Source of the DNA: an uncultured Lachnospiraceae bacterium
GTDB taxonomy: Bacteria > Bacillota > Clostridia > Lachnospirales > Lachnospiraceae
Assembly (NCBI GenBank): GCA_902780385.1
Contig: CACZFF010000003.1
Location: 28,377 to 92,376, forward strand
DNA length: 64,000 nt
Direction: 5' to 3'
The notes under the pieces are model-generated. The model was given only the letters and a program-made list of their open reading frames with translations. It ran no database searches and had not been told where the DNA came from. Made by a program: the position numbers and the translations under genes. Shown in pieces: positions 1 through 64,000 of this stretch; the first letter of the stretch is position 1, and every line of letters starts with the position of its first letter.

Positions 1-14
1 TAAAATCAATGAAC

Positions 15-1457
15 TCAAAACGCTATCCCTCCTACCACTCGGACACCGAACAGTCCGGCCAGAAGTGCAACGATACACAGAGCGATCATAGCCCCGTTTA
101 CAAGGATGCCGGGTTCGGCAAACCCTTTTTCACTTTCAAAATCATTCCCGGGGAAGAAAGCATCCACAACGATCGGGAACAGATATCCTGCTGTCAAAAA
201 GGCCGATACCAGGAGGATTGCGGGACCCAGGATGGCGAAGATACCCGGTGCCCCCGAAAGAGCAGCCGCCGCGATCTTCCATTTACTGACAAAGCCTCCC
301 ATGGGAGGAATGCCCACAAGGGACAGGGCCGCAAACATAAAGCACCACATGGTAACAGGCAGTGCCCTGCCGATCCCCTTAAGTTCCTCGACGTGGTGAG
401 CCCCAAGTACGATGATAAAGACACCTGCTGCCAGGAAGAGGCAGCCTTTGGAGCTCATATGGCTGATCACCTGCAGGAGACCTCCCCGCAGGCCGTCCTC
501 ACTGAGAAGAGAGAGGGAAAACAGGACATAGGAAATCTGGCTGACCGATGAATAAGCCAGGCGCTTTTTAATGACCTTCTCCTTGAAAGCCATAGTGGAA
601 CCCATCAGGATGGTCAGGAGCGCCAGACACATCCATACAGTCTGTACCCAGGTGCCTCTCAGAAAGTCGGCGCCGACGCAGAAGTAGACAAGACGGATGA
701 TGGCCACGACACCGGCCTTTGTGATGATACCGGAGAGCAGGGCCGAGGCAGGTGCAGGCGCGATCGGATGGGCGGTCGGAAGCCAGCCGTGCATGGGATA
801 CATACCGGCTTTGGTGCCGAAGCCAATGATACCGACCAGGATTATGATCAGGGCCAGCTGCTCATGTCCGGCTATCTTTGCGCTGTCCAGAAAGCCCCCG
901 TAGCGGAAAGAAACCGTTCCCGCGGCACAGGTATAGACATAAAAGACAGCCAGAAGACCCATCAGAGCGCCGGCAATGGAGTAGAACATGTATTTCAATC
1001 CGGCCGTGACAGACTCTTTGCTCATCTCATGCATGACCATGGGAACTGTGGAAAGGGTTGCCAGTTCGAAAGCAAAATACAGGGTCACCATATCCGCGGA
1101 CATGCACACTGCCATCATAGCCCCCAGAGCTATGAAAAAGAATGTGAAAAACATGGGGGTCCGTTTCTCGTGCTCCATATAGGTGAAGGAGTAAAAACAC
1201 ACGGCAGTGAAAAGGATCAGGACAGCCGCCAGGGCAAATCTTCCCAGATCATCCAGTGCGAAGGAGAGCACAGCCTTCTCCGAAAAATGCAGTATCTCCA
1301 CCCGCTCAGCCCGTATCATGGCCAGGATCCCAAGGAGATCTGTCAGTATCATGATCAGGCCGCATACTAAGCGGTGGTTCTTTTTATTCCGCAACGGGAC
1401 AATGCCGCTGAGGATACCGGTGATCACCGGATAAAGAAAAGCGATCAGCTGTATCAT
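15..1457 (-). CDS. Proton-translocating antiporter subunit (NuoL/NuoN/MrpD family), last gene of the Mrp/Mbh-like operon seen here
   Basis: A 480-residue polytopic membrane protein of the Proton_antipo_M family, the ion-pumping subunits shared by complex I, Mrp antiporters and membrane-bound hydrogenases. The family glutamate is in FAFELATLS (E131). Lysines in the membrane core are at LKYMF (K155), GTKAG (K216) and ITKAG (K247), which in this family form the proton path. The ATG follows GGGAG by 6 nt. It lies 21 nt downstream of a second, distinct paralogue (1479-2981). Two such subunits are typical of Mbh- or Mrp-type complexes that have a split MrpA. The stop codon lies 15 nt from the window edge, so further operon genes cannot be excluded. 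Whether it moves H+ or Na+ cannot be told from the sequence. Confidence 0.85.
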   Translation of the reverse strand: MIQLIAFLYPVITGILSGIVPLRNKKNHRLVCGLIMILTDLLGILAMIRAERVEILHFSEKAVLSFALDDLGRFALAAVLILFTAVCFYSFTYMEHEKRTPMFFTFFFIALGAMMAVCMSADMVTLYFAFELATLSTVPMVMHEMSKESVTAGLKYMFYSIAGALMGLLAVFYVYTCAAGTVSFRYGGFLDSAKIAGHEQLALIIILVGIIGFGTKAGMYPMHGWLPTAHPIAPAPASALLSGIITKAGVVAIIRLVYFCVGADFLRGTWVQTVWMCLALLTILMGSTMAFKEKVIKKRLAYSSVSQISYVLFSLSLLSEDGLRGGLLQVISHMSSKGCLFLAAGVFIIVLGAHHVEELKGIGRALPVTMWCFMFAALSLVGIPPMGGFVSKWKIAAAALSGAPGIFAILGPAILLVSAFLTAGYLFPIVVDAFFPGNDFESEKGFAEPGILVNGAMIALCIVALLAGLFGVRVVGGIAF

Positions 1458-1478
1458 TTCATTCTCCCTATGTTTCTC

Positions 1479-2981
1479 TTATCCAAACATTTTCAGTCCC
1501 TGGGTGATCAGATTGATCGCGACCCAGGAAAAGAGTCCCAGGAAAAGATTGAGCCCGCCCAGGACCACCATCGGAATATTGTATAAGGGCCGGTGGTGCT
1601 GTCTGATATTTGCCTTGCTCACAGTTCCGCGCGGATCCGAGTAGATCCTGATCAGGGTCCTCATAAAATACACAGCATTCAGCAGGGAACTGGCTGCCAG
1701 TGCCAGCATGACCGCGACCAGCTTGACATGACTTCCGCTCTCAACACCTGCGAGCGCAAACTGCAGTTTCGAAGTAAAGCCTGCAAACAGCGGGATACCG
1801 ATCATGGACAGGGAGCCGACCAGAAAGGCCAGGCCTGCATCCCGGTTTCTCAGTGCGCTCGCCTCCAGTTTTTTAAATAAGAGACTGTTGTCCGAGACTT
1901 CCGCGAGGCGGGGGGTTGTCAGAAAAAGCATGGACTTGGTCACCGCATGCGCCATGATATGGAAAATCGCCGCCGTGTAGCCCGCGATTCCGCCAATGCC
2001 CATTCCCATGAAGATATATCCTACCTGGGCAGCTGAGGAAAATGCCACCATTCTGTTGATATTGTCGGCATGCATTGCCTGCAGGGAGCCGACGATCATT
2101 CCAGCGATACCCAGCACCAGAAGGATTTCCCTGATCGGCATCTGTTCAAAGACATCCAGACCGATCGCCCGATAGTAAATCTTGATCAGAAGCAGGATAT
2201 AGGCTTTGGATACCAGGGAAGAGAGAATACTGGCCGAAGTAGGCGTTGACCAGCTGTAGGAATCCGGCATCCAGAAATGGAAGGGAAAGAGACCGGACTT
2301 GATGGAAAGTCCAATCGTCAGGACTCCGGTACTGAGTGTCAATGCCATAAACATCCTGGGATCCTGTGCCATCTCGGCGATGGTTTCCTGCATGGGAACC
2401 ATCAGAAGATGACCGGTCAGATCATAGAGCAGGACCACGCCCAGCAAAAAGAGACCGGATCCCAGAAGGTTCAGAATCATATAGCGCACAGCTGCCAGCG
2501 TAGTTCGTCCGATCTCACGAACGATCAGAGAGCCGCAGCTTGTGAGAGTAAGGATCTCCAGAAATACATAACCTGAGAAAAGGTCATTGGTCCAGAGAAT
2601 GGCCATCAGAGACGCCGTCATAAGATTGAGGATGGCGTAGTAGAGGTTAACCTTGCTCTCATCCAGGTCCGTGTCAATATAGCGGTAACCTGCCAGAAGC
2701 GAGACGATCATGATGACCATAAAGAGCACTGCCAGCAGAGCTTCCAGAATGCCGGCACGAAGCTCATTTCCCCAGGGTGCCGGAAATTCGCCCATGGGAT
2801 AAGTAACTGCCGTCCCTGTGGTCACGGTATACCACAGGATCGCACTGCAGACGATCAGCAGAAACACTTCATAAAAAAGCGTATAATACCTGGCTGTTCT
2901 CCCTTTAAGCACAAAGCACAGCGAACCGGAAAACAGACTCAGGATAACCGTCATCATTGGAAAATTTCTGATAATATCCAA
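1479..2981 (-). CDS. mrpD: Proton-translocating antiporter subunit, MrpD/NuoM-like
   Basis: A 500-residue multi-pass protein with a Proton_antipo_M core at roughly residues 135-430. The essential membrane glutamate is in VFLEILTLTS (E142). The motif FPFHFWMPDSYSWSTPTSAS matches the discontinuous helix region of NuoM/MrpD subunits. The start is probably TTG, directly after the mrpC stop and 7 nt from GGAGGA; an ATG seven codons in (MMTVILSL) is the alternative but has no such site. It should form, with the 15-1457 paralogue, the two ion channels of one complex. Being shorter than MrpA (around 800 residues), it is not an MrpA. Confidence 0.85.
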   Translation of the reverse strand: MDIIRNFPMMTVILSLFSGSLCFVLKGRTARYYTLFYEVFLLIVCSAILWYTVTTGTAVTYPMGEFPAPWGNELRAGILEALLAVLFMVIMIVSLLAGYRYIDTDLDESKVNLYYAILNLMTASLMAILWTNDLFSGYVFLEILTLTSCGSLIVREIGRTTLAAVRYMILNLLGSGLFLLGVVLLYDLTGHLLMVPMQETIAEMAQDPRMFMALTLSTGVLTIGLSIKSGLFPFHFWMPDSYSWSTPTSASILSSLVSKAYILLLIKIYYRAIGLDVFEQMPIREILLVLGIAGMIVGSLQAMHADNINRMVAFSSAAQVGYIFMGMGIGGIAGYTAAIFHIMAHAVTKSMLFLTTPRLAEVSDNSLLFKKLEASALRNRDAGLAFLVGSLSMIGIPLFAGFTSKLQFALAGVESGSHVKLVAVMLALAASSLLNAVYFMRTLIRIYSDPRGTVSKANIRQHHRPLYNIPMVVLGGLNLFLGLFSWVAINLITQGLKMFG

Positions 2982-3362
2982 TTATCTGTCCTCCATACTG
3001 TGTACTGAAAGAGTGTAGATTTCATCCAGGTTCAAAGTGTGATACCGCTTATAGAGCCTGATCGTCAGGGACAGCATAATGGCCGTGACGGACACAGACA
3101 CAACGATGCCCGTCAGGACCAGGCCTGCCGGCACCGGGTTGATATATCTGGCAGGATCTGTCACCCCATCCACAATGATCGGCGGCTTTCTTCCTTCGAT
3201 ATATCCCATGGATGCCAGAAACAGGAACACACCCGTGTCCATGATGTTCATCCCGATCAGCTTCTTGATCAGGTTCTGATGGAAAAGCAGCATGGTGAAG
3301 CCGATTCCGAACAGAATGATGGCTGCCGCCTCTTCATAATTGATCAACAGATTCTCAAACAC
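2982..3362 (-). CDS. mrpC: Antiporter subunit C (MrpC/MnhC, NuoK-like)
   Basis: A small three-helix membrane subunit homologous to NuoK, about 126 residues. The segments IILFGIGFTMLLFHQNLIKKLIGM and the later GLVLTGIVVSVSVTAIMLSL are characteristic of MrpC. The longest reading frame runs further upstream, deep into the preceding gene. I place the start at GTG 3362 because AGAGGAAG lies 8 nt before it and the product then begins, as family members do, just before the first helix. The first 8 nt overlap the end of the MbhE/MrpB gene, so translation is probably coupled. In Mrp complexes this subunit packs against MrpD and contributes to ion transfer. Confidence 0.85.
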   Translation of the reverse strand: MFENLLINYEEAAAIILFGIGFTMLLFHQNLIKKLIGMNIMDTGVFLFLASMGYIEGRKPPIIVDGVTDPARYINPVPAGLVLTGIVVSVSVTAIMLSLTIRLYKRYHTLNLDEIYTLSVHSMEDR

Positions 3363-4314
3363 CGCCGACACTTCCTCTCTTGAATAAGCTGTAAAAACCG
3401 AACATAGTACAGGCAACGACCAGGCCGACTGCAATATTGAGGGGCAGAATGAGACCGCCGCTCAGGATCGCCCCCGGGATTCCCTTGGGGATGTGGTTAT
3501 GGAGATGATTGGCGCCCATATAGAACACATATCCCTTTGCGAAGCTGTAGAATGCAAGCGAAACGAATGAAATGGCCATAGACACTTTGGCTGTAAAAAA
3601 GCTGTCCACCAATTCAAACCCGAAGGCTGACTCAAAGATGATCAGACCGGCGCCCAGCACCGCGCCTCCCGAGAATCCGCCGCCCGGTCCGTTCTGTCCG
3701 TTCAGCAGAATATAAATACCGAAAACGAAGATACATGGGACGATCAGGACTCCCACCTTGCGCATGACGGTATCCTTCGACACGTCAAAATAGGCGTCCT
3801 GCTCGATCTGATAATAGTCATCGAACTGGGAATCCATATTCTTTTTGTCCTTTTTCAAAAGGATCATGACACAGAGAAGCGCTGCAAACAGTACATGTGA
3901 TTCTCCGAGTGTATCGAAGGCCCTGTAATCCAGGATCATACCTGCCACGATATTGACGGCGCCGGTCTCTTCCAGTCCTTTTTCAATATACCGGTCGGAC
4001 ACCTCCACCGCCCTGGGGTTCTCTTCACCATATCTGGGAAGGAGATTCACCGTGAACAGCAGAACGCCGATCAGGGCGATGCAGCTGACAATGGCGACCC
4101 CTATGTAAAACTGATAAAAGCCTTTTCGCTCAGCGTTGATGACTGCCTGTGAGAAGCCGCTGGAAGTCATCTCTTTATGTGCTGCCTGACGGTCCCTTTT
4201 TGCCTGTTCATGATTTTCATCGGGCTCGAGACTCCCTTCCATGATGTTCTTCATCACATCATAGTCGCCGTCGAGCCACCTGAAGAATTTATTTTTCCAT
4301 TCTCTCAGCTTCAT
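3355..4314 (-). CDS. mrpB: Fused MbhE-like / MrpB (MnhB) antiporter subunit
   Basis: A 319-residue protein. The C-terminal part (from about residue 185) is a clear MnhB domain: VGVLIVPCIFVFGIYILLNG, then the glycine-rich NGPGGGFSGGAVLGAGLI. The N-terminal half carries a membrane helix near residue 75 and a segment including NIVAGMILDYRAFDTLGES, which resembles the MbhE domain, i.e. the last part of the MrpA C-terminus in Mrp systems. With the MbhD-like gene upstream it therefore supplies pieces that MrpA carries in one chain. It overlaps that gene by 26 nt and mrpC by 8 nt, so the operon is tightly coupled. Residues 1-60 are charged and lack family features; the true start could be slightly internal. 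Confidence 0.75.
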   Translation of the reverse strand: MKLREWKNKFFRWLDGDYDVMKNIMEGSLEPDENHEQAKRDRQAAHKEMTSSGFSQAVINAERKGFYQFYIGVAIVSCIALIGVLLFTVNLLPRYGEENPRAVEVSDRYIEKGLEETGAVNIVAGMILDYRAFDTLGESHVLFAALLCVMILLKKDKKNMDSQFDDYYQIEQDAYFDVSKDTVMRKVGVLIVPCIFVFGIYILLNGQNGPGGGFSGGAVLGAGLIIFESAFGFELVDSFFTAKVSMAISFVSLAFYSFAKGYVFYMGANHLHNHIPKGIPGAILSGGLILPLNIAVGLVVACTMFGFYSLFKRGSVGGV

Positions 4315-4636
4315 GCCCGATTGCCTCCCTGTCTTTCCTGTCCTGTTCTCCCGGTTGGATCACCCCTGTCGTCCCGTCCAGCTCCTCACCCGCATCTTCT
4401 ATACGGATCTTCTTTAAGGTCATCAGGAACAATGTTCCGCTGATTCCCGCGCCTACGGCTGCCTCCGTGATCGTCAGGTCCGGCGACTCGAGCAGGATCC
4501 ACACGACGCACATAATCAGGCTGTATGCCATAAAGATGATCACGCCCTGCAGCAGGTTCTTGTTCAGGTTGACCGCCACGGCACAGATAATCAGCAGAAT
4601 AAGAAGCATTATTCTGAATATTTCAATCAGAGTCAT
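4289..4636 (-). CDS. MbhD-like (DUF4040) antiporter subunit
   Basis: A 115-residue membrane protein with three helices. It contains LIMCVVWILLESPDLTITEA, the hallmark of the MbhD/DUF4040 domain found at the C-terminus of MrpA and as separate MbhD in archaeal membrane-bound hydrogenases. The acidic residues in LESPDLTITEA belong to the conserved ion-path region of this domain. The tail after residue 75 is hydrophilic and unlike the family. It overlaps mrpG upstream by 4 nt (ATGA type) and the MbhE-MrpB gene downstream by 26 nt. Its presence as an independent gene is the main reason for calling the operon Mbh-like rather than standard mrpABCDEFG. Confidence 0.8.
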   Translation of the reverse strand: MTLIEIFRIMLLILLIICAVAVNLNKNLLQGVIIFMAYSLIMCVVWILLESPDLTITEAAVGAGISGTLFLMTLKKIRIEDAGEELDGTTGVIQPGEQDRKDREAIGHEAERMEK

Positions 4637-4983
4637 TTGTCTTCCTCCGTTTCCTCCTCCAGGTCTTCCCTTTTGACATGTTCGTACAGATGCGGGTTGG
4701 TAAAATATTCAACCTGAATCAGAATGTGTGAAGACACGGGGGAGGTAAACCACATGAAGATAATGATGAAGCAGAGCTTGAGCTCCCCCATATGGAAGCC
4801 GTCGCCCAGGATAATGGAGAGGGCGATCAGAAAGAGTCCCAGCGTATCCCCGACGCCTCCTGCATGTACGCGGTTCATGATAAAACCGAAACGGTTGGCG
4901 CCCAGCACAGCGGCTGTAAAGCAGATCATGGCTGTGACCAGGCATAGAGCACAAAGTCCAAATCGAATCCATGCAAAGATCAT
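4633..4983 (-). CDS. mrpG: Antiporter subunit G (MrpG/MnhG/PhaG)
   Basis: A 116-residue protein with three predicted helices. It matches MrpG through NRFGFIMNRVHAGGVGDTLG, equivalent to the family signature around an R-x-H-A motif, followed by GLFLIALSII. MrpG is a small accessory membrane subunit needed for assembly and function of Mrp-type complexes. Its ATG overlaps the last codons of mrpF (4 nt), and its stop overlaps the start of the MbhD-like gene by 4 nt. The acidic C-terminus (EDLEEETEEDK) is cytoplasmic in appearance. The order E-F-G-D-E/B-C-D fits the membrane arm of archaeal Mbh. Confidence 0.88.
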   Translation of the reverse strand: MIFAWIRFGLCALCLVTAMICFTAAVLGANRFGFIMNRVHAGGVGDTLGLFLIALSIILGDGFHMGELKLCFIIIFMWFTSPVSSHILIQVEYFTNPHLYEHVKREDLEEETEEDK

Positions 4984-5348
4984 TCTTCCGCTCCCTCCTT
5001 TCCGGCTTCTGCCCCGGCTTCTGCAGCAGCGCTGATTGCGGGAGCTTTTTTGGATGCAAATTTACTCCGCGTGGGATTTTCCGGTATATAGGTCGCACTC
5101 AGGATCAGCACCGTGATGAAGCTGATCAGCGCATAGAGCAGGGCCACATCGAACAGATAGGTCTCGTTCAGAAAATATGCCAGAATGCAGGTACAGGCAA
5201 TGACCATGGTGCAGATCATATTGATGGACAGAATCCTGTCTGTGACCCTGGGACCTATAATAGCCCGGATCAAAGTGATCAGAAGCAGCAGGCCGAACCA
5301 GATCAGCGCTCCCAGAAACAGGATCCGGTATGCATTTTCAACACTCAT
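4980..5348 (-). CDS. mrpF: Antiporter subunit F (MrpF/MnhF)
   Basis: A 122-residue protein with three membrane helices. ALIWFGLLLLITLIRAIIGP followed by RVTDRILSINMICTM is the MrpF signature, including the conserved P-x-x-x-D-R element. The hydrophilic, alanine-rich C-terminal tail (AAEAGAEAGKEGAEE) is longer than usual. The ATG is preceded by an extended purine-rich GGAGGAAGAGGAAGA. It overlaps mrpG by 4 nt. A 179-nt spacer separates it from mrpE upstream, the only real gap inside the operon; this spacer holds a 15-nt triplicate repeat. Confidence 0.88.
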   Translation of the reverse strand: MSVENAYRILFLGALIWFGLLLLITLIRAIIGPRVTDRILSINMICTMVIACTCILAYFLNETYLFDVALLYALISFITVLILSATYIPENPTRSKFASKKAPAISAAAEAGAEAGKEGAEE

Positions 5349-5451
5349 TCTTCCTCTTCCTCCCAGATATCTGTTACTGCATACAGCCTGCCTGGCTGTG
5401 TTCAGTAACCAGTCCTTTCAGCAGCCGGTCTTTTTTACAGTACGCTCCCTT

Positions 5452-5496
5452 TTGAAAACGTGTTCCTTGAAAACGCGTTCCTTGAAGACGTGTTCC
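5452..5496 (-). repeat. 15-nt tandem triplicate in the mrpE-mrpF spacer
   Basis: Three near-identical 15-nt units, read on the minus strand as GGAAC[A/G]CGT[C/T]TTCAA, lie head to tail between mrpE and mrpF. Units differ from each other at one or two positions. The spacer has no reading frame of interest. The array may reflect slippage, or may be a protein or RNA binding site within the transcript; the sequence alone does not decide. Confidence 0.6.
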
Positions 5497-5527
5497 CGTG
5501 ACCGGCAGAAAACAGTCCCTGAAAACC

Positions 5528-5980
5528 CTACTTGATTTTCCGCAGAAGCTTCACAAAAGAGGATTCCTCAATCCCGTCCCCGAATTCACGCCTCAGACAG
5601 TGGACCACGAAGTGGTCGCCCTCCTGAAACAGAGTGATCGTCCCCGGAGTCAGGGTGATGGAATTTGCCAGCAGTACATTCTGCAGCTGCGTGTGAAAAC
5701 CGGAATGAAATTCAATGATCACCGGATCAGGCGGATCCGCCCTGTAAACCATGGCGCACATCTTAAATGCGGACACTATAATCTCCCAGATCAGATTCAA
5801 AATATACAGCAAAAAAACCGGAAAATTCCGAAGTATCCGTCTCTCTATCGAAGTCGAATACCCGGTTACCCGGTTTGCAAAAAAAGTGACTGCACTTGCA
5901 ATCACCACACCAAAGATCACCAGCTCAATGGTAACCCTTCCATTCAAAACAATCCAAAGTGCAAACAGAAACACCCACAT
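5528..5980 (-). CDS. mrpE: Antiporter subunit E (MrpE/MnhE)
   Basis: A protein of about 150 residues, first gene of the antiporter operon. It has MnhE features: MWVFLFALWIVLNGRVTIEL at the N-terminus, a second hydrophobic stretch FLLYILNLIWEIIVSAF, and the C-terminal NSITLTPGTITL motif that is diagnostic of the family. I start at ATG 5980 because GGAG lies 6 nt upstream and this gives the usual N-terminus; the longer frame from 6052 adds 24 charged residues without a binding site. The C-terminus is cytosolic. In Mrp complexes MrpE is an accessory subunit that affects stability. Confidence 0.87.
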   Translation of the reverse strand: MWVFLFALWIVLNGRVTIELVIFGVVIASAVTFFANRVTGYSTSIERRILRNFPVFLLYILNLIWEIIVSAFKMCAMVYRADPPDPVIIEFHSGFHTQLQNVLLANSITLTPGTITLFQEGDHFVVHCLRREFGDGIEESSFVKLLRKIK

Positions 5981-6057
5981 GGTCTTCTCCCTATCAGCAG
6001 TACCGCGATCGTCCTTTACATCCCCCGGAACAGGGTACTGTAAAAATTGCATATATC

Positions 6058-6086
6058 ATTTTCCCATGTTGGTGCATCAATGTCAA
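6058..6086 (-). promoter_or_regulatory. Candidate promoter of the mrp-like operon
   Basis: On the minus strand a perfect -35 TTGACA (6086-6081) is followed after 17 nt by GAAAAT (6063-6058), a weak -10. It sits 78 nt ahead of the mrpE ATG and just after the sbcC terminator hairpin, which is where a new transcript would be expected to begin. Confidence 0.5.
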
Positions 6087-6095
6087 GAAATGCAT

Positions 6096-6121
6096 AAAAA
6101 AGGCACGCTCCAAAGCCTTTT
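6096..6121 (-). terminator. Rho-independent terminator after sbcC
   Basis: Read on the minus strand, AAAAGGC and GCCTTTTTT form a hairpin around a 10-nt loop, ending in a run of T residues. It lies 116 nt downstream of the sbcC stop codon and directly before the mrp promoter. Position and T-tract suggest it ends the sbcDC transcript. Confidence 0.6.
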
Positions 6122-6237
6122 GTATGAACTTTTGACCAAAAAACAGCGACCTGTCCACTCATTTCATACAAAGGTGAACATGGCCGCCGCCATAACTATC
6201 TGTTGCAGTACTCGCCCTGTCGATGAAATGTGCTTGT

Positions 6238-9200
6238 TTAATCGTTGATCACAATGCGGGCATGACTTCCACCGTCGCGGGTCTTTTTGACGACAATCTG
6301 TCTGTCGATCCGGTTTTTGAGCTCGCTGACATGGGAGATGATACCGACCAGACGCTCTCCTCCATCGGTGAGGTCTTTCATGGAATTCATGGCCTGATCC
6401 AGGGTATCCTGATCCAGGGAGCCGAAGCCCTCATCCACAAACATGGTCTCCAGGCGGATGCCTCCCGCATGTGACTGGATCTCATCCGACAGACCTATGG
6501 CCAGAGAGAGAGAAGCCATAAAGGACTCGCCTCCCGACAGGGACTTGACACTGCGGGCAGTACCGCTGTAATGGTCGATGACTTCCAGGTCAAGTCCGGT
6601 CTGTCTCATAGCACCTCCCTCAGAAGCATCACACCTTCGCAGATCATATTGTCCGGAAGACATGACTGAGAACCGGCTGTTGGCTCTTCTGATAATACGG
6701 TCAAAGAGCGACATCTGGACATAGGTCTCCAGTTCCACCTTGGCCTTTCCTCCGGTCTTGCCGGAGGCAGTGTCCGACAGGGCACTGAGATCACGGTGTC
6801 TTTCTTCCGCTTCGATCGCCTCTTTACTGTGTTTTTCAAAATTCTTCAGGGCAATTTCATTGATTTTCAATCTGCCTGCGATCTCAGTGCTGCGGTCGGT
6901 ATTTTCCTTCTGCCTTCTCTCGACCGCCTCCAGGGCATTCACGTCCTCTTCCTTATCGTATACAGGAGCATCGGCAATCTCGGCAGCGGCACGATCGCGC
7001 TGTGCGGTTATCTCCAGGATCGTCTTCTTCACGGCATCCCGTGCATCCCGGGCCTTTTTGATATCCTCAAGGATTTTGCGGCTCTGCTGTGTAAACAGGC
7101 GGATGGCCTCCTCGGCTTTTCTGCGTCCCGGATAATTGAGTTTTTCCTGCAGTCCATTGATATTGCTCTGTAAGTTGATCTGCTTCTGTTTCAGGGCTCC
7201 GATCCTGACCTGCAGATCGTTCACTTGTTCTGACAGAAGGCGGATACTCTTCTCAATCTCTTCATTATCCTTTTTGAGCAGTTCTTTTCTCTGCTCCTGT
7301 TTTTCCAGACTTGAGATCCGGGCAAGGCAGTCTGCCTGCTCTTTTTGTATGTCTGTTTTTTTGCAGACTACTTTATCCCTGACAGTAGTCCTGAAGGACT
7401 CGTCCTTCTCCTGGCCGAAGGAATTTTCCTGCCCAAGGGATTTTTCCTGCCCAAGCGAGTTTTCCTGCCCGGGGTACTTTTCCTGTCCCAGGAAAGAAAG
7501 TGCGCCTTGTCTGACTTCTCTCCATGCGGCTTCTGCAGTCGCCCTGGCAGACATGGCCTGCCCATGCAGCTGTTGGAGCAGACTGTCCATGGCCTCTTTT
7601 TCCTTCTCCCGTTCCGGCAGTTCGGTATCCAGTGTCTTTTTGCGGTCAGCTTTCTGTTTCAGGACAGAAATCTCCTGCTCCAGCCCCTGCTCAGACTCCT
7701 GCGCGCGCCGGATCCCGGAATCGAGAGCATCCGCATCTGCCAGCATAGCTTCTGTAAGAGTCATGTCTTTTCCGGAAAGATCTTCCGCCAGCTTTCGGCA
7801 TTGCTGTTTCTGGGAATCCGCCTCCTGGCTCTTGGCTGCCGCCCGGTTCCCGGTCTCAGTATACAAGGCTGTAAGCTTCTCTTCCTCTTTTTCGGCGGCT
7901 GCCAGCTCTTTTTCAAATCCGGACCTGGCCTTTATGGCATCCTGCGCCGCCTCTTTCCTTGCGGCTGCCGCCTCCGCTTGCAGGCGGTTGATCTGTGCCA
8001 GAGCTGCTGTCCGGCCGGATTCGGGAAGAGCTTCTTTGATCCCCTCCGCAAGCCTGGCGGCAGCCTGGTCAATCTGCTTTTTCAGGGCATTGACCTTTTC
8101 CGACTGTGCAGCAAAGCTTTCCTTTGCCTGCGAATATGCGGTGTAATCCCGGTCGCGGACTTTGGCTGCCTGTTCGACTTCCTCCTGGCTGGGAACGTCT
8201 TCCTCCAGTCTGCGGGGCGCGGGATGATGAATGGATCCGCAGACAGGGCAGGGCTGATTGGGACGGAGCTGTTGATCGGCAAGGATCCCTGCCTGCCCTG
8301 CCAGGAATTTCTGGTAGAGCCGGTTCCAGGTATCTGAAGATAAAGCCGATCGGCCGGCTGCCTCTTGTCTTGCTTTATCGAGGCCGGAAAGAGACTGGTT
8401 TTCTGTCTCGAACTGTTTTTCCTTTCTCTCCAATTCCTCCAGCGCAGCTGCACGTTCACGGGCACGCGCTATATCATTTTTAGCTGCCTCAAGATCGGCC
8501 TCCGCATTTCTGAGATCTGCAATTTTCTCTTTCAGGAGCAAAATGGACTCCTTCTGCTCCCGAATCTTCTGACCCAGTTTCTCTGCCTTATTCTGAAGAC
8601 TGCCCGCCTCTTTCTCCAGATCCTCCTGCCTGTGCAGGGCTGCGCGAAGATTCTGCAGGGCCCGGCGGTGTTCCCCGGCTTCTACGAGGGCATGCCTCTT
8701 TTCGGTCAATTGCACTTCGACATCCGCAAGCTCCGTCAGTTCCTTCCGGAGCAGCTCTGTCTGTGCACTGAACCGATCGATTTCCTTCTTCTTGTTCTGC
8801 TCTTCTTTAAGTCTCTCCTCTCTATTGAGGTCGCTGTCTTCTGCCTCTTTGATCTTCCCGAGCAGGTCAACCGCCTTTCCAAGACGCTCCTCAATGCTCA
8901 CCTTCTGCGCACGGGCTCCTACCAGCTGTTCTCCGACTGTACCAAGACTTTCCAGTTCTTTCTTTTGCTGAATGAGTCTCCCTTCAAGACTCTCTTTCCC
9001 TGCTTTCTTTTCACCCAGAGTCTTCTCCGCGCTCTCCTCTTCCCCGGCTGCTGTCTGAAGAGCTTTCTTTTCAGCTTCGAGGCGGTCATAATCGGTAAGG
9101 TGGCTTTCTTCTATGGCTGCCAGATTCAGAAGGCGCTGTGATTCGGGTTCCTTCTTCTCCGCATCCTGCAGGGCTTCTTCGCAGGCAGTCAGTTTCTCAT

Positions 9201-10098
9201 TTTCCTCCTCTATGGATTGAGACAGCCTCTTCACCTCCGCCTTTTTTTCCTCGATCTGTTCCGCATCCTTGATCCTGGCGTTCAGCCTGTCGCGCTCTGC
9301 GGTCAGAAGCTCTTTCTCTTTTTCTGCCTCTTCTGAAGCCTGGCGGTCTGTCTCGATCAACTGTCTCATGAGGATCTGTGTCTCTTCCGTCGTCTTCCTC
9401 TCCTGCAGGACCTCCTCCCTCCAGATGGCCTCGATCTCACTGTCACAGGAAGGATCGACATTTTCGATATCGGACAGGCACTTCTGGCGAAGGTTGTTAT
9501 GTCTCTTACCGGCTTCTCTCTCCGCCTCCTTGAGGCGCTCTTCCAGTTTCTGATAGTTTCCGGTATGAAAAATCTTGCTGAGTATGTTTTTTCGATCTTT
9601 GGTCTCGGCAAGAAGGAGCTTGAGGAAATCTCCCTGGGCGATCATGGAGATCCGGGCAAACTGGTCCTTGTCGATCCCCAGCAGATCTTCGATGCTCTTT
9701 GTCACCTCCCGCTCTTTGGTCCTCACATCGCCGTCAGGATAGACAAGCTCGGCCCGGGCAGGTTCTTTTGTCAACCTGCTCTCGCCCCTTTTGGACGGAC
9801 GCCAGTACTCGGGATTGCGCCTGACTCTGTAGTTTTTGCCATTGCAGATAAACTCGAGCAGGACATAGGTCTCGGTCTCCGGCAGGGCATACTGGGAACG
9901 CAGCATGGATTTTTCCCTGTTTTCACCGCTGGCAACGCCGTACAGGGCAAATCGGATGCCGTCAAAAATCGTCGTTTTCCCTGCCCCGGTATCTCCGGTG
10001 ATCAGATATAGTCCCTCTGTGCCGAGTTTATCAAAATCTATAACTTCTCTGCCCGCATAGGGTCCGAAAGCGGACATCTCCAATCGAACTGGTCTCAT
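6238..10098 (-). CDS. sbcC: DNA double-strand break repair ATPase SbcC (Rad50-type)
   Basis: A 1286-residue SMC-like ATPase. The N-terminal Walker A is GDTGAGKTT (residues 35-43). Two very long coiled-coil arms flank a zinc-hook CPVC near residue 615. The ABC signature LSGGES is near residue 1188 and Walker B with D-loop (MFVDEGFGSLD) near 1220. With SbcD it forms the Mre11/Rad50-like nuclease complex that opens hairpins and trims DNA ends in the cytosol. It follows sbcD on the same strand, 118 nt apart. One oddity is a run of GQE-x-S-x repeats at about residues 868-896 inside the second coiled coil, encoded by 18-nt tandem repeats; glycine there would interrupt the heptads. Confidence 0.95.
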   Translation of the reverse strand: MRPVRLEMSAFGPYAGREVIDFDKLGTEGLYLITGDTGAGKTTIFDGIRFALYGVASGENREKSMLRSQYALPETETYVLLEFICNGKNYRVRRNPEYWRPSKRGESRLTKEPARAELVYPDGDVRTKEREVTKSIEDLLGIDKDQFARISMIAQGDFLKLLLAETKDRKNILSKIFHTGNYQKLEERLKEAEREAGKRHNNLRQKCLSDIENVDPSCDSEIEAIWREEVLQERKTTEETQILMRQLIETDRQASEEAEKEKELLTAERDRLNARIKDAEQIEEKKAEVKRLSQSIEEENEKLTACEEALQDAEKKEPESQRLLNLAAIEESHLTDYDRLEAEKKALQTAAGEEESAEKTLGEKKAGKESLEGRLIQQKKELESLGTVGEQLVGARAQKVSIEERLGKAVDLLGKIKEAEDSDLNREERLKEEQNKKKEIDRFSAQTELLRKELTELADVEVQLTEKRHALVEAGEHRRALQNLRAALHRQEDLEKEAGSLQNKAEKLGQKIREQKESILLLKEKIADLRNAEADLEAAKNDIARARERAAALEELERKEKQFETENQSLSGLDKARQEAAGRSALSSDTWNRLYQKFLAGQAGILADQQLRPNQPCPVCGSIHHPAPRRLEEDVPSQEEVEQAAKVRDRDYTAYSQAKESFAAQSEKVNALKKQIDQAAARLAEGIKEALPESGRTAALAQINRLQAEAAAARKEAAQDAIKARSGFEKELAAAEKEEEKLTALYTETGNRAAAKSQEADSQKQQCRKLAEDLSGKDMTLTEAMLADADALDSGIRRAQESEQGLEQEISVLKQKADRKKTLDTELPEREKEKEAMDSLLQQLHGQAMSARATAEAAWREVRQGALSFLGQEKYPGQENSLGQEKSLGQENSFGQEKDESFRTTVRDKVVCKKTDIQKEQADCLARISSLEKQEQRKELLKKDNEEIEKSIRLLSEQVNDLQVRIGALKQKQINLQSNINGLQEKLNYPGRRKAEEAIRLFTQQSRKILEDIKKARDARDAVKKTILEITAQRDRAAAEIADAPVYDKEEDVNALEAVERRQKENTDRSTEIAGRLKINEIALKNFEKHSKEAIEAEERHRDLSALSDTASGKTGGKAKVELETYVQMSLFDRIIRRANSRFSVMSSGQYDLRRCDASEGGAMRQTGLDLEVIDHYSGTARSVKSLSGGESFMASLSLAIGLSDEIQSHAGGIRLETMFVDEGFGSLDQDTLDQAMNSMKDLTDGGERLVGIISHVSELKNRIDRQIVVKKTRDGGSHARIVIND
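7409..7493 (-). repeat. 18-nt tandem repeat within sbcC
   Basis: Four to five copies of an 18-nt unit encode GQEKYP, GQENSL, GQEKSL, GQENSF, GQEKD in the sbcC coiled coil. The frame is kept, because the unit is a multiple of three. Such an array is prone to copy-number change between strains. Confidence 0.75.
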
Positions 10099-10146
10099 TC
10101 TGTAATACTCCCCTGTCTTTTATAAGCCTTCAGAAGACTGTCTCTT

Positions 10147-10223
10147 TTCTGCTTCCCGAAAGGCCGTCATGTTCTGCTTCCCGAAGACTGCCGCTGATCT
10201 GCTCCCCGGAAGGCCGTCACTGA
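10147..10223. repeat. 25-26-nt degenerate tandem repeat between sbcD and sbcC
   Basis: Three imperfect units beginning TCTGCTTCCCGAA or TCTGCTCCCCGGA fill most of the 118-nt spacer and reach into the last codons of sbcD. They vary at several positions. No gene or terminator is seen in the spacer, and sbcC has its own GGGGAG site 9 nt before its ATG. Confidence 0.55.
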
Positions 10224-11365
10224 TCTGCCCCCCAGATCTCCTCAATGAGCCGGGCCGCAGTCTGTGTCTGAAAATCATTCATGGCTGTACCGTTCTGCTT
10301 GAGGAAGAGCTCCTGCAGGACTTCGATCGGTTCCTTTTCGAGAGCTTCCTCCCCGGCATCGATATCCGACTGCGTCCGGGTCCGGGTATTGTCATATTCG
10401 AGATCCATGAGATTTTTGTAAAAATATTTGCGCAGTCTGGCCAGTGCCTGATCGACATCCTGCTCGTCGGTCAGGATGATCCTGTAATAGTCCTCCGCCG
10501 AGAGGGGAGCCGTAAATCCGGGAGACATGACCTCGCCGAATGTGCCGCGCAGGGTTTTAAAATCGCGGGCGGGGACAAGCGGTAGCTGCCTGTATTCCAC
10601 CTGCCCTTTTTCTTTGATCTCCACGAGGGTCACGCTCTTTTTGTGCTTTTCCTCCGAGAAGGAATATTTGAGGGGTGAACCGGCGTAGCGCACAGTGTCC
10701 CTTCCGATCCGCTGGGGTCCGTGCAGGTGGCCGAGCGCCACATAGTCAAAGGCGTCAAAGACGGAATAATCCACGTTGTCGAGGCCGCCGATATGCTTCT
10801 GCTCCGAGTCGCACTCCTCGGGTCTGACACCGGAAGCAGTGACATACTGGTGGGCGACGGCAATATTCCTGGCTGCGGGATCGACATGTGCATTCCGGAT
10901 CAGGATCTCCATGGCCTGCGTCCAGTCCGTGACCTTTTCCTCCGGATATGCCTCCCGCACTACAGAAGGATGAATGTAAGGAATCAGATAGATATAGAGG
11001 GGACCGTACTGGTCATCCAGGCGGATGGGGCCGCAGCCGCTGATCCGGGGGGAAATATGGATGCCGCTCTGCTCCATGACACGGCCGCCATAGGAGATAC
11101 GCTCGGCAGAATCGTGATTTCCGCTGATGATAAAGACCTGCAGTTTTCTTTTGACAAGCTCGACCAGGAAATCATCCATCAGATTCACCGCTTCCACGGA
11201 AGGGATCGATTTGTCATAGACATCCCCCGCGATCACGACCGCGTCGGGATGCTCTGTATCCGCAAGTTCCAGGATCTGATCCAGGATGATTTTCTGATCC
11301 TCGATCATGGGAAAACCGTTGACACGTTTTCCGAGATGGAGATCCGCAAGATGGAAAAATTTCAT
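10217..11365 (-). CDS. sbcD: Exonuclease SbcD (Mre11-type nuclease)
   Basis: A 382-residue calcineurin-like phosphoesterase. The metal-binding motifs occur in order: DLHLGKRV (from residue 8), AGDVYDKS (about 46), SGNHDSAERI (about 80), then AVAHQYV and GHLHGPQ. These bind two Mn ions in the Mre11/SbcD active site. The C-terminal third (after about residue 290) is the cap region that contacts SbcC. The ATG follows GAAGGAG. The adjacent sbcC gene gives the partner ATPase. Full family length with all ligands present, so it should be active. Confidence 0.95.
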   Translation of the reverse strand: MKFFHLADLHLGKRVNGFPMIEDQKIILDQILELADTEHPDAVVIAGDVYDKSIPSVEAVNLMDDFLVELVKRKLQVFIISGNHDSAERISYGGRVMEQSGIHISPRISGCGPIRLDDQYGPLYIYLIPYIHPSVVREAYPEEKVTDWTQAMEILIRNAHVDPAARNIAVAHQYVTASGVRPEECDSEQKHIGGLDNVDYSVFDAFDYVALGHLHGPQRIGRDTVRYAGSPLKYSFSEEKHKKSVTLVEIKEKGQVEYRQLPLVPARDFKTLRGTFGEVMSPGFTAPLSAEDYYRIILTDEQDVDQALARLRKYFYKNLMDLEYDNTRTRTQSDIDAGEEALEKEPIEVLQELFLKQNGTAMNDFQTQTAARLIEEIWGADQ

Positions 11366-11458
11366 AGATGCTCCTTCATTACCAGGTCATATGCCGGCTG
11401 TCCACACCCTCCCGGATGTGCGGCATCAGTGACCGGGCTTTTTATAGATATAGTGATA

Positions 11459-11495
11459 CCCGGAGCCGGCCTCTGTTGCAAAAGCCGGTTCCGGG
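11459..11495 (-). other. Strong hairpin between the 11538-12401 gene and sbcD
   Basis: Inverted repeat CCCGGAGCCGGC / GCCGGTTCCGGG with one internal mismatch and a 13-nt loop. No immediate T-run follows on the minus strand, so it is not a textbook terminator, although A/T-rich sequence lies about 15 nt beyond it on either side. The rest of the 172-nt gap contains no gene. Confidence 0.45.
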
Positions 11496-11537
11496 CTGCT
11501 GTTCATTTTTTATATCAAATAACTTTATATCAAATAC

Positions 11538-12401
11538 TCAGAGAAATGTAATGTCTGCCTCTTTGCAGATCATGATGCGCTCAAGTTCAAGGAAATCTTC
11601 CTCGTGGCGGAAATAGGTGTTGCCGATCTCCCACAGGAAAAAGCCGCCCATATTTCCCAATACAGTCCAGATCACGCTGTTGCCGATGGCTTCGTTATAG
11701 CGGCTCCAGAGAAACATAATGCTCATGCTGATACAGAACAAAACCATGGAGCGTTTGGTCCTCTGGCGCAGGACCCTGAGCTGGCGCCGCTCTTCATCTC
11801 TGAAATGCTCCTGGAAAGCCTCGATCGCTGTCTCCCGAACAGGTTTTGAGATATGGCTTCCGCAATATACATATAACTCGAGCGGAGCCATTTCCTTCAT
11901 GGCGCCGACAAAGTGATCCACTGCCTCGGCAATATCCGAATTGATCTCCAGATGAGGACCAACGACCAGTGGATTAAAGAGCTGTCCTGACTCGGAGACC
12001 CGAATATCCAGAATCTGCGAATCACGCGTTTTCAGGACCACCCAGTCATTCTCCTGCCGATAGCATTGATTTAAGGAGAGCGTGGAGAAGATGATGGTCA
12101 TCAGACCGAGGTTGACCAGTGTATCGTATCTGCCCTCCGAATGCATATACATGAGAAAAATATAGATCAGAATGATAACATAAGCGGCTGCGACGGCGTC
12201 TCTGAGTTTTAATGTTTTCTTTACGACCAGGAACAGTACAGCGCTCATGGGAAGGATACCGATGATCCAGAAAAACATCAGTACCGGGCCGCCGATCATC
12301 GGCTGTGCCTGCTGCTGGGCGAATAATCGAAACAATCTGACCACCCCGACCACCAGGTTAAAAACGGCCAGAATCAATAAATTTTGGCTATAGTATTCCA
12401 T
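11538..12401 (-). CDS. Uncharacterised membrane protein
   Basis: A 287-residue protein I cannot assign to a named family. Hydrophobic segments are at about residues 8-25, 40-60, 68-86 and 96-108, then a soluble stretch of roughly 110 residues (NDWVVLKTRDSQILDIRVSE onward). Two more helices follow at about 215-232 and 240-258, and the tail ends in a charged-then-hydrophobic pattern (ELERIMICKEADITFL). It looks like a membrane-anchored domain of unknown role. The ATG is preceded by CCGGAGGATTGAT, a good ribosome binding site. It stands alone between sbcD and the hydrogenase operon, in the same direction as both. Confidence 0.6.
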   Translation of the reverse strand: MEYYSQNLLILAVFNLVVGVVRLFRLFAQQQAQPMIGGPVLMFFWIIGILPMSAVLFLVVKKTLKLRDAVAAAYVIILIYIFLMYMHSEGRYDTLVNLGLMTIIFSTLSLNQCYRQENDWVVLKTRDSQILDIRVSESGQLFNPLVVGPHLEINSDIAEAVDHFVGAMKEMAPLELYVYCGSHISKPVRETAIEAFQEHFRDEERRQLRVLRQRTKRSMVLFCISMSIMFLWSRYNEAIGNSVIWTVLGNMGGFFLWEIGNTYFRHEEDFLELERIMICKEADITFL

Positions 12402-12590
12402 ATCAATCCTCCGGCAGTTCTAAAGTAACTACGCAGAATGCATTTTATTACCGGCTGCGAGCCCATCGGGCGCAGCTGTCTTTATAGTAACTTCATTTTC
12501 ATTGCGAAGCAGAACAAGACTATCTTACCACAGTTCCGGGCTGTTCTGCATATTTTTTATCTGCCGGTCAGGATAAAGAAATCATTAAAT

Positions 12591-12633
12591 GTACACGCCC
12601 CCTCCAATGGTGCTGGCAAAGTTTCGCATTGTC
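12591..12633 (+). repeat. Truncated copy of the dispersed element at 61488-61672
   Basis: Two blocks match the larger element almost exactly: a 16-nt ACGCCCCCTCCAATGG (15/16) and a 17-nt CAAAGTTTCGCATTGTC (16/17). Here they are 6 nt apart, in the other copy 34 nt, so this copy carries an internal deletion. The whole gap 12402-12735 (334 nt) otherwise holds only the terminator below and no gene. Confidence 0.6.
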
Positions 12634-12650
12634 AAAACATCGCAGAGAAA

Positions 12651-12694
12651 ATCCCCCGGAAAAACAGGCAGATGTCTGCTGCTTTTCCGGGGGA
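12651..12694 (-). terminator. Rho-independent terminator of the hydrogenase operon
   Basis: ATCCCCCGGAAAA and TTTTCCGGGGGAT form a perfect 13-bp stem, extended by an inner CAGGCAGA / TCTGCTG pairing, with ATTTTC following on the minus strand. It lies 41 nt beyond the hydA stop codon. Confidence 0.8.
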
Positions 12695-12735
12695 TAAAAT
12701 ATCATGAGATCAGTCTGTTTTCCTCTCTGAAGAGA

Positions 12736-14487
12736 TTACAGGACCGGTCTGGGTGTATAAGTGGTGTGAAGGAGGCTGTGGGCCTTGGCCTTACCGGGAG
12801 CCTCGAGGTACTCGTCGTAGAGCATAGAGATAATGGGGCTGTCGTGTGAGCAACGCAGGTCATTGTCTTTGTCCGAATCATAGAGGACTGCGGAGCGCAG
12901 GCTCTTGAGGTCCACATAGTTGCGGACAGAGTCGCTCTGGACAGGCTGGCCGCCGCCGTTGATGCAGCCGCCGGGACATGCCATGATCTCCACGAAGAGA
13001 TAATTCTTCTCTCCGCTCTCGATCATCTGGATGACCTTGCGGGCATTGCCCAGGCCGCTGGCGACACAGACGTCGACTTCCGCGCCGGCGATGCGGTAGG
13101 TAGCTTCCTTGATGCCCTGTGTTCCGCGGACATCCATGAAGTCGATCTTCTCATTGGTGCCGTCGAGGATGTTGGCAGCGGTACGAAGTGCCGCCTCCAT
13201 GACACCGCCGGTAGCGCCGAAGATCTTACCTGCGCCGGAAGCGATTCCGAAGGGATCGTCAAACTCTTCACCCTTGAGATCTTTGAACACAATACCTGCG
13301 CCCTTGATCATACGGGAGAGTTCTCTGGTGGTGATGGCTACATCGACATCCGGGATTCCCTGGTTGGCCAGCTCGGGTCTGGTGACCTCGAATTTCTTGG
13401 CTGTGCAGGGGATCACGCTGACCACGTACATATCCTTGGGATCGATGTGGTTCTTCTGAGCGTAGTAGCTCTTGAGGAGAGCGCCGAACATGCCCTGCGG
13501 GGATTTGCAGGTGGACAGGTGCGGCAGCATGGTCGGATAATTGTGCTCCATGAACTTGATCCAGCCGGGGCAGCAGGATGTAAACATGGGAAGCGGCGGC
13601 TTGTCAAGTTTCTTGGAGGTGATGCGGCTGATGAGCTCGTTGGCCTCCTCCAGGATGGTGAGGTCGGCAGTGACGTTCATGTTGAAGACCTTGACGTCGC
13701 CCAGCATACGGATAGCCTGGACCATCTGGGCCTCCACATGGGTTCCGGGAGGCATGTCGAAGCACTCGCCCAGGGTCGCTGCGATGGAAGGAGCCGTGAA
13801 GAATACGACGTGCTTCTTGGGATCAGCGATGGCATCCCATACATCGTCGATATTGCTCTTCTCATACAGAGCGCCGACAGGACATGCGACGATACACTGG
13901 CCGCAGCCGACGCAGGAGGTGGTATCAAGTCCGGCATCGAAGGGAGAACCTACACGGACATCATAGCCGCGGCGGATCTGGCCGATGGCGCCGACTGTCT
14001 GCACATTGTTGCAGGCGGAGACGCAGCGCAGGCACTGGATACATTTGTTGTTGTCACGGACCACGTAAGGTGTCGAATCATCGATCTCATACGCGGGTTC
14101 CTCGCCCTTGAAGTGATCTTCATCAATGGCGTAGTCATAAGCCAGCTTCTGCAGTTCGCAGTGGTTGCCGCGCACGCAGGAGAGACATTTTTTGCGGTGC
14201 GTGGAGAGGATCAGTTCGATCGTGGTCTTTCTGGAAGCACGGACTGCTGCGGTATTGGTGAGAACTTCCATTCCCTCTTCTACCGGGTAGGTACATGCGG
14301 CAGTCAGACCCCTGCGGCCCTTGATCTCGACGACGCAGACACGGCATGCGCCGATGCAGTTGATATCCTTGAGATAGCAAAGAGAAGGAATCTCGATTTT
14401 TGCCAGCTTGGCCGCCTGCAGGATGCTTGTGCCCTCCGGAACAGTGACCGGGATATCATTGATTTTTAAATTAATCATTTTTTTCAC
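12736..14487 (-). CDS. hydA: [FeFe] hydrogenase catalytic subunit (HydA/HndD type)
   Basis: A 583-residue iron hydrogenase. In order it shows an N-terminal [2Fe-2S] domain (CYLKDINCIGACRVC, C65), a His-Cys cluster region (CLSCVRGNHC, 101-110), two 4Fe-4S motifs (CIQCLRCVSAC, CVGCGQCIVACP) and the H-cluster motifs TSCCPGW (303-309), PCTAKK (360-365) and MACPGGCINGGGQP. With the two upstream subunits it forms an NAD(P)H/ferredoxin-linked, probably electron-bifurcating hydrogenase in the cytosol. The residue before PC is Ile359, where most enzymes have Met (M353 in clostridial CpI). GTG start, AGGAGG about 10 nt upstream; only 15 nt separate it from the preceding gene. Confidence 0.93.
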   Translation of the reverse strand: MKKMINLKINDIPVTVPEGTSILQAAKLAKIEIPSLCYLKDINCIGACRVCVVEIKGRRGLTAACTYPVEEGMEVLTNTAAVRASRKTTIELILSTHRKKCLSCVRGNHCELQKLAYDYAIDEDHFKGEEPAYEIDDSTPYVVRDNNKCIQCLRCVSACNNVQTVGAIGQIRRGYDVRVGSPFDAGLDTTSCVGCGQCIVACPVGALYEKSNIDDVWDAIADPKKHVVFFTAPSIAATLGECFDMPPGTHVEAQMVQAIRMLGDVKVFNMNVTADLTILEEANELISRITSKKLDKPPLPMFTSCCPGWIKFMEHNYPTMLPHLSTCKSPQGMFGALLKSYYAQKNHIDPKDMYVVSVIPCTAKKFEVTRPELANQGIPDVDVAITTRELSRMIKGAGIVFKDLKGEEFDDPFGIASGAGKIFGATGGVMEAALRTAANILDGTNEKIDFMDVRGTQGIKEATYRIAGAEVDVCVASGLGNARKVIQMIESGEKNYLFVEIMACPGGCINGGGQPVQSDSVRNYVDLKSLRSAVLYDSDKDNDLRCSHDSPIISMLYDEYLEAPGKAKAHSLLHTTYTPRPVL

Positions 14488-14502
14488 GTTATTTATCCCT
14501 CC

Positions 14503-16398
14503 TTATTCCATATACACAGCGTCGAACTTACAGTTCTGCTTGCACAGGCCGCACTTGATGCAGGTATCGATATCGATATGATGAGGCTCTTTGACTGTGC
14601 CGCTGATGGCGCCCACAGGGCAGTTTCTGGAACAGAGCGTGCAGCCTTTGCACTTGTCGGGATCGATCTGATAGTGCAGGAGCTCTTTGCACTTCTTCGC
14701 TGCACATCTCTTGTTGAGGATGTGATCCTCGTACTCCTCGCGGAAATAGCGAAGGGTGGAAGTGACCGGGTTGGATGCAGTCTGGCCGAGAGCGCAGAGG
14801 CAGGACACTTTCATGTGAGCTGCAAGCTCCTCGATCTTGTCCAGCTCTTCGATCGTCGCCTTGCCCTTGGTGATGTCGTCGAGCATCTGCAGGAGACGGT
14901 GTGTGCCGATACGGCAGGGTGAACATTTGCCGCAGGACTCTTCACAGATGAACTCCATGTAGAACTTGGCGATATCGACCATGCAGGTGTCCTCATCCAT
15001 GACGATGAGTCCGCCGGAACCCATCATGGAGCCGATACGTGCAAGGCTCTCATAGTCGATGGGCGTGTCGATGTGGACAGAAGGAATACATCCGCCGGAA
15101 GGACCGCCGGTCTGGGCTGCCTTGAACTTCTTGCCGTTGGGGATGCCGCCGCCGATCTCCTCGATGATCTCGCGAAGGGTGGTGCCCATGGGGACTTCCA
15201 CCAGACCGACGTTTGTGATCTTGCCGCCGACCGCGAACACCTTGGTGCCCTTGGATGTCTCGGTACCGATGGAGGAATACCAGTCAGCGCCCTTGAGGAT
15301 GATCTGGGCTACGTTTGCGTAGGTCTCAACGTTGTTGAGGATCGTGGGTTTCTGGAAGAGACCCTTGACCGCCGGGAAGGGAGGACGGGGACGAGGCTCG
15401 CCGCGCTTACCTTCGATGGAAGTCATCAGAGCGGTCTCTTCGCCGCAGACAAAGGCGCCGGCGCCGAGACGGATCTCAACGTCGAAGCAGAAATCTGTGC
15501 GGAAGATGTTGTCGCCGAGTAATCCGTACTCACGGGCCTGCTGAATGGCGATCTGCAGACGCTGGACTGCGATAGGATACTCTGCACGGACATAGACATA
15601 ACCCTGGCTGGCGCCGATGGCATAGCCGGCAATGGCCATTGCCTCCAGGACCGCGTGAGGGTCGCCCTCGAGGATGGAACGGTCCATGAATGCACCCGGG
15701 TCGCCTTCGTCGGCGTTACAGCAGACATACTTGATATCGGATTTGGTTGCTTTACAGAATGCCCATTTTCTGCCGGTCGGGAAGCCCGCGCCGCCGCGGC
15801 CGCGCAGTCCGGATGCCAGCATGGTATCGATTACCTGGTCCTGGGTCATCTCGGTCAGGACCTTGTGCAGGGCAAAATAGCCGTCCAGAGCGATATATTC
15901 CTCAATGTTCTCGGGGTCGATGACACCGCAGTTCTTGAGGGCGATACGCATCTGTTTGGCGTAGAAATTGGTCTTGCTCAGAGGAAGGATCTCGCCGTCC
16001 TCGTGGACAGTCTCAGGATAGAGCAGGTCCTTGCAGATATTGCCGTTCATGATATGCTCATCGACAATACGCTTTGCACCTTCGGGCGTTGTCTGGGAAT
16101 AGAAGGCACCCTCGGGATAGACGATCACGACGGGGCCCAGCGCGCAGAGACCGAAACATCCGGTCTTGACGACCAGAACGTCCTCGATATTGTTCTTCTT
16201 GAGCTCTTTCTCAAGCGCTTCAATAACCTTTAAGCTGCCGGAGGAGGTACATCCGGTACCGCCGCAGACGAGGATCTGTTTGCGGTAAGCAGTGTGCTTG
16301 GCCATTTCCTCAGCCTGTGAAGCCACCAGCTTACGGACCATGACCAGCTCCTGATTTTTTTGTTTGATTTCCGTGAGCCTGTTCAATGTCATCGTCAT
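14503..16398 (-). CDS. hydB: Bifurcating hydrogenase flavoprotein subunit (HydB/HndC, NuoF-like)
   Basis: A 631-residue NADH-oxidising diaphorase subunit. The N-terminus is a thioredoxin-like [2Fe-2S] domain (CGGTGCTSSGS, then KTGCFGLCALGP). The NuoF core follows, with FMN/NADH-binding GLRGRGGAGFPTGRKWAF near residue 200, an SLBB-type segment, and the N3-like cluster CEESCGKCSPCRIG near residue 485. Two ferredoxin-like clusters close the chain (CKGCTLCSRNCP, CIKCGLCKQNC). This layout is that of HydB/HndC in electron-bifurcating hydrogenases. ATG after GGAGGTGTAAGCC. It is 3 nt from hydC upstream and 15 nt from hydA downstream, so one operon. Confidence 0.93.
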   Translation of the reverse strand: MTMTLNRLTEIKQKNQELVMVRKLVASQAEEMAKHTAYRKQILVCGGTGCTSSGSLKVIEALEKELKKNNIEDVLVVKTGCFGLCALGPVVIVYPEGAFYSQTTPEGAKRIVDEHIMNGNICKDLLYPETVHEDGEILPLSKTNFYAKQMRIALKNCGVIDPENIEEYIALDGYFALHKVLTEMTQDQVIDTMLASGLRGRGGAGFPTGRKWAFCKATKSDIKYVCCNADEGDPGAFMDRSILEGDPHAVLEAMAIAGYAIGASQGYVYVRAEYPIAVQRLQIAIQQAREYGLLGDNIFRTDFCFDVEIRLGAGAFVCGEETALMTSIEGKRGEPRPRPPFPAVKGLFQKPTILNNVETYANVAQIILKGADWYSSIGTETSKGTKVFAVGGKITNVGLVEVPMGTTLREIIEEIGGGIPNGKKFKAAQTGGPSGGCIPSVHIDTPIDYESLARIGSMMGSGGLIVMDEDTCMVDIAKFYMEFICEESCGKCSPCRIGTHRLLQMLDDITKGKATIEELDKIEELAAHMKVSCLCALGQTASNPVTSTLRYFREEYEDHILNKRCAAKKCKELLHYQIDPDKCKGCTLCSRNCPVGAISGTVKEPHHIDIDTCIKCGLCKQNCKFDAVYME

Positions 16399-16401
16399 GG
16401 C

Positions 16402-16893
16402 TTACACCTCCTCATAATAGGAATCAATGATTTTCACCGCTGACTCCGGTGTGCACTTGCCGTAGACTTCACCGTCGATTGTCATGACGGGAGCCAGGCC
16501 GCAGGCGCCAAGACACCGGCAGCTGTCAATGGAGAAGAAGCCGTCAGAGGTGCATTCCCCGGCTTTGATCCCGAGGCGTTCCTCAATAGCGGCCAGAATC
16601 TTGTCAGCGCCCTTGACGTAACAGGCTGTTCCGAGACATACACTGACAGTGTGCTCGCCCTTGGGGGACAGGGTGAACTGCGAATAGAATGTCGCAACTC
16701 CGAATACCTGGGAAAGCGGAACGCCCATCTCTTCGGCGATGATCATCTGCACCTCTCTGGGCAGATATCCGTAGATTCCCTGTGCTTCCTGGAGTACAGG
16801 CATCATCGCTCCGGGCTGGTCTTTGTGCTTTTTAATAAATTTCCGAAGCTCCCGTTCCTGTTTTGGCGTTCCCCGAAAAGCTACATTAGCCAT
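16402..16893 (-). CDS. hydC: Bifurcating hydrogenase small subunit (HydC/HndA, NuoE-like)
   Basis: A 163-residue thioredoxin-fold [2Fe-2S] protein of the NuoE family. Cluster ligands appear as C in SVCLGTACYVKGAD and in SCRCLGACGLAPV, giving the usual C-x4-C ... C-x3-C set. It passes electrons between the flavin subunit and other clusters of the hydrogenase. First gene of the hydCBA transcript; its stop is followed after 3 nt by the flavoprotein start. AAGGAG lies about 10 nt before the ATG. A palindrome resembling a Rex operator is located about 110 nt upstream. Confidence 0.92.
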   Translation of the reverse strand: MANVAFRGTPKQERELRKFIKKHKDQPGAMMPVLQEAQGIYGYLPREVQMIIAEEMGVPLSQVFGVATFYSQFTLSPKGEHTVSVCLGTACYVKGADKILAAIEERLGIKAGECTSDGFFSIDSCRCLGACGLAPVMTIDGEVYGKCTPESAVKIIDSYYEEV

Positions 16894-17003
16894 CGATTAC
16901 CATCTCCTTTCCAAAACAAATGAATGTAAGTAAGTGCTGCCGCCGCGCAAAGGCGCTCCGGCAATTGTGTAGGTATTAATTAAAAAAATTATATAATAAC
17001 TAA

Positions 17004-17019
17004 TGTTATAATTATAACA
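17004..17019 (-). promoter_or_regulatory. Rex-like operator overlapping the hydCBA -10 region
   Basis: TGTTATAATTATAACA is a perfect 16-bp palindrome. TGTTA and TAACA half-sites are separated by 6 nt, exactly as in the clostridial Rex consensus (TTGTTAANNNNTTAACAA). On the minus strand it contains TGTTATAAT, an extended -10, so a bound repressor would cover the promoter. Rex senses the NADH/NAD+ ratio and controls hydrogenase genes in related bacteria. No rex gene is in this window. The intergenic stretch 16894-17326 is very A/T-rich and otherwise holds only the TetR signals below. Confidence 0.6.
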
Positions 17020-17185
17020 GTTTTTTGTCTAATAATTGGTTCATAATTGAAAACTTTTTCAAAAAATTTGTTCATTTTTGACAACAATTGAGTTAAATAA
17101 CGCTAACCTGATTGTATATTTTAGAAGGATTCCTGATAATATAATATATATAATATATGCTCGCGGTCACTTACAGCGTTCAGGA

Positions 17186-17214
17186 TTGTCATCGCAGTCT
17201 GAAAATGCTATGAT
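17186..17214 (+). promoter_or_regulatory. Promoter of the TetR-family gene
   Basis: TTGTCA (17186-17191) and TATGAT (17209-17214) are 17 nt apart, and TGC before the -10 makes it an extended -10. It points at the TetR gene, whose ATG is at 17327. Confidence 0.6.
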
Positions 17215-17217
17215 ATA

Positions 17218-17238
17218 AATTGATCGTTCCGGTCAATT
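17218..17238. promoter_or_regulatory. Candidate TetR operator
   Basis: A 21-bp near-palindrome, AATTGATCG-TTC-CGGTCAATT, with 8 of 9 arm positions matching. It begins 4 nt after the -10 of the TetR promoter, the typical place for an autoregulatory operator. Confidence 0.5.
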
Positions 17239-17326
17239 ATGGGCCGGCGGCCTGAACACGGCATAGAAAGGCTGTCTGCAAAGAGGAGTTCCGGATTCTC
17301 CGCGGATTCAGAAGGGAACACAGGCG

Positions 17327-17989
17327 ATGAATGAACGTTTTTTTGACTTGAAAAAAGACCGGCAGGACCGGATCACCAACGGCGCAATGCGGATCTTCGC
17401 ACAGAACGGCTATCGTCATGCCAGTACGGATGAGATGGTAGCCGCCGCTTCCATAAGTAAGGGACTGCTCTTCCACTATTTCAAGAGCAAAAAGGGAACC
17501 TGGGAATTTCTGTATGAGTACAGCACCCGCTATACCCTGCTGGAGCTGCGGGAGGCACAGCGCCGCCGGGGCTGCGATCTTTTTGAGATGTACCGGCAGC
17601 TGGTAAGGGTCGATGCGGCGATCCTTCAGAAATACCCCTATATGCCTCTCTTTCTGAGAAGGGCAGATGAAGAACTGGGCACTGACGATCCCAAATTCAA
17701 GCCTGAGATCCCGGAGAGCCTGGCGGGAGCGGTTGCCGACCTGAGACTGAATCTGGTCATAGAAGCGCAGAGACCGCCCTTCCTGTCCGAACAGGACGCG
17801 CGCAGGATCTCGCAGATCCTGGAATATACGCGCTATGGCCTGATACAGGAACTCCTGGCGCTGGAGGAAGCCGCAGGCAGCAGGAAACATTCTGCTGAAA
17901 ATGCGGATGCCCCGGATCTCCCTTTCCATGTGCAGTATGAGGAACGCCTCTTCGAATATCTGTCGACACTCCGCAAGATGAATATCTGA
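17327..17989 (+). CDS. TetR/AcrR family transcriptional regulator
   Basis: A 220-residue regulator. The N-terminal helix-turn-helix is canonical: ITNGAMRIFAQNGYRHASTDEMVAAASISKG, then LLFHYFKSKKGTWEFLYEY, at residues about 14-65. The remainder is an all-helical ligand domain with no recognisable ligand signature. It is divergent from the hydrogenase operon, with its own promoter and a palindrome just downstream of the -10 that is probably its operator. Whether it also acts on hydCBA is not shown by the sequence; the operator candidate is more than 300 nt from that operon's start. One of very few plus-strand genes here. Confidence 0.88.
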   Translation: MNERFFDLKKDRQDRITNGAMRIFAQNGYRHASTDEMVAAASISKGLLFHYFKSKKGTWEFLYEYSTRYTLLELREAQRRRGCDLFEMYRQLVRVDAAILQKYPYMPLFLRRADEELGTDDPKFKPEIPESLAGAVADLRLNLVIEAQRPPFLSEQDARRISQILEYTRYGLIQELLALEEAAGSRKHSAENADAPDLPFHVQYEERLFEYLSTLRKMNI

Positions 17990-18063
17990 CCACTTATTTT
18001 CGAGGAGCACATTGGTTGTGTAATAAACAATCTCATGCAAAAGTTCAATATTAATGCTAAAAG

Positions 18064-18091
18064 CACCGGCCGGGAAATGTCCCGGCCGGTG
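18064..18091. terminator. Bidirectional terminator between convergent TetR and MocR genes
   Basis: CACCGGCCGGGA / TCCCGGCCGGTG gives a 12-bp G/C-rich stem with an AATG loop, followed by TTTG on the plus strand. It lies between the two convergent genes and could serve both. Confidence 0.7.
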
Positions 18092-18140
18092 TTTGTCTGT
18101 CATTTGCTGATAAAAATGCCTGAAAAATGCTCTCCTGTGC

Positions 18141-19919
18141 TCATCTGTCGGTACAAGCTCTCCGGCATCTTCCGACTGGTCTTTCAAAACACAGGACCCA
18201 GGATAGTCTTCGCACCCCCTCGCGGATGGACACTTCATCCAGTGCCCCGAACCCCAGCAGAACGGCAGGAAGGTGCTTTGTGCTGTCATCGTCACGGGTC
18301 CAGACAGATTCCGCAGCAGGATCGTCCGCATCTTGTAAGGCTGTCTCAGGCAGCAGGTAATCGGACATGGCGTAGACCGCGACCCCGTTGGCGGCTGCCC
18401 TTCTCACGATCTCCTTTTCTATCCGTGCGGATGACAGACCTTCTGTGCTTTCTGTCAGATCCTGTGCAGTTTCCGTGTCTATGGATTCAGCCACTGCAGG
18501 GGTCCCGTTTTCCATACTCTGTGCGATCAGTGCGGCAGTCCCGGGTACGGCCTGCAGCACCAGATGCAGTCCCGTGCCGGCTCCCAGGATGCGGAAGCGG
18601 TCCTGCAGAGGCCTCAGCTGTGCCAGAAGCTCGTCGTGTCTTGCGCGGTACAGGCTGCGCATGCGGTTCAAATGGCGTTCAAAGTGGCCGTTTTTCATAA
18701 ATTCGTTGAGGATGCGCTGATCGATCCTGGAAACAGTGGAGGAAAAAAACCAGCATTTCCGGCGGTACAGCGTAAGGAGATCCGGAGGAAGGATCATATA
18801 GCTGATGCGGATGGCAGGCGCGATAACTTTTGAAAAAGTGCCGATGTAGATCACCCTGCCGGCGTGGTCCAGGGACTGCAGAGCAGGGATGGGTTTTCCG
18901 CGGTAGCGGAATTCCGAGTCATAATCGTCTTCAATAATATAGCGGTCTGCCGCCTCTGTCGCCCATCCCAGAAGGGCTGCCCTGCGGCCCACCGGCATGA
19001 TGCAGCCCATAGGAAACTGGTGGGCCGGCATGGCATAGACCAGGTCCGCGCCCGAAGCGGCAACCGAGCCGGGCAGCATGCCGTCATCATCCATTCTGAC
19101 GGGACAGATCTCATATCCGAATGACTTGAAGATCTGAGCAGCCCGCAGATAAGAAGGATTCTCCATGGCCACTCTCCTGCCCTCTCCCAGAATATGCCGC
19201 AGCAGCATGAGCAGGTAGTCGTTGCCTGCGCCCACAATGACCTGATCAGGTGTGCATCGCACACCCCTTGAAAAGTGCAGATAATGCGCGATGGTTGTGC
19301 GCAGTGTCAGATCTCCGCTGGGTTCGCTGTGGGAAAACATTTCGGAGTTGGCGTCGACCATGACCTCGCGCATGATCTTTTTCCAAGTGCTGTAGGGAAA
19401 AACGGACATCTCTGTGTGGCGCAGGGAAAAGTCGATCATGGTGCTGTTTGCTGCGCCCTGTTTTCCGAGCAGGGACAGGCTGGGAACAGACAGATCAGCT
19501 GCAGACAGCCTTCCGGCTTTCTCTGCGTTTGTCCGCTGATCCGCTGCAGACAGGCCCGGCAAAGAAAGATCCGCTATTGACAGACCCGCTGCATGGTCTT
19601 CTCTGTTCTCAGTTGCGGCATCTCCGCCGCCTGCCCTGTTCTCTTCAAAATGCAGTTCGGCCAGATTTTCAATCTCGTTGACAAAGTAACCGCTGTTTTT
19701 TTTCGCGCGGATATATCCCTCGGATAGCAGCTGGCTGTAGGCCAGCTCCGCCGTGCTGCGGGCCACATGAAGGCCCGATGCCAGGGCACGGGTCGAGGGG
19801 AGGCGCTCTCCCGCCTCCAGGGCTCCGCTTCGGATCTCGCCGCGGATATATTCATAAATCTGCCTGTAGAGAGGTTTCTTTCCGTCCGTAATGAGACGGA
19901 TATTCAATTCCTGTGCCAC
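18141..19919 (-). CDS. MocR-type regulator (GntR helix-turn-helix fused to an aminotransferase-like domain)
   Basis: About 592 residues. Residues ~10-80 are a GntR winged helix (KPLYRQIYEYIRGEIRSG, ERLPSTRALASGLHVARST). From about residue 165 a fold-type I aminotransferase domain follows, with IGAGNDYLLMLLRHIL-like and EDDYDSEFRY segments and the PLP lysine in IGTFSKVIAP. Regulators of this class include PdxR and GabR. It is longer than the usual 450-500 because of a low-complexity linker with DLSLPGLSAAD-type repeats (about 105-160) and an insert of about 75 residues near 460-535. I choose GTG 19919: GAGGAG lies 7 nt upstream, inside the longer TTG-started frame. The regulated gene is not evident. 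Confidence 0.82.
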   Translation of the reverse strand: MAQELNIRLITDGKKPLYRQIYEYIRGEIRSGALEAGERLPSTRALASGLHVARSTAELAYSQLLSEGYIRAKKNSGYFVNEIENLAELHFEENRAGGGDAATENREDHAAGLSIADLSLPGLSAADQRTNAEKAGRLSAADLSVPSLSLLGKQGAANSTMIDFSLRHTEMSVFPYSTWKKIMREVMVDANSEMFSHSEPSGDLTLRTTIAHYLHFSRGVRCTPDQVIVGAGNDYLLMLLRHILGEGRRVAMENPSYLRAAQIFKSFGYEICPVRMDDDGMLPGSVAASGADLVYAMPAHQFPMGCIMPVGRRAALLGWATEAADRYIIEDDYDSEFRYRGKPIPALQSLDHAGRVIYIGTFSKVIAPAIRISYMILPPDLLTLYRRKCWFFSSTVSRIDQRILNEFMKNGHFERHLNRMRSLYRARHDELLAQLRPLQDRFRILGAGTGLHLVLQAVPGTAALIAQSMENGTPAVAESIDTETAQDLTESTEGLSSARIEKEIVRRAAANGVAVYAMSDYLLPETALQDADDPAAESVWTRDDDSTKHLPAVLLGFGALDEVSIREGVRRLSWVLCFERPVGRCRRACTDR

Positions 19920-19989
19920 AGTTTTTCTCCTCAAACATAGATTTACTTGTGTTCAATCTCAGCTGCCCGCGGGTCTGTATGGACAAAAT

Positions 19990-20021
19990 GTGCCGGAGAT
20001 TCAGATGAAAATCTCCGGCAC
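19990..20021 (-). terminator. Terminator of glnS
   Basis: A perfect 12-bp stem (GTGCCGGAGATT / AATCTCCGGCAC) with an 8-nt loop, followed by ATTTTG on the minus strand, 19 nt after the glnS stop codon. Confidence 0.85.
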
Positions 20022-20040
20022 AGTCATATCTGATAACTAT

Positions 20041-21741
20041 TTATTTCTTAGGCAGCTTGAAAGAGCTCTTGAGGCCGACGATCCGGTTGAAGACGGGGGC
20101 TCCTTCGGCGGAGTCCTTGTAATCGACGCAGAAATAGCCGTTGCGGACAAACTGGAAGCGTTCGAAAGGCTTTGTGTCTTTGAGTTCGGGCTCAACCAGG
20201 GCATCGCAGACCGTCAGGGAGTGGGGATTGAGATTGAGGTCTCCGTTCTCGTCATAAACACCCTTTTCTTCATCGATGATATTTTCATACAGGCGGGCAG
20301 TGACTTTGACTGCGGAGTCGGCGTGGACCCAGTGGATCGTGCCCTTGACCTTGCGGCCGGTGAAGCCGCTGCCGCTCTTTGTCTCGGGATCATAGGTCAC
20401 GTGTACGGCAGTGATATTGCCCTCTTCGTCCTTGTCGAAGCCGACGCACTTGACGAAGTATGCATACATCAGACGCACCTCATTGCCGGGGAAGAGGCGG
20501 TAATATTTTTTCGGGGGCTCTTCCATGAAATCGTCGCGCTCGATCCAGAGCTCGCGTCCGAAGGGAATCATGCGCTTGCCCAGCTCGGGGTTCTCGAGAT
20601 TGTTGTCCGCCTCCAGCATCTCGACCTGATCCTCGGGATAGTTGTCGATGATGAGCTTGAGCGGGTGAAGCACGGCCAGCATGCGCTTGCAGCCGGGCTT
20701 GAGGTCTTCGCGGATGCAGTACTCGAGCGCCGCATAGTCCGCGGAGGAGTTGCTCTTAGAGATGCCGCACAGATCCACAAAGCGTTTGATGGAGGAAGGG
20801 GTATAGCCCCTGCGGCGGAGTCCGGAAATAGATACCAGGCGAGGGTCATCCCAGCCGTCCACGATGTTCTGCTCGACAAGCTTTTTGATATAGCGCTTGC
20901 CGGTCACCTGATTGGTCAGATACATCTTGGCAAACTCGATCTGTCTGGGGGGATGGGGATACTCGGCCTCGCGGACGACCCAGTCGTAGAGGGGACGGTG
21001 GTCCTCAAATTCCAGCGTGCAGATGGAGTGGGTGATGCCTTCAATGGCATCCTCGATGGGATGCGCGAAGTCATACATGGGATAAATGCACCACTTGTCG
21101 CCGGTGTTGTGGTGGGACATGTGGGCGACACGGTAGATGATCGGGTCGCGCATATTGATGTTGGGGCTGGCCATATCGATCTTTGCGCGGAGAGTCTTCT
21201 CTCCGTCAGCAAACTCACCGGCACGCATGCGCTCAAAGAGATCGAGGTTTTCCTCGATGCTTCGGTCGCGGTTGGGATCGTTCTTACCGGGCTCGGTCAG
21301 GGTGCCGCGGTACTCGCGCATCTCTTCCGCTGTGAGGTCGGAGACATAAGCCTTGCCTTTTTTGATGAGCTTGACAGCGACATCATACATCTGCTGGAAA
21401 TAATCGGAAGCATAGAAAAGCCTGTCCTCGTAGTCGGCGCCCAGCCACTGGACGTCAGCCTTGATGGATTCGACGAACTCGATCTTTTCCTTGGTGGGAT
21501 TGGTGTCGTCAAAACGAAGATTGAACTTTCCGCCATACTCCTGGGCCATGCCGTAGTTGAGCAGAATACTCTTGGCATGTCCGATATGCAGATATCCGTT
21601 GGGCTCGGGAGGGAAACGGGTATGTACAGAATCGTACACGCCGTCCCGCAGGTCCTTGTCAATCTCCTGTTCGATAAAATGGCGGCTTACCTTCTCTTCT
21701 TCCGGCGCAGCTGCGTTCATTTCCGCGGTATTTTCACTCAT
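20041..21741 (-). CDS. glnS: Glutaminyl-tRNA synthetase
   Basis: About 566 residues, class I aminoacyl-tRNA synthetase charging tRNA-Gln. [15 protein letters not shown] carries the HIGH motif; RFDDTNP and [18 protein letters not shown] are typical. [20 protein letters not shown] matches GlnRS specifically and separates it from GluRS. The site aligned with the KMSKS loop reads [10 protein letters not shown], a divergent form. The anticodon-binding beta-barrel domains occupy the C-terminal 230 residues. I start at ATG 21741 (MSENTAEMN), about 12 nt after AAGGAG; an upstream frame from 21792 lacks a binding site. A direct glutaminylation route implies this tRNA need not depend on transamidation. 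Confidence 0.93.
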
Positions 21742-21815
21742 GCTGTATGTTGTCTCCTTCCATGATATACTGGTCCGGCTGAAAAAAAGCAATGCGCCGG
21801 ATCTATTGCAGGCGT

Positions 21816-21896
21816 AAATGAGTCATCGGGGACGGTTCTGTCTGACTCATTTTCTGCGGAAATGAGTCAGACAGAACCGTCCCTCGTGACTCATTT
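21816..21896. repeat. 37-nt inverted repeat (intergenic palindromic element)
   Basis: Two 37-nt arms (21816-21852 and 21860-21896), inverted with 34 of 37 positions matching, are separated by 7 nt. Each arm starts AAATGAGTCA and ends TGACTCATTT, so arms are themselves bounded by inverted ends. The core GGGGACGGTTCTGT recurs at the right edge of the window (from about 63978). It lies between lysC and glnS. The form recalls REP/RAYT-type mobile palindromes; no transposase is nearby. Confidence 0.75.
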
Positions 21897-21907
21897 CCGG
21901 ATTCAGA

Positions 21908-23227
21908 TCAAAGCTGGGTGAGGACAAAGATGTCATAGATGGCCTGGAGGGCGGTCTCGAAGTCTTTGTTCTCGACGCCGATGATGATGTTGAGCTCGGA
22001 GGAGCCCTGGTCGATCATGCGGACGTTGACGTGGGCGTGGGCAAGTGCGGAGAAAATCCGGCCAGCGGTCCCGCGCATGGATTTCATGCCGCGCCCTACA
22101 ACGGCAATGAGGGCGAGGTCGGACTCGATCTCAATAGCGTCGGGCTTGGCCAGGCGGTGGATGGCGGAGACGACCTTCTGCTCCTTCTCGATAAACTCGT
22201 CCTCATGGACGACAATGGTCATGGTATCGATGCCGGAGGGCATGTGCTCGAAGGAAATCTGGTTGTCTTCAAAGGCCTGAAGGACTTTTCTGCCGAAACC
22301 GATCTCGGAATTCATCATATCCTTGGTGATAAGGACGGCGCAGAAGTCTTTCCTGCCTGCGATTCCGGTGATGACATAGCCCGACTTCTGGGCGGTACTC
22401 TCGACGATCCATGTGCCTTCGTCCTGGGGCCTGTTGGTATTGCGGATATTGATCGGGATTCCCTGGCGGCGGACAGGGAAGATTGCCTCCTCGTGCAGAA
22501 CAGAAGCGCCCATGTAGGAGAGCTCTCGAAGCTCACGGTAGGTGATGGTCTCGATCCTGGCGGGATTCTTGATGATGCGGGGATCCGCCACAAGGAATCC
22601 GGAGACGTCTGTCCAGTTTTCATATACGTCCGCGTGGCAGGCGCCGGCGACGATGGAGCCTGTGATATCGGAGCCGCCGCGGGAGAAGGCCTTGACCTTT
22701 CCGTCGTGGCTGCAGCCGTAGAAGCCCGGAACGACAGCATATTCCACACCTGCCAGACGCTTTTCAACCGTGCGCATGGTCTTGCGGTCGTCGAGGCTTC
22801 CTTCATCGTCAAAAAAGATCATTTCGAAGGGATCCACGAATTCAAATCCCAGATATTGGGCCATGATGCGGCCGTTCAGATGCTCGCCGCGGGAAGCCGC
22901 GAAGTCGGCATCAGGATCTTCTTTCATCCTCTTCCAGATCTCATCAAACTGATCGTCCAGGGAGAAGTCCTTGAGTTCCAGCCCCTCGATGATCTCTGTG
23001 AAACGGCTCTTGATCTCATTGAAGGTCTCTGAGAAATCCTCTCCCGCTGCCGCTTCTGCCTCCATTTTATAGAGAAGGTCGGTCACCTTGGTATCGCCGG
23101 AAAAGCGTTTTCCGGGCGCTGAAGGGATCACATATCTCCTGCTGCGGTCTGCGCGGATAATATCTCCGACCTTTTTGAACTGTTCTGCATTGGCAAGAGA
23201 ACTCCCGCCAAATTTTACTACTTTCAT
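21908..23227 (-). CDS. lysC: Aspartate kinase
   Basis: A 439-residue aspartokinase, first step of the lysine, threonine and methionine pathway. The N-terminal amino-acid-kinase domain begins MKVVKFGGSSLANAEQFKKV. RGGSDITGSIVAGACHADVYENWTDVSGF matches the substrate site. Two ACT domains fill residues ~300-439 (ALIAVVGRGMKSMRGTAGRI), the site of feedback control. The length agrees with monofunctional Clostridia enzymes. It is downstream of hom on the same strand but has its own promoter and a roughly 150-nt leader with hairpins. ATG after GAGG. Which amino acid inhibits it cannot be told from the sequence. Confidence 0.95.
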   Translation of the reverse strand: MKVVKFGGSSLANAEQFKKVGDIIRADRSRRYVIPSAPGKRFSGDTKVTDLLYKMEAEAAAGEDFSETFNEIKSRFTEIIEGLELKDFSLDDQFDEIWKRMKEDPDADFAASRGEHLNGRIMAQYLGFEFVDPFEMIFFDDEGSLDDRKTMRTVEKRLAGVEYAVVPGFYGCSHDGKVKAFSRGGSDITGSIVAGACHADVYENWTDVSGFLVADPRIIKNPARIETITYRELRELSYMGASVLHEEAIFPVRRQGIPINIRNTNRPQDEGTWIVESTAQKSGYVITGIAGRKDFCAVLITKDMMNSEIGFGRKVLQAFEDNQISFEHMPSGIDTMTIVVHEDEFIEKEQKVVSAIHRLAKPDAIEIESDLALIAVVGRGMKSMRGTAGRIFSALAHAHVNVRMIDQGSSELNIIIGVENKDFETALQAIYDIFVLTQL

Positions 23228-23379
23228 TTTCGTATCCTCGATCTGTTATTATCTCGAAAAACAATCGGCATCCGGCCGGACATCCCGTCCGGCTGCTGAC
23301 CTCTCAACGCAGAAAAGCCTTCTCCACGCCGCGTATACATATGCGAGAATGGAAAAAAGGCCTTCCTGTCTCTTATACC
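23228..23379 (-). other. Structured leader of lysC
   Basis: From the predicted start site near 23379 to the lysC ATG, the RNA can form a long hairpin (AAGGCCTTTTTTCCA with TGGAGAAGGCTTT). A second one, GCCGGAC-GGGAT-GTCCGGC, is followed after about 12 nt by TTGTTTTTC, which looks like an attenuator or terminator. It lacks conserved lysine-riboswitch elements. A 38-codon frame starting at ATG 23340 inside the first hairpin overlaps the lysC ATG, but is not rich in Lys or Thr. Confidence 0.4.
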
Positions 23380-23385
23380 TTAACA

Positions 23386-23414
23386 TTTATATATCAGAAA
23401 TCAGACTGTGTCAA
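23386..23414 (-). promoter_or_regulatory. Promoter of lysC
   Basis: TTGACA (23414-23409) and TATAAA (23391-23386) are separated by 17 nt, close to consensus for the housekeeping sigma factor, just downstream of the hom stop codon. Confidence 0.7.
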
Positions 23415-23460
23415 ATACAAGAATATGGTCACGCCCTGCCGGGGACGTGCATAGTTGTGA

Positions 23461-24684
23461 TCAGTCATCTTCGAGAATGCGGATCACTTTGCGCACTTCG
23501 GAGAGCTGCCTTGCACAGTCTTCAAAGGAGGATTCCTTCATGCTGCCCGTTGTGAAGGCCGCCTCGCCCTCGGGTCCTCCGGGCATGGTCACTTCCTCAA
23601 ACCCTCTGAAGAACTGTCTGGCCTTGTCGAGTTCCGAAGCGGGGATGCGGACGAAGAAACGGCTGGACTTGAGGGCAGGATCGCTGAGTTCCATCTTTTC
23701 ATCCGACCAGCGGATCGGGATGTTTGCGCCCAGGTTCAGTACACAGTCGAGCATGTCGGAGACTACAGCGCTTGCGGTCGGGAACTTACCTGCGCCGCGG
23801 CCGTAGAACATGAGGTTATCGACGAGATTCCCATGCACGAATACCGCGTTGAAGACGTCCTCGACACCGTGGAGCGGGTGAGACGCGGGAACCATGTAGG
23901 GGGCCGTGCGCACATAGAAGGTGCCTGTCTGCCAGTCGCGCTCACTGATGCCCAGAAGCTTGATGGCCCTGCCCATGCTGCGCGCATAGGCGACGTCGGT
24001 CATGGAGATATTGCTGATCCCTTCGCAGGGAATGTCCTCATAGCGTACAGTCTTGCCGCACATGAGAGAGGAAAGGATGGCGATCTTGCGGCAGGCATCG
24101 TGTCCCTCGATATCCGCCTCGGGATTGCGCTCTGCGTAACCTCTGTCCTGGGCCTGTTTGAGGACATCCTCGAAAGAGATATCCTCCTGCTCCATCCTTG
24201 TCATCATGTAGTTGGTCGTCCCGTTGAGGATGCCGATTATCTTTGTGATATATTCCGGAGCCAGTGATGTATTCATAGGGCGGATGATGGGAATGCCGCC
24301 TCCTACGCTGGCCTCAAAGAGATAGCTGCAGTTGTTCTCAGCCGCGATCCTCAGAAGTTCGGGACCGTGCGCGGCGACCAGTTCCTTATTGGAAGTGCAG
24401 ACGCTGATGCCTCTTTCAAGTGCTTTTTTGGAAAAAGTAAAAGCGGGTTCCTTGCCTCCCATGGTCTCGCAGATCACACGGATCTCGGGATCGTCGAGGA
24501 TGATATTGAAATCATGAACGACTCTGTCCGCGTAGGGACTGTCGGGAAACTCACGAAGGTCAAGAATATATTTGACCTCCACTCCTTCGGGCACTCTTCT
24601 CTTCACTGAATCCCGGTTGATGTCAAAAAGTTCGACTACCCCGCTGCCAACAGTTCCAAATCCCAACACTGCAGCTTTTATCAT
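23461..24684 (-). CDS. hom: Homoserine dehydrogenase
   Basis: A 407-residue NAD(P)-dependent enzyme reducing aspartate semialdehyde to homoserine. The Rossmann motif is VLGFGTVGSGVVELF at residues 5-19. The catalytic region includes NGTTNYMMTRM and AERNPEADIEGHDACRKIAILSSL. A C-terminal ACT domain (from about 330) ends at VRKVIRILEDD. It is the second gene after an ACT-domain protein and precedes lysC, giving a compact aspartate-family locus. The ATG has only a distant AAAGGA, so translation may be modest. Confidence 0.94.
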   Translation of the reverse strand: MIKAAVLGFGTVGSGVVELFDINRDSVKRRVPEGVEVKYILDLREFPDSPYADRVVHDFNIILDDPEIRVICETMGGKEPAFTFSKKALERGISVCTSNKELVAAHGPELLRIAAENNCSYLFEASVGGGIPIIRPMNTSLAPEYITKIIGILNGTTNYMMTRMEQEDISFEDVLKQAQDRGYAERNPEADIEGHDACRKIAILSSLMCGKTVRYEDIPCEGISNISMTDVAYARSMGRAIKLLGISERDWQTGTFYVRTAPYMVPASHPLHGVEDVFNAVFVHGNLVDNLMFYGRGAGKFPTASAVVSDMLDCVLNLGANIPIRWSDEKMELSDPALKSSRFFVRIPASELDKARQFFRGFEEVTMPGGPEGEAAFTTGSMKESSFEDCARQLSEVRKVIRILEDD

Positions 24685-24759
24685 CTTACTAGTCCATTCC
24701 TTTCCATTTGCTACAAAAATGCTACATAAGTTTTTTATCTGTTCCGATATTTTTGCAAA

Positions 24760-24775
24760 GCGGCTGCAGAGCCGC
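24760..24775 (-). other. Small hairpin between the ACT protein gene and hom
   Basis: GCGGCT-CTGC-AGCCGC forms a 6-bp stem, followed on the minus strand by TTTGC and an A-run. It may be a weak terminator or processing site in the 119-nt spacer. Confidence 0.35.
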
Positions 24776-24803
24776 CCTCATCTTTCCCTGATCTGTCTTC
24801 CCC

Positions 24804-25238
24804 TTATCTTCCCGTCACGCGCACACGGCGGATCCCTTCTCTGGCCGAGATCCTCTCGATGATCGTGTTGACGCTGATCGCATTCTCCAACATCTGCATA
24901 CTGATACTGACAACGGCGATGCCGTCCACAGGAATTGCCTGATGGATCGTGAGGATATTAGCCCCGCACTGTGCGATGGTCTGGAGCAGATCGGACAGGA
25001 CACCCGCCCTGTCGCTGACTTCGCACACGATCGTGAGCATGGATCCGGGGAGATTGTTGTGAAACTCCTCGACGGAATCCTTGAATTTATAATAGGAACT
25101 GCGCCCGATCCCGACCTTCTCGGCCGCCTCGTTGACAGTCCTGGCTTCGCCCGATGAGAGAAGCCGGTTCGCCTCTGCCACTTTCCTGAGTACGGGCGGC
25201 ATGGCGGATTCATGAACTATATAATAAGCAGATCCCAC
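24804..25238 (-). CDS. UPF0735-type ACT domain protein
   Basis: About 144 residues. The N-terminal part YYIVHESAMPPVLRKVAEAN, then ARTVNEAAEKVGIGRSSYYKFKDSV, resembles a helix-turn-helix. A single ACT domain follows (LTIVCEVSDRAGVLSDLLQTIAQ). This is the UPF0735 family, often found beside hom or pheA in Firmicutes and assumed to sense an amino acid. The longer frame starting at 25304 has no ribosome binding site. I use GTG 25238, which has GGAGG 7 nt upstream and gives the usual family N-terminus. First gene of the ACT-hom unit, with its own promoter. Confidence 0.85.
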   Translation of the reverse strand: MGSAYYIVHESAMPPVLRKVAEANRLLSSGEARTVNEAAEKVGIGRSSYYKFKDSVEEFHNNLPGSMLTIVCEVSDRAGVLSDLLQTIAQCGANILTIHQAIPVDGIAVVSISMQMLENAISVNTIIERISAREGIRRVRVTGR

Positions 25239-25294
25239 CGGAACACCTCCTCTGCAGTCCGCCGTCAGCGGACATTTGTGCGTGCACGATGGAT

Positions 25295-25323
25295 ATCTTA
25301 TCACGCCTGCGCCATCTTTGCAA
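25295..25323 (-). promoter_or_regulatory. Promoter of the ACT protein-hom operon
   Basis: TTGCAA (25323-25318), 17 nt, TAAGAT (25300-25295) with TGA before it (extended -10). A small hairpin (25257-25273, GTCCGC / GCGGAC) sits between the start site and the ribosome binding site. Confidence 0.65.
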
Positions 25324-25366
25324 GTTTAAACCAAATGTTTTTAAACGGTTTCAAAGCAAATGTTTT

Positions 25367-28111
25367 TCAGCAGCCTGTTTCGCTCTCAGAGCTTTGTGCC
25401 GCGGAACGGCCCAAAGCTCCGCTGACCGCATCGGAGAAACCCGTTCCGGGCTTTCTCCTCGCATTGCCGCTCTGACGAGCGGCAATGAAAAGAGCAAAGA
25501 TCAGCATGGCGGCAGCTGTCAGGGCGGAAACCGCAGCGGCGGGGACAAGGCCCGGGGGCAGGTAGGTGACAACGATTTCATGCCTGCCCTCCGGCACAAA
25601 GATGGCGGTCAGGGCAAAATCGGCCCTTTCCACTTCCGCCGGTTTTCCGTCGATCATGGCAGAAAAGCCGCTGTCATAAGGGATGGAGAATAAGAGCAGA
25701 TTGTCTTTTTCCATCTCCGCTTTTGCGTGCCAGCCGTTTTTGTCAAACCCGAATTCACTGCAGGCGGAGGCGGCACGGTCATCACAGTGATCCGCAAACT
25801 CTCTGTAGGTCATTTCCCCGGGATAGGTATCTGTATCCTCTTCCATCAGATCCCCGTATTTGTCGGCCATTTCTTCCGAAAGAATGATATTTTTCGCGAG
25901 TACCCGGTCTGAGACCACACCGTTCCTCAGAATATCATAATTCTCTTCGGTCATGTAGCTGTCAAAAGAAAAACCCATTGGAATATAGTTTTCTGTCTCG
26001 TAAACATTGTAGCCGTTCAGGTCGTTGAGCAGGCTGTAGCCGTCGATGCCCTTCTGGTCCGTATAGCTGTCCTCGTGTGAGACCAGGGTGTTTTCAATAT
26101 AGTAGCGCACCGACATTACAGCCCTGGCGCCGATCCTTTCAAAGGGAAGCGTCGACTCTACGGTGCGGATCATGCCGATCCCGCGATACCACTCAAAAAT
26201 AGAAGGATGCACCGTGCTTTCAAAGCAGTGCATGGTCGGATATCCCCACACCATCTCATAGTTGGTACAGGTGCCGTCTGTCTCGACACGGGAGAAGGGA
26301 GCATCGACGCCCGGCACCGGTCCGGACGTGGTCCCGGTATTTTCATCTGCGGCCGCTGAATCCTCAGGATCTGATTCAGCCTCTGCGGAGACAGGCTGGT
26401 CCGCGGCTGCCGCAGGACTGCCCCCGGTCCCTGAGGCCGGTCCGAGCAGAGGGCCCTGGGAGAGCATCTGCCGCTGCCATTTCTGAAATCCTGTATAGGA
26501 GATCAGGGAGCTGCCGTTATCCAGGACTGTATAGGTCGAGACGACACAACAGGCAATGGTCAGGAGCAGACAGACGATCCCGGGAATCCGGCGGCTGCCC
26601 TCCGTGAAAAGGCTGCCGCAGCGCCGCATGATCAGAACGATCAGAATCAGGGCGGCGACATTGATCAATGTCCCTGTTATCTCCCTGTCCAGAAGATTTC
26701 TGTTCTCGCTGATGGATGTAAAGGACCATTGGCCCTTATCCTCCACCGGCAGAAAGCAGCACACAAGGAAGAAGGCCGTACAGGCAATTGAGAGCAGGGC
26801 GCCCCGCCTGAAAACTGCGCTGTCCCTCTCCTCCAGTACTTCCGCTGTCATACAGGCACACAGCAGGATGGGCATATAAAACCACCTGGTGTAGAAGTTG
26901 GAGTTGAAAGCGGAAAAAGCTGCATTCAGCACCGGGACAAAAGCCATTACAGCCAAAACAGTCAGAAGTGTTTTTTTCCAGCTCCTGCGGCGCATCATCC
27001 AGAAGGCAAAAACGCCGGACATGGCAAAGCAGGGCAGGAAAAAGGCAAGGGAGCCGTTCCTGATATTGTCGTTTGTAAACAGAGTTCCTCTCGCAATGAG
27101 ATCCGGAACCATAAAAAAGGATTTGAGGATGGCCAGCGGTGTCCCCGCATCCGGATAGGTGACCAGGTCATAGCCGTTGACTATCCTGGAAACACGTGTG
27201 TTGCCCAGGATCCCCCCGATGGACTGGACCAGGAAGACGGCAGACAGCATAAGTCCCGACATGCCGGCGGCAAGGATCCTGAGGATCTCGGCTGCCAGGG
27301 AGGCCAGGCCGCTCCCCCTTGCGCGCCGGATCCCCCATCTCACCAGGTAATACAGGACAAAAAACAGGACCTGACCGAAGAAAAAGTAGTAATTGATCAC
27401 GGACATCAGTGCTGTCATCAGCGGAAAGCCGAGCAGATCCGGGACTCCCGCCGCGGAAGATCCTGCCTGTGCAGTCTGTGCAGTCTGTGCAGTCTGTGCA
27501 AACTGTGCATCCTGTGCGGCATCCTGTGTGGAATCTCCTTGCTTCCTGCCCCGCCTGTGCTTTTCACACACCTCCCGGCTCTTTGCCACGAAGCGGTCAA
27601 AAGCCAGCAGATACAGAGGAAAGAAGGCCGTCACATCATGAAAATGCTGAAAGACGATATTGCAGGCCTGAAAGCCGGAAAAAGCATACAGAAAGGCTCC
27701 CGCAGCAGCGGCTTTGTCCGAGCGGGTCTGCGTCCGGATCCAGGCAAAGGCAGCCGCCGAAGCCGTACCGAATTTCAGAGCCATCAGGTAAGGTGTCATG
27801 TAGGGCAGCCAGTTCTCCGGAAAAGGAATGGTCAGCCAGAAAAAGGGACTTCCCCACAGGTAAAAGGCAAAGCTGCCTGTCATATTGCCGCCCAGATCGA
27901 CCAGGGGATTCCAGAAAAAGCGCCCCTGGCGCACTGCCCGATGGGCAAAAATAAGAAAGGGTACCTGCTGGACATTGTAGTCCCCGTAATAAAAAAACAG
28001 ACCCTTTCTGTAAATTAAAAAAGGAAGGACTGCAAGAAGATAGACCAGCACCCCTCCTATAAAAACCAAAACAGGCAATATTCTGTTTTTATTGATATTT
28101 CTGATACTCAT
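25367..28111 (-). CDS. YfhO family membrane protein
   Basis: A 914-residue polytopic protein. The N-terminus (VLVFIGGVLVYLLAVLPFL, FYYGDYNVQQVPFLIFAHRA, FFWNPLVDLGGN) is characteristic of YfhO, a GT-C-like fold proposed to transfer sugars to cell-envelope polymers such as lipoteichoic acid. About a dozen helices precede a large outward-facing domain from about residue 545 to 880; a final helix (AAAVSALTAAAMLIFALFIA) follows. The extracellular domain includes DYSG-like beta elements and a linker rich in Ala, Ser, Gly and Pro (about 555-600). A tract of QTAQTAQTAQ at about residue 200, in a cytoplasmic or periplasmic loop, comes from a 9-nt DNA repeat. The ribosome binding site is poor. Confidence 0.82.
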   Translation of the reverse strand: MSIRNINKNRILPVLVFIGGVLVYLLAVLPFLIYRKGLFFYYGDYNVQQVPFLIFAHRAVRQGRFFWNPLVDLGGNMTGSFAFYLWGSPFFWLTIPFPENWLPYMTPYLMALKFGTASAAAFAWIRTQTRSDKAAAAGAFLYAFSGFQACNIVFQHFHDVTAFFPLYLLAFDRFVAKSREVCEKHRRGRKQGDSTQDAAQDAQFAQTAQTAQTAQAGSSAAGVPDLLGFPLMTALMSVINYYFFFGQVLFFVLYYLVRWGIRRARGSGLASLAAEILRILAAGMSGLMLSAVFLVQSIGGILGNTRVSRIVNGYDLVTYPDAGTPLAILKSFFMVPDLIARGTLFTNDNIRNGSLAFFLPCFAMSGVFAFWMMRRRSWKKTLLTVLAVMAFVPVLNAAFSAFNSNFYTRWFYMPILLCACMTAEVLEERDSAVFRRGALLSIACTAFFLVCCFLPVEDKGQWSFTSISENRNLLDREITGTLINVAALILIVLIMRRCGSLFTEGSRRIPGIVCLLLTIACCVVSTYTVLDNGSSLISYTGFQKWQRQMLSQGPLLGPASGTGGSPAAAADQPVSAEAESDPEDSAAADENTGTTSGPVPGVDAPFSRVETDGTCTNYEMVWGYPTMHCFESTVHPSIFEWYRGIGMIRTVESTLPFERIGARAVMSVRYYIENTLVSHEDSYTDQKGIDGYSLLNDLNGYNVYETENYIPMGFSFDSYMTEENYDILRNGVVSDRVLAKNIILSEEMADKYGDLMEEDTDTYPGEMTYREFADHCDDRAASACSEFGFDKNGWHAKAEMEKDNLLLFSIPYDSGFSAMIDGKPAEVERADFALTAIFVPEGRHEIVVTYLPPGLVPAAAVSALTAAAMLIFALFIAARQSGNARRKPGTGFSDAVSGALGRSAAQSSESETGC
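27466..27519 (-). repeat. 9-nt tandem repeat inside yfhO
   Basis: Six units of the form TCTGTGCAG (plus strand), the last three degenerate, encode repeated Ala-Gln-Thr in a loop of the YfhO protein. As a multiple of three it keeps the frame. Confidence 0.75.
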
Positions 28112-28117
28112 TTTTAT

Positions 28118-28423
28118 TTAGCCGGGGTTTTCGTTGTAGGATTTCATTCTGGAAAAAACCATGGTATAGCCGTCATTTCCGTAATTCAGGGAACGGTTCA
28201 CACGGCTGATCGTAGCAGTGGACGCACCTGTCTTCTCCGCAATCTTCAGATAGGTGTCCTTTTTCTTGAGCATGGAAGCAACTTCGAAGCGCTGGGAAAG
28301 AGACAGCAGTTCATTGACCGTGCACAAATCTTCAAAGAACTCAAAGCATTCCTCTTCATTTTCAAGAGTCAGGATTGCTTCAAAAAGATGTCTGACTGCG
28401 TCTGTTCTGATTTTATTATTCAT
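28118..28423 (-). CDS. YerC/YecD family TrpR-related regulator
   Basis: About 101 residues. FFEDLCTVNELLSLSQRFEVASMLKKKDTYLKIAEKTGASTATISRVNR is the TrpR-like helix-turn-helix of the YerC family. DNA-binding residues should lie in STATISRVNRSL. YerC-type proteins are widespread in Firmicutes; their effector is unknown to me. I start at ATG 28423, where GGGGG lies 4-5 nt upstream; the frame could extend 7 codons. Its own strong promoter lies 43 nt upstream. yfhO follows after only 6 nt, so the two are cotranscribed. Confidence 0.82.
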   Translation of the reverse strand: MNNKIRTDAVRHLFEAILTLENEEECFEFFEDLCTVNELLSLSQRFEVASMLKKKDTYLKIAEKTGASTATISRVNRSLNYGNDGYTMVFSRMKSYNENPG

Positions 28424-28465
28424 GTAACCCCCCACTTGCAACAATGATTTCTTAGCGGCTTTCTT

Positions 28466-28494
28466 ATTTTAACATTTTACAACTGTGAAGTAAA
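28466..28494 (-). promoter_or_regulatory. Promoter of the YerC-yfhO operon
   Basis: TTTACT (28494-28489), 17 nt, TAAAAT (28471-28466), with TGT directly before the -10 (extended -10). Confidence 0.65.
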
Positions 28495-28627
28495 GAAGTT
28501 GGTATTTTTATAATTTATATTAGTGCAAAATCTCAATTATGTCCATGCAGGTTGCAATCCACATTACAAATTCTACTTTACATTTGTCTGTACTTGTGTT
28601 ATGTTGAATTCATTGCACAAATGGCTG

Positions 28628-28656
28628 TTGAATAATACTGCTTTTGTGCATAATAC
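28628..28656 (+). promoter_or_regulatory. Candidate promoter of the cold-shock gene
   Basis: TTGAAT (28628-28633), 17 nt, TAATAC (28651-28656). The start site would be near 28663, giving a leader of only about 30 nt, unlike the long leaders of E. coli cspA. Confidence 0.5.
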
Positions 28657-28692
28657 ACATAATCTAAAGTTTTGTTTTTGGAGGTGCCAGCA

Positions 28693-28893
28693 ATGAGCAA
28701 AGGAACTGTCAAGTGGTTCAACAACCAGAAAGGTTTTGGATTTATTTCCGATTCTGAAGGTAATGACGTTTTCGTACATTTCAGCGGGATCAATCAGGAG
28801 GGATTCAAGTCTCTCGAAGAAGGCGAAGCAGTTGAGTACGACGTCGTACAGGGTCAGAAAGGTCCTCAGGCCGTCAACGTAACCAAGATCTGA
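28693..28893 (+). CDS. Cold-shock protein (CspA/CspB family)
   Basis: A 66-residue single-domain OB-fold protein. It binds single-stranded nucleic acid and acts as an RNA chaperone. RNP1 is KGFGFI and RNP2 VFVHFS, within [16 protein letters not shown] and [10 protein letters not shown]. The start is ATG 28693, with GGAGG 8 nt upstream; the frame begins 7 codons earlier without a site. Flanked by a promoter at 28628 and a strong terminator at 29010, so monocistronic. It is divergent from the YerC gene. Full length, all RNA-contact aromatics present. Confidence 0.95.
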
Positions 28894-29009
28894 CAAGATC
28901 AGAAAGCCATTTGACGATTGAAAATACGACAGCTTTCATTGAAAGCGGTCAGTCACGCTTTTTGTCCCGGCTGGGACAGAGACTGTGAAATACGTTATTT
29001 ACGGACAAA

Positions 29010-29035
29010 AGCCGGTACAGCAGATTGTACCGGCT
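29010..29035 (+). terminator. Terminator of the cold-shock gene
   Basis: AGCCGGTACA / TGTACCGGCT (10 bp, 6-nt loop) followed by TTGTTGTTTTTT on the plus strand. Because hisA converges from the other side, the hairpin may also act for it. Confidence 0.85.
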
Positions 29036-29063
29036 TTGTTGTTTTTTATGAGGGCAGGCCGAG

Positions 29064-29927
29064 TCATGCATAAGACGCCGCTTCTGCCGCGAGCTGGTCC
29101 AGGTCAAGGCTCCCGCCGAAAATATTGAGGGCACTGCCGACAGTGACATCCATACGGCCTCCCGACAGGCCTGCGATGCGGGCCAGGTCTTCCGTGTCAT
29201 GGACGCCGCCGGCATATGTGACAGGGAAGCCTGTCTGACGGCAGAATGCGCCCAGAATGCCTGCCAGTTCCTCCTGGATTCCGCCGCGTTTTCCTTCGAC
29301 ATCGGCCGCGTGAATGAGGAACTCGTCGCAGTGGCGGCAGAGGGTCCGAAGGTTCTCCTGTGTGATGATCCACCGGGTAAATTTCTGCCATCTGTCCGTG
29401 ACGACTGCATACTGAGCTGCGGGAACAGGAACAGAATCGGATTCTGTCCCGGCAGAAATGGGCTCTCCGCTCTCCTTCTCCGGGGGGGCAAGCCTGCGGC
29501 AGCTCAGATCGAGCACAAGCCGTTCGATGCCGACGGCATCTTTCATTTTCTCAAGGCGCTCCTCGTCAAGGGTGCCGCCGTGAAAAACATAGGAGGTCAC
29601 GATGACATGGGAGGCGCCGGCATCCAGATACTGACCGGCATTTTCCGGGGTGATCCCGCCTCCGATCTGCATTCCTCCGGGATAGGCGGCAAGGGCGGAC
29701 AGCGCCTGGGCGCGGTCTGCCTCATATGCGGCCGGATCGGCCGCAGCGCTGTCGAGAAGGATGATGTGTCCCCCCGACAGACCTCTTTCGCGGTAGAGCG
29801 ATGCGTAATACGCGGCATCCCGTTCAGATACGAAATTCTCCTTAACGGCCTGTCCCTCTCTGATCGAGCCGCCGACGATCTGCTTGACGCGTCCTCCGTG
29901 AATATCGATACATGGGCGTAATCTCAT
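29064..29927 (-). CDS. hisA: HisA, eukaryotic-type ProFAR isomerase
   Basis: A 287-residue TIM-barrel isomerase of histidine synthesis (ProFAR to PRFAR). RLRPCIDIHGGRVKQIVGGS at the N-terminus, GGHIILLD, MQIGGGI and the late VTYAGGVHDTEDL match the eukaryotic HIS6 type rather than the common bacterial HisA, which typically has D-x-x-xGxxVRLxxG. Acidic catalytic candidates are D8 and the Asp in IHAADVEGKRGG. An extra segment rich in Ser, Glu and Pro at about 149-172 is not part of the barrel. It stands without other his genes, 18 nt downstream of dapB. This form does occur in some Clostridia, so transfer is possible but not recent on this evidence. Confidence 0.82.
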   Translation of the reverse strand: MRLRPCIDIHGGRVKQIVGGSIREGQAVKENFVSERDAAYYASLYRERGLSGGHIILLDSAAADPAAYEADRAQALSALAAYPGGMQIGGGITPENAGQYLDAGASHVIVTSYVFHGGTLDEERLEKMKDAVGIERLVLDLSCRRLAPPEKESGEPISAGTESDSVPVPAAQYAVVTDRWQKFTRWIITQENLRTLCRHCDEFLIHAADVEGKRGGIQEELAGILGAFCRQTGFPVTYAGGVHDTEDLARIAGLSGGRMDVTVGSALNIFGGSLDLDQLAAEAASYA

Positions 29928-29945
29928 AGCTGCCTCTTACGATCA

Positions 29946-30701
29946 TTACGCCAGGACGTCGTGCATGGTGTAGAGTCCTGCGGGCTTGCCGGCCAGGAAT
30001 TTTGCAGCCTCGACTGCGCCTTTGCCGAAAACAGCCCGGCTGTAGGCTCTGTGGGAGAGCGTAATAACTTCGTCCTCTCCCGCGAAGATCACATCGTGGT
30101 CGCCGACGATCGTGCCGCCGCGGACTGCGGAGATGCCGATCTCTTTTTCACGGCGTTTCTCACGTCTGGTGCTGCGGTCATAGACATAATCATAGGCGCC
30201 GTCCATGGCCTCGTTGATGCTGTCGGCGAGGGCAATCGCTGTTCCGCTGGGAGCATCGAGCTTCTGGTTGTGGTGCTTTTCGACGATTTCAATATCGAAG
30301 CCGGCTGCAGCGAGTTTGGGAGCTGCCTCGGCCAGAATGGTCTGGATCAGATTGATGCCGAGAGACATATTGGCGCTCTTGAGGACCGCGACCTTTTCAG
30401 AGGTCTGTTTCATGGCAGCTGTCTGTTCCTCGGAAAGACCTGTGGTGCAGACTACGACAGGGATCGCACGGCCTGCGCTGTAGGCAAACAGACCCTCCAT
30501 GGCTGCAGCCGTCGAAAAGTCAATGATGACATCTGCCTCTTCCTTGCACTCATCGAGAGATGCATACACGGGGAAATCCGCATAGGCGCTTCCGAAAGCG
30601 TCGATTCCGGCAGCGATCTCAATGCCGGCATCTCTGGAAACGATGTCCGCGATCATATGTCCCATACGCCCGCAGGCGCCGTGAAGTATTGCTTTTACCA
30701 T
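29946..30701 (-). CDS. dapB: 4-hydroxy-tetrahydrodipicolinate reductase
   Basis: A 251-residue enzyme of the diaminopimelate/lysine pathway. The nucleotide-binding motif is LHGACGRMGHMI at residues 6-17. DVIIDFSTAAA and VVCTTGLSEEQ are typical. The catalytic block is EIVEKHHNQKLDAPSGTAI, with the active His pair and Lys, around residue 140. The C-terminal half carries SAVRGGTIVGDHDVIFAG. Start ATG after AAGGAG. It lies 55 nt downstream of dapA, and with it forms the lysine/peptidoglycan branch; hisA follows at 18 nt. Confidence 0.95.
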   Translation of the reverse strand: MVKAILHGACGRMGHMIADIVSRDAGIEIAAGIDAFGSAYADFPVYASLDECKEEADVIIDFSTAAAMEGLFAYSAGRAIPVVVCTTGLSEEQTAAMKQTSEKVAVLKSANMSLGINLIQTILAEAAPKLAAAGFDIEIVEKHHNQKLDAPSGTAIALADSINEAMDGAYDYVYDRSTRREKRREKEIGISAVRGGTIVGDHDVIFAGEDEVITLSHRAYSRAVFGKGAVEAAKFLAGKPAGLYTMHDVLA

Positions 30702-30756
30702 CTTTGTCTCCTTCTTACATGTGAGTCTCTGAGCTTAGCCCATGATCACATGAATT

Positions 30757-31650
30757 TTATTTCAGAATTCCGAAATTGCGCATGGCAGCCTCAAGCTTTT
30801 TCGCGTGCTCCTCTTCCATCTCCGTGAGAGGCATGCGAAGAGGACCTGCGTTGAAGCCCATCATATTGACGGCCTTCTTGACAGGGATGGGATTGACTTC
30901 GCTGAAGAGGTTCTCGCAGAGGTCGAGAGTATCTTTCTGGATCTGTGCAGCGCCCTTGACATCGCCCTTGAGCATCTTGTCACACATGTCGTGGACAGCG
31001 CGGGGAGCGACGTTGGAGACGACGGAGATAACACCGAGTCCGCCCATGGACATAAGCGGAACGACCTGGTCGTCGTTGCCGGAATACAGGTCGATATTGC
31101 CGTCAGTCAGGGTCATGAGCTTGACGATCTGGCTGATGTTGCCGCTGGCTTCCTTGATGCCGACGATATTGGGGACTTCCCTGACCAGCTGAGCCACTGT
31201 CTCGGGATTGATGTTTCCGCCGGTGCGGCTGGGAACATTGTAGAGGATGACCGGGCATCCGTTGGAAGCTTCCGCGACCATCTTGAAATGCTTGACAAGG
31301 CCCTTCTGTGTTCCCTTGTTGTAGTAGGGATGGATGACCAGAAGACCGTCGGCACCATAGGCGGCAAGCTCCTGAGAGAGGTTCATTGCGGTCTGTGTGC
31401 AGTTTGAACCGCTGCCGGCAATAACGGGAACGCGCTTTTTGGTGTAATCGATGCAGAACTTACAGACATCCAGATGCTCCTGCTCTGTCATGGTTGCAGC
31501 TTCGCCGGTGGATCCGCAGACGATAATGGCATCGGTCCCGTTATCGATCTGAAAATCGATCAGCTCCGCAAATGCATCATAATTGACAGAATAATCGTCC
31601 TCTTTGAAAGGTGTAATGATTGCAACTCCTGCTTTTGTAAAAACTGACAT
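30757..31650 (-). CDS. dapA: 4-hydroxy-tetrahydrodipicolinate synthase
   Basis: A 297-residue class I aldolase condensing pyruvate with aspartate semialdehyde. The motif CGSTGEAATMTEQEH is near residue 45, the tyrosine loop YYNKGTQKGL near 110, YNVPSRTGGNI at about 137, and the Schiff-base lysine in VGIKEASGNI near 165. All catalytic residues are present. CGGAGG lies before the ATG. First gene of dapA-dapB-hisA; substrate comes from lysC of the same window. Confidence 0.96.
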   Translation of the reverse strand: MSVFTKAGVAIITPFKEDDYSVNYDAFAELIDFQIDNGTDAIIVCGSTGEAATMTEQEHLDVCKFCIDYTKKRVPVIAGSGSNCTQTAMNLSQELAAYGADGLLVIHPYYNKGTQKGLVKHFKMVAEASNGCPVILYNVPSRTGGNINPETVAQLVREVPNIVGIKEASGNISQIVKLMTLTDGNIDLYSGNDDQVVPLMSMGGLGVISVVSNVAPRAVHDMCDKMLKGDVKGAAQIQKDTLDLCENLFSEVNPIPVKKAVNMMGFNAGPLRMPLTEMEEEHAKKLEAAMRNFGILK

Positions 31651-31733
31651 TTTTTTCCTCCGTATAAAAACCTTCCGGCAGTGTCTCTTCTTCCTTTAAT
31701 TCTAATTCAATTACTGAATCGATAAAAAAATCA

Positions 31734-32246
31734 TCAACTGTTTTCTGTTGTCTCGTATTTTTTAAACCGTACAGTGCTGATCTGGGAGATCTCGTCCACG
31801 AAAGTGCAGAGTTCTCCGCTCAGGACACGTCCGGTAAAAATAACATCTGTGTCCCCCCGGTGGCTGACAAGGTCCCGAAGCTCTTCCACGGTGATAATAT
31901 TGTTGTCGATCACGCCCAGAACTTCGTCCAGGACCAGAAGGTCGCACTCTCCTGTCGCCAGGACTTTTCTGGCAAATCCCAGACTGTTGCGGATGCTGGA
32001 GACGTCATCTTCTTTTTGCTCAAGGGAACGGTCATCGTAATCCACTTCCGATTTTTCAAAGCGGAAAATCTTGATGTCCGGTTCCATGCGTTTGCAGAAA
32101 AACGACTCCGCGAGTCCTCTGCCCTTCAGAAACTGAATGACGACAGCTGTTTTTCCGTCCGCCGCGGCGTCCAGAGCCATGCCCAGCGCTGCCGCCGTCT
32201 TGCCCCTTCCCTCTCCGGAAAAGACGGTAATCTTACCTTTCTCCAT
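31734..32246 (-). CDS. cobO: Corrinoid (cob(I)alamin) adenosyltransferase, CobO/BtuR type
   Basis: About 170 residues. FSGEGRGKTAAALGMALDA carries the P-loop of the BtuR/CobO family, which binds ATP in the unusual orientation used for adenosylation. VIQFLKGRG, and later DLLVLDEVLGVIDNNIITVEEL, also fit. It makes adenosylcobalamin or adenosylates cobyrinic acid diamide. I use ATG 32246, 8 nt after AAGAGG; a longer frame adds 21 residues. It is a single gene 83 nt upstream of dapA, with no other cobalamin gene here. B12 salvage alone would suffice to explain it. Confidence 0.88.
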   Translation of the reverse strand: MEKGKITVFSGEGRGKTAAALGMALDAAADGKTAVVIQFLKGRGLAESFFCKRMEPDIKIFRFEKSEVDYDDRSLEQKEDDVSSIRNSLGFARKVLATGECDLLVLDEVLGVIDNNIITVEELRDLVSHRGDTDVIFTGRVLSGELCTFVDEISQISTVRFKKYETTENS

Positions 32247-32489
32247 TCGTATACCTCTTGGCAGGGGCTCAACTGCCTCCTGCGTACTGTTTTTTGTTCC
32301 GGTTTTCACTTCCTTTACAGCCTCAGACCGCCGGCATATTGTAAAAACATGTGTTACAGTGCTGAATTAACGCTTTACAGTAACATATCACGTTTAGTTT
32401 CGATTGTAAATAAAATGTCCGACGCTCGTCAAATGTCCGCAAATGCTCATGCCTGCATGGCATTTGCGGCCGCTTTCCTCGCTGTTTTA

Positions 32490-34280
32490 TCACATCCTCT
32501 GCGGCGCTGTAAAACCAAGGACGTCGATGCAGCATGAGAGGACGCGCTCGGTGAGGTGGAGAAGGGCGATCCAGGACTCTTTCTGCGCCTGGTCCTGTTC
32601 AGTGAGGATCTTTGTGGCGTGGTAGAAGGAGTTGAAGTCGTTGGACAGCTGGTAAATGTAGGCGCAGACCCTGTGGGGTGCGCAGTCGGTGTAGGCGCCT
32701 TCCATCATGGCATTAAAGCCGGCTATGTCCATCATGAGTTTCTTCTCCACGGGACTTGCGGGTATGCCGGTCCTGAGGGAAGCGGGGTCCTTTGCGCCGG
32801 GCTGTCCGGCGTAGCGCTGCAGAATGGAGCGCATGCGGACGATGGTGTACAGGATGTAAGGGCCGGTGTCTCCTTCAAAGGAGGTGAATTTTTCAATATC
32901 GAAAATATAGTCCTTGGAGGCCTGGTTGGACAGGTCGCCGTACTTGAGGGCTGCCAGGGCCACCTGACGGGAGGTCTGTCCGGCCTCCTGAGCAGGGATC
33001 TCGGGATTGGTGCTGATCTTGGAGAGCATCTCTGCATCGATGTCCGCGATCAGGGTCTCCAGACACATGACACCGCCCTCTCGGGTCTTAAAGGGCTTGC
33101 CGTCCTTGCCGTTCATGGTGCCGAAACCGATGTGGACAAGCTCTGTGTCAGGGCTGACAAGGCCGGCTTTAGCGGCGGCGCGGAAAACCTGTGTGAAGTG
33201 CAGTTCCTGGCGCTTGTCAGTGATGTAGATGATCTTGTCGGGATGATAATTCTCCACGCGTTCCTTGATAGTCGCGAGGTCTGTTGTCGTATAGAGGGAG
33301 GCGCCGTCGGACTTGAGGACGATACAGGGAGGGATCTCCTTGGAGTCTGTCTCTTCTGCGACGTCGATGACCAGTGCTCCCTGGCTCTCGTAGGCATAGC
33401 CTCCCTTCTTCATATCTTCGACCATCCCCGGGATCACGGGATGAACACTGGCTTCACCCTTCCAGAGGTCAAAGGTTACATTCAGGTTCTCGTAGTTGCG
33501 TTTCATGTCCGCCACGGAGACCGCGACGATCTTCTGCCATAAGGCATAGAGACCGCGCTCGCCATCCTGCAGGCGGCGGGTATTGTCCATAGCCTCAGCG
33601 TAGTATTCGGGATCCTGTTTGGACTTTGCGCTGGCAAAGGGGTAGATTTCCTCCAGCTCGGAGACGGTAAAAGGCGCCTCTTCGGGATATTCGCCGGTAA
33701 AGTCAGGGTCAAAATAGGGAAGCCCGGGCATGCGCTTTTTGAGCTCTGTGATCACGAGGCCCATCTGCAGGCCCCAGTCACCCAGATGGATATCACCGAT
33801 GACATCTTCTCCGTGGAAACGGGCGATGCGCTTGACTGCCTCGCCGATGACCGCGCTGCGCAGGTGGCCGACATGCAGGGGCTTTGCCACGTTGGGGCCG
33901 CCGTAGTCGATGATGATCTTTTCAGGCTTTTCCGGAAGGGGCATTCCCAGACGCTCGTCCTCACTCATCTGCTGCAGGTAGGACTGCAAAAAGCCCTCGT
34001 TCACATCCAGATTCAGGAAGCCGGGCTTTACAACCTCTGCCTTTGCAAATACTGCAGAACCCCGGCCGTCATTTTTTGCCGCCAGAGCTCCTGCCACATC
34101 ATCCGCGATCATGAAGGGCGCTTTTCGATAACGCTTGGCACCTGCCATGGCTCCGTTGCACTGATATTCGCACAGGTCAGGGCGGTTCGATACTGTCACC
34201 CTGCCCAATGCACTGTCATATCCCGCCGCCTCAAAGGCGGATTCCATCTCTTTTGAAATCAGGTCCAGAAACTGTTCCAA
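32490..34280 (-). CDS. argS: Arginyl-tRNA synthetase
   Basis: A 596-residue class I synthetase charging tRNA-Arg. The N-terminal Add-1 domain occupies about residues 1-95. The HIGH-like motif is VAKPLHVGHLRSAVIG near residue 130. The region around YITDKRQELHFTQVF is typical of ArgRS, most of which lack a standard KMSKS. The C-terminal helical anticodon domain ends at LGFTAPQRM. The start is TTG 34280, 6 nt after AGGGG; no better start lies nearby. A promoter is located about 105 nt upstream. It is separated by 243 nt from cobO. Confidence 0.94.
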   Translation of the reverse strand: MEQFLDLISKEMESAFEAAGYDSALGRVTVSNRPDLCEYQCNGAMAGAKRYRKAPFMIADDVAGALAAKNDGRGSAVFAKAEVVKPGFLNLDVNEGFLQSYLQQMSEDERLGMPLPEKPEKIIIDYGGPNVAKPLHVGHLRSAVIGEAVKRIARFHGEDVIGDIHLGDWGLQMGLVITELKKRMPGLPYFDPDFTGEYPEEAPFTVSELEEIYPFASAKSKQDPEYYAEAMDNTRRLQDGERGLYALWQKIVAVSVADMKRNYENLNVTFDLWKGEASVHPVIPGMVEDMKKGGYAYESQGALVIDVAEETDSKEIPPCIVLKSDGASLYTTTDLATIKERVENYHPDKIIYITDKRQELHFTQVFRAAAKAGLVSPDTELVHIGFGTMNGKDGKPFKTREGGVMCLETLIADIDAEMLSKISTNPEIPAQEAGQTSRQVALAALKYGDLSNQASKDYIFDIEKFTSFEGDTGPYILYTIVRMRSILQRYAGQPGAKDPASLRTGIPASPVEKKLMMDIAGFNAMMEGAYTDCAPHRVCAYIYQLSNDFNSFYHATKILTEQDQAQKESWIALLHLTERVLSCCIDVLGFTAPQRM

Positions 34281-34382
34281 ATTATTCCCCTTTCTATAAC
34301 TTTTCTATTACTCAATTGAACGGTACTTACGGGTCCTTTCCCCGCAGCCCGTCCGGAAGATCTTTTTTCAATCAATTGTACA

Positions 34383-34411
34383 ATCATGGCAAAATACGCT
34401 GATTTTGTCAA
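34383..34411 (-). promoter_or_regulatory. Promoter of argS
   Basis: TTGACA (34411-34406), 17 nt, CATGAT (34388-34383). The leader of about 95 nt contains a G/C-rich hairpin-forming stretch (34345-34366) but no known riboswitch. Confidence 0.6.
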
Positions 34412-34438
34412 GTTTACGGCCCTTGGTTTTCAGCGGTC

Positions 34439-35107
34439 TCAATTCTTTTTTTCCTGTGAAAAAATACAGCCGCAGTAATTCTGGCGGTAGAGACCGAACT
34501 GATCTGAGAGTTCTATGGAGCGCTTGTAACCGTCTTTTTTCTTGAAATCGGAGGGCAGCCAGGTCACACCGTATTCCTCTCCCATACGAAGTCCGATGGC
34601 ATTGAGCCTCTGCGCATCCTTGAGAGGACTGATGGTAAGGGTGGTGGTAAAAAAGTCAAAGCCTCCCTCCGCTGCGGCCTGCGCAGCCCTGCGAAGGCGT
34701 GTCTCAAAACAAACCGTGCACCTTTGTCCGCCCTCGGGACAGTCCTCCAGGCCCTCCACTGCCGCGAACCACTTGTCCGGGTCATAGGGTGCTTCGAGGA
34801 TTTCGATCGGATTCGCCTTTGCTGACGAATGCATCCCCGCAAAGTCCTGCTCCTCCACCTGCCGGTTGTAGGCCGCGATCAGCCGCTTTTCCTCACCCAG
34901 CCGCTTCCGGTATTCTTCAGTGACAGTGATGTTGGGATTGTAATAAAAGACAGTCAGCAGAAAATGTTCCCGCAGGTACTCCATGCAGTGGCTGGAACAG
35001 GGGGCACAGCAGCTGTGCAGCAGAAGGCGCGGCGTCCGGCCGCCCTGTGTCCCGATCTGTTCAATGATTTTCTGCATCTGTCTGCTGTAATTGATCTTGT
35101 TTTCCAC
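34439..35107 (-). CDS. queH: Epoxyqueuosine reductase QueH
   Basis: A 222-residue protein of the QueH (former DUF208) family, which performs the last step of queuosine synthesis in tRNA by an iron-sulphur/thiol mechanism unrelated to QueG. The CC pair and CxxC are seen in LLLHSCCAPCSSHCMEY near residues 28-44; further Cys pairs are RCTVCFETR and the terminal YCGCIFS. YYNPNITVTEEYRKRL is typical. GTG start with GAGG about 10 nt upstream. It lies downstream of purL, beyond a terminator, and upstream of argS on the same strand. Confidence 0.9.
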   Translation of the reverse strand: MENKINYSRQMQKIIEQIGTQGGRTPRLLLHSCCAPCSSHCMEYLREHFLLTVFYYNPNITVTEEYRKRLGEEKRLIAAYNRQVEEQDFAGMHSSAKANPIEILEAPYDPDKWFAAVEGLEDCPEGGQRCTVCFETRLRRAAQAAAEGGFDFFTTTLTISPLKDAQRLNAIGLRMGEEYGVTWLPSDFKKKDGYKRSIELSDQFGLYRQNYCGCIFSQEKKN

Positions 35108-35151
35108 TTCTATACCACCTCTGAAATATAGGGAGCTTTTGCCTGAAAAAA

Positions 35152-35184
35152 AGGGGCGTCACATGTTTTATGCGACAGCCCCCT
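35152..35184 (-). terminator. Terminator of purL
   Basis: On the minus strand GGGGGCTGTCGCAT pairs with ATGTGACGCCCC, followed by TTTTTTT. It lies about 110 nt after the purL stop codon. Confidence 0.75.
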
Positions 35185-35292
35185 TTAAGTATCCGGTCAA
35201 TGATCTGACAGCAAAACTGTCTCACGTCCCGGGTGCCTCATGTCCCGAGTCCGGAATTTGCAATCGTGTCCCGCCCAAGACGCGGGGAATTA

Positions 35293-38200
35293 TTATTTGA
35301 AGTACTTGACGCCTGCCTCGAAGAGACGCATGTTCTGGTCGCCTTCGATGTTGAGGTTGATGAAGCGGCCGCTGCGCTCGCAGTGGACCATCTTGCCGAA
35401 TACGCGGCCGTCCGGAGAGGTTATGCCCTCGATGGCGGCATAGGAACCGTTGATGTTCCACTCTTCGTCCATGGAGACGTTTCCGTCCGGATCGCAGTAG
35501 CGGGTCGCGATCTGGCCGTTCTCCTCGAGCTTTTTGATCCACTCGGCGGGAGCGACGAAGCGTCCCTCACCGTGGGAAGCGGGGTTGACATAGACTCCGC
35601 CGGGCTCGGCGAGTGCAAGCCAGGGGCTCTTGTTGGAGGTCACCTTGGTATAGGCCATCTTGGAAATGTGGCGGCCGATGGTGTTGTAGGTCAGGGTCGG
35701 GGACTGCTCGTCCTGTCCTGTGATCCTGCCGTGGGGTACAAGTCCCAGCTTGATCAGGGCCTGGAAGCCGTTGCAGATACCCAGTGCCAGACCGTCGCGC
35801 TTATCAAGCAGTTCTGTAACTGCCTCTTCAATAACAGCGTTTCTGAATGCTGTCGCAAAGAATTTGGCGCTGCCGTCGGGCTCGTCACCCGCGGAGAAGC
35901 CGCCGGGGAACATGATGATCTGGGCCTGGGCGATTGCGTCTGCAAAGGCAGCCGCGGAATCGCGGATATTTTCCGGTGTCATATTGGTGAAGACACGGGT
36001 GATGGTCTTTGCGCCTGCCGCGGCGAAGGCAGCTGCGGTGTCGTATTCGCAGTTGGTGCCGGGGAAGACCGGGATAAAGACGGTCGGCTGACCGATCTTG
36101 TGTGTGCAGACAGCAATCTGTCCGCCGGTGTAGACCGGAGCCTCGATCGGCGTCGTGTCTTTTTCCGCCTTTGTGGGGAAGACCTTCTCCAGGGGCTTCT
36201 TCCATGCAGCCAGCATGTCGCTGAGGGCAATTTCCTCATCCTGGAAGGAGAAGACAGCATTTTCTTTGCCGGTCACAGTGCCGACCACACGCAGATCGAA
36301 TCCTTCCGCGTCGGAGAGGGCTGCCAGGTCGTCGGGGGACATCTCCACAAGCAGGTCGCCCATGGCATTTTTAAACAGGTCTTTGAGACGGAGCTTCTCG
36401 ACAAAGGAGACGCCGAAGCCGTTGCCGAATGCCATCTTGGCGGCTGCCGGAAGGATGCCGTAGCTGTCGAGGGCATAGGCCGCACAGATCTTGCCTTCCC
36501 GCATAAGGGCAGTGACAAGGTCATACATGTGCATGACATCGTCATAGACCGGGATGTCAAATTCATCTTTTTCGATCCGGAACTGGACGAGGACATCCCC
36601 CTCTCTCTTGAGCTCGGGAGTGACGATATCCTGTGCCTTGGCGACGTCAACAGCGAAGGAAACAAGGGTGGGCGGAACATCGATATCCAGGCCCTCTTCG
36701 CGGAAGGTTCCGGACATGGAGTCCTTGCCGCCGATACTGGCCAGACCATAGCCGATCTGGGCGTCATAGGCACCTAAGAGCGCAGACAGAGGCTGGCTCC
36801 ATCTCTCGGGCTCCCGGGACATACGGCCGAAATACTCCTGGAAGGTGAAGTGAAGGTTTCTGTAGTCTCCGCCTTCCGCCACGATCCTGGACATGGACTC
36901 GGTCACTGCGTAGATCGCGCCGTGATAGGGGCTCCAGGAGGACAGATAGGGATCGAAACCATAGCTCATCATGGAGACGGTATCGGTGGTGCCGCCCAGA
37001 ACAGGGAGACGGGCTGTCATGGCCTGGGTGGGGGTCAGCTGATAGCGGCCGCCGTAAGGCATAGTGACCGTCGCCGCTCCGATGCTGGCGTCAAACATCT
37101 CAACCAGTCCCTTCTGGGAACAGACGTTGAGGTCGGAGACAGATGCTTTTACAGTCTCTGCGAAGGAAGGTTCCTCCTGCTTCAGAGCCTTCTCCACCTT
37201 TCCGGATGCGATCTTGTTGAAATAATTGTCCTGCTCGGAGGGCATCAGGACCTTGACATCGGTCTCCTGGTGGGCGCCGTTGGTATCCAGGAAGGAGCGG
37301 GCAATATCTACGATTGCCTTGCCTCTCCACTTGAGGACAAGCCTGGGATCTTGTGTGACACGGGCCAGAGGGGTCGCCTCCAGGTTTTCCTCCGCGGCAT
37401 ATTTGAGAAATTCCGCCTGATCCTCGGGCGCCACGACCACTGCCATGCGCTCCTGGGATTCGGAGATGGCCAGCTCAGTGCCGTCAAGTCCTTCATATTT
37501 CTTGGGAACCAGGTCCAGATTGACCTCCAGACCGTCGGCCAGCTCACCGATGGCGACGGAGACGCCGCCCGCACCGAAGTCATTGCACTTTTTGATGAGG
37601 CTGGAGACCTCGGGACGGCGGAAGAGACGCTGGAGCTTGCGCTCAGTGGGGGCATTGCCCTTCTGCACTTCCGCGCCGCAGGTGGTCAGGGACTCCAGGG
37701 TGTGGGCCTTGGAGGAACCCGTCGCGCCGCCGATGCCGTCGCGGCCGGTGCGACCGCCCAGCAGAATGATGACGTCGCCGGGGTCGGAGTTGAGACGCTG
37801 CACATTTGCGCGGGCTGCCGCGCCCATGACCGCGCCGATCTCCATGCGCTTGGCCAGATAACCGGGATGGTAGATCTCAGAGACATGGCCGGTGGCGAGA
37901 CCGATCTGGTTGCCGTAGCTGGAATAGCCGTCTGCCGCGCCGATGACCAGCTTTTTCTGGGGAAGCTTGCCCCGGATGGTATCTGCAACGGGAACGGTGG
38001 GATCTGCCGCGCCGGTCACGCGCATGGCCTGATAGACATAGCCGCGTCCGGAGAGGGGATCGCGGATCGCGCCTCCCAGGCAGGTGGCCGCGCCGCCGAA
38101 AGGCTCGATCTCGGTGGGATGGTTGTGGGTCTCATTTTTAAAGAAGACAAGCCACTCCTCAGTCTCGGGGCCTTTGCCGTAGTCCACTTCGATCGGGACC

Positions 38201-39120
38201 ACGATGGAGCAGGCATTATTTTCATCGGACTCTTCCATGTCGGTCAGCTTGCCGTCCGCCTTGAGCTTCTTCATGCCCATGATGGCCAGATCCATCAGGC
38301 AGACCGGCTTGTCGGTGCGGCCTGCATACATCTCGCCGCGGGTATCGGAATAGCTCTGCCAGGTCGTCTCGATGGGGGTTCGGTAGAAGCCGTCCTCAAA
38401 CTCGATGTTTTTGAGCTCTGTGGAAAAAGTGGTGTGACGGCAGTGGTCAGACCAGTAGGTATCCAGCACGCGGATCTCGGTGATGGTGGGGTCGCGGTGC
38501 TCGGTATCCCGGAAATAGGTCTGGATGAACTGGAAATCCGCCCAGGTCATGGCAAGACCGAGGGAGGAATACAAATCATTCAGTGCACCTGTATCCATGG
38601 CAGTGAAGCCGTCAAAAACCTGCACATCATCGGGCTCGGGATATTCGGTCTGCAGTGTCGCAGGCTTTTCCATGCCCGTCTCGCGGGAATCCACGGGGTT
38701 GATGCAGTAGGCCTTGATGCGGTCGACATCTTCTTCGGTCAGGTCGCCGGCCAGCAGGTAGGTGACCGCAGTGCGCACCACAGGTTTCTCTTCTTCATTC
38801 AGAAACTGCAGGCACTGCTCCGCGCTGTCAGCGCGCTGGTCAAACTGTCCGGGCAGGGCCTCGACGGAAAAAACGCTGGTCCCCTGGGGGATCTCAATAT
38901 TTTCTTTATATAAATCGTCCACGGGCGGCTCGGAAAATACAGTGCGGCATCCCTTCTCAAAAGTATCATCCGAGATGTTCTCCACATCATACCGGATCAG
39001 GATGCGTACTCCCCTGATTTTCTCAATTCCTAAAAAGCCTTCAATGTCCTCCTTCAGCTGCCTTGCCGCGACGGCAAATGGCTCTTTCTTTTCGACGTAT
39101 ACGCGTCTGACACCGCTCAT
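35293..39120 (-). CDS. purL: Phosphoribosylformylglycinamidine synthase, single-chain (PurL with PurQ domain)
   Basis: A 1275-residue enzyme converting FGAR and glutamine to FGAM in purine synthesis. The synthetase part is a tandem PurM-like fold: WSDHCRHTTFSTEL near residue 230, NETHNHPTEIEPFGGAATC near 330, and IGGKDSMSGTF near 800. The C-terminal class I glutamine amidotransferase includes FPGGFSAGDEPDGS and the nucleophile in LGICNGFQAL, with the late His-Glu pair in SHGEGRF. This single-chain form is the large-type PurL, as in E. coli and many Clostridia. No separate purS or purQ is needed. It has its own extended -10 promoter and no other pur gene nearby. Confidence 0.95.
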   Translation of the reverse strand: MSGVRRVYVEKKEPFAVAARQLKEDIEGFLGIEKIRGVRILIRYDVENISDDTFEKGCRTVFSEPPVDDLYKENIEIPQGTSVFSVEALPGQFDQRADSAEQCLQFLNEEEKPVVRTAVTYLLAGDLTEEDVDRIKAYCINPVDSRETGMEKPATLQTEYPEPDDVQVFDGFTAMDTGALNDLYSSLGLAMTWADFQFIQTYFRDTEHRDPTITEIRVLDTYWSDHCRHTTFSTELKNIEFEDGFYRTPIETTWQSYSDTRGEMYAGRTDKPVCLMDLAIMGMKKLKADGKLTDMEESDENNACSIVVPIEVDYGKGPETEEWLVFFKNETHNHPTEIEPFGGAATCLGGAIRDPLSGRGYVYQAMRVTGAADPTVPVADTIRGKLPQKKLVIGAADGYSSYGNQIGLATGHVSEIYHPGYLAKRMEIGAVMGAAARANVQRLNSDPGDVIILLGGRTGRDGIGGATGSSKAHTLESLTTCGAEVQKGNAPTERKLQRLFRRPEVSSLIKKCNDFGAGGVSVAIGELADGLEVNLDLVPKKYEGLDGTELAISESQERMAVVVAPEDQAEFLKYAAEENLEATPLARVTQDPRLVLKWRGKAIVDIARSFLDTNGAHQETDVKVLMPSEQDNYFNKIASGKVEKALKQEEPSFAETVKASVSDLNVCSQKGLVEMFDASIGAATVTMPYGGRYQLTPTQAMTARLPVLGGTTDTVSMMSYGFDPYLSSWSPYHGAIYAVTESMSRIVAEGGDYRNLHFTFQEYFGRMSREPERWSQPLSALLGAYDAQIGYGLASIGGKDSMSGTFREEGLDIDVPPTLVSFAVDVAKAQDIVTPELKREGDVLVQFRIEKDEFDIPVYDDVMHMYDLVTALMREGKICAAYALDSYGILPAAAKMAFGNGFGVSFVEKLRLKDLFKNAMGDLLVEMSPDDLAALSDAEGFDLRVVGTVTGKENAVFSFQDEEIALSDMLAAWKKPLEKVFPTKAEKDTTPIEAPVYTGGQIAVCTHKIGQPTVFIPVFPGTNCEYDTAAAFAAAGAKTITRVFTNMTPENIRDSAAAFADAIAQAQIIMFPGGFSAGDEPDGSAKFFATAFRNAVIEEAVTELLDKRDGLALGICNGFQALIKLGLVPHGRITGQDEQSPTLTYNTIGRHISKMAYTKVTSNKSPWLALAEPGGVYVNPASHGEGRFVAPAEWIKKLEENGQIATRYCDPDGNVSMDEEWNINGSYAAIEGITSPDGRVFGKMVHCERSGRFINLNIEGDQNMRLFEAGVKYFK

Positions 39121-39191
39121 TCTTCTCTCTCTTTCCGGATGCGCTCTCCCCTTCCAGCCGGGTGAACGCTGTCACATAAAACGTTATTGAC

Positions 39192-39326
39192 TTCATTCAA
39201 GACTCGCTCGCGAGTCTTGCGCGCCGGATGCGGGTTGACATGTCTTGTTTTTCAAAGACATGTCAACATCTTCCGAACCGCGTCCGTGCTGCATCCAACA
39301 CACCTTCGGTGTGTCGGAGCGTTTAT
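39192..39326 (+). repeat. Dispersed stem-loop repeat, copy 1
   Basis: A 135-nt unit matching copy 2 at 47869-47987. It contains hairpin AAGACTCG-CTCG-CGAGTCTT, then a closing stem GGATGCGG / CCGCGTCC around a variable hairpin (here TTGACATGTCTT / AAGACATGTCAA), then ACACACC-TTC-GGTGTGT. The variable hairpin differs completely between copies while pairing is retained. It lies upstream of purL and runs into the palindromic element that follows. Confidence 0.8.
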
Positions 39327-39423
39327 TCTTCATCGCGGGATTGTACCCAAGATGAAGCGAGTTTCCCTTTTTGCACGCGTATCCCACGACTGAAGTCACG
39401 GGTATTGCGCGATGAAGAATAAA
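39322..39423. repeat. Palindromic element resembling an IS200/IS605 terminus
   Basis: A perfect 16-bp inverted repeat (TTTATTCTTCATCGCG at 39322-39337, complement at 39408-39423) encloses about 70 nt. Inside, CCCACGACTGAAGTCACGGG forms an imperfect hairpin like those near the right end of IS200/IS605 (tnpB) elements. There is no tnpA or tnpB in the window. Probably a non-autonomous relic. Confidence 0.5.
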
Positions 39424-39485
39424 TCCTGAAAAAATGAATGGATGTTCCGAAAAAAAGAACGTCATGCACCACCCATTTCCGTCAC

Positions 39486-39491
39486 ATTATA
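39486..39491 (-). promoter_or_regulatory. Candidate extended -10 of the purL promoter
   Basis: TGCTATAAT on the minus strand gives a perfect -10 with the TG extension; the -35 (GTACTT) is poor. It would place both repeat elements inside the purL leader, about 365 nt long. Confidence 0.45.
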
Positions 39492-39535
39492 GCATAGGAT
39501 TGAAAAAAGTACAGAAATGTTCCTTCTTTACATGT

Positions 39536-39541
39536 TAAAAT
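39536..39541 (+). promoter_or_regulatory. Candidate extended -10 for hppA
   Basis: TGTTAAAAT (plus strand) is an extended -10 without a clear -35. It would start the hppA transcript near 39548. Confidence 0.35.
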
Positions 39542-39547
39542 ATTGTA

Positions 39548-39932
39548 AAGCTCCCGGGAACTGACTGTCTTTACTCAAAATGCCGGAAGCTTTTTATGTT
39601 TCATGCATCCGTTTCCGGTTGCATGGGTACAGCCTGCACCTGTACCGGCCGCCAGGAGTTTTCATATGTTTTTTCATGAAAGCCCGGGTCAAACGGCGAA
39701 TACTCATCCCCGAAGTGGATCTGGAATGGGTATTCGCACTATCACCGGTTTCTGCCTGATCTAATGGGTGGGTGAAAGCAGAAACAAGCAGCAAAAGTTA
39801 TTCGTAACAGAGTGAGGCATGTCACAGAGCTGTTTTGTCTGAATGGGTGGGGCAAAGCAGATCCTGCCGTGCCGCAAGTGCTGCCGTCCTTACGCGGCAC
39901 ACGCCAAAGAAAAAAGAAAGGAAGGTAATGTT
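39548..39932 (+). ncRNA. Long structured leader of hppA, possible regulatory RNA
   Basis: About 385 nt without a gene, able to form successive perfect hairpins: CATGCA/TGCATG (39602-39625), GGTACAG/CTGTACC (39626-39646), GCGAATAC/GTATTCGC (39696-39737), GTTTCTGC/GCAGAAAC (39748-39785), a TTCG-capped GTTA/TAAC, and GTGCCGC/GCGGCAC (39869-39900). A 20-nt motif, AATGGGTGGGTGAAAGCAGA, occurs at 39763-39782 and again at 39842-39861 with 18 of 20 bases identical. The last hairpin ends about 20 nt before the ribosome binding site. I do not recognise a known riboswitch class. Confidence 0.5.
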
Positions 39933-41918
39933 TTGGGGGCACTGACAATTATCGCACCCGTTTTCGGAGTGCTGGCACTTTTGTTCGCATTCTACCTCGT
40001 TGGTAAGGTCAAACGCCAGGATGAAGGCACCGACCGCATGAGGGAGATCTCAGCATTCATCCATGAAGGAGCACGCGCTTTCCTGATGGCTGAATACAAA
40101 ATTCTTGTTTTCTTTGTCATTATTTTATTCGTCCTGATCGGCCTGGGAATCAGCTGGCTGACAGCCTACAGCTTCCTGATCGGAGCAGTATTCTCCACAG
40201 CGGCCGGTTTCATCGGCATGAACGTGGCGACCAGGGCAAATGTCCGCACAGCGGCTGCCGCCAAAGACCGCGGCATGAATGCCGCCCTCTCCGTCGCTTT
40301 CTCGGGCGGCGCAGTCATGGGCATGAGCGTCGTGGGCTTCGGTCTGGTCGGCGCAGGCATGATCTATTTTGTCACAGGCAATCCCGATATCCTCTCCGGC
40401 TTCTCCCTGGGCGCCTCTTCTATCGCGCTTTTCGCGCGTGTCGGCGGCGGTATCTACACCAAGGCCGCAGACGTCGGTGCCGACCTGGTCGGTAAAGTCG
40501 AGGCAGGTATCCCCGAGGACGACCCCCGCAACCCCGCTGTTATCGCCGATAACGTAGGCGACAACGTAGGCGACGTCGCAGGCATGGGCGCAGACCTCTT
40601 CGAGTCCTATGTCGGCTCCATTGTCTCCGCCATCACTCTGGGTGTTGTCTACCATGAAGCGAGCGGAGCCATCTTCCCGCTGCTCATCGCTTCCCTGGGC
40701 ATCGCGGCTTCCATTCTGGGTTGCTTCTTTGTAAAAGGCGACGAGAATTCCAACCCCCACAAGGCCCTGAAAGCAGGCAGCTATTCCGCCGCTGTCATCG
40801 TGGTCATCGGCTCTCTTGGGCTGAGCTGGTATTTCTTCGGTTCCATGAAGGAAGCCTTCTCCATCATCTTCGGACTGATCGTCGGTCTGATCATCGGTAT
40901 CGTGACCGAGATCTACACTTCCGGTGACTATCGTTTCGTTAAAAAGATCGCGCAGCAGTCCGAGACCGGCCCCGCGACGACCGTGATCAGCGGCATCGCA
41001 GTCGGTATGCAGTCCACAGCCGTTCCGATCGTGCTGATCTGTGTCGGCATCATCGGCGCCTATCTCTCCTGCGGCCTGTACGGCATCGCGCTGGCAGCAG
41101 TCGGCATGCTCTCCACAACAGGAATCACGGTCGCGGTAGACGCCTACGGCCCCATCGCCGACAACGCCGGCGGTATCGCCGAAATGTCCCATCTTCCCTC
41201 CCGCGTCCGCAAGATCACAGATCGTCTGGACGCCGTCGGCAACACGACCGCAGCCATGGGCAAAGGCTTTGCGATCGGCTCTGCAGCCCTCACAGCCCTG
41301 GCCCTGTTCGTCTCCTACGCGCAGTCGGTAGAGCTCTTTAAAACCGGGATCAACCTGCTCGATTACAAGGTCATCGTCGGCCTGTTCCTGGGCGGAATGC
41401 TGCCTTTCCTCTTCTCCGCTCTGACCATGGATTCTGTCTCCAAGGCGGCCTACAAGATGATCGAGGAAGTGCGCCGCCAGTTCCGTACCATCCCCGGTAT
41501 CCTTGAGGGAACCGGAAAGCCCGATTATACGTCTTGTGTGGCGATCTCCACACAGGCGGCCCTTCATGAGATGCTGGTCCCCGGCGTCATGGCAGTTGTC
41601 TGCCCCCTGCTGGTCGGCATTGTCCTGGGCCCCACAGCCCTGGGCGGTCTGCTCGCGGGCGCGCTCATCACAGGTGTCATGCTGGCGATCTTCATGTCCA
41701 ACTCAGGCGGCGCCTGGGATAACGCCAAGAAGTACGTCGAGGAAGGTCATAACGGCGGCAAAGGCAGTGAGACACACCACGCAACGGTCGTCGGAGACAC
41801 CGTAGGTGACCCTTTCAAAGATACATCCGGCCCTTCCATCAACATCCTGATCAAGCTCATGACCGTCGTCGCGCTTGTATTCGCGCCTGTATTTCTGAAG
41901 ATCGGCGGCCTGTTCTAA
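39933..41918 (+). CDS. hppA: Membrane-bound ion-pumping pyrophosphatase
   Basis: About 661 residues, a 16-helix membrane enzyme hydrolysing pyrophosphate and pumping H+ and/or Na+. The substrate site is seen in [20 protein letters not shown] and [20 protein letters not shown], then [16 protein letters not shown] and the C-terminal [14 protein letters not shown] and [34 protein letters not shown] has Ala where K+-independent enzymes have Lys, so it belongs to the K+-dependent group, which includes Na+ pumps. I start at TTG 39933 (GGAAGG 7 nt upstream, product begins [11 protein letters not shown]); the nearby ATG is out of frame. Preceded by a long structured leader. Confidence 0.93.
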
Positions 41919-41948
41919 GAACAAGGGAAAACTGCTTATTCCATGTGT

Positions 41949-41981
41949 TATAATAGTACACGCCCCTGGAGGGGCGTGTAC
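41949..41981 (+). promoter_or_regulatory. Extended -10 and perfect hairpin between hppA and the acyltransferase gene
   Basis: TGTTATAAT (extended -10, TATAAT at 41949-41954) is followed at once by GTACACGCCCC-TGGA-GGGGCGTGTAC (41956-41981), a perfect 11-bp stem. It could be a promoter whose transcript begins in the hairpin, or an end signal of hppA without a T-run. GTACACGCCCC also occurs at 12591. Confidence 0.45.
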
Positions 41982-42084
41982 CATCACTTATAATACGATC
42001 GGCAGCGGGATACTGCATTTTTCACACATATACGACTGCTGTATCCCCCGCTTTTTACACGCTCAGAGAAAAGGAGATCCTATC

Positions 42085-43077
42085 ATGCAAAACAATATGG
42101 AATTGATTCCCGAGTTCCAGACTCTCGTTGACAAGGCGATCGAGCGCAATGCCGGCAAGCCCATGCGCATTGCCATCGCCGGAGCTGACGCGGAGAATAT
42201 CCTGCAGGGCGCCATCATGGCACAGCAGGAGGGATTCGCCGAACCGATCCTGATCGGAAATTACAAGAAAATCAACCAGACTCTCGAAAAACTCGGCCTT
42301 TCGGACCGCAAGTTCGATATTCAGCCGGTCAGCAACGATACCAACGTTGTCCAGTACGCCATCGAAATGATCCAGGCAGGCAGCGCCGACGCCCTCATGC
42401 GCGGCAATACCCAGACCCGTGACTTCCTGATGCCCGTCCTCAACAAGGTCAACCACCTGATCCGTCCGGACAGACTCCTGACACATATCGTTATGATCAA
42501 GATCCCGACCTACCACAAGATGCTGGCCATCTCCGATGTCACTCTGCTGGTCAATCCCTCCATAGAGGAACGCAAGAAAGTCATCATCAACATGGTCGAC
42601 GCTCTGCATGTCTTCGGCGTCAAGAATCCCAACATCGGCCTGCTCTCCCTGATTGAGAAGCCCGCTTTCCACATGAAGGACACCGTCGAAGCACAGACCA
42701 TTCTCATCGACCATCAGGATGAGCCCATCGCCAACTGCAACCTGGTAGGCCCCATCACCTGGGACCTGATGCTCAACAAAGAGGCTGCCCGTCTCAAAGG
42801 CTATGACAATCCTGCCTGCGGCGAGTTTGACGGCGTTGTCGTCACCAATCTCATGACCGGCAACCTGATTGTCAAGGTCCTGGATACCAGCTGCGGCGCC
42901 TACAACTGCGGCATCCTGATCGGCGCCAATATTCCCATCGCCATCACCGGCCGAAGCGAGTCCGCCAGAGAGGCCTTCCTCTCCGTGGCGGCCTGCGCAG
43001 CAATGAATGCCTCCCCCAGGCACAAGATCTACTTCGGTGAGGATCATATCCAGGGCGGACTTGGCCTGGACCATTGA
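42085..43077 (+). CDS. Phosphate acyltransferase (phosphate butyryl/acetyltransferase family)
   Basis: A 330-residue PTA/PTB family enzyme, exchanging CoA and phosphate on short acyl groups. Family features are ADAENILQGAIMAQQEGFAEPILIG at the N-terminus, ADALMRGNTQTRDFLMPVL near residue 110, and the C-terminal DGVVVTNLMTGNLIVK with RSESAREAFLSVAACA. The length and the family resemblance favour phosphate butyryltransferase over the acetyl enzyme, but substrate cannot be fixed from sequence. No butyrate kinase is adjacent. ATG follows AAGGAG. The terminator at 43142 closes it, so it is either monocistronic or the end of an hppA readthrough transcript. Confidence 0.8.
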   Translation: MQNNMELIPEFQTLVDKAIERNAGKPMRIAIAGADAENILQGAIMAQQEGFAEPILIGNYKKINQTLEKLGLSDRKFDIQPVSNDTNVVQYAIEMIQAGSADALMRGNTQTRDFLMPVLNKVNHLIRPDRLLTHIVMIKIPTYHKMLAISDVTLLVNPSIEERKKVIINMVDALHVFGVKNPNIGLLSLIEKPAFHMKDTVEAQTILIDHQDEPIANCNLVGPITWDLMLNKEAARLKGYDNPACGEFDGVVVTNLMTGNLIVKVLDTSCGAYNCGILIGANIPIAITGRSESAREAFLSVAACAAMNASPRHKIYFGEDHIQGGLGLDH

Positions 43078-43141
43078 CCCTCATAAAACAGCCTGCGTCA
43101 CATCAATGGGTGCAGCTTAGGGTTTTTTGATCTACGTAAAG

Positions 43142-43177
43142 AAAACGGTATAGCCGAACAATCGGCTATGCCGTTTT
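43142..43177. terminator. Bidirectional terminator between the acyltransferase and the sugar transferase genes
   Basis: AAAACGGTATAGCCGA / TCGGCTATGCCGTTTT with an ACAA loop, near-perfect, flanked by A and T runs on both sides; the two genes converge here. Confidence 0.85.
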
Positions 43178-43232
43178 CTCTTTCCTTCCGGTTTTTCACA
43201 TAAACATTGATATTGAATATACAAACCTTATC

Positions 43233-44690
43233 CTATTCTGCGCCCTCGTGTTTGAGAACGACAGACACCGTCTTGAGGAGGATCTGGAAATCCAGCTCCG
43301 GACTCCAGTTCTGGATATATTCGCGGTCCAGACGGACAACTTCTTCGAAATCGGTGATCTCGCTGCGGCCGCTGATCTGCCACAAGCCTGTAATGCCGGG
43401 CTTGATGCTCATGCGGACGCGGTGGTGAAGGTCATACTTCTCCCACTCATCCAGGGTCGGGGGACGTGTGCCGACAAGACTCATCTCGCCCTTGAGGACA
43501 TTCCAGAACTGCGGGAATTCGTCCAGGGATGTGCGGCGGATAAAGTTGCCGATACCCTTGGGCTTACCGTTCTTATCCTTCTTCTCGCTGCCTATGATGC
43601 GGGGATCGTCGTCCATCTTGAACATCATGCCGTCCTGAACCTTGTTCTGTGCCATAAGGGCCTTTTTACGCTCCTCCGCGTCCATATACATACTGCGGAA
43701 CTTGTACATTTTGAACTGCTTGCCGTTCTTGCCGATACGCTTCTGGGTAAAGAAGATCGGACCGGGAGACTTGATGTAGATCATCGGAGCGATGAAAATA
43801 AAGACGATCACTGTCAGGAGACATCCCACGATGCCTCCTGCTATATCCATGATCCGCTTGAAAGCAAGTTCGCGGACCGAGACGATGCGCAGGCTGTTGG
43901 TCAGGACCTTGTAGTTGCCGATCTTCTCGACTTCCTGGGTACCCATCCGGCTGTCATTGAGGGCAGAGATGCAGTAATGCACCGTGATGCCCATGTTGAG
44001 AAGCTTGTCTACCATCTCGACGGGATAGGGCAGGTTATCGGGCTGGTACAAAAACACCTCGTCCACCCAGTGGCGGCCTATATAAAAGAGAATATTCTCT
44101 CCTCTTCCCAGGACCGGGATCCCGTTCAGCTCCCTCTCATCCGCGGACGCCTGATCCATGAGGATGATACCGGAGATAAAATAGTCATGGAAGGAATTGT
44201 CAGAGAGGTTTTTGATCACTTCCTCCATCAAATGGCTGGAGGTGATGACCATGAGCGATCTCCTTCCCTTCTTGTCTCCCCGGGTGCCCAGGACCCTTCT
44301 CTTGTTGATCATCCTGACGGCAAAGGAAGCGAAGAAGAACAGGACCGCGGTCAGACCTGTCAAAAGCCGCGAGATCATGTAGATCTGGTGGACCGAGAAC
44401 AGATAGACCAGATTCAAGAGCTCAACCGTGACAATATAGCGGAAGGTGCACATCAGTTCTGCCCAGGTGCTGCGCCGAAGGACATTCTTATAGCTGTCCG
44501 AAAAAAGCACAACGATGAGCTGGCAGAACAGATATACAATTCCCTGATAGCGGTACAGGACGATCCTGTAGGGATTGGATATTCCGCGCAGGATCCAGTA
44601 GCTCGCCACATAACATATCTGGAACACGATGAGATCAAGCACCATGAAATCCAGGTGCTTGAGCCATCCCGTTTTCTCTTTTTTATACAT
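43233..44690 (-). CDS. Undecaprenyl-phosphate sugar phosphotransferase (exopolysaccharide initiation)
   Basis: A 485-residue polyprenyl glycosylphosphotransferase. Four N-terminal helices (about residues 15-120), a CoA-binding-like soluble domain, a fifth helix ([20 protein letters not shown] near 275), and the C-terminal bacterial sugar transferase domain follow. [44 protein letters not shown] and MSLVGTRPP are the family motifs. It attaches the first sugar phosphate to the lipid carrier for a capsule or exopolysaccharide. GGGGAG is 7 nt before the ATG. glmS lies upstream on the same strand, 74 nt away. Confidence 0.9.
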
Positions 44691-44764
44691 ACGATAACTC
44701 CCCGACGGAGAATGAATCTGCCTGCAGCATAATCTTCAGAAAAAAGCCGCGAAAAAGGCCGGGA

Positions 44765-46603
44765 TCATTCCACCGTAACGCTCTTTGCTAAGTTTCTGGG
44801 TTTGTCTACATCCAGTCCCTTGGCGACACTGATATAGTATGCCATCAGCTGAAGCGGGATGATCGCCAGACTGTTTGCAAAGTGAGGATCTGTACGGGGC
44901 ACATAGACGGTGAAATTCGCCGTATCCTCGACACTGTAGTTACCGTAGGAGGTAAGGCCCATGAGGTAGGCTCCGCGGCTCTTGACTTCGACCATATTGC
45001 TGATAGTCTTCTCGAAGAGTGCGGGCTGTGTGAGAGAGCCGACCACAAGAGTTCCGTCCTCGATCAGGCTGATGGTGCCGTGCTTGAGTTCTCCGGCCGC
45101 ATAGGCTTCAGAGTGCACGTAACTGACCTCCTTCATCTTCAGGCTGCCCTCGAGGCAGATGGCATAGTCCACGCCGCGCCCGATGAAGAAAACATCATGG
45201 GCATTGGAGAACTTGGAGGCAAACCACTGGATCCTCTCCTGTTCCTCGAGAAGTCCCTCGATCTGACCGGGCAGCTTCTCGATATCAGCGATAAAGGCGC
45301 TGTACTGTTCCTCGGAGATATTGCCGCGGACTCTTCCTATTTCAATGGCGAGCAGGTATCCCGCCACGAGCTGTGTGGAATAGGCCTTGGTCGTCGCCAC
45401 CGCGATCTCGGGGCCTGCCAGGGTATAGAGGACATTTTCAGCCTCTCTGGCGATCGAAGAACCGATGACATTGACGATGCCCAGGGTCCTTGCTCCCCTC
45501 TCCTTGGCCTCGCGCAGGGCGGCCAGCGAATCCGCTGTCTCACCGGACTGACTGATGACTATGACCAGTGTATTGTCGCTCAGGATCGGATTGCGGTAAC
45601 GGAATTCGCTTCCCAGTTCCACGCGGACGGGAATACGGGTAAGATCCTCGATCACATATTGAAGAGTAATCCCGACATGGTAGGCACTGCCGCAGGCAAC
45701 GATATTGATATCACGGAGATCGCGGATCTCCTCTTCTGTCAGGGAAATATTCTCCAGGCTGACTTTTCCGTCCTTGATGATGGCATTGATGGTATCCTGG
45801 ACAGCCTTGGGCTGTTCGTGGATCTCCTTCATCATGAAATGCTCAAAACCGCCCTTTTCGGCAGCTTCCGCATCCCACTTGATCTCGGTCAGTTCCTTGG
45901 TGATCTCTTCCTGATCCAGATTATAGAACTTTGCGGTGCCAGCTCCGAGTCTGCCGATCTCGTTGTTGCCGATATAATAGACGTTTCTGGTGTAGCGCAG
46001 GATCGCGGGAACATCGGAGGCGATATAGGTCTCGTCCTCCCCGACGCCGATGATCATGGGGCTGTCCTTACGGGCAACGAAAATCTCATTGGGATAATCC
46101 TTGAACATGAAGGCCAGGGCATAGGAGCCGCGCACGCGGACCATGGTGCGCACGATGGCATCGATGGGACCCCTGTTGTATTTTTTCATGTAATAGTCGA
46201 CTGTCTTGATGGCGACTTCCGTATCCGTCTGTGAGTGGAAGGAGTAGCCCTTGCGGACCAGCTTGTCACGGAGTTCCTTGTAATTGTCGATGATCCCGTT
46301 GTGAACGCCGATGATGGAGCGGTCATCCGTGCAGTGAGGGTGGGCGTTGTCCTCGGAGGGCTCACCGTGGGTTGCCCAGCGGGTGTGTCCGATGCCGCAG
46401 GATCCGATCATTGTCTCACCGTTGTTGGTCTTCTCGGACAGGATCTTCAGACGTCCCTTTGCCTTGACGATCTCGGGCTCGGCGGTGTTGTCGCGTACAG
46501 CCAGACCGGCGGAATCATATCCCCTGTATTCCAGCTTTGAGAGACCGTCCAGAAGGATCGGGGCAGCCTGCTTTTGTCCAATATATCCTACAATTCCACA
46601 CAT
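44765..46603 (-). CDS. glmS: Glutamine-fructose-6-phosphate aminotransferase
   Basis: About 612 residues. The start at ATG 46603 places the nucleophilic cysteine at position 2 (MCGIVGYIG), as required; AGGAG is 8 nt upstream. The N-terminal amidotransferase has GHTRWATHGEPSEDNAHPH. Two SIS domains follow (ISQSGETADSLAAL, and a second including HGTISLIEDGT), and the end is NLAKSVTVE. It makes GlcN6P for peptidoglycan. Its own leader (46604-46702) shows no sign of the glmS ribozyme, although one is present ahead of nagB in this window. It is flanked by glycosyltransferase genes. Confidence 0.96.
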   Translation of the reverse strand: MCGIVGYIGQKQAAPILLDGLSKLEYRGYDSAGLAVRDNTAEPEIVKAKGRLKILSEKTNNGETMIGSCGIGHTRWATHGEPSEDNAHPHCTDDRSIIGVHNGIIDNYKELRDKLVRKGYSFHSQTDTEVAIKTVDYYMKKYNRGPIDAIVRTMVRVRGSYALAFMFKDYPNEIFVARKDSPMIIGVGEDETYIASDVPAILRYTRNVYYIGNNEIGRLGAGTAKFYNLDQEEITKELTEIKWDAEAAEKGGFEHFMMKEIHEQPKAVQDTINAIIKDGKVSLENISLTEEEIRDLRDINIVACGSAYHVGITLQYVIEDLTRIPVRVELGSEFRYRNPILSDNTLVIVISQSGETADSLAALREAKERGARTLGIVNVIGSSIAREAENVLYTLAGPEIAVATTKAYSTQLVAGYLLAIEIGRVRGNISEEQYSAFIADIEKLPGQIEGLLEEQERIQWFASKFSNAHDVFFIGRGVDYAICLEGSLKMKEVSYVHSEAYAAGELKHGTISLIEDGTLVVGSLTQPALFEKTISNMVEVKSRGAYLMGLTSYGNYSVEDTANFTVYVPRTDPHFANSLAIIPLQLMAYYISVAKGLDVDKPRNLAKSVTVE

Positions 46604-46702
46604 ATAATAATCTCCTAAAAAAAACAAAGATAGATATGTATTGCTTATCGATCCTTCCTGTACACAGCCTGTCCCCGGTGCGCACAGAAAAGATCTTCAG
46701 TA

Positions 46703-47734
46703 TCAGCTAAAATTAAAAATACGCTGGGCAGCCTTGTAAGCGCTGATCACGATCATACGGGGCAGGCGTCTGTTTACATTCATGGCCCTGCCCAGGATCC
46801 GCCTGCGCATCTTTTTGTAGAGGGCCTCATCCTTTCCGCGCAGGTATTCCCAGGTCTCATCACGCAGCTGCAGGTGTTCCGGCGTGCCGGAACGCAGGGC
46901 AAGGACCGATGTGACCGTTGTGATGATCTCCAGATAGTTGAACATATACTGTCTGAGATGCCTGCGGTCTCCGATCATCTCCTGGCATGAAGGATCCGTG
47001 AAATGGTCGATCATGATGCGGTTGACCCGGGCCTGCTGGTCCAGTCTTTTGATCATGACATCCTCATGTACCGACTGGTCTTCACGGCCTATGAAATAAT
47101 AGTAAAAGTCAACATCCAGGTAATACATCCTCTGCACATAGGGAAGGGGATTGAAAACGTAGATGTTATCTACATAGAAAGTGTGCTCCGGCAGCTTTAA
47201 TCCGCTCTCACGGAGCATCTGCGTCCTGAAGATCACGGAATGCATCAGTATATATTTTCCGATGGGGAAACGGTTTGCTTCATCCCAGGAAAAAACACGG
47301 CCGACAGGAAGGCAGTGTCTGTATTCCATGACACTGTGGCGGTTCTGGTCTTCCTTGTTGTAGACAAAGTTGCTGATCAGAAGGTCGAGGGGCTCTTCAT
47401 CGCCGGAAAAATTCCTGAGCACATCAAGAATGCTCTTGTAGGCGCCGGCACGGACCTTATCATCACTGTCGACAACCTTAAAATACAGTCCCGTCGCATT
47501 TTCGATCCCTGTATTGACCGCTCCTCCATGTCCCTTGTTGGGCTGGTGGATCGCCCGGATCACACCGGGATGCTGTGCTTCAAGACGATCGGCGATTTCC
47601 GCTGTTCTGTCTTTCGAGCCGTCATCCACGATCAGGATCTCCACCTCGTCCCCTCCGACAAGAAGAGAGCGGATGCAGTTTTCCATATACGCTTCCGAAT
47701 TATAGCAGGGAACAGCAATTGATAATAATTTCAT
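46703..47734 (-). CDS. Family 2 glycosyltransferase
   Basis: A 343-residue GT-A type transferase. LLSIAVPCYNSEAYMENCIRSLL at the N-terminus, EILIVDDGSKDRTAEIADRL (nucleotide-binding Asp) and the DXD-like VVDSDDKV at residue about 92 are typical of GT2. A GHGGAVNTGIENATG segment follows the family form. It has no membrane helix, so it would work at the inner face on polysaccharide intermediates. It lies 99 nt upstream of glmS on the same strand. Substrate unknown. Confidence 0.87.
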   Translation of the reverse strand: MKLLSIAVPCYNSEAYMENCIRSLLVGGDEVEILIVDDGSKDRTAEIADRLEAQHPGVIRAIHQPNKGHGGAVNTGIENATGLYFKVVDSDDKVRAGAYKSILDVLRNFSGDEEPLDLLISNFVYNKEDQNRHSVMEYRHCLPVGRVFSWDEANRFPIGKYILMHSVIFRTQMLRESGLKLPEHTFYVDNIYVFNPLPYVQRMYYLDVDFYYYFIGREDQSVHEDVMIKRLDQQARVNRIMIDHFTDPSCQEMIGDRRHLRQYMFNYLEIITTVTSVLALRSGTPEHLQLRDETWEYLRGKDEALYKKMRRRILGRAMNVNRRLPRMIVISAYKAAQRIFNFS

Positions 47735-47810
47735 TATAGTAAAGAGCCTCCTGTTGTCTTCACATTAAAACGCACCCGCGTTTTTGAATGTGCCTGAACA
47801 TAGATAGATT

Positions 47811-47841
47811 ATTTTACCATAAAACATTCATCTTGTACCAA
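47811..47841 (-). promoter_or_regulatory. Candidate promoter of the glycosyltransferase gene
   Basis: Extended -10 TGGTAAAAT (TAAAAT at 47816-47811) with TTGGTA 19 nt upstream, a longer spacing than usual. Confidence 0.4.
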
Positions 47842-47868
47842 GTTCAGAAAAATTTCATGTAACAGAAA

Positions 47869-47987
47869 TTCATTCAAGACTCGCTTGCGAGTCTTGCGCG
47901 CCGGATGCGGGCTGCCCATAAGGCCAGCATCTTCCGCACCGCATCCGTGCTGCATCCAACACACCTTCGGTGTGTCGGAGCGTTTAT
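47869..47987 (+). repeat. Dispersed stem-loop repeat, copy 2
   Basis: A 119-nt copy of the 39192-39326 unit, same orientation. Hairpin 1 is AAGACTCG-CTTG-CGAGTCTT; the closing stem is GGATGCGG / CCGCATCC (perfect); the variable hairpin is GGCTGCC-CATAA-GGCCAGC; then ACACACC-TTC-GGTGTGT. Position 47988 onward is not shared, so the palindromic element next to copy 1 is absent. It lies between the mutY stop and the glycosyltransferase gene. Confidence 0.8.
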
Positions 47988-48004
47988 CCCAGCCCGCTTT
48001 CCGG

Positions 48005-49117
48005 TCATCCCCTTACAGACAAAGCCCCGGGGTTATAAGCTGCCAGAGCGCCGGGAAGAGCATATTTCTCTTCTATATCTCCGATCGTTGCTATAAAGCA
48101 CTCTCCGGCGGGGGATGTGTCCTCACCGGTCCTGTCCGGATCCTCCGGCACTTCCGGAAAGCTTCCGATGCGGATCTCATAGCCGTGCATATGCCATTCT
48201 CTGTGCGTAAAAATATGTTTTGCGGCAGGAAGAGCACGAATATGCAGCGGCTGGCAGCCGTAGTCCCCTGCCCTGCGCACGGCCTCCTCCTCACTGAGCC
48301 ATCCCTTCTCGTTGGGAAACTCGTATAAGCCGGCCAGAAGTCCTCCTGCGGGGCGTCTGCGCAGCAGGATCCTGTCGTCATCACGGATGACCAGGATGGT
48401 CCGCTTTTCTATTTTGCGGGCCTTTTTGGCAGGCATGACCGGAAGGTCTTTTGCCCTGTCCTGCGCCCGGGCGCGGCAGCGGCCTCTCAGCGGACATTCC
48501 TCACAGGATGGTGCCCCGCCGGGCGTACACAGACCCGCTCCCAGATCCATCAGGGCCTGGTTGAAGTCTCCCGGACGCTGATCCGGCATTTCTTCCAGGA
48601 AAAAGCTTCTGGCTGCTGCTGCGGCGGCAGGCGTTTTGATCGCTTGTTCATATAAAGTGAGTCTGGAAAACACCCGGAGCAGATTGCCGTCAATGGCAGG
48701 TATTTTTTCACCGAAAGCGATCGAGGCGATCGCGGCGGCGGTATAGGGTCCGATCCCGGGCAGCCTGATCAGCTCAGCCGAGCTCCCGGGCATATTCCCG
48801 CCGTATTCAGTCATGATCTGACGGGCGGCCTTCTGCAGGTTCCGCGCCCTGCTGTAATAGCCCAGGCCCTCCCACAGCTTCAGGCAGACATCCTCATCGG
48901 CCTCTGCCAGTGAGCGGATATCGGGAAGGCGTTCAAGAAAACGGGCATAGTATCCCTTCACAGCCTCCACACGGGTCTGCTGCAGCATGATCTCCGAGAT
49001 CCATACATGATATGGGGAAGGATCATCGCGCCAGGGCAGACTGCGCCGGCAGCGATCGTACCAGGCAAGGAGTGCATCTCTGATCTGCGGCTCCTCTTCT
49101 TTCAGGGCTGTGTTCAC
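48005..49117 (-). CDS. mutY: A/G-specific adenine glycosylase
   Basis: About 370 residues. Excises adenine mispaired with 8-oxoguanine. The helix-hairpin-helix is LIRLPGIGPYTAAAIASIAF, with the catalytic Asp in PAIDGNLLRVFSR. ISEIMLQQTRVEAV is the adenine-pocket motif. The [4Fe-4S] ligands are C-x7-C-x2-C-x5-C (CTPGGAPSCEECPLRGRC), one residue longer in the first gap than the common C-x6. A NUDIX-like C-terminal domain recognises oxoG. I use GTG 49117 (GGAAGAG close upstream); the longer frame from 49171 begins inside the glmM terminator. In same-strand series after glmM. Confidence 0.92.
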   Translation of the reverse strand: MNTALKEEEPQIRDALLAWYDRCRRSLPWRDDPSPYHVWISEIMLQQTRVEAVKGYYARFLERLPDIRSLAEADEDVCLKLWEGLGYYSRARNLQKAARQIMTEYGGNMPGSSAELIRLPGIGPYTAAAIASIAFGEKIPAIDGNLLRVFSRLTLYEQAIKTPAAAAAARSFFLEEMPDQRPGDFNQALMDLGAGLCTPGGAPSCEECPLRGRCRARAQDRAKDLPVMPAKKARKIEKRTILVIRDDDRILLRRRPAGGLLAGLYEFPNEKGWLSEEEAVRRAGDYGCQPLHIRALPAAKHIFTHREWHMHGYEIRIGSFPEVPEDPDRTGEDTSPAGECFIATIGDIEEKYALPGALAAYNPGALSVRG

Positions 49118-49140
49118 TTGGCTCTTCCTATCAATTAAAA

Positions 49141-49172
49141 GGTGCCTGCCCGGCAGCTGCCGGGAAGGCACC
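49141..49172 (-). terminator. Terminator of glmM
   Basis: GGTGCCTTCCCGGCA pairs with TGCCGGGCAGGCACC (minus strand), followed by TTTTAATT. It is 91 nt past the glmM stop and ends just before the mutY start. Confidence 0.85.
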
Positions 49173-49215
49173 CTGATTCAGGTACCGACCTGTTTTATCG
49201 TCAGGTTTACCTTTT

Positions 49216-49257
49216 ATCTTCTTTTTTATCTTCTTTTTTATCTTCTTTTTTATCTTC
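49216..49257. repeat. 12-nt tandem repeat after glmM
   Basis: Three and a half units of ATCTTCTTTTTT (plus strand) lie between the glmM stop codon and its terminator. They are translated only if the stop is read through, when they would give Lys-Ile-Lys-Lys repeats. Confidence 0.7.
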
Positions 49258-49262
49258 TCTGA

Positions 49263-50609
49263 TCAGACAATATGACCTTTTTCTTCGATCACGTCAATGA
49301 CGGAATCGACGAGTTTTTCACAAGTCTCATCGGATCCTGCCTCGACCATGACACGGATGACAGGCTCTGTGCCGCTCTCGCGCACAAGGATGCGTCCGTC
49401 CTCGCCCAGTTCATCAGCCACCTTCTGCACCTGAGCCTGGACATCAGGATCGTTCTGTGCGTCGGGTTTGGATTTGACGCGGACGTTCTTGAGCACCTGG
49501 GGATAGAATACGACCGGTGCCGCCAGTTCACTTAAGGGTTTGCCCTTGGCCAGCATGACTTCCATCATCTTGAGGGAGGTCAGGATGCCGTCGCCGGTGG
49601 TGGCATACTTGGTGAAAATGATATGGCCGCTCTGCTCACCGCCGATGCGGTGGCCGTTCTGAACCATATTCTCATAGACATACTTGTCGCCGACTTTGGT
49701 CTTCTCGTAATTGATGCCGACCTTGTCGAAAGCCTTGTAGAGTCCGAAGTTGCTCATGACTGTGGTCACGACCGTGTTGTTGAGCAGCTTGTCGCGCTCC
49801 TTCATATACAGGCCGTAGATATAGAGGATGTGGTCGCCGGTGACGACGTTGCCCTTTTCATCGACACACAGGCAGCGGTCTGCATCGCCGTCGTAGGCAA
49901 AACCGACATTGAGGCCGTTATCGACCACAAATTTCTGCAGATGTTCGATGTGGGTACTGCCGCAGTCCGTGTTGATGTTGTATCCGTCCGGCTCTGCGTT
50001 GATGACGTAGGTTCTCGCGCCGAGAGCATCAAAGACACCCTTTGCGATGGACCATGCCGCGCCGTTTGCGACATCAAGACCAACACGCATGTTCTTGAAG
50101 CTGAACTTGGACATGGAAATAAGATAGCCGATGTAACGGTTGCGGCCGGCTACATAGTCCACGGTGCGGCCGATCTCGTGACCGCAGGCCACAGGGATCT
50201 CCAGCTTTCCGTCAATATATTCCTCGACGCGGAGGATGGTCTCCTCGTCCATCTTCTCGCCGTTGCTGTTGAGAAGCTTGATGCCGTTGTCATAATAAGG
50301 ATTGTGGGATGCGGAGATCATAATACCGCAGTCAAAATCATCGACACGTGTGATATAGGCCACGGAAGGGGTGGTCGTGACATGCATGATGTAGGCATCC
50401 GCACCGGAAGCCATCAGGCCTGTGCACAGAGCATACTCGAACATATAGCTGCTGCGTCTGGTATCCTTGCCGATGACAACTTTTGCCTTTTTATCGAGAC
50501 GCGTGCCGTAATACCAGCCCAGAAAGCGGCCGATCTTAATGGCGTGCTCATAATTGAGTACCTTGTTGGCTTCTCCGCGGAAGCCGTCTGTTCCAAAATA
50601 TTTACCCAT
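49263..50609 (-). CDS. glmM: Phosphoglucosamine mutase
   Basis: A 448-residue alpha-D-phosphohexomutase converting GlcN6P to GlcN1P, the step after GlmS toward UDP-GlcNAc. It begins MGKYFGTDGFRGEAN. The phosphoserine is in GIMISASHNPYYDNG near residue 100, the metal loop is AYDGDADRC near 240, and the sugar-binding loop is GGEQSGHII near 325; RESGTEPVIRVMVE closes the phosphate site. I use ATG 50609, since the upstream extension lacks a family N-terminus; GGAG is 11 nt away. It follows nagB on the same strand, separated by a strong terminator, so its promoter is unclear. Confidence 0.95.
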   Translation of the reverse strand: MGKYFGTDGFRGEANKVLNYEHAIKIGRFLGWYYGTRLDKKAKVVIGKDTRRSSYMFEYALCTGLMASGADAYIMHVTTTPSVAYITRVDDFDCGIMISASHNPYYDNGIKLLNSNGEKMDEETILRVEEYIDGKLEIPVACGHEIGRTVDYVAGRNRYIGYLISMSKFSFKNMRVGLDVANGAAWSIAKGVFDALGARTYVINAEPDGYNINTDCGSTHIEHLQKFVVDNGLNVGFAYDGDADRCLCVDEKGNVVTGDHILYIYGLYMKERDKLLNNTVVTTVMSNFGLYKAFDKVGINYEKTKVGDKYVYENMVQNGHRIGGEQSGHIIFTKYATTGDGILTSLKMMEVMLAKGKPLSELAAPVVFYPQVLKNVRVKSKPDAQNDPDVQAQVQKVADELGEDGRILVRESGTEPVIRVMVEAGSDETCEKLVDSVIDVIEEKGHIV

Positions 50610-50659
50610 AAAAAATATTTCTCCTGGCAGCATATGCCATTTAATCATAAAAAACTGTA

Positions 50660-50698
50660 CACAGACGCGGACTGCCCTGAAGGATGACCGCGTCTGTG
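50660..50698 (-). terminator. Terminator of nagB
   Basis: CACAGACGCGG / CCGCGTCTGTG (11 bp perfect, 17-nt loop) followed by TACAGTTTTTT on the minus strand, between nagB and glmM. Confidence 0.85.
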
Positions 50699-50773
50699 CC
50701 TTTTGTTAAATGGTGAAAACTTTGCCGTCAGACAGGTATGCTTAAATCATTAAGTCTTTCTGTCCCGTTTCAA

Positions 50774-51562
50774 TTACAGTCTCTGACCTTTTTCAAGATC
50801 GAGGAAATACTTGTAGCTGTCGACCTTCAGCTCGCCGCAGGCAGGCTCATCGCAGGCGATGATGGCGTTTTTATGCATCTGCAGGGCACTGCAGGTAACC
50901 TTGGCGCTGACAGGTCCCTCAACAGTTGCTGCAAGAGCAGCAGCCTTGTTGTGGCCGTTGATGACAAGCAGGACTTCCCTTGCATCCGTGACAGTCGCGA
51001 CACCGACAGAAAGAGCCTTCTCGGGAGTCTTGTTCACATCGTTGTCGAAGAAACGGGAGTTGACAATGCGGGTATCAGTTGTCAGAACGCGGACACCGGT
51101 CCTGGAAGTCAGAGATGTGTAGGGCTCATTGAAGGCAATGTGACCGTCCTGGCCGATGCCGCCGAGGAAGAGATCGATGCCGCCGATAGCAGCGATCTTA
51201 GCTTCGTACTGAGCGCACTCTTCTTCGGGATCCTCGCACATACCGTTGAGGATATTGACGTTCTCAGCGGGAATGTCAACGTGATCGAACAGATAGTAGT
51301 GCATGAAATACCAGTAGCTCTGGTCGTGCTCGCGGGGCAGGCCGAGATACTCGTCCATATTAAAGGTCACGACATTTTTAAAAGAAAGCTCGCCGGCCTT
51401 ATATTTTTTGACCAGCTCGTTATATACACCAATAGGAGAAGATCCGGTTGCGAGACCGAGAACAAAAGGCCTTTCCTCTTTGTGGCCATTGATCTTTGCT
51501 GCAATGTAATCAGCGGCCCATTTGCTCATCTTATCGTAATTTTCCTGTATAACTACTCTCAT
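50774..51562 (-). CDS. nagB: Glucosamine-6-phosphate deaminase
   Basis: A 262-residue enzyme interconverting GlcN6P with fructose-6-phosphate and ammonia. FVLGLATGSSPIGVYNEL near residue 35, FNMDEYLGL with the catalytic Asp near 70, and LFLGGIGQDGHIAFNEP near 130-146 (including the active His and Glu pair) are intact. The C-terminus carries SALQMHKNAIIACDEPA. No nagA or transporter gene is nearby. It has a glmS-type ribozyme in its leader and a terminator of its own, so it is a monocistronic, GlcN6P-responsive gene. The reaction is reversible, so it might work in the synthetic direction when ammonia is high. Confidence 0.95.
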   Translation of the reverse strand: MRVVIQENYDKMSKWAADYIAAKINGHKEERPFVLGLATGSSPIGVYNELVKKYKAGELSFKNVVTFNMDEYLGLPREHDQSYWYFMHYYLFDHVDIPAENVNILNGMCEDPEEECAQYEAKIAAIGGIDLFLGGIGQDGHIAFNEPYTSLTSRTGVRVLTTDTRIVNSRFFDNDVNKTPEKALSVGVATVTDAREVLLVINGHNKAAALAATVEGPVSAKVTCSALQMHKNAIIACDEPACGELKVDSYKYFLDLEKGQRL

Positions 51563-51664
51563 TATTTACTCCTTCAATAATGATCACTTTAATAATATCT
51601 CTAATCTCTCAGTTACAATCAGCAAAAGTGTGTCGGGAGAACCTTTGTTACAGTTTTCATTCTG

Positions 51665-51793
51665 CTTTTTGTGTTCTCTCTGTCGGTCCACACCGGGACT
51701 GCAGCAACTCATGCAGTATATTGACCGTGGCAGCATCCGCCGAATCTTTCGATCACTGCCATTCCTCGTCAGCCTGTTAAGGCCCTGGCGCTA
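51665..51793 (-). ncRNA. glmS self-cleaving ribozyme/riboswitch, upstream of nagB
   Basis: Read on the minus strand, AGCGCC (51792-51787) holds the cleavage site, between A51792 and G51791. Next come P1-like AGGGCCT-TAAC-AGGCT, the conserved GACGAGG, a GGCAG/CTGCC stem, ATCGAA, TTCGGCGGATGC, then CACGG, a CTGCA/TGCAG hairpin, CGGT-GTGG-ACCG, and the ACAGAGAGAACAC tail resembling AAAGAGAAATCAC of the Bacillus ribozyme. These are the core elements of the GlcN6P-dependent ribozyme. It ends about 100 nt before the nagB ATG. The gap 51563-51995 has no protein gene. Extents are approximate. Confidence 0.9.
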
Positions 51794-51929
51794 ATAGCTC
51801 CCTGCTCCCTCCTCTCAACAGGGAAATATTTTACTGTAAGATGTAATAAAGCATATTTATATCCTTATCGCATCTTCCATACTCCTCCCCGGACAGTGCT
51901 TATGGTCCGGAGTGGGGTACAGCCTTTAT

Positions 51930-51959
51930 ACTATATAGCAGTAAATCCACTTTTGTCAA
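51930..51959 (-). promoter_or_regulatory. Promoter of the ribozyme-nagB transcript
   Basis: Perfect -35 TTGACA (51959-51954) with TATATA at 16 nt or TATAGT at 18 nt. The start site would be near 51924, giving a leader of about 360 nt. Between it and the ribozyme lie a CTCCGGAC/GTCCGG hairpin and a CCCTG/CAGGG hairpin. Confidence 0.65.
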
Positions 51960-51995
51960 GAATACATGCAGCCGCAGACAGCAGCAAAAACAGGG

Positions 51996-53021
51996 TCAGG
52001 AGCAAAGCCGGATGATCGTCATCTCGACCGCGACCCCTGCATCCACGAGGCCGCTCTTATAGTCCTGATCCGCCTGCAGGCACAGCTGCAGTGACCGGCC
52101 CAGGCGCCCGGAATCGAGGGATCTGGTGATCGGCAGATAGTTTTTTCTGACGATCCAGGGGGAGAGACCTACACTTTTTGCGATCTCTGCCTCGGGTTCT
52201 TTTGCCTCCTGCAGTTCCTTTATCTGTACCAGACGGGAAAACTCCCTCTGAAGAAGGGTCAGAATGACCTGGGAAGGGGTTCTCAGGCTGATCAGATCCA
52301 TATAAATGGCAAGCGCCTTGTCTTTCTGCCGCCGGGACACAGCGCCGATCATCTCAAAGACCCGGTCTCTGAGCAGGGGACAGCAGACAGCGGAAATATC
52401 TTCCGCCGTCACATGATCCCGCCCCATACAGTAGGCAATGAGCTTGTCCGATTCACTGACGATATTCATCATATCTTCGCCCACTGTCTCCAGAAAGCGG
52501 TTCAGGGTCGGTCCGTCGATGGTAAGGCCCGCCTTTTTAAAAAGCCCCTGGGTCCATCGTCCCAGCATCTGGGGAGTCACATCCTCACAATTGAGCACAA
52601 ACCCGTGTTTCTGGATGGCCTTGTAGAGTTTTCTGCGCTTGTCAGGGCTCTCCTCCACAAAGACAAGGGAGGCCGATTCCGGGATCTGCGGAATAAAATC
52701 CGCCAGCGCATCCGATTCCACGCTGGCCTTTTTGGAAAAAAAGACAGAGTTCTCCAGCAGGATCACGCGCCTGTCGGCAAAAAAAGGCAGGGTCTGAGCC
52801 TCATCGATGACCTCTCTGGCCGTCACATCCATACCGGTGTAGACAGAAACATTCATCTCGTCCCCGTCCCCCAGAAGGGCCGCCCGCAGCCGGTCCCTGT
52901 TCTGCAGCCGCAGGTAGGCCTGCTCTCCGCACAGCAGATAGACCCTGCGGAAGCTCCCTTCCTTCAATTCTTTATTCAAAAGACTCTGCTGCTGTGCAAA
53001 GTCATCTTTTTTTGCTGCCAT
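51996..53021 (-). CDS. holA: DNA polymerase III delta subunit
   Basis: A 341-residue clamp-loader subunit. RRVYLLCGEQAYLRLQNRDRL at the N-terminus is the degenerate P-loop region of delta; LPFFADRRVILLENSVFF, and later ERVFEMIGAVSRRQKDKALAIYMDL-like and SPWIVRKNYLPITRSLD, follow the family pattern. It opens the beta clamp during loading. I use ATG 53021 (MAAKKDDFAQQ) with GGGGG 6 nt upstream; a TTG-started frame adds 10 basic residues. It stands alone between the ribozyme-nagB promoter and the RND operon terminator. Confidence 0.88.
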   Translation of the reverse strand: MAAKKDDFAQQQSLLNKELKEGSFRRVYLLCGEQAYLRLQNRDRLRAALLGDGDEMNVSVYTGMDVTAREVIDEAQTLPFFADRRVILLENSVFFSKKASVESDALADFIPQIPESASLVFVEESPDKRRKLYKAIQKHGFVLNCEDVTPQMLGRWTQGLFKKAGLTIDGPTLNRFLETVGEDMMNIVSESDKLIAYCMGRDHVTAEDISAVCCPLLRDRVFEMIGAVSRRQKDKALAIYMDLISLRTPSQVILTLLQREFSRLVQIKELQEAKEPEAEIAKSVGLSPWIVRKNYLPITRSLDSGRLGRSLQLCLQADQDYKSGLVDAGVAVEMTIIRLCS

Positions 53022-53117
53022 GAAAAGCCCCCGGCGCGCACACGCGCGCAAACTCTGATTTCAACAATTGTCACCTGCAGCATGCTGCCGCAGGATCTCT
53101 GTCGATTCATTATACAC

Positions 53118-53144
53118 AAAAAGCACCCGGACCGGGTGCTTTTT
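53118..53144 (-). terminator. Terminator of the RND efflux operon
   Basis: AAAAAGCACCC / GGGTGCTTTTT with a 5-nt loop, A- and T-flanked, directly after the RND gene stop; it can act in both directions. Confidence 0.85.
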
Positions 53145-53154
53145 CGTGTCGGCA

Positions 53155-56142
53155 TCATTTTTTCTTCTTCTTTGAAATGATCAGGTAGTAAGACGGCATC
53201 ATGAGCAGGCACAGGATGGTGGATGCGACAAGGCCGCCGATGATAACGAAAGCCATACTGGACATCATCTTGTTGTCGGAGAACCAGCCCAGGGGTACCA
53301 TGGCCAGGATGGTGGTCAGGGTGGTCATAAGGATCGGGCGAAGACGGATCTTGCCCGCCTCGACCAGAGCGTCCTCCAGGGCCATGTGCTCCTTCTCCTG
53401 GTTGACTGTGTCGACAAGGAGAATGCCGTTGTTGACGGCAATGCCCATGAGCATGAGGAAGCCCATCATGGAGACCATGTTCAGACTGCTGCGGGTCACA
53501 AACAGCAGCAGGAAGGAACCGATCAGAGAGAAAGGAATGCAGGTCATGACCATCAGGGAGAAACGGGGCGATTCAAACTGCATGGCCATCACCAGGAAGA
53601 CCAGGAAGATACCCGCCAGGATCGAATTGAAAATGGCGGTGAGGTTCTCTCCCCTCATATCTTCGATCATGGAGCTGGAGAGAGAGACTCCGTCCGGCAG
53701 TTCCAGGTCCTGAGAGAGCTTTGTGACGGCCCTGGTGACATCGCCCTTCATTTTGTCCGCAGGCGTAGCGGAGACAGTATTCTGGATCTTGCCGTTGCTC
53801 TTCTGGATCATCTGCAGCTGCTGGTCGTACTCCACAGCCGCAATATCCTGCAGGACCACCTGGTTGCCCATGGGCCCTGAGAGGGTCTTGCTCATCAGCT
53901 GATTGATATCCTCATAGACCCCGTCCGCGTAGTTGAGAATGATATCGTACTCACTGCCGCTGATCTCCATATGGGCGGCAGTGACACCGTTCATGGTCTG
54001 GTAGAGATCCAGGGCAACCTGGGCGGGAGCAAGTCCGACGGATGCCGCTTTCTGCGGATCCACAACGATATGCCCTGCCGTCTGCATTGTAGCGGCATCC
54101 GATTTGACATGGATGACGCCGGGAATAGCATACATCTGCTCCTCAATCTGCTCACAGGCCTGTGTGAGGGCATCGATGTCTTCGCCCTCTATGACAATGT
54201 CGACCGTATCTGTCGAATAGTTGCCGGACATGGCGCTGCTGGAGCCTCCCGAGGGCGCTATGGAGATATCCGCGCCGGTGTAGGAGGAAAAAGCATCGGT
54301 ATACTCGTCAACTGCCTCTTCACTGGTCCTCTTGCATTTGTCAACGGCATAGGCCGTGACAGTTGCCTGATTTTCGGAAATACTCAGACTGTAGTTTTCA
54401 AATTCCGGATCCTCACGGACCATCTGCTCGATCTGCATCATTTCCTGATCCATGACCGCCAGCCGGGTGCCCGGCCGGAACTCGGCAGTAATGGTGATGC
54501 TGCCGTCATAATCGGCGGGGATCAGTTCAAAAGTCAGGGTGGACGCGATGAAGAAGGACAGGATCAGGAGCAGGACACTGACCAGGAGCGTGGTCTTTTT
54601 CCTGTAGAGCAGTCTTCTGAGCAGGCGGTCATATCCGCCGCGGATCCTGTCAAGAGCGCCGTTGACCAGGCTCGTTTTTTTCTCATGAGGTTTGATCGCC
54701 ACATATAAGAGCGGTACGATGCAGAGAGCACTGATCAGAGAGGCGACCATAGCCACTACGATGATGACACCCAGCTGGGAGAACATCTGACCGGCAAGTC
54801 CCTTGATCATGGTCATGGGCAGGTAGACAACACAGGTGGTGATCGTGGAGGCCGTGATACTCATCATGACCGTCCCGGCGCCTTTTATTGCCGCCTCCGT
54901 CAGGTCAGCCCCCTCTTTTGTGGCGCGGAAGCAGCTCTCGATGACGACGATGGAGTTGTCGACGATCATGCCGATGGCAATGACCAGCGCTCCCGTGGTG
55001 ATGATGTTGAGGTCAAAGCCCATGACAAACATCAGGACCAGGGTGGCGAAGACCGAAAGCGGCATGGAGCTGCCGACGATCAGGGAGGCCTTGATGTCCC
55101 CGAAGAAAATAAATAGGACCAGCATGGCAAAGACAACGCCCAAAGCCAGGGTCTCCGCAACGGATTTGAGGGCGGAGACGATCTCCGCGCCGGAATCATA
55201 CATCATGTCATAAGTGACGCCGGCATCCTGTTTTTCCAGTTTTTCAATTGCCCTGCGCACATCCGAGGCAACACGGACTGTGGATGCGCTCTGCACTTTG
55301 GAGACCTGGATACTGACATTCTCCTCGCCGTTATAGCGGCTGAGCGAGGAAGGTTCCTTCACTCCCATGCCGATGTCCGCCACATCGGCCAGCCTGATCT
55401 GTGCTCCTGTCGCCGTAGAGATGACCGTGTTCTCAAGATCATGCAGAGACAGAAAATCCGCACTCGTGCTGAGGCTGATATCCTGCGAACCCGCTTTGAT
55501 ACTGCCTGCAGGGACATTGTAGTCAGCGGCCCCGACCTGCTGGGCGATCCCGGATATATTGAGGCCGTACTGCCGCATGCGGTCCTCATTGAGGCGCACT
55601 CGCACATAGTTGCTGCGGCCGCCGGTGACCTCGACCCGGGCGACATTGCTGACGCTCTCCAGCGCCGGGACAACTGTCTCGTCGATATAGGCCATCATAT
55701 CCGAGGAGCCGTTTGCCGTCGCGGAGATCATAACAGTGGGCACCTGGTTGACATCCATCTCTATGATGACCGGATCCTGGCAGTCGTCCGGAAGATTGAG
55801 CACATCCAGAGCCGCCGACAGCGAGGTATAGGCGTCGTTCATGTTCTGGTCATAGTCATAGGTGAGGCCGACCATGCTGTAATTGTTATAAGAGTAAGAT
55901 ATTACACTGTCGACACCGCTGAGCGTCTCCGCGGAATCCTCGATCTTACTCGTGACCAGCTCATCAATGCTCGTCGGGCTCGCGCCGGGATAGACAGTGT
56001 AGATCAGGTACATGGGCAGATCGATATCGGGGATCAGCTCCATGTCGAAGCCCGGTATGGAAAAAATACCGAACACAAATATGCCGAGGACGATCAGCGC
56101 CGTGGAAACCGGGCGCCTTAAGACCAGTTTAGTCAGGTTCAT
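53155..56142 (-). CDS. RND-family efflux transporter
   Basis: A 995-residue inner-membrane pump. Twelve helices are arranged as 1+5, repeated, with two large extracellular loops (about residues 30-330 and 550-820). LVLRRPVSTALIVLGIFVFG starts helix 1. The proton-relay helix includes GALVIAIGMIVDNSIVVIE, and the RND signature around IVDNSIVVIESCFRATKEG is intact; the repeat is seen at LMGIAVNNGILLVDTV. It is of the hydrophobe/amphiphile type found in Gram-positive bacteria without an outer-membrane channel. It pairs with the membrane fusion gene 46 nt upstream and ends in KKKKK. Confidence 0.92.
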   Translation of the reverse strand: MNLTKLVLRRPVSTALIVLGIFVFGIFSIPGFDMELIPDIDLPMYLIYTVYPGASPTSIDELVTSKIEDSAETLSGVDSVISYSYNNYSMVGLTYDYDQNMNDAYTSLSAALDVLNLPDDCQDPVIIEMDVNQVPTVMISATANGSSDMMAYIDETVVPALESVSNVARVEVTGGRSNYVRVRLNEDRMRQYGLNISGIAQQVGAADYNVPAGSIKAGSQDISLSTSADFLSLHDLENTVISTATGAQIRLADVADIGMGVKEPSSLSRYNGEENVSIQVSKVQSASTVRVASDVRRAIEKLEKQDAGVTYDMMYDSGAEIVSALKSVAETLALGVVFAMLVLFIFFGDIKASLIVGSSMPLSVFATLVLMFVMGFDLNIITTGALVIAIGMIVDNSIVVIESCFRATKEGADLTEAAIKGAGTVMMSITASTITTCVVYLPMTMIKGLAGQMFSQLGVIIVVAMVASLISALCIVPLLYVAIKPHEKKTSLVNGALDRIRGGYDRLLRRLLYRKKTTLLVSVLLLILSFFIASTLTFELIPADYDGSITITAEFRPGTRLAVMDQEMMQIEQMVREDPEFENYSLSISENQATVTAYAVDKCKRTSEEAVDEYTDAFSSYTGADISIAPSGGSSSAMSGNYSTDTVDIVIEGEDIDALTQACEQIEEQMYAIPGVIHVKSDAATMQTAGHIVVDPQKAASVGLAPAQVALDLYQTMNGVTAAHMEISGSEYDIILNYADGVYEDINQLMSKTLSGPMGNQVVLQDIAAVEYDQQLQMIQKSNGKIQNTVSATPADKMKGDVTRAVTKLSQDLELPDGVSLSSSMIEDMRGENLTAIFNSILAGIFLVFLVMAMQFESPRFSLMVMTCIPFSLIGSFLLLFVTRSSLNMVSMMGFLMLMGIAVNNGILLVDTVNQEKEHMALEDALVEAGKIRLRPILMTTLTTILAMVPLGWFSDNKMMSSMAFVIIGGLVASTILCLLMMPSYYLIISKKKKK

Positions 56143-56188
56143 TTATAAAGATTCCTTTCCCCGTCAGCCCTGTCATGGCGTCAGTGGT

Positions 56189-57910
56189 TTAAGACTGGTT
56201 ATCTGTCTGCGGGTGTATGATCTCGATGGGAGCGCCGTCTTTGAGACCGGCTCCCCATGTAGTGATGACCTGGTCGCCGTCAGACAGGCCTTCAAGGATG
56301 GCGATCATCTCGTTGTTGTAGGCGCCGGCAGTGACATCCCTGCGGACCGCCCTGTCACCTTCTGTCCCCTTTTCCGCCACAAAGACATAGGCCTGGTCAT
56401 TGTCGTAATAGACAGCGTCAAAAGGGATCAGGATCTGGTCTTTGACAGAGTTCGTTACCAGAGAAAGGCTCACACTTGTATTGGACAAAAGGCTCTTGTC
56501 CGTGACCGTCGTGATCTCTGCAGTGACCTTGAAGAGTCCCTTCTGGGGATCCACTGCAGTCCCGATCAGGCTGATACGCCCTTTCACATCACCGGACGGA
56601 GTTTCCACATGGATCTGGTCACCTGGTCTGAGGTAATCACGGACTTCCTCGGGGACGTAGAAGGAAACTTCCATGGCCTCTTTATCCGAAATGGTAAAGG
56701 CGGGATATCCCTGCGCGGAGATCTCGTTCGCAGTGACATTTACCGATTCAATAACACCGTCGATGGGGGCGGTCACCGTATAGAGGTCTTTCTGATACTG
56801 GGCGGATTCAACACCTGTCTGGGCAGCCTTGATCTGGGCGTCATATGCGTCTGTGCCGCCGGCAGCATCCTTGGCGTCCTCTGCAGCGTCAATATTGTCC
56901 TCGAGCGCCTGGATCTGGGCTTCCAGCTGGGCAATCGCGTTCTTGAGCTGGGTGATGGAGGCGTTAGCCTGGGCATAACCTGAAGAAGCCGCTGCGCTGG
57001 CAGACTGGGCCTGTTCGGCCTGGTCCTTCAGGGTATTCAGGCCTGCCTCTGTCAGATATTCCACCGTCAGAGGGATCTCATTCAGGGCCGCCACAAGCAG
57101 GGCGGCAGCCTGCTGTTTCTCCACAGCTGCCTGATCCGCCTGGGCAGTCTCTGCCGCGTTATCTGTCCCGGAATCCTTTGTCTCAGGCTCGGATGTGGCG
57201 CCTCCCAGGGCATTGTCCGGGGCAGGCATTTCGATTTTTGCCGGGACAGTGGGCGGGATGGGCACAGATGCCGCCATCAGACCCGCGGTCGTCGCACAGT
57301 CCGGATTGGCGGACAGAAATGCCTGGTACTGAATATAGAGAGCATTTGCGCTGTCATAGATCTTCTTTGCGGCGGCATAGCCTTCCTGGGCAGCATCCAT
57401 TGCTTTCTGCAGATCTTCAAGGGAATCCTCCAGCTGCTCCAGCTGCTCTTCGGATGCCTCTTTCTGGGCATAGAGTGTTTCCAGCTGACCTTCCATGGAT
57501 GTGATCGAAGCTTCCGCCTGCTTCTTTGCGGCATGGATCTGATCCTCTGCCGCCTCTTTTCCCGCCCTGGCACTGTTGACGGCATCCTGGGCGCTCTGCA
57601 GCTGCAGCTGTGCAGCCTTGTCGTCAAACTGGCAGAGAACATCACCGGCTTTGACCTTGTCTCCGACTTTGACGTTCACCTTCTTGACAGTTCCCGCCAC
57701 CAGCGGAGTTACATTCACGGAATTGTGGGGCGCCACAGTTCCGATATAGGTCCCGGTGATCTCCAGGGTTCCGCGGGCAGCCGTCTGCGTCTCGACGCGG
57801 GTCAGCTGCACCGTTGTCTCTTCTGTCTTTTTGCTGCAGCCGGCAAAAGATGCTGCCGCGATCAGCAGTGCCGCCATGGCGGCGGCTATACGCCTGTTCC
57901 TGGTCCTCAT
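56189..57910 (-). CDS. RND membrane-fusion lipoprotein (HlyD/AcrA family)
   Basis: A 573-residue adaptor. The signal and lipobox are LLIAAASFAGC, so the mature protein begins at Cys25. The biotinyl-lipoyl-like domain has VTPLVAGTVKKVNVKVGDKVKAGDVL at about 67-92. A long coiled coil follows (105-190 and again 270-360), interrupted by a linker rich in Pro, Ala and Glu (215-260). Beta-barrel and membrane-proximal domains end the chain. It is longer than typical AcrA (about 400), mainly through the coiled-coil and linker. Its ATG overlaps the marR stop (ATGA), so it is coupled. It links the transporter to the cell surface. Confidence 0.9.
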   Translation of the reverse strand: MRTRNRRIAAAMAALLIAAASFAGCSKKTEETTVQLTRVETQTAARGTLEITGTYIGTVAPHNSVNVTPLVAGTVKKVNVKVGDKVKAGDVLCQFDDKAAQLQLQSAQDAVNSARAGKEAAEDQIHAAKKQAEASITSMEGQLETLYAQKEASEEQLEQLEDSLEDLQKAMDAAQEGYAAAKKIYDSANALYIQYQAFLSANPDCATTAGLMAASVPIPPTVPAKIEMPAPDNALGGATSEPETKDSGTDNAAETAQADQAAVEKQQAAALLVAALNEIPLTVEYLTEAGLNTLKDQAEQAQSASAAASSGYAQANASITQLKNAIAQLEAQIQALEDNIDAAEDAKDAAGGTDAYDAQIKAAQTGVESAQYQKDLYTVTAPIDGVIESVNVTANEISAQGYPAFTISDKEAMEVSFYVPEEVRDYLRPGDQIHVETPSGDVKGRISLIGTAVDPQKGLFKVTAEITTVTDKSLLSNTSVSLSLVTNSVKDQILIPFDAVYYDNDQAYVFVAEKGTEGDRAVRRDVTAGAYNNEMIAILEGLSDGDQVITTWGAGLKDGAPIEIIHPQTDNQS

Positions 57911-58434
57911 ACATTATCTCCTTCATCAGCAGCATTCGAATCATTGCCGACCAGCTTGTCCAGAAGGCGGATCAGCTGGCATTTTTCGTCTTTGTCCAGA
58001 TTTACAAAAAGCCTGTCGACCACCAGAGTGATCTGCGTAAGCATGTACTCAGCCCGCTTCTTTCCCTCCTCTGTGAGAAAAAGAGTCTTTGCCCTGCGGT
58101 CATCTTCGTCGGCTTTTCTCTCCACATAGCCGTCTTCCACAAGCCGGTTGATCATCTCGGAGAGAGTGGAAGGACTCACACGTATTTCATCCGCGATCTC
58201 CTTCTGCTTCATCCCCCGCTTATTGCACAGCAGAAAAGGGAGCACGGCATCTCTTTTGAGTACTCCCTGGGCAGTACATATCTTGTCATTCTGCGAAGAC
58301 TGTCTGCTGTTCTTTTCAGTGTCAGCGGACCGCGGACTGCCCGACCTGTCTTCACAAGGGGGCGCCGCCACCCGCAGCATCCTCTCAACATGCCTGAACC
58401 TGTCCAGGATCATAAGGTTAATACTTTCGCTCAT
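57907..58434 (-). CDS. MarR-family transcriptional regulator
   Basis: A 175-residue winged-helix repressor. The core is KEIADEIRVSPSTLSEMINRLVEDGYVERKADEDDRRAKTLFLTEEG at about residues 77-123, typical of MarR. Residues 25-55 are an unusual polar linker rich in Ser, Arg and Asp. It is the first gene of the marR-MFP-RND operon and ends in an ATGA overlap with the fusion-protein gene. A perfect inverted repeat just downstream of its consensus promoter is the likely autoregulatory operator, so the pump is probably induced when ligand releases MarR. Confidence 0.9.
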   Translation of the reverse strand: MSESINLMILDRFRHVERMLRVAAPPCEDRSGSPRSADTEKNSRQSSQNDKICTAQGVLKRDAVLPFLLCNKRGMKQKEIADEIRVSPSTLSEMINRLVEDGYVERKADEDDRRAKTLFLTEEGKKRAEYMLTQITLVVDRLFVNLDKDEKCQLIRLLDKLVGNDSNAADEGDNV

Positions 58435-58464
58435 GAATGGCCTTTCCTGATAATACGATGTCGG

Positions 58465-58485
58465 ACGGATAATCTTCGTATCCGT
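58465..58485. promoter_or_regulatory. Candidate MarR operator
   Basis: Perfect inverted repeat ACGGATA-N7-TATCCGT, about 18 nt downstream of the -10 of the efflux operon promoter and 31 nt before the marR ATG. Confidence 0.55.
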
Positions 58486-58502
58486 ATTGTTCGTTCCCGA
58501 AT

Positions 58503-58530
58503 ATTATACAACACCCCTTTATGATGTCAA
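58503..58530 (-). promoter_or_regulatory. Consensus promoter of the marR-efflux operon
   Basis: TTGACA (58530-58525) and TATAAT (58508-58503), both perfect, with a 16-nt spacer. Strong unless repressed, fitting the adjacent operator. Confidence 0.8.
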
Positions 58531-58585
58531 GAAAATATAAACCTGGACGCCTGATGGGACCGGAAGGAAAAAGGAAAAAGAAAAC

Positions 58586-58620
58586 ACAGTTCACTTTCCC
58601 TCCCTGGGTCCGTGAACTGT
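58586..58620 (-). terminator. Terminator after the lipoprotein gene
   Basis: ACAGTTCAC / GTGAACTGT (9 bp, 17-nt loop) followed by GTTTTCTTTTT on the minus strand, 50 nt past the lipoprotein stop. Confidence 0.8.
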
Positions 58621-58670
58621 AACAAATGATAAGTCTGATCAGGCCGGTTTTCAGATTGGCGCCTGGTCCA

Positions 58671-59825
58671 TTATTCAGTCTGCTGTGACAGGCGCGGGCG
58701 GTCCTCCGCGACATGAAGGCCGGTGAGTTTTTCTATTTCTGATGCTTCGAAATGGTTGTCGTAATAGGTACTCATGCGCACCTTTTTGCCATCGCTGATA
58801 TAGTAATATCCCTTCTGGAGTTTTCCCTGGGCGTCATTAAAGCCGGACAGATCATTAAAGTCATAAGAAAATTCCAGCAGTGTCCCGTCCGCTGCCACGA
58901 CAGAAAAATGCCAGGCATTCCCCTGGGGCAGGTATCCTTCCGTTTTCAGAAGGGCGTAGAGCGTACCGAAACTGATGCCGACAAACTTGGGACTGCCGAT
59001 CACGCCCTCATAATAATCGTCCTGCGAAGGCTTCCAGTCTGACTCCTGAGTACCTCCGCCGCCGGAGGCCTGGCCGGCAGTCCTGTAGATCCGTACAGAA
59101 GATCTCGAGTGCACGAGGTCATGAATCTCTTCACTGCTGAATTCCTTCAGGGCTTCTTCAAAGCGGTAATCGAGCGCGCAGCGCAGATAATTTGTGCGCA
59201 TAGTCTCAAAAACATGCTCATCAAGTCTGCCGAGCTCCCCGCTTGTATCTCCCTCATCAACCTCATAATCAATGGCCCGGCGGAGCGGATTCGAGTATTT
59301 TACCGTATAGGGGATACTGACATCCTCATATCCGGCCCGGTCAAGCGCATTCCGCACGCTGATCAGATCTTCGTAACAGCCCTTCAGGCCGTCCAGATCC
59401 GTGAAGCTGCAGGTCAGTTCCGCATTTACCAGCCCGGAGCTTTCCGTCTTTTTCAGGGACAGGCTGTTTTCCTGGGGAATCTTCCCCTCATTGAGCAGGG
59501 CAAGAAAAACAGCGCTGCTGTAGTCATTCAGGAGCCGGTTATGAACATCTTCCAGGGCCCAATAATAGTCATCAAGAACATGGAATGTGATCCGGCTGTC
59601 CTCGTCGTACACGGTCCAAAGGTGATCCAGATAACCTTCTTCGTCCTCCTGAACCTCCTCATAGTTTTCCGAGACCGTTAGATTGCTGCGTCCTGTGAGT
59701 TTCTGCGCGTAGGATCTGATGTCGCTGCGGGAGTACTTTTTCACACAGCCCCCGAGTGCAAGCGCAGTAAGGATCGATATCAGCAGAACAGCCGCTTTTA
59801 CCGTCCGTTTATTTATCGTTATCAT
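58671..59825 (-). CDS. Putative lipoprotein of unknown function, linked to a sensor kinase
   Basis: A 384-residue protein that I do not recognise. The signal peptide ends in a lipobox (SILTALALGGC), so it should be anchored outside the membrane. The mature part is soluble, acidic, and alternates short helices and strands; there are no further membrane segments. A glycine-rich linker (ASGGGGTQ) sits near residue 262, dividing it into two parts. It starts 8 nt after the sensor kinase gene stop and ends with a terminator, so it belongs to the kinase transcript. It may be an output, or an accessory surface component of the sensing system; nothing decides which. Confidence 0.65.
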   Translation of the reverse strand: MITINKRTVKAAVLLISILTALALGGCVKKYSRSDIRSYAQKLTGRSNLTVSENYEEVQEDEEGYLDHLWTVYDEDSRITFHVLDDYYWALEDVHNRLLNDYSSAVFLALLNEGKIPQENSLSLKKTESSGLVNAELTCSFTDLDGLKGCYEDLISVRNALDRAGYEDVSIPYTVKYSNPLRRAIDYEVDEGDTSGELGRLDEHVFETMRTNYLRCALDYRFEEALKEFSSEEIHDLVHSRSSVRIYRTAGQASGGGGTQESDWKPSQDDYYEGVIGSPKFVGISFGTLYALLKTEGYLPQGNAWHFSVVAADGTLLEFSYDFNDLSGFNDAQGKLQKGYYYISDGKKVRMSTYYDNHFEASEIEKLTGLHVAEDRPRLSQQTE

Positions 59826-59833
59826 TTACTGAT

Positions 59834-61189
59834 TCATCCCTTCACCAATACGCTCTGATCTGACTCCTGCAGATACAGCATAGCGGAAACACAGAACAGG
59901 TCTCCTCTTGTCTCAAACTGGATCACGCCGTTGTAACGGGACACAATATTTTTGACAGACTCTGTCCCGATGCCTGCCCCGGAATGTTTCATGGAACGGA
60001 AACGTCCCCGGATGTCCTTTTCGGGAATGGTCTCATAGGTGTTGTCGACGGCCAGGGTGAGCGTATTTCCGGTTACCTGCCCCCTCACAACGATCTTTCC
60101 GGGGCCCGAATTCAGTCTCTGGCATGCCTCGATGGCATTTTCCAGGAGGTTGCCGAAAAGAATGCTCAGGTCCGTCTTGGCCACCGGAATATCCTCGGGA
60201 ATTCCGATGTTCACGCTGAATTCAATATTGTTCTGATTTGCGATCCCGGCAAAATAGGTCAGGATGCCGTTGACTGTCCTGTTGCTGCAGAAAGTCAGCG
60301 AGCCCTCCAATTCGTATTTATCCCCGACTTCAGTGATGTAGCTCCGAAGGGCCTCGACATCCCCTGAATTCAGCAGGTTCTCCATAGTGAGAATATGATG
60401 GCGCAGATCGTGCCGCCCCTGCCTGGCAAGTGCGATCCTCTGATTCAGGCCGTCATACTGCATCAGTTCTACGGACAGGAAGTGGTTTTCTTCTCTCAGT
60501 TTCATGTAATCCGCATTGTCCTTGATCATACGCAGGATCAGGTAATAGACCATAAATGCGCCGAAGTTGATAATGAGAATATAACCGATATGATTGACAT
60601 GCAGTGACCAGAGGATCGGATCCCCCTCCCCGTAGAATTCATGGGACCAGATCAGATAGAAGGTCACCGGGACCAGCCAGCAGTACTGCCACACATAGGC
60701 CGGTTCGGAAATCTCCTCGATCATCTGCTTCTCCCATTTGAAAAAGCAGAACACGGGTATCAGGATAAACGGTGTTGTGACAGCCAGACACACTGAAGCA
60801 CTCCAGCGATATCCGTCCAGTACCAGGTCAGGGAACAGAAATCCCTCCAGAAACTTGGAGACCATTGTGACCATGTATCCGACATTGAACAGCATAAAAC
60901 AGAAAAAAAGCATTTTGCCGGGATGTGTTTTAAATGCCGATGCGTACAGGATCGCGATCAGGATAATGCAGATTGCCTCCAGGACTCCCATCCTGATTCT
61001 CGACCCGTTGAAATAGGCGTTAATTATGCTGATCACCAGCCAAAGTGCTATGATCAGATTGTAGATCAGGACCGTGACCGGGAAAGAAAAACGTTTTTTT
61101 TCATAGAAGGGATAAAATGCCAGCATCATAAGCGGAAATGCCCTTAACAGATTGTAAGCAAATACTTCTATGAAACTGAAAGACCGCAT
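59834..61189 (-). CDS. GHKL-domain sensor histidine kinase (AgrC-like)
   Basis: A 451-residue kinase with five to seven N-terminal helices (from RSFSFIEVFAYNLLRAFPLM to about residue 215), and a cytosolic part starting near residue 230. RQGRHDLRHHILTMENLLNSGD contains the phospho-acceptor His (HDLRHH). The ATP lid is FGNLLENAIEACQRL and GAGIGTESVKNIVSRYNG. This architecture matches AgrC/HPK10 kinases, which usually sense peptides. I use ATG 61189 with GGGGGAG upstream; the frame extends 25 residues further. It has its own consensus promoter (61375) and is separated from the response regulator by a terminator and a repeat element. Confidence 0.87.
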   Translation of the reverse strand: MRSFSFIEVFAYNLLRAFPLMMLAFYPFYEKKRFSFPVTVLIYNLIIALWLVISIINAYFNGSRIRMGVLEAICIILIAILYASAFKTHPGKMLFFCFMLFNVGYMVTMVSKFLEGFLFPDLVLDGYRWSASVCLAVTTPFILIPVFCFFKWEKQMIEEISEPAYVWQYCWLVPVTFYLIWSHEFYGEGDPILWSLHVNHIGYILIINFGAFMVYYLILRMIKDNADYMKLREENHFLSVELMQYDGLNQRIALARQGRHDLRHHILTMENLLNSGDVEALRSYITEVGDKYELEGSLTFCSNRTVNGILTYFAGIANQNNIEFSVNIGIPEDIPVAKTDLSILFGNLLENAIEACQRLNSGPGKIVVRGQVTGNTLTLAVDNTYETIPEKDIRGRFRSMKHSGAGIGTESVKNIVSRYNGVIQFETRGDLFCVSAMLYLQESDQSVLVKG

Positions 61190-61260
61190 AATCTCCCCCG
61201 TGAAAGCTGTAGAAACAACTGTGCCCTCTATCTGATGATGTAAATCTGATGATATACATA

Positions 61261-61282
61261 TCAAAAGGCAGCGTCAAAAGGC
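61261..61282 (-). promoter_or_regulatory. 9-nt direct repeat ahead of the kinase gene
   Basis: GCCTTTTGA (minus strand) occurs twice with a 13-nt period (61282-61274 and 61269-61261), between the promoter and the kinase ATG. LytTR regulators bind short direct repeats spaced about 12-13 nt, so this is a candidate site, without a consensus match. Confidence 0.35.
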
Positions 61283-61374
61283 GTTTTCAACAAGCCTGTC
61301 TCACCAAAGTGTTCAAACGTCACTGCCCCGCCTGAAAAACGCGGCGCCCGGATAATGCTCCGGCATGTTTTTTC

Positions 61375-61403
61375 AGTATACAGGGAAAGAGGATAATATT
61401 CAA
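61375..61403 (-). promoter_or_regulatory. Promoter of the kinase-lipoprotein transcript
   Basis: TTGAAT (61403-61398), 17 nt, TATACT (61380-61375). The leader to the kinase ATG is about 180 nt. Confidence 0.65.
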
Positions 61404-61447
61404 GAATGCAGGGCGCCCCTTACTGTTCACGTCCCTCGAGTAAAAAA

Positions 61448-61485
61448 AACTGTCTGCCGCAGCCCGGCGGGTGCAGCAAACAGTT
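61448..61485 (-). terminator. Terminator of the activator-response regulator transcript
   Basis: AACTGTTTGCTGCA pairs over 14 positions with TGCGGCAGACAGTT and runs into eight T residues on the minus strand. Very strong; located about 235 nt past the response-regulator stop. Confidence 0.85.
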
Positions 61486-61487
61486 CT

Positions 61488-61672
61488 TAATAATCGTTAC
61501 TGTTCACGCCCCCTCGAATGGCGTGAACATGTAACGCTGCGCGCGGCGATTCCAACAAAGCTTCGCATTGTCTGCGCTTTACGCGCGCCGCGCGCCGTTC
61601 AACTCGGGTTTTGCGCAAAAAGCGCGCAAAACACCTCGCCTTTCAGGTGGGTCTGTACTGTAACTAATAATC
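61488..61672. repeat. MITE-like intergenic element
   Basis: About 185 nt bounded by similar inverted ends (AATAATCGTTACTGT and its partner ACTGTAACTAATAAT, 11 of 15). It contains GTTCACGCC / GGCGTGAAC and GTTTTGCGC / GCGCAAAAC hairpins and a CG-rich middle. A shorter relative is at 12591-12633, and TTACTGTTCACG recurs at 61420. It lies between the response-regulator and kinase genes and carries no gene. The gap 61190-61720 (about 530 nt) is accounted for by this, the terminator and the promoter. Confidence 0.6.
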
Positions 61673-61720
61673 CATATCTTCCGCAGCATGCGGGAGTGAA
61701 AAACAGGCTTAATTGGCAGA

Positions 61721-62434
61721 TCACTTTCTGACCTGGCCGAAAAGATAGGCCGCGTGCGCCTTCCGTATGTCCGCCACGCGCCTGCGGCTGACAGGAACCT
61801 GATTGTTCCCCTCCAGAAAAACTGTTCCGTTCTCGATCCTCTTTACATATTCGAAGTTCACAATGATGCCCTTGGTACAGGCCATAAAAAATCCATTGGA
61901 GCAGAGGATCGACTCCATTGCCGCCTGGCTGGCTCTGAGATTCCTGGTCTGCCCGCCCTTCAGATGAAGGATGATCTTGTGATTATAATACTCCGAAAAA
62001 ACAATATCATGAAGGAGACATGTGCTGCCGTCCGGCAGGGCAACGGTCCTCTGTTTCTCATAGTCTGCCAGATCGATCACAGCCAGTGCCTTGATGATAT
62101 CGGCGTGGACAAAGGGTTTGAGCAGGTAGTAGTCCGCGCGGAGCTCATAGCTTTCCGCAGCAAAGTCATTGCTGGTCGTCACAAAGATCAGCCGCACATT
62201 CTTGTCTGTCCTGCGGATCTCCCTGGCAGTCTGGATCCCATTGATGCCTTCCATATAAATATCGAGAAAGACAAGGTCGTATCTGCCCCTTCTGAACAGG
62301 GCCAGAAATTCCTCTCCCCCCGAGAAAAGGTCTATTCCTTCGACGCTGTATCCGCGCTCACGGAGAATCGTATCCAGCTCCCTGTGGAGCATTGCCCGGT
62401 CTTCCGCACGGTCATCAATGATTGCAGCCCGCAT
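61721..62434 (-). CDS. LytTR-family response regulator (AgrA/ComE-like)
   Basis: A 237-residue regulator. Receiver domain 1-120: acidic pocket IIDDRAEDR (D7, D8), phospho-Asp in LVFLDIYMEGING (about D56), Thr in IFVTTSND, and Lys in YLLKPF. The C-terminal LytTR DNA-binding domain (about 130-230) is seen in SEYYNHKIILHLKGGQTRNLRASQ and FMACTKGIIVNFEYVKRIENG. The partner is most likely the GHKL kinase 530 nt downstream. GGGAGG lies before the ATG. It is 43 nt downstream of the BTAD activator gene and shares its transcript, ending in the strong terminator at 61448. Confidence 0.92.
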   Translation of the reverse strand: MRAAIIDDRAEDRAMLHRELDTILRERGYSVEGIDLFSGGEEFLALFRRGRYDLVFLDIYMEGINGIQTAREIRRTDKNVRLIFVTTSNDFAAESYELRADYYLLKPFVHADIIKALAVIDLADYEKQRTVALPDGSTCLLHDIVFSEYYNHKIILHLKGGQTRNLRASQAAMESILCSNGFFMACTKGIIVNFEYVKRIENGTVFLEGNNQVPVSRRRVADIRKAHAAYLFGQVRK

Positions 62435-62477
62435 AATTTGTAGCCTCCCGAAAAGAAACCTGCAAAACCGTTATCAA

Positions 62478-63713
62478 TCAGCTGCTCTTGCGATATGCAG
62501 ATTTTTCACCCGGATTCACACTGCTGACATCGTACTTGATACTGATCCGCTGACGGCCGACTATAAAATTCTTGTTGATCCTCTGCTGAACGATGCCGCA
62601 GTCCTCCCGCGTCGTATTGACCAGCAGGATCAGACATTGACCCTTTCCATAGGAACAGATCGTGTCGCCGCGGCGCACACTGGCACATGCGCTCTCGATC
62701 AGCCGCTCGCTGAGTCTGTCCAGAACGGTTCCTTCCTTCATGGGATTTCCCTTGCCGTCGAGGATGGTGCAGAGCATGAGGTAAGAGGAAGTGCCCATTC
62801 TGTCGCTCAGGCGTCTGTTGGATCTGTAGATGCCCTGAAAAACAGGATAAATGCACAGGTATCCGCCGCCCTGCTCACTGTCTCCGCCGTCGAGTTCATT
62901 CTGGATTTCTTCGAGCAGTGTGTGCTGGTGTGTGATGCCCTTTCCGATATGCTCGAACCACTCGACGATCTTTCCTGAGGGGTGGATCCCCAGCTCTTCC
63001 AGGTAATAATTGACCGTCTGTTCATAGAGCTGGATCGCGTCATTATACCTGCGCATCTGGACGAGTGCCTCCATGGTCAGAGATTCCCAGTCCGCAAGGG
63101 GTGCGATCACAGAAGCATACTGCCCCAGCTCCTTCATCCGTTCATAGTCCTGTCTCTCCCGCAGGATGATGCTGGCTTTTTCGACACACTTGGTAAAGAT
63201 CTGTCCGTAGCGCATGGATTCCCGCACCGCCCACACATTGTTGGTCTGCATGGGAAGGAATTCGCCGCCGTATTCATAACTTGCCTTCAGATAGCACTCC
63301 AGCTGCCTGGCGGGATCTGTCTCCATGCCGGCCTCATTATAGAGCCTCTCAAATTCATAGGCATCCTCTTCGACCTCAATTTCCCTGGTCCAGTAAAATG
63401 CGTCCTTTTCGGAGATTATGTAGTTGACCTTGGGAAGTCCGGCCTTCTCGAGATATTTCTTTGCATTATAAATAACACTCCGCAAAGAGTGATGGGCGTT
63501 GTCGACCTCACGGTCTCCGAAGAGAAGTTCCTCGAGGCGGTCCCTTGTCACACCTTTATCGCGTGAATGGATCAGAATCTGCAGCAGAGCGTTATTCTGC
63601 GAAATAGAAGATTTCGAAGAACCTGCAATTGTTTTCCCATTATAACTCATGGAAAACCCGCCAAGCATCTTGACATACAGGACATCTCTTCGCTTTTCAG
63701 AGATTACTGCCAT
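62478..63713 (-). CDS. BTAD/SARP-like transcriptional activator with a GGDEF-like C-terminal domain
   Basis: About 411 residues. Residues ~10-90 form an OmpR-type winged helix (YVKMLGGFSMSYNGKTI, VTRDRLEELLFGDREVDNAHHSLRSVIYNAKKYL), and about 105-255 a BTAD-type helical repeat domain. The last 120 residues resemble a degenerate GGDEF fold: SVRRGDTICSYGKGQCLILLVNTTRE aligns with the D-x-x-x-RYGGDEF-x-x-LL region, but the GGDEF residues are lost (KGQCL), so no cyclase activity is expected. I use ATG 63713, with GGAGGAG 4-7 nt upstream; the longer frame has none. It precedes the LytTR regulator. Target genes unknown. Confidence 0.78.
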   Translation of the reverse strand: MAVISEKRRDVLYVKMLGGFSMSYNGKTIAGSSKSSISQNNALLQILIHSRDKGVTRDRLEELLFGDREVDNAHHSLRSVIYNAKKYLEKAGLPKVNYIISEKDAFYWTREIEVEEDAYEFERLYNEAGMETDPARQLECYLKASYEYGGEFLPMQTNNVWAVRESMRYGQIFTKCVEKASIILRERQDYERMKELGQYASVIAPLADWESLTMEALVQMRRYNDAIQLYEQTVNYYLEELGIHPSGKIVEWFEHIGKGITHQHTLLEEIQNELDGGDSEQGGGYLCIYPVFQGIYRSNRRLSDRMGTSSYLMLCTILDGKGNPMKEGTVLDRLSERLIESACASVRRGDTICSYGKGQCLILLVNTTREDCGIVQQRINKNFIVGRQRISIKYDVSSVNPGEKSAYRKSS

Positions 63714-63849
63714 GGTCGCTCCTCCAATGTAGTAAAAAAGAACCAACTTCCTGACCATGTGCTGATCAGCCTGCCCTGTCCGGTCTGTGAACAGGTATTT
63801 CATGCACTATAATGCACAATATATTGATAATAACTAATCAGCCGATACT

Positions 63850-63886
63850 ATTATATACTCGTTTTTACCCGAATGCATTCCATTCG
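63850..63886 (-). promoter_or_regulatory. Candidate promoter and palindrome of the activator gene
   Basis: TATAAT on the minus strand (63855-63850) with a palindromic CGAATG-GAATG-CATTCG at 63886-63870, overlapping where the -35 should be. The -35 itself is poor, as expected for an activated promoter. Confidence 0.4.
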
Positions 63887-63949
63887 AGTCATTTAGATGC
63901 CGTTTGAGTCACAAAAAGCGTCAAAAATCGAAGAATTCTGTGTGCAAAA

Positions 63950-64000
63950 AGAGACAGAAAGAGACAGGGAAAGAGACAGGGGACGGTTCTGTGTCTCCTT
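63950..64000. repeat. GAGACAG repeats and start of a GGGGACGGTTCTGT element, cut by the window end
   Basis: Three GAGACAG units are followed by GGGGACGGTTCTGTGTCTC, sharing the GGGGACGGTTCTGT core with the inverted repeat at 21816-21896. The element continues beyond the window. Confidence 0.55.

What the first reader, a model, noticed from the sequence alone, without database searches (positions are those of the whole stretch)
51665..51962. glmS ribozyme placed ahead of nagB instead of glmS
The minus strand between 51793 and 51665 carries the conserved glmS ribozyme core (AGCGCC cleavage site, GACGAGG, ATCGAA, TTCGGCGGATGC, 3' AGAGAACAC) behind a TTGACA promoter. The first gene downstream is nagB, which ends in its own terminator. 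The canonical ribozyme represses glmS when GlcN6P is high. Repressing a GlcN6P-consuming deaminase by its own substrate would be a wrong-sign loop. It becomes sensible if NagB works backwards here, making GlcN6P from fructose-6-phosphate and ammonia, as is plausible in ammonia-rich gut or rumen. Other possibilities are relocation without function, or use of the cleaved 5' fragment as an RNA. I know of no described nagB case but cannot search.
Basis: partly seen in the sequence, partly recalled or inferred. Interest (0 to 1): 0.88.

Follow-up and report, generated by a model that had tools for sequence, protein, structure and literature searches.

The report
glmS ribozyme moved onto nagB operon
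A self-cutting RNA switch that normally shuts off the enzyme making the cell-wall sugar glucosamine-6-phosphate here sits, in many gut bacteria, in front of an enzyme usually thought to destroy that sugar, next to cell-wall synthesis genes, which suggests that the enzyme runs backwards as a second, ammonia-using way to make it.

Summary
In detail: RF00234 matches 51803-51626 (minus) with 64.4 bits, the only match in the genome, and nagB follows. It is not a one-off. In the 24 ribozyme-bearing genomes of the genus (of 62) the next gene is nagB in 13, glmM or X-glmM in 10, glmS in 1; cases also occur in other genera and two other families. These ribozymes fall in one tree cluster (99/100) and keep their helices, five of six with compensatory changes and one invariant. 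The neighbourhood is a hexosamine-synthesis cluster: nagB, X (GlmU-type acetyltransferase half), glmM, closely spaced. NagB keeps its catalytic residues, but E. coli's GlcNAc6P-site arginine is glycine in 101 of 101 long-type rows (89 distinct sequences). Best reading: the ribozyme feedback-represses a biosynthetic cluster in which NagB makes GlcN6P from fructose-6-phosphate and ammonia beside GlmS. The direction of NagB is inferred, not shown. Against it: GlmS is kept in most genomes, this is usually the only nagB, nagA is common, and in the window glmS lies 5 kb downstream on the same strand. Unexpected: a covarying GGAGG-loop hairpin (P0) ends one base before the scissile A in 57 of 67 such leaders, against 14 of 58 glmS leaders.

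The parts
51930..51959 (-). sigma-70-like promoter TTGACA-18 nt-TATAGT
   Evidence: 11 of 12; TTGACA aligned in 7 of 7 leaders compared
51793..51830 (-). P0 hairpin with GGAGG in its loop, its 3' arm ending one base before the scissile A(-1) at 51792
   Evidence: -13.8 kcal/mol, z -2.6; same position in 57 of 67 nagB-cluster leaders, own arms pair better than swapped arms
51626..51803 (-). glmS ribozyme RF00234; cleavage expected between 51792 and 51791
   Evidence: 64.4 bits; compensatory changes among relatives
50774..51562 (-). nagB, glucosamine-6-phosphate deaminase family, 262 aa, long type
   Evidence: TIGR00502 361.7 bits; catalytic residues kept, S151T R158G K160R
50649..50699 (-). terminator-like hairpin and T6 behind nagB, not conserved in relatives
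49263..50609 (-). glmM, phosphoglucosamine mutase (the open frame could also start at 50648)
   Evidence: TIGR01455 539.8 bits
48005..49171 (-). mutY
   Evidence: TIGR01084 305.3 bits
46703..47734 (-). family 2 glycosyltransferase
   Evidence: PF00535
44765..46603 (-). glmS (open frame extends to 46627), no ribozyme of its own
   Evidence: TIGR01135 765 bits; single RF00234 match in the genome
51996..53051 (-). holA, upstream neighbour
   Evidence: TIGR01128 259 bits

Best explanation
A glmS ribozyme has been moved, probably once in the history of a group of rumen and gut Clostridia, from glmS to the head of a hexosamine-synthesis cluster (nagB, an acetyltransferase X, glmM, in varying order). 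NagB works mainly in the aminating direction, making GlcN6P from fructose-6-phosphate and ammonia beside the glutamine-dependent GlmS, so the loop has the normal negative sign. Shown here: the ribozyme's presence, conservation and covariation, its place ahead of the cluster in many genomes, the changed GlcNAc6P site of NagB. Inferred: cleavage by GlcN6P, mRNA decay, co-transcription, the direction of NagB, the activity of X and the direction of the move.
For: Ribozyme real and unique. Same genus: 24 of 62 genomes carry it; next gene nagB 13, glmM 8, X then glmM 2, glmS 1. Other genera of the family: 73 ribozymes, NagB or GlmM being the first of the six genes then searched in 12, with X standing before it in 7 of those 12. 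Order level: 4 of 61 further ribozymes, two of them in other families. 80 loci chosen by NagB similarity: 42 have the ribozyme core in the cluster, next gene nagB 34, X 6, glmM 2; nagB-X gap median 4 nt, X-glmM 18 nt. Whole-genome check on 50 of these: 26 have one RF00234 match, 25 of them at the nagB cluster. In two assemblies glmS ends just before the ribozyme, out of reach of leader cleavage. In the genus, of 20 genomes with a full-length NagB of at least 361 bits 19 have the ribozyme, of the other 42 five do (Fisher p 2e-10; genomes are related, so only indicative). Covariation on 28 ribozymes: 94.1% of cells paired, 16 of 29 pairs with changes on both sides, 0 of 500 shuffles, at most 7 in slid controls. 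NagB: D72, D141, H143, E148 kept with S151T, R158G, K160R in 101 of 101 long-type rows, 89 distinct sequences. One cluster in the ribozyme tree, 99/100. Precedents: Giardia NagB is anabolic and unaffected by GlcNAc6P (PMC4281351, passages); equilibrium constant about 0.2 M (PMC11593775, passages).
Against: GlmS above its cut-off is present in 51 of 58 genomes examined that carry such a cluster or a near relative of this NagB, so NagB is rarely needed as sole GlcN6P source. Of 46 such genomes only 1 has a second NagB above the cut-off, and nagA above cut-off is found in 55 of 62 genus genomes, so the same NagB may have to serve GlcNAc breakdown. Akkermansia NagB, another gut enzyme, could not make GlcN6P under physiological conditions although it does at saturating ones (Km NH4 41 mM; PMC5902328, passages). 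Many clusters lack the ribozyme (24 of 50 genomes by RF00234; 38 of 80 loci by a core pattern that misses some). One of the 26 ribozyme genomes (G504) has it directly ahead of glmS. In the window the hairpin behind nagB may limit read-through to glmM. X is missing from the window's own cluster; a 56% relative lies elsewhere. One clustered ribozyme (G318) scores below the cut-off and its aligned row lacks the AGCGCC cleavage motif.
Confidence: 0.6

Rival explanations
1. Long-operon control of glmS: the ribozyme still serves glmS through a polycistron (ribozyme-glmM-nagB-glmS, or the window's ribozyme-nagB-glmM-mutY-GT-glmS); nagB is a passenger and stays a catabolic deaminase.
For: 8 genus genomes have ribozyme-glmM-nagB-glmS with 22-96 nt before glmS; in the window and 3 relatives (G034, G040, G044) glmS follows in the same-strand run.
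Against: glmS is absent from the 13.9-19.1 kb read downstream of the ribozyme in G013, G015, G027 and G043 and lies on another contig. In 11 of 12 cases from other genera glmS is on another contig, which by itself does not prove distance, and in the twelfth it lies upstream of the ribozyme. In 7 of the 8 glmM-nagB-glmS genomes the gap before glmS folds to -26.5 to -34.4 kcal/mol and looks terminator-like by eye; the eighth gap is partly N.
Confidence: 0.2
2. Inverted switch: cleavage raises expression (or releases a useful 5' RNA carrying the P0 hairpin), so that high GlcN6P induces its consumers NagB and GlmM.
For: Both downstream enzymes consume GlcN6P in the textbook direction; the P0 hairpin abuts the cut and would cap the 3' end of the released leader.
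Against: The known fate of the 5'-OH product is decay by RNase J1 (PMC3997798, passages); P0 is also formed in two leaders ahead of the window-type glmS; no CsrA found in the own genome to read a GGA loop.
Confidence: 0.1
3. Catabolic NagB under a ribozyme with a wrong-sign or bistable loop: GlcN6P spares itself from breakdown when it is needed for wall synthesis.
For: A second NagB above cut-off in only 1 of 46 such genomes, and nagA above cut-off in 55 of 62 genus genomes.
Against: In the 19 ribozyme genomes of the genus with a full-length long NagB, the best nagA match is on another contig, whereas several short NagBs of the genus (G001, G011, G020, G022, G024, G032, G035) lie beside nagA; altered activator site; clustering with glmM and X.
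Confidence: 0.07
4. Relic: a relocated ribozyme without function.
For: A degraded case exists (G318) and many clusters have none.
Against: Core columns nearly invariant; compensatory changes in five of six helices, the sixth invariant.
Confidence: 0.03

Closest known systems
glmS ribozyme (RF00234), Bacillus subtilis type
   Same: Core, helices, cleavage site and presumed ligand.
   Different: Heads nagB, X or glmM instead of glmS, with a GGAGG-loop P0 hairpin against the cleavage site.
NagB, E. coli type glucosamine-6-phosphate deaminase
   Same: Length, sequence family, catalytic D72, D141, H143, E148.
   Different: S151T, R158G, K160R at the GlcNAc6P site; clusters with glmM and X, not nagA.
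Giardia lamblia anabolic glucosamine-6-phosphate deaminase
   Same: Works like: proposed GlcN6P synthesis from fructose-6-phosphate and ammonia; GlcNAc6P residues partly lost (PMC4281351, passages).
   Different: A eukaryote, without a ribozyme as far as the passages tell; the passage lists four of the seven residues as kept, among them a serine and an arginine, so other residues are lost.
GlmU-type sugar-1-phosphate acetyltransferase domain (gene X)
   Same: C-terminal left-handed helix half (TIGR03992 145 bits; PDB 5z09 and 2ggo).
   Different: No nucleotidyltransferase domain; below the family's curated cut-off.

Membership tests
glmS ribozyme RF00234 | covariance-model score above gathering | tested here: met
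   64.4 bits, cut-off 37
glmS ribozyme RF00234 | conserved core and helices | tested here: met
glmS ribozyme RF00234 | GlcN6P-dependent self-cleavage | not testable with these tools
   needs in vitro cleavage
glmS ribozyme RF00234 | location directly ahead of glmS (usual, not obligatory) | tested here: not met
   nagB first; glmS 5 kb downstream
NagB deaminase (TIGR00502) | family score above cut-off, catalytic residues | tested here: met
   361.7 bits; D72, D141, H143, E148 (residue roles recalled)
allosteric NagB (E. coli type) | GlcNAc6P-site residues S151, R158, K160 | tested here: not met
   T, G, R in the window and in 101 of 101 long-type rows; residue list from PMC4281351
anabolic NagB | net amination in the cell | not testable with these tools
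   needs kinetics and genetics
bifunctional GlmU (gene X, not in the window cluster) | score above curated cut-off, both domains | tested here: not met
   145 of 292.1 bits, C-terminal half only

The most novel reading that the evidence does not exclude
The relocated ribozyme is a new leader architecture. The covarying GGAGG-loop P0 hairpin, locked against the scissile base, is a second functional part: it protects the uncut mRNA in the way of a STAB-SD element, or is released as an RNA on cutting, so that GlcN6P removes protection and exposes the 5'-OH end in one step. It controls an ammonia-dependent hexosamine route parallel to GlmS.
Probability: 0.15. Interest if true: 0.88.

Novelty: new variant of a known kind. 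Interest (0 to 1): 0.74.

Why it matters
The gene context of a ligand-specific ribozyme is informative about the direction of a reversible enzyme. If NagB is biosynthetic here, many rumen and gut Clostridia have two feeds into cell-wall hexosamines, one from glutamine and one from ammonia, and the annotation of nagB as catabolic is wrong for a whole group. It also changes which genes glmS-ribozyme-directed antibacterials would hit, and gives a natural case of a metabolite ribozyme changing its target gene.

Tried and rejected
Rejected: chance match (64.4 bits, covariation); the nagB-glmM terminator as a fixed feature (absent in G034); NagB as sole GlcN6P source throughout (GlmS above cut-off in 51 of 58, where G291 and the genome of L145 look like one assembly counted twice; 46 of 62 in the genus). 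In one search, three genomes had no glmS match at all (those of L128, L138 and L140, completeness not told) and four only low-scoring pieces; I do not build on this. G018 (97% complete, ribozyme-nagB) has no GlmS above cut-off, and the glycosyltransferase and the sugar transferase are adjacent where the window has glmS, but genus genomes without the ribozyme also lack it (G007, G019, G032, G035, G051), and G027 carries glmS elsewhere, so I do not use it as proof. CsrA reading of the GGA loop: no csrA found in the own genome (the control rings in 3 of 14).

Limits of the counts. The ribozyme tree has 85 columns; only the outer cluster is used, and the rooting and the direction of the move are inferred. 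Ribozyme cores for searches were found with regular expressions: 59 of about 116 canonical glmS ribozymes and 33 of 39 of the nagB, X or glmM context entered the tree (94 rows with two window-type glmS ones, 91 distinct), and one search missed at least L085 and L127, whose ribozymes one search found, so 42 of 80 is a lower bound. The pattern was narrower. The 80 loci were chosen by NagB, so a ribozyme on a distant glmS would not show; one search covered 50 of the 80 genomes. Seven of the 80 named genomes look the same as unnamed genus genomes (equal contig lengths), so counts overlap. One search counted 22 genus rows as long; one of them (L222) is the short type with H at 158, and the window and L220 are the same sequence. 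My first Fisher test (23 of 24 against 1 of 38) assigned fragments to the long type and passed over G006, whose broken match reaches position 259; it is replaced. A2 was built from 28 of the 35 ribozymes of the nagB, X or glmM context known then; G048 (near-copy) and G018, G025, G027, G040, G043, G059 (cut match ends or long loops) were left out; G114 and G318 were kept although cut or poorly aligned.

Literature: no paper on a nagB-linked ribozyme in searches (listings; passages of PMC3766115 and PMC9481103). The 2011 collection of glmS ribozymes and the 2012 chapter by McCown and colleagues are not held (one search was a guessed PMC id); I recall from memory only that the 2011 abstract says all but two of 453 lie in glmS mRNAs.

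Full report
What is there. The window carries one glmS ribozyme, RF00234, on the minus strand at 51803-51626, 64.4 bits against a cut-off of 37. It is the only one in the genome. The scissile bond lies between A 51792 and G 51791. A TTGACA-18-TATAGT site lies at 51959-51930, and TTGACA is aligned in 7 of 7 leaders compared. Gene order on the minus strand is holA, ribozyme, nagB, glmM, mutY, a family 2 glycosyltransferase, glmS, and a gene that I take for a sugar transferase from its sequence alone.

How general it is. RF00234 occurs in 24 of 62 genomes of the same genus. The next gene is nagB in 13 (window included), glmM in 8, X then glmM in 2, and glmS in 1. Of 73 ribozymes in other genera of the family, the first gene found of the six searched was glmS in 60, nagB in 10, glmM in 2, and none in 1 that ends at a contig edge. 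In 7 of the 12 nagB or glmM cases gene X stands in between. Of the 60 GlmS, 59 are 40-50% identical to the window's GlmS and one is 70%. At order level, 61 further ribozymes gave glmS 57, nagB 2 (in two other families) and X 2. 80 loci were chosen as the best relatives of this NagB among named genomes (mostly rumen and gut Clostridia by their titles). In 42 of them the ribozyme core lies in the cluster, followed by nagB 34 times, X 6 and glmM 2. A whole-genome search of 50 of these found one ribozyme in each of 26 and none in 24; 25 of the 26 lie ahead of the nagB cluster and one, G504, lies directly ahead of glmS. In the genus, 20 genomes have a full-length NagB of at least 361 bits and 19 of them carry the ribozyme; of the other 42, five do: four with NagB pieces 80-86% identical to the window's, or a NagB broken by N, and G020, whose ribozyme is on glmS (Fisher p 2e-10; related genomes are not independent).

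The cluster. Gene X (about 215 aa) is a left-handed beta-helix protein by its Pfam repeats. Its best NCBIfam match is the acetyltransferase half of archaeal-type GlmU (145 bits, below the cut-off of 292 for the two-domain protein). Its best solved relatives are 5z09 and 2ggo, a dual sugar-1-phosphate nucleotidylyltransferase. nagB, X and glmM occur in five of the six possible orders; median gaps are 4 nt (nagB-X), 11.5 nt (nagB-glmM) and 18 nt (X-glmM). Their products would be fructose-6-phosphate to GlcN6P, to GlcN1P, to GlcNAc1P, if NagB runs backwards. A terminator-like hairpin stands behind nagB in the window, and before glmS in 7 of the 8 ribozyme-glmM-nagB-glmS genomes by eye and fold energy, so ribozyme-led messages may stop before glmS. 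In two assemblies (L144; L145, apparently the same place as L165) glmS ends 116-150 nt before the ribozyme, where leader cleavage cannot reach it.

Is the ribozyme under selection in this context? On 28 ribozymes of the nagB, X or glmM context, 94.1% of cells are paired and 16 of 29 pairs show changes on both sides (shuffled mean 9.9, 0 of 500 as high; slid controls at most 7). Five of six helices have such pairs; the sixth never varies. Core columns are nearly invariant. One member, G318, is below the cut-off and its row lacks the cleavage motif. In a tree of 91 distinct ribozyme cores, 32 of the nagB-cluster type and three ahead of a window-type GlmS (70-73% identical; G020, G321, G813) form one cluster with 99/100 support, apart from the rest. 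This fits one relocation. The tree has few columns, about half of the canonical ribozymes known here did not fit the pattern used to pick them, and neither the root nor the order of events inside the cluster is resolved.

NagB. D72, D141, H143 and E148 (active-site roles recalled) are kept. Of seven E. coli residues reported to bind the activator GlcNAc6P (Tyr121, Asp141, Glu148, Ser151, Arg158, Lys160, Tyr254; PMC4281351, passage), S151, R158 and K160 are T, G and R in 101 of 101 long-type rows, 89 distinct sequences (one further row counted as long proved to be the short type). All four alignments printed (two of E. coli NagB, 7lqm, 5hj5) have R and K there. This argues that the enzyme is no longer switched on by GlcNAc breakdown, but loss of activation alone does not show direction. 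Seven short NagBs of the genus lie beside nagA, whereas in the 19 ribozyme genomes with a full-length long NagB the best nagA match is on another contig. The window genome's nagA is on contig 41; its neighbours were read but not identified by search.

Sign of the loop. In B. subtilis, GlcN6P-induced cleavage leaves a 5'-OH mRNA that RNase J1 destroys (PMC3997798, passages). Applied here, high GlcN6P lowers NagB and GlmM. This is sensible feedback if NagB makes GlcN6P and wrong-signed if it destroys it. The reaction is easily reversible (equilibrium constant about 0.2 M; PMC11593775, passages). Giardia uses its NagB anabolically. Akkermansia NagB aminates in vitro but not at physiological conditions (PMC5902328, passages). 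Against an obligate role, 51 of 58 genomes with such clusters or near relatives of this NagB have GlmS above cut-off, and only 1 of 46 has a second NagB above cut-off, so this NagB might serve both directions. I therefore put the biosynthetic reading at about 0.6.

An extra element. Immediately before the scissile A(-1) lies a hairpin, P0 (window 51830-51793), with GGAGG in its loop. Its 3'-most paired base is exactly one before A(-1) in 57 of 67 distinct nagB-cluster leaders, against 14 of 58 glmS leaders. Own arms pair at -12.7 kcal/mol on average against -7.3 when arms are swapped between sequences (65 distinct 3' arms; 39 of 65 beat at least 95% of swapped partners); for glmS leaders the figures are -3.4 and -3.0 (6 of 54). 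GGAGG occurs within 40 nt of the cut in 29 of 32 and 29 of 35 nagB-cluster leaders and in 17 of 58 glmS leaders, identical leaders counted once. P0 is not in the RF00234 structure line. It is also formed in two leaders ahead of the window-type glmS, so it belongs to this ribozyme cluster rather than to nagB. A STAB-SD-like protective role is a guess from the motif; STAB-SD was seen only as a reference title in PMC3997798. A CsrA site is unlikely, as no csrA was found in this genome.

Verdict. A genuine glmS ribozyme stands, in this group, ahead of a hexosamine cluster beginning with nagB, X or glmM. It is a new variant of a known kind. The biosynthetic direction of NagB is the best-supported but unproven mechanism.

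Noticed in passing
51830-51793 (minus) and leaders of related ribozymes: Covarying P0 hairpin with a GGAGG loop abutting the cleavage site, not part of the RF00234 structure line; at that position in 57 of 67 nagB-cluster leaders and 14 of 58 glmS leaders.
   Followed up: partly
51923-51791 (minus): The whole 5' leader is strongly structured, with two further hairpins (z -4.2); their sequence is not conserved among the leaders aligned.
   Followed up: partly
L200 (G318), 1521-1672: Probably decayed ribozyme ahead of nagB: 30.1 bits, cleavage motif lacking in the aligned row.
   Followed up: no
L074/L355 (G018): Glycosyltransferase and sugar transferase are adjacent where the window has glmS; no GlmS above cut-off found in this 97% complete genome.
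   Followed up: partly
G002, G019, G028, G032, G033, G047 nagB matches: Short nagB matches with one stop codon inside in six genus genomes; decay or assembly error.
   Followed up: no
G020 (L003), G321 (L180), G813 (L339): Ribozymes of the same tree cluster stand directly ahead of the window-type glmS, which may be a secondary move.
   Followed up: partly
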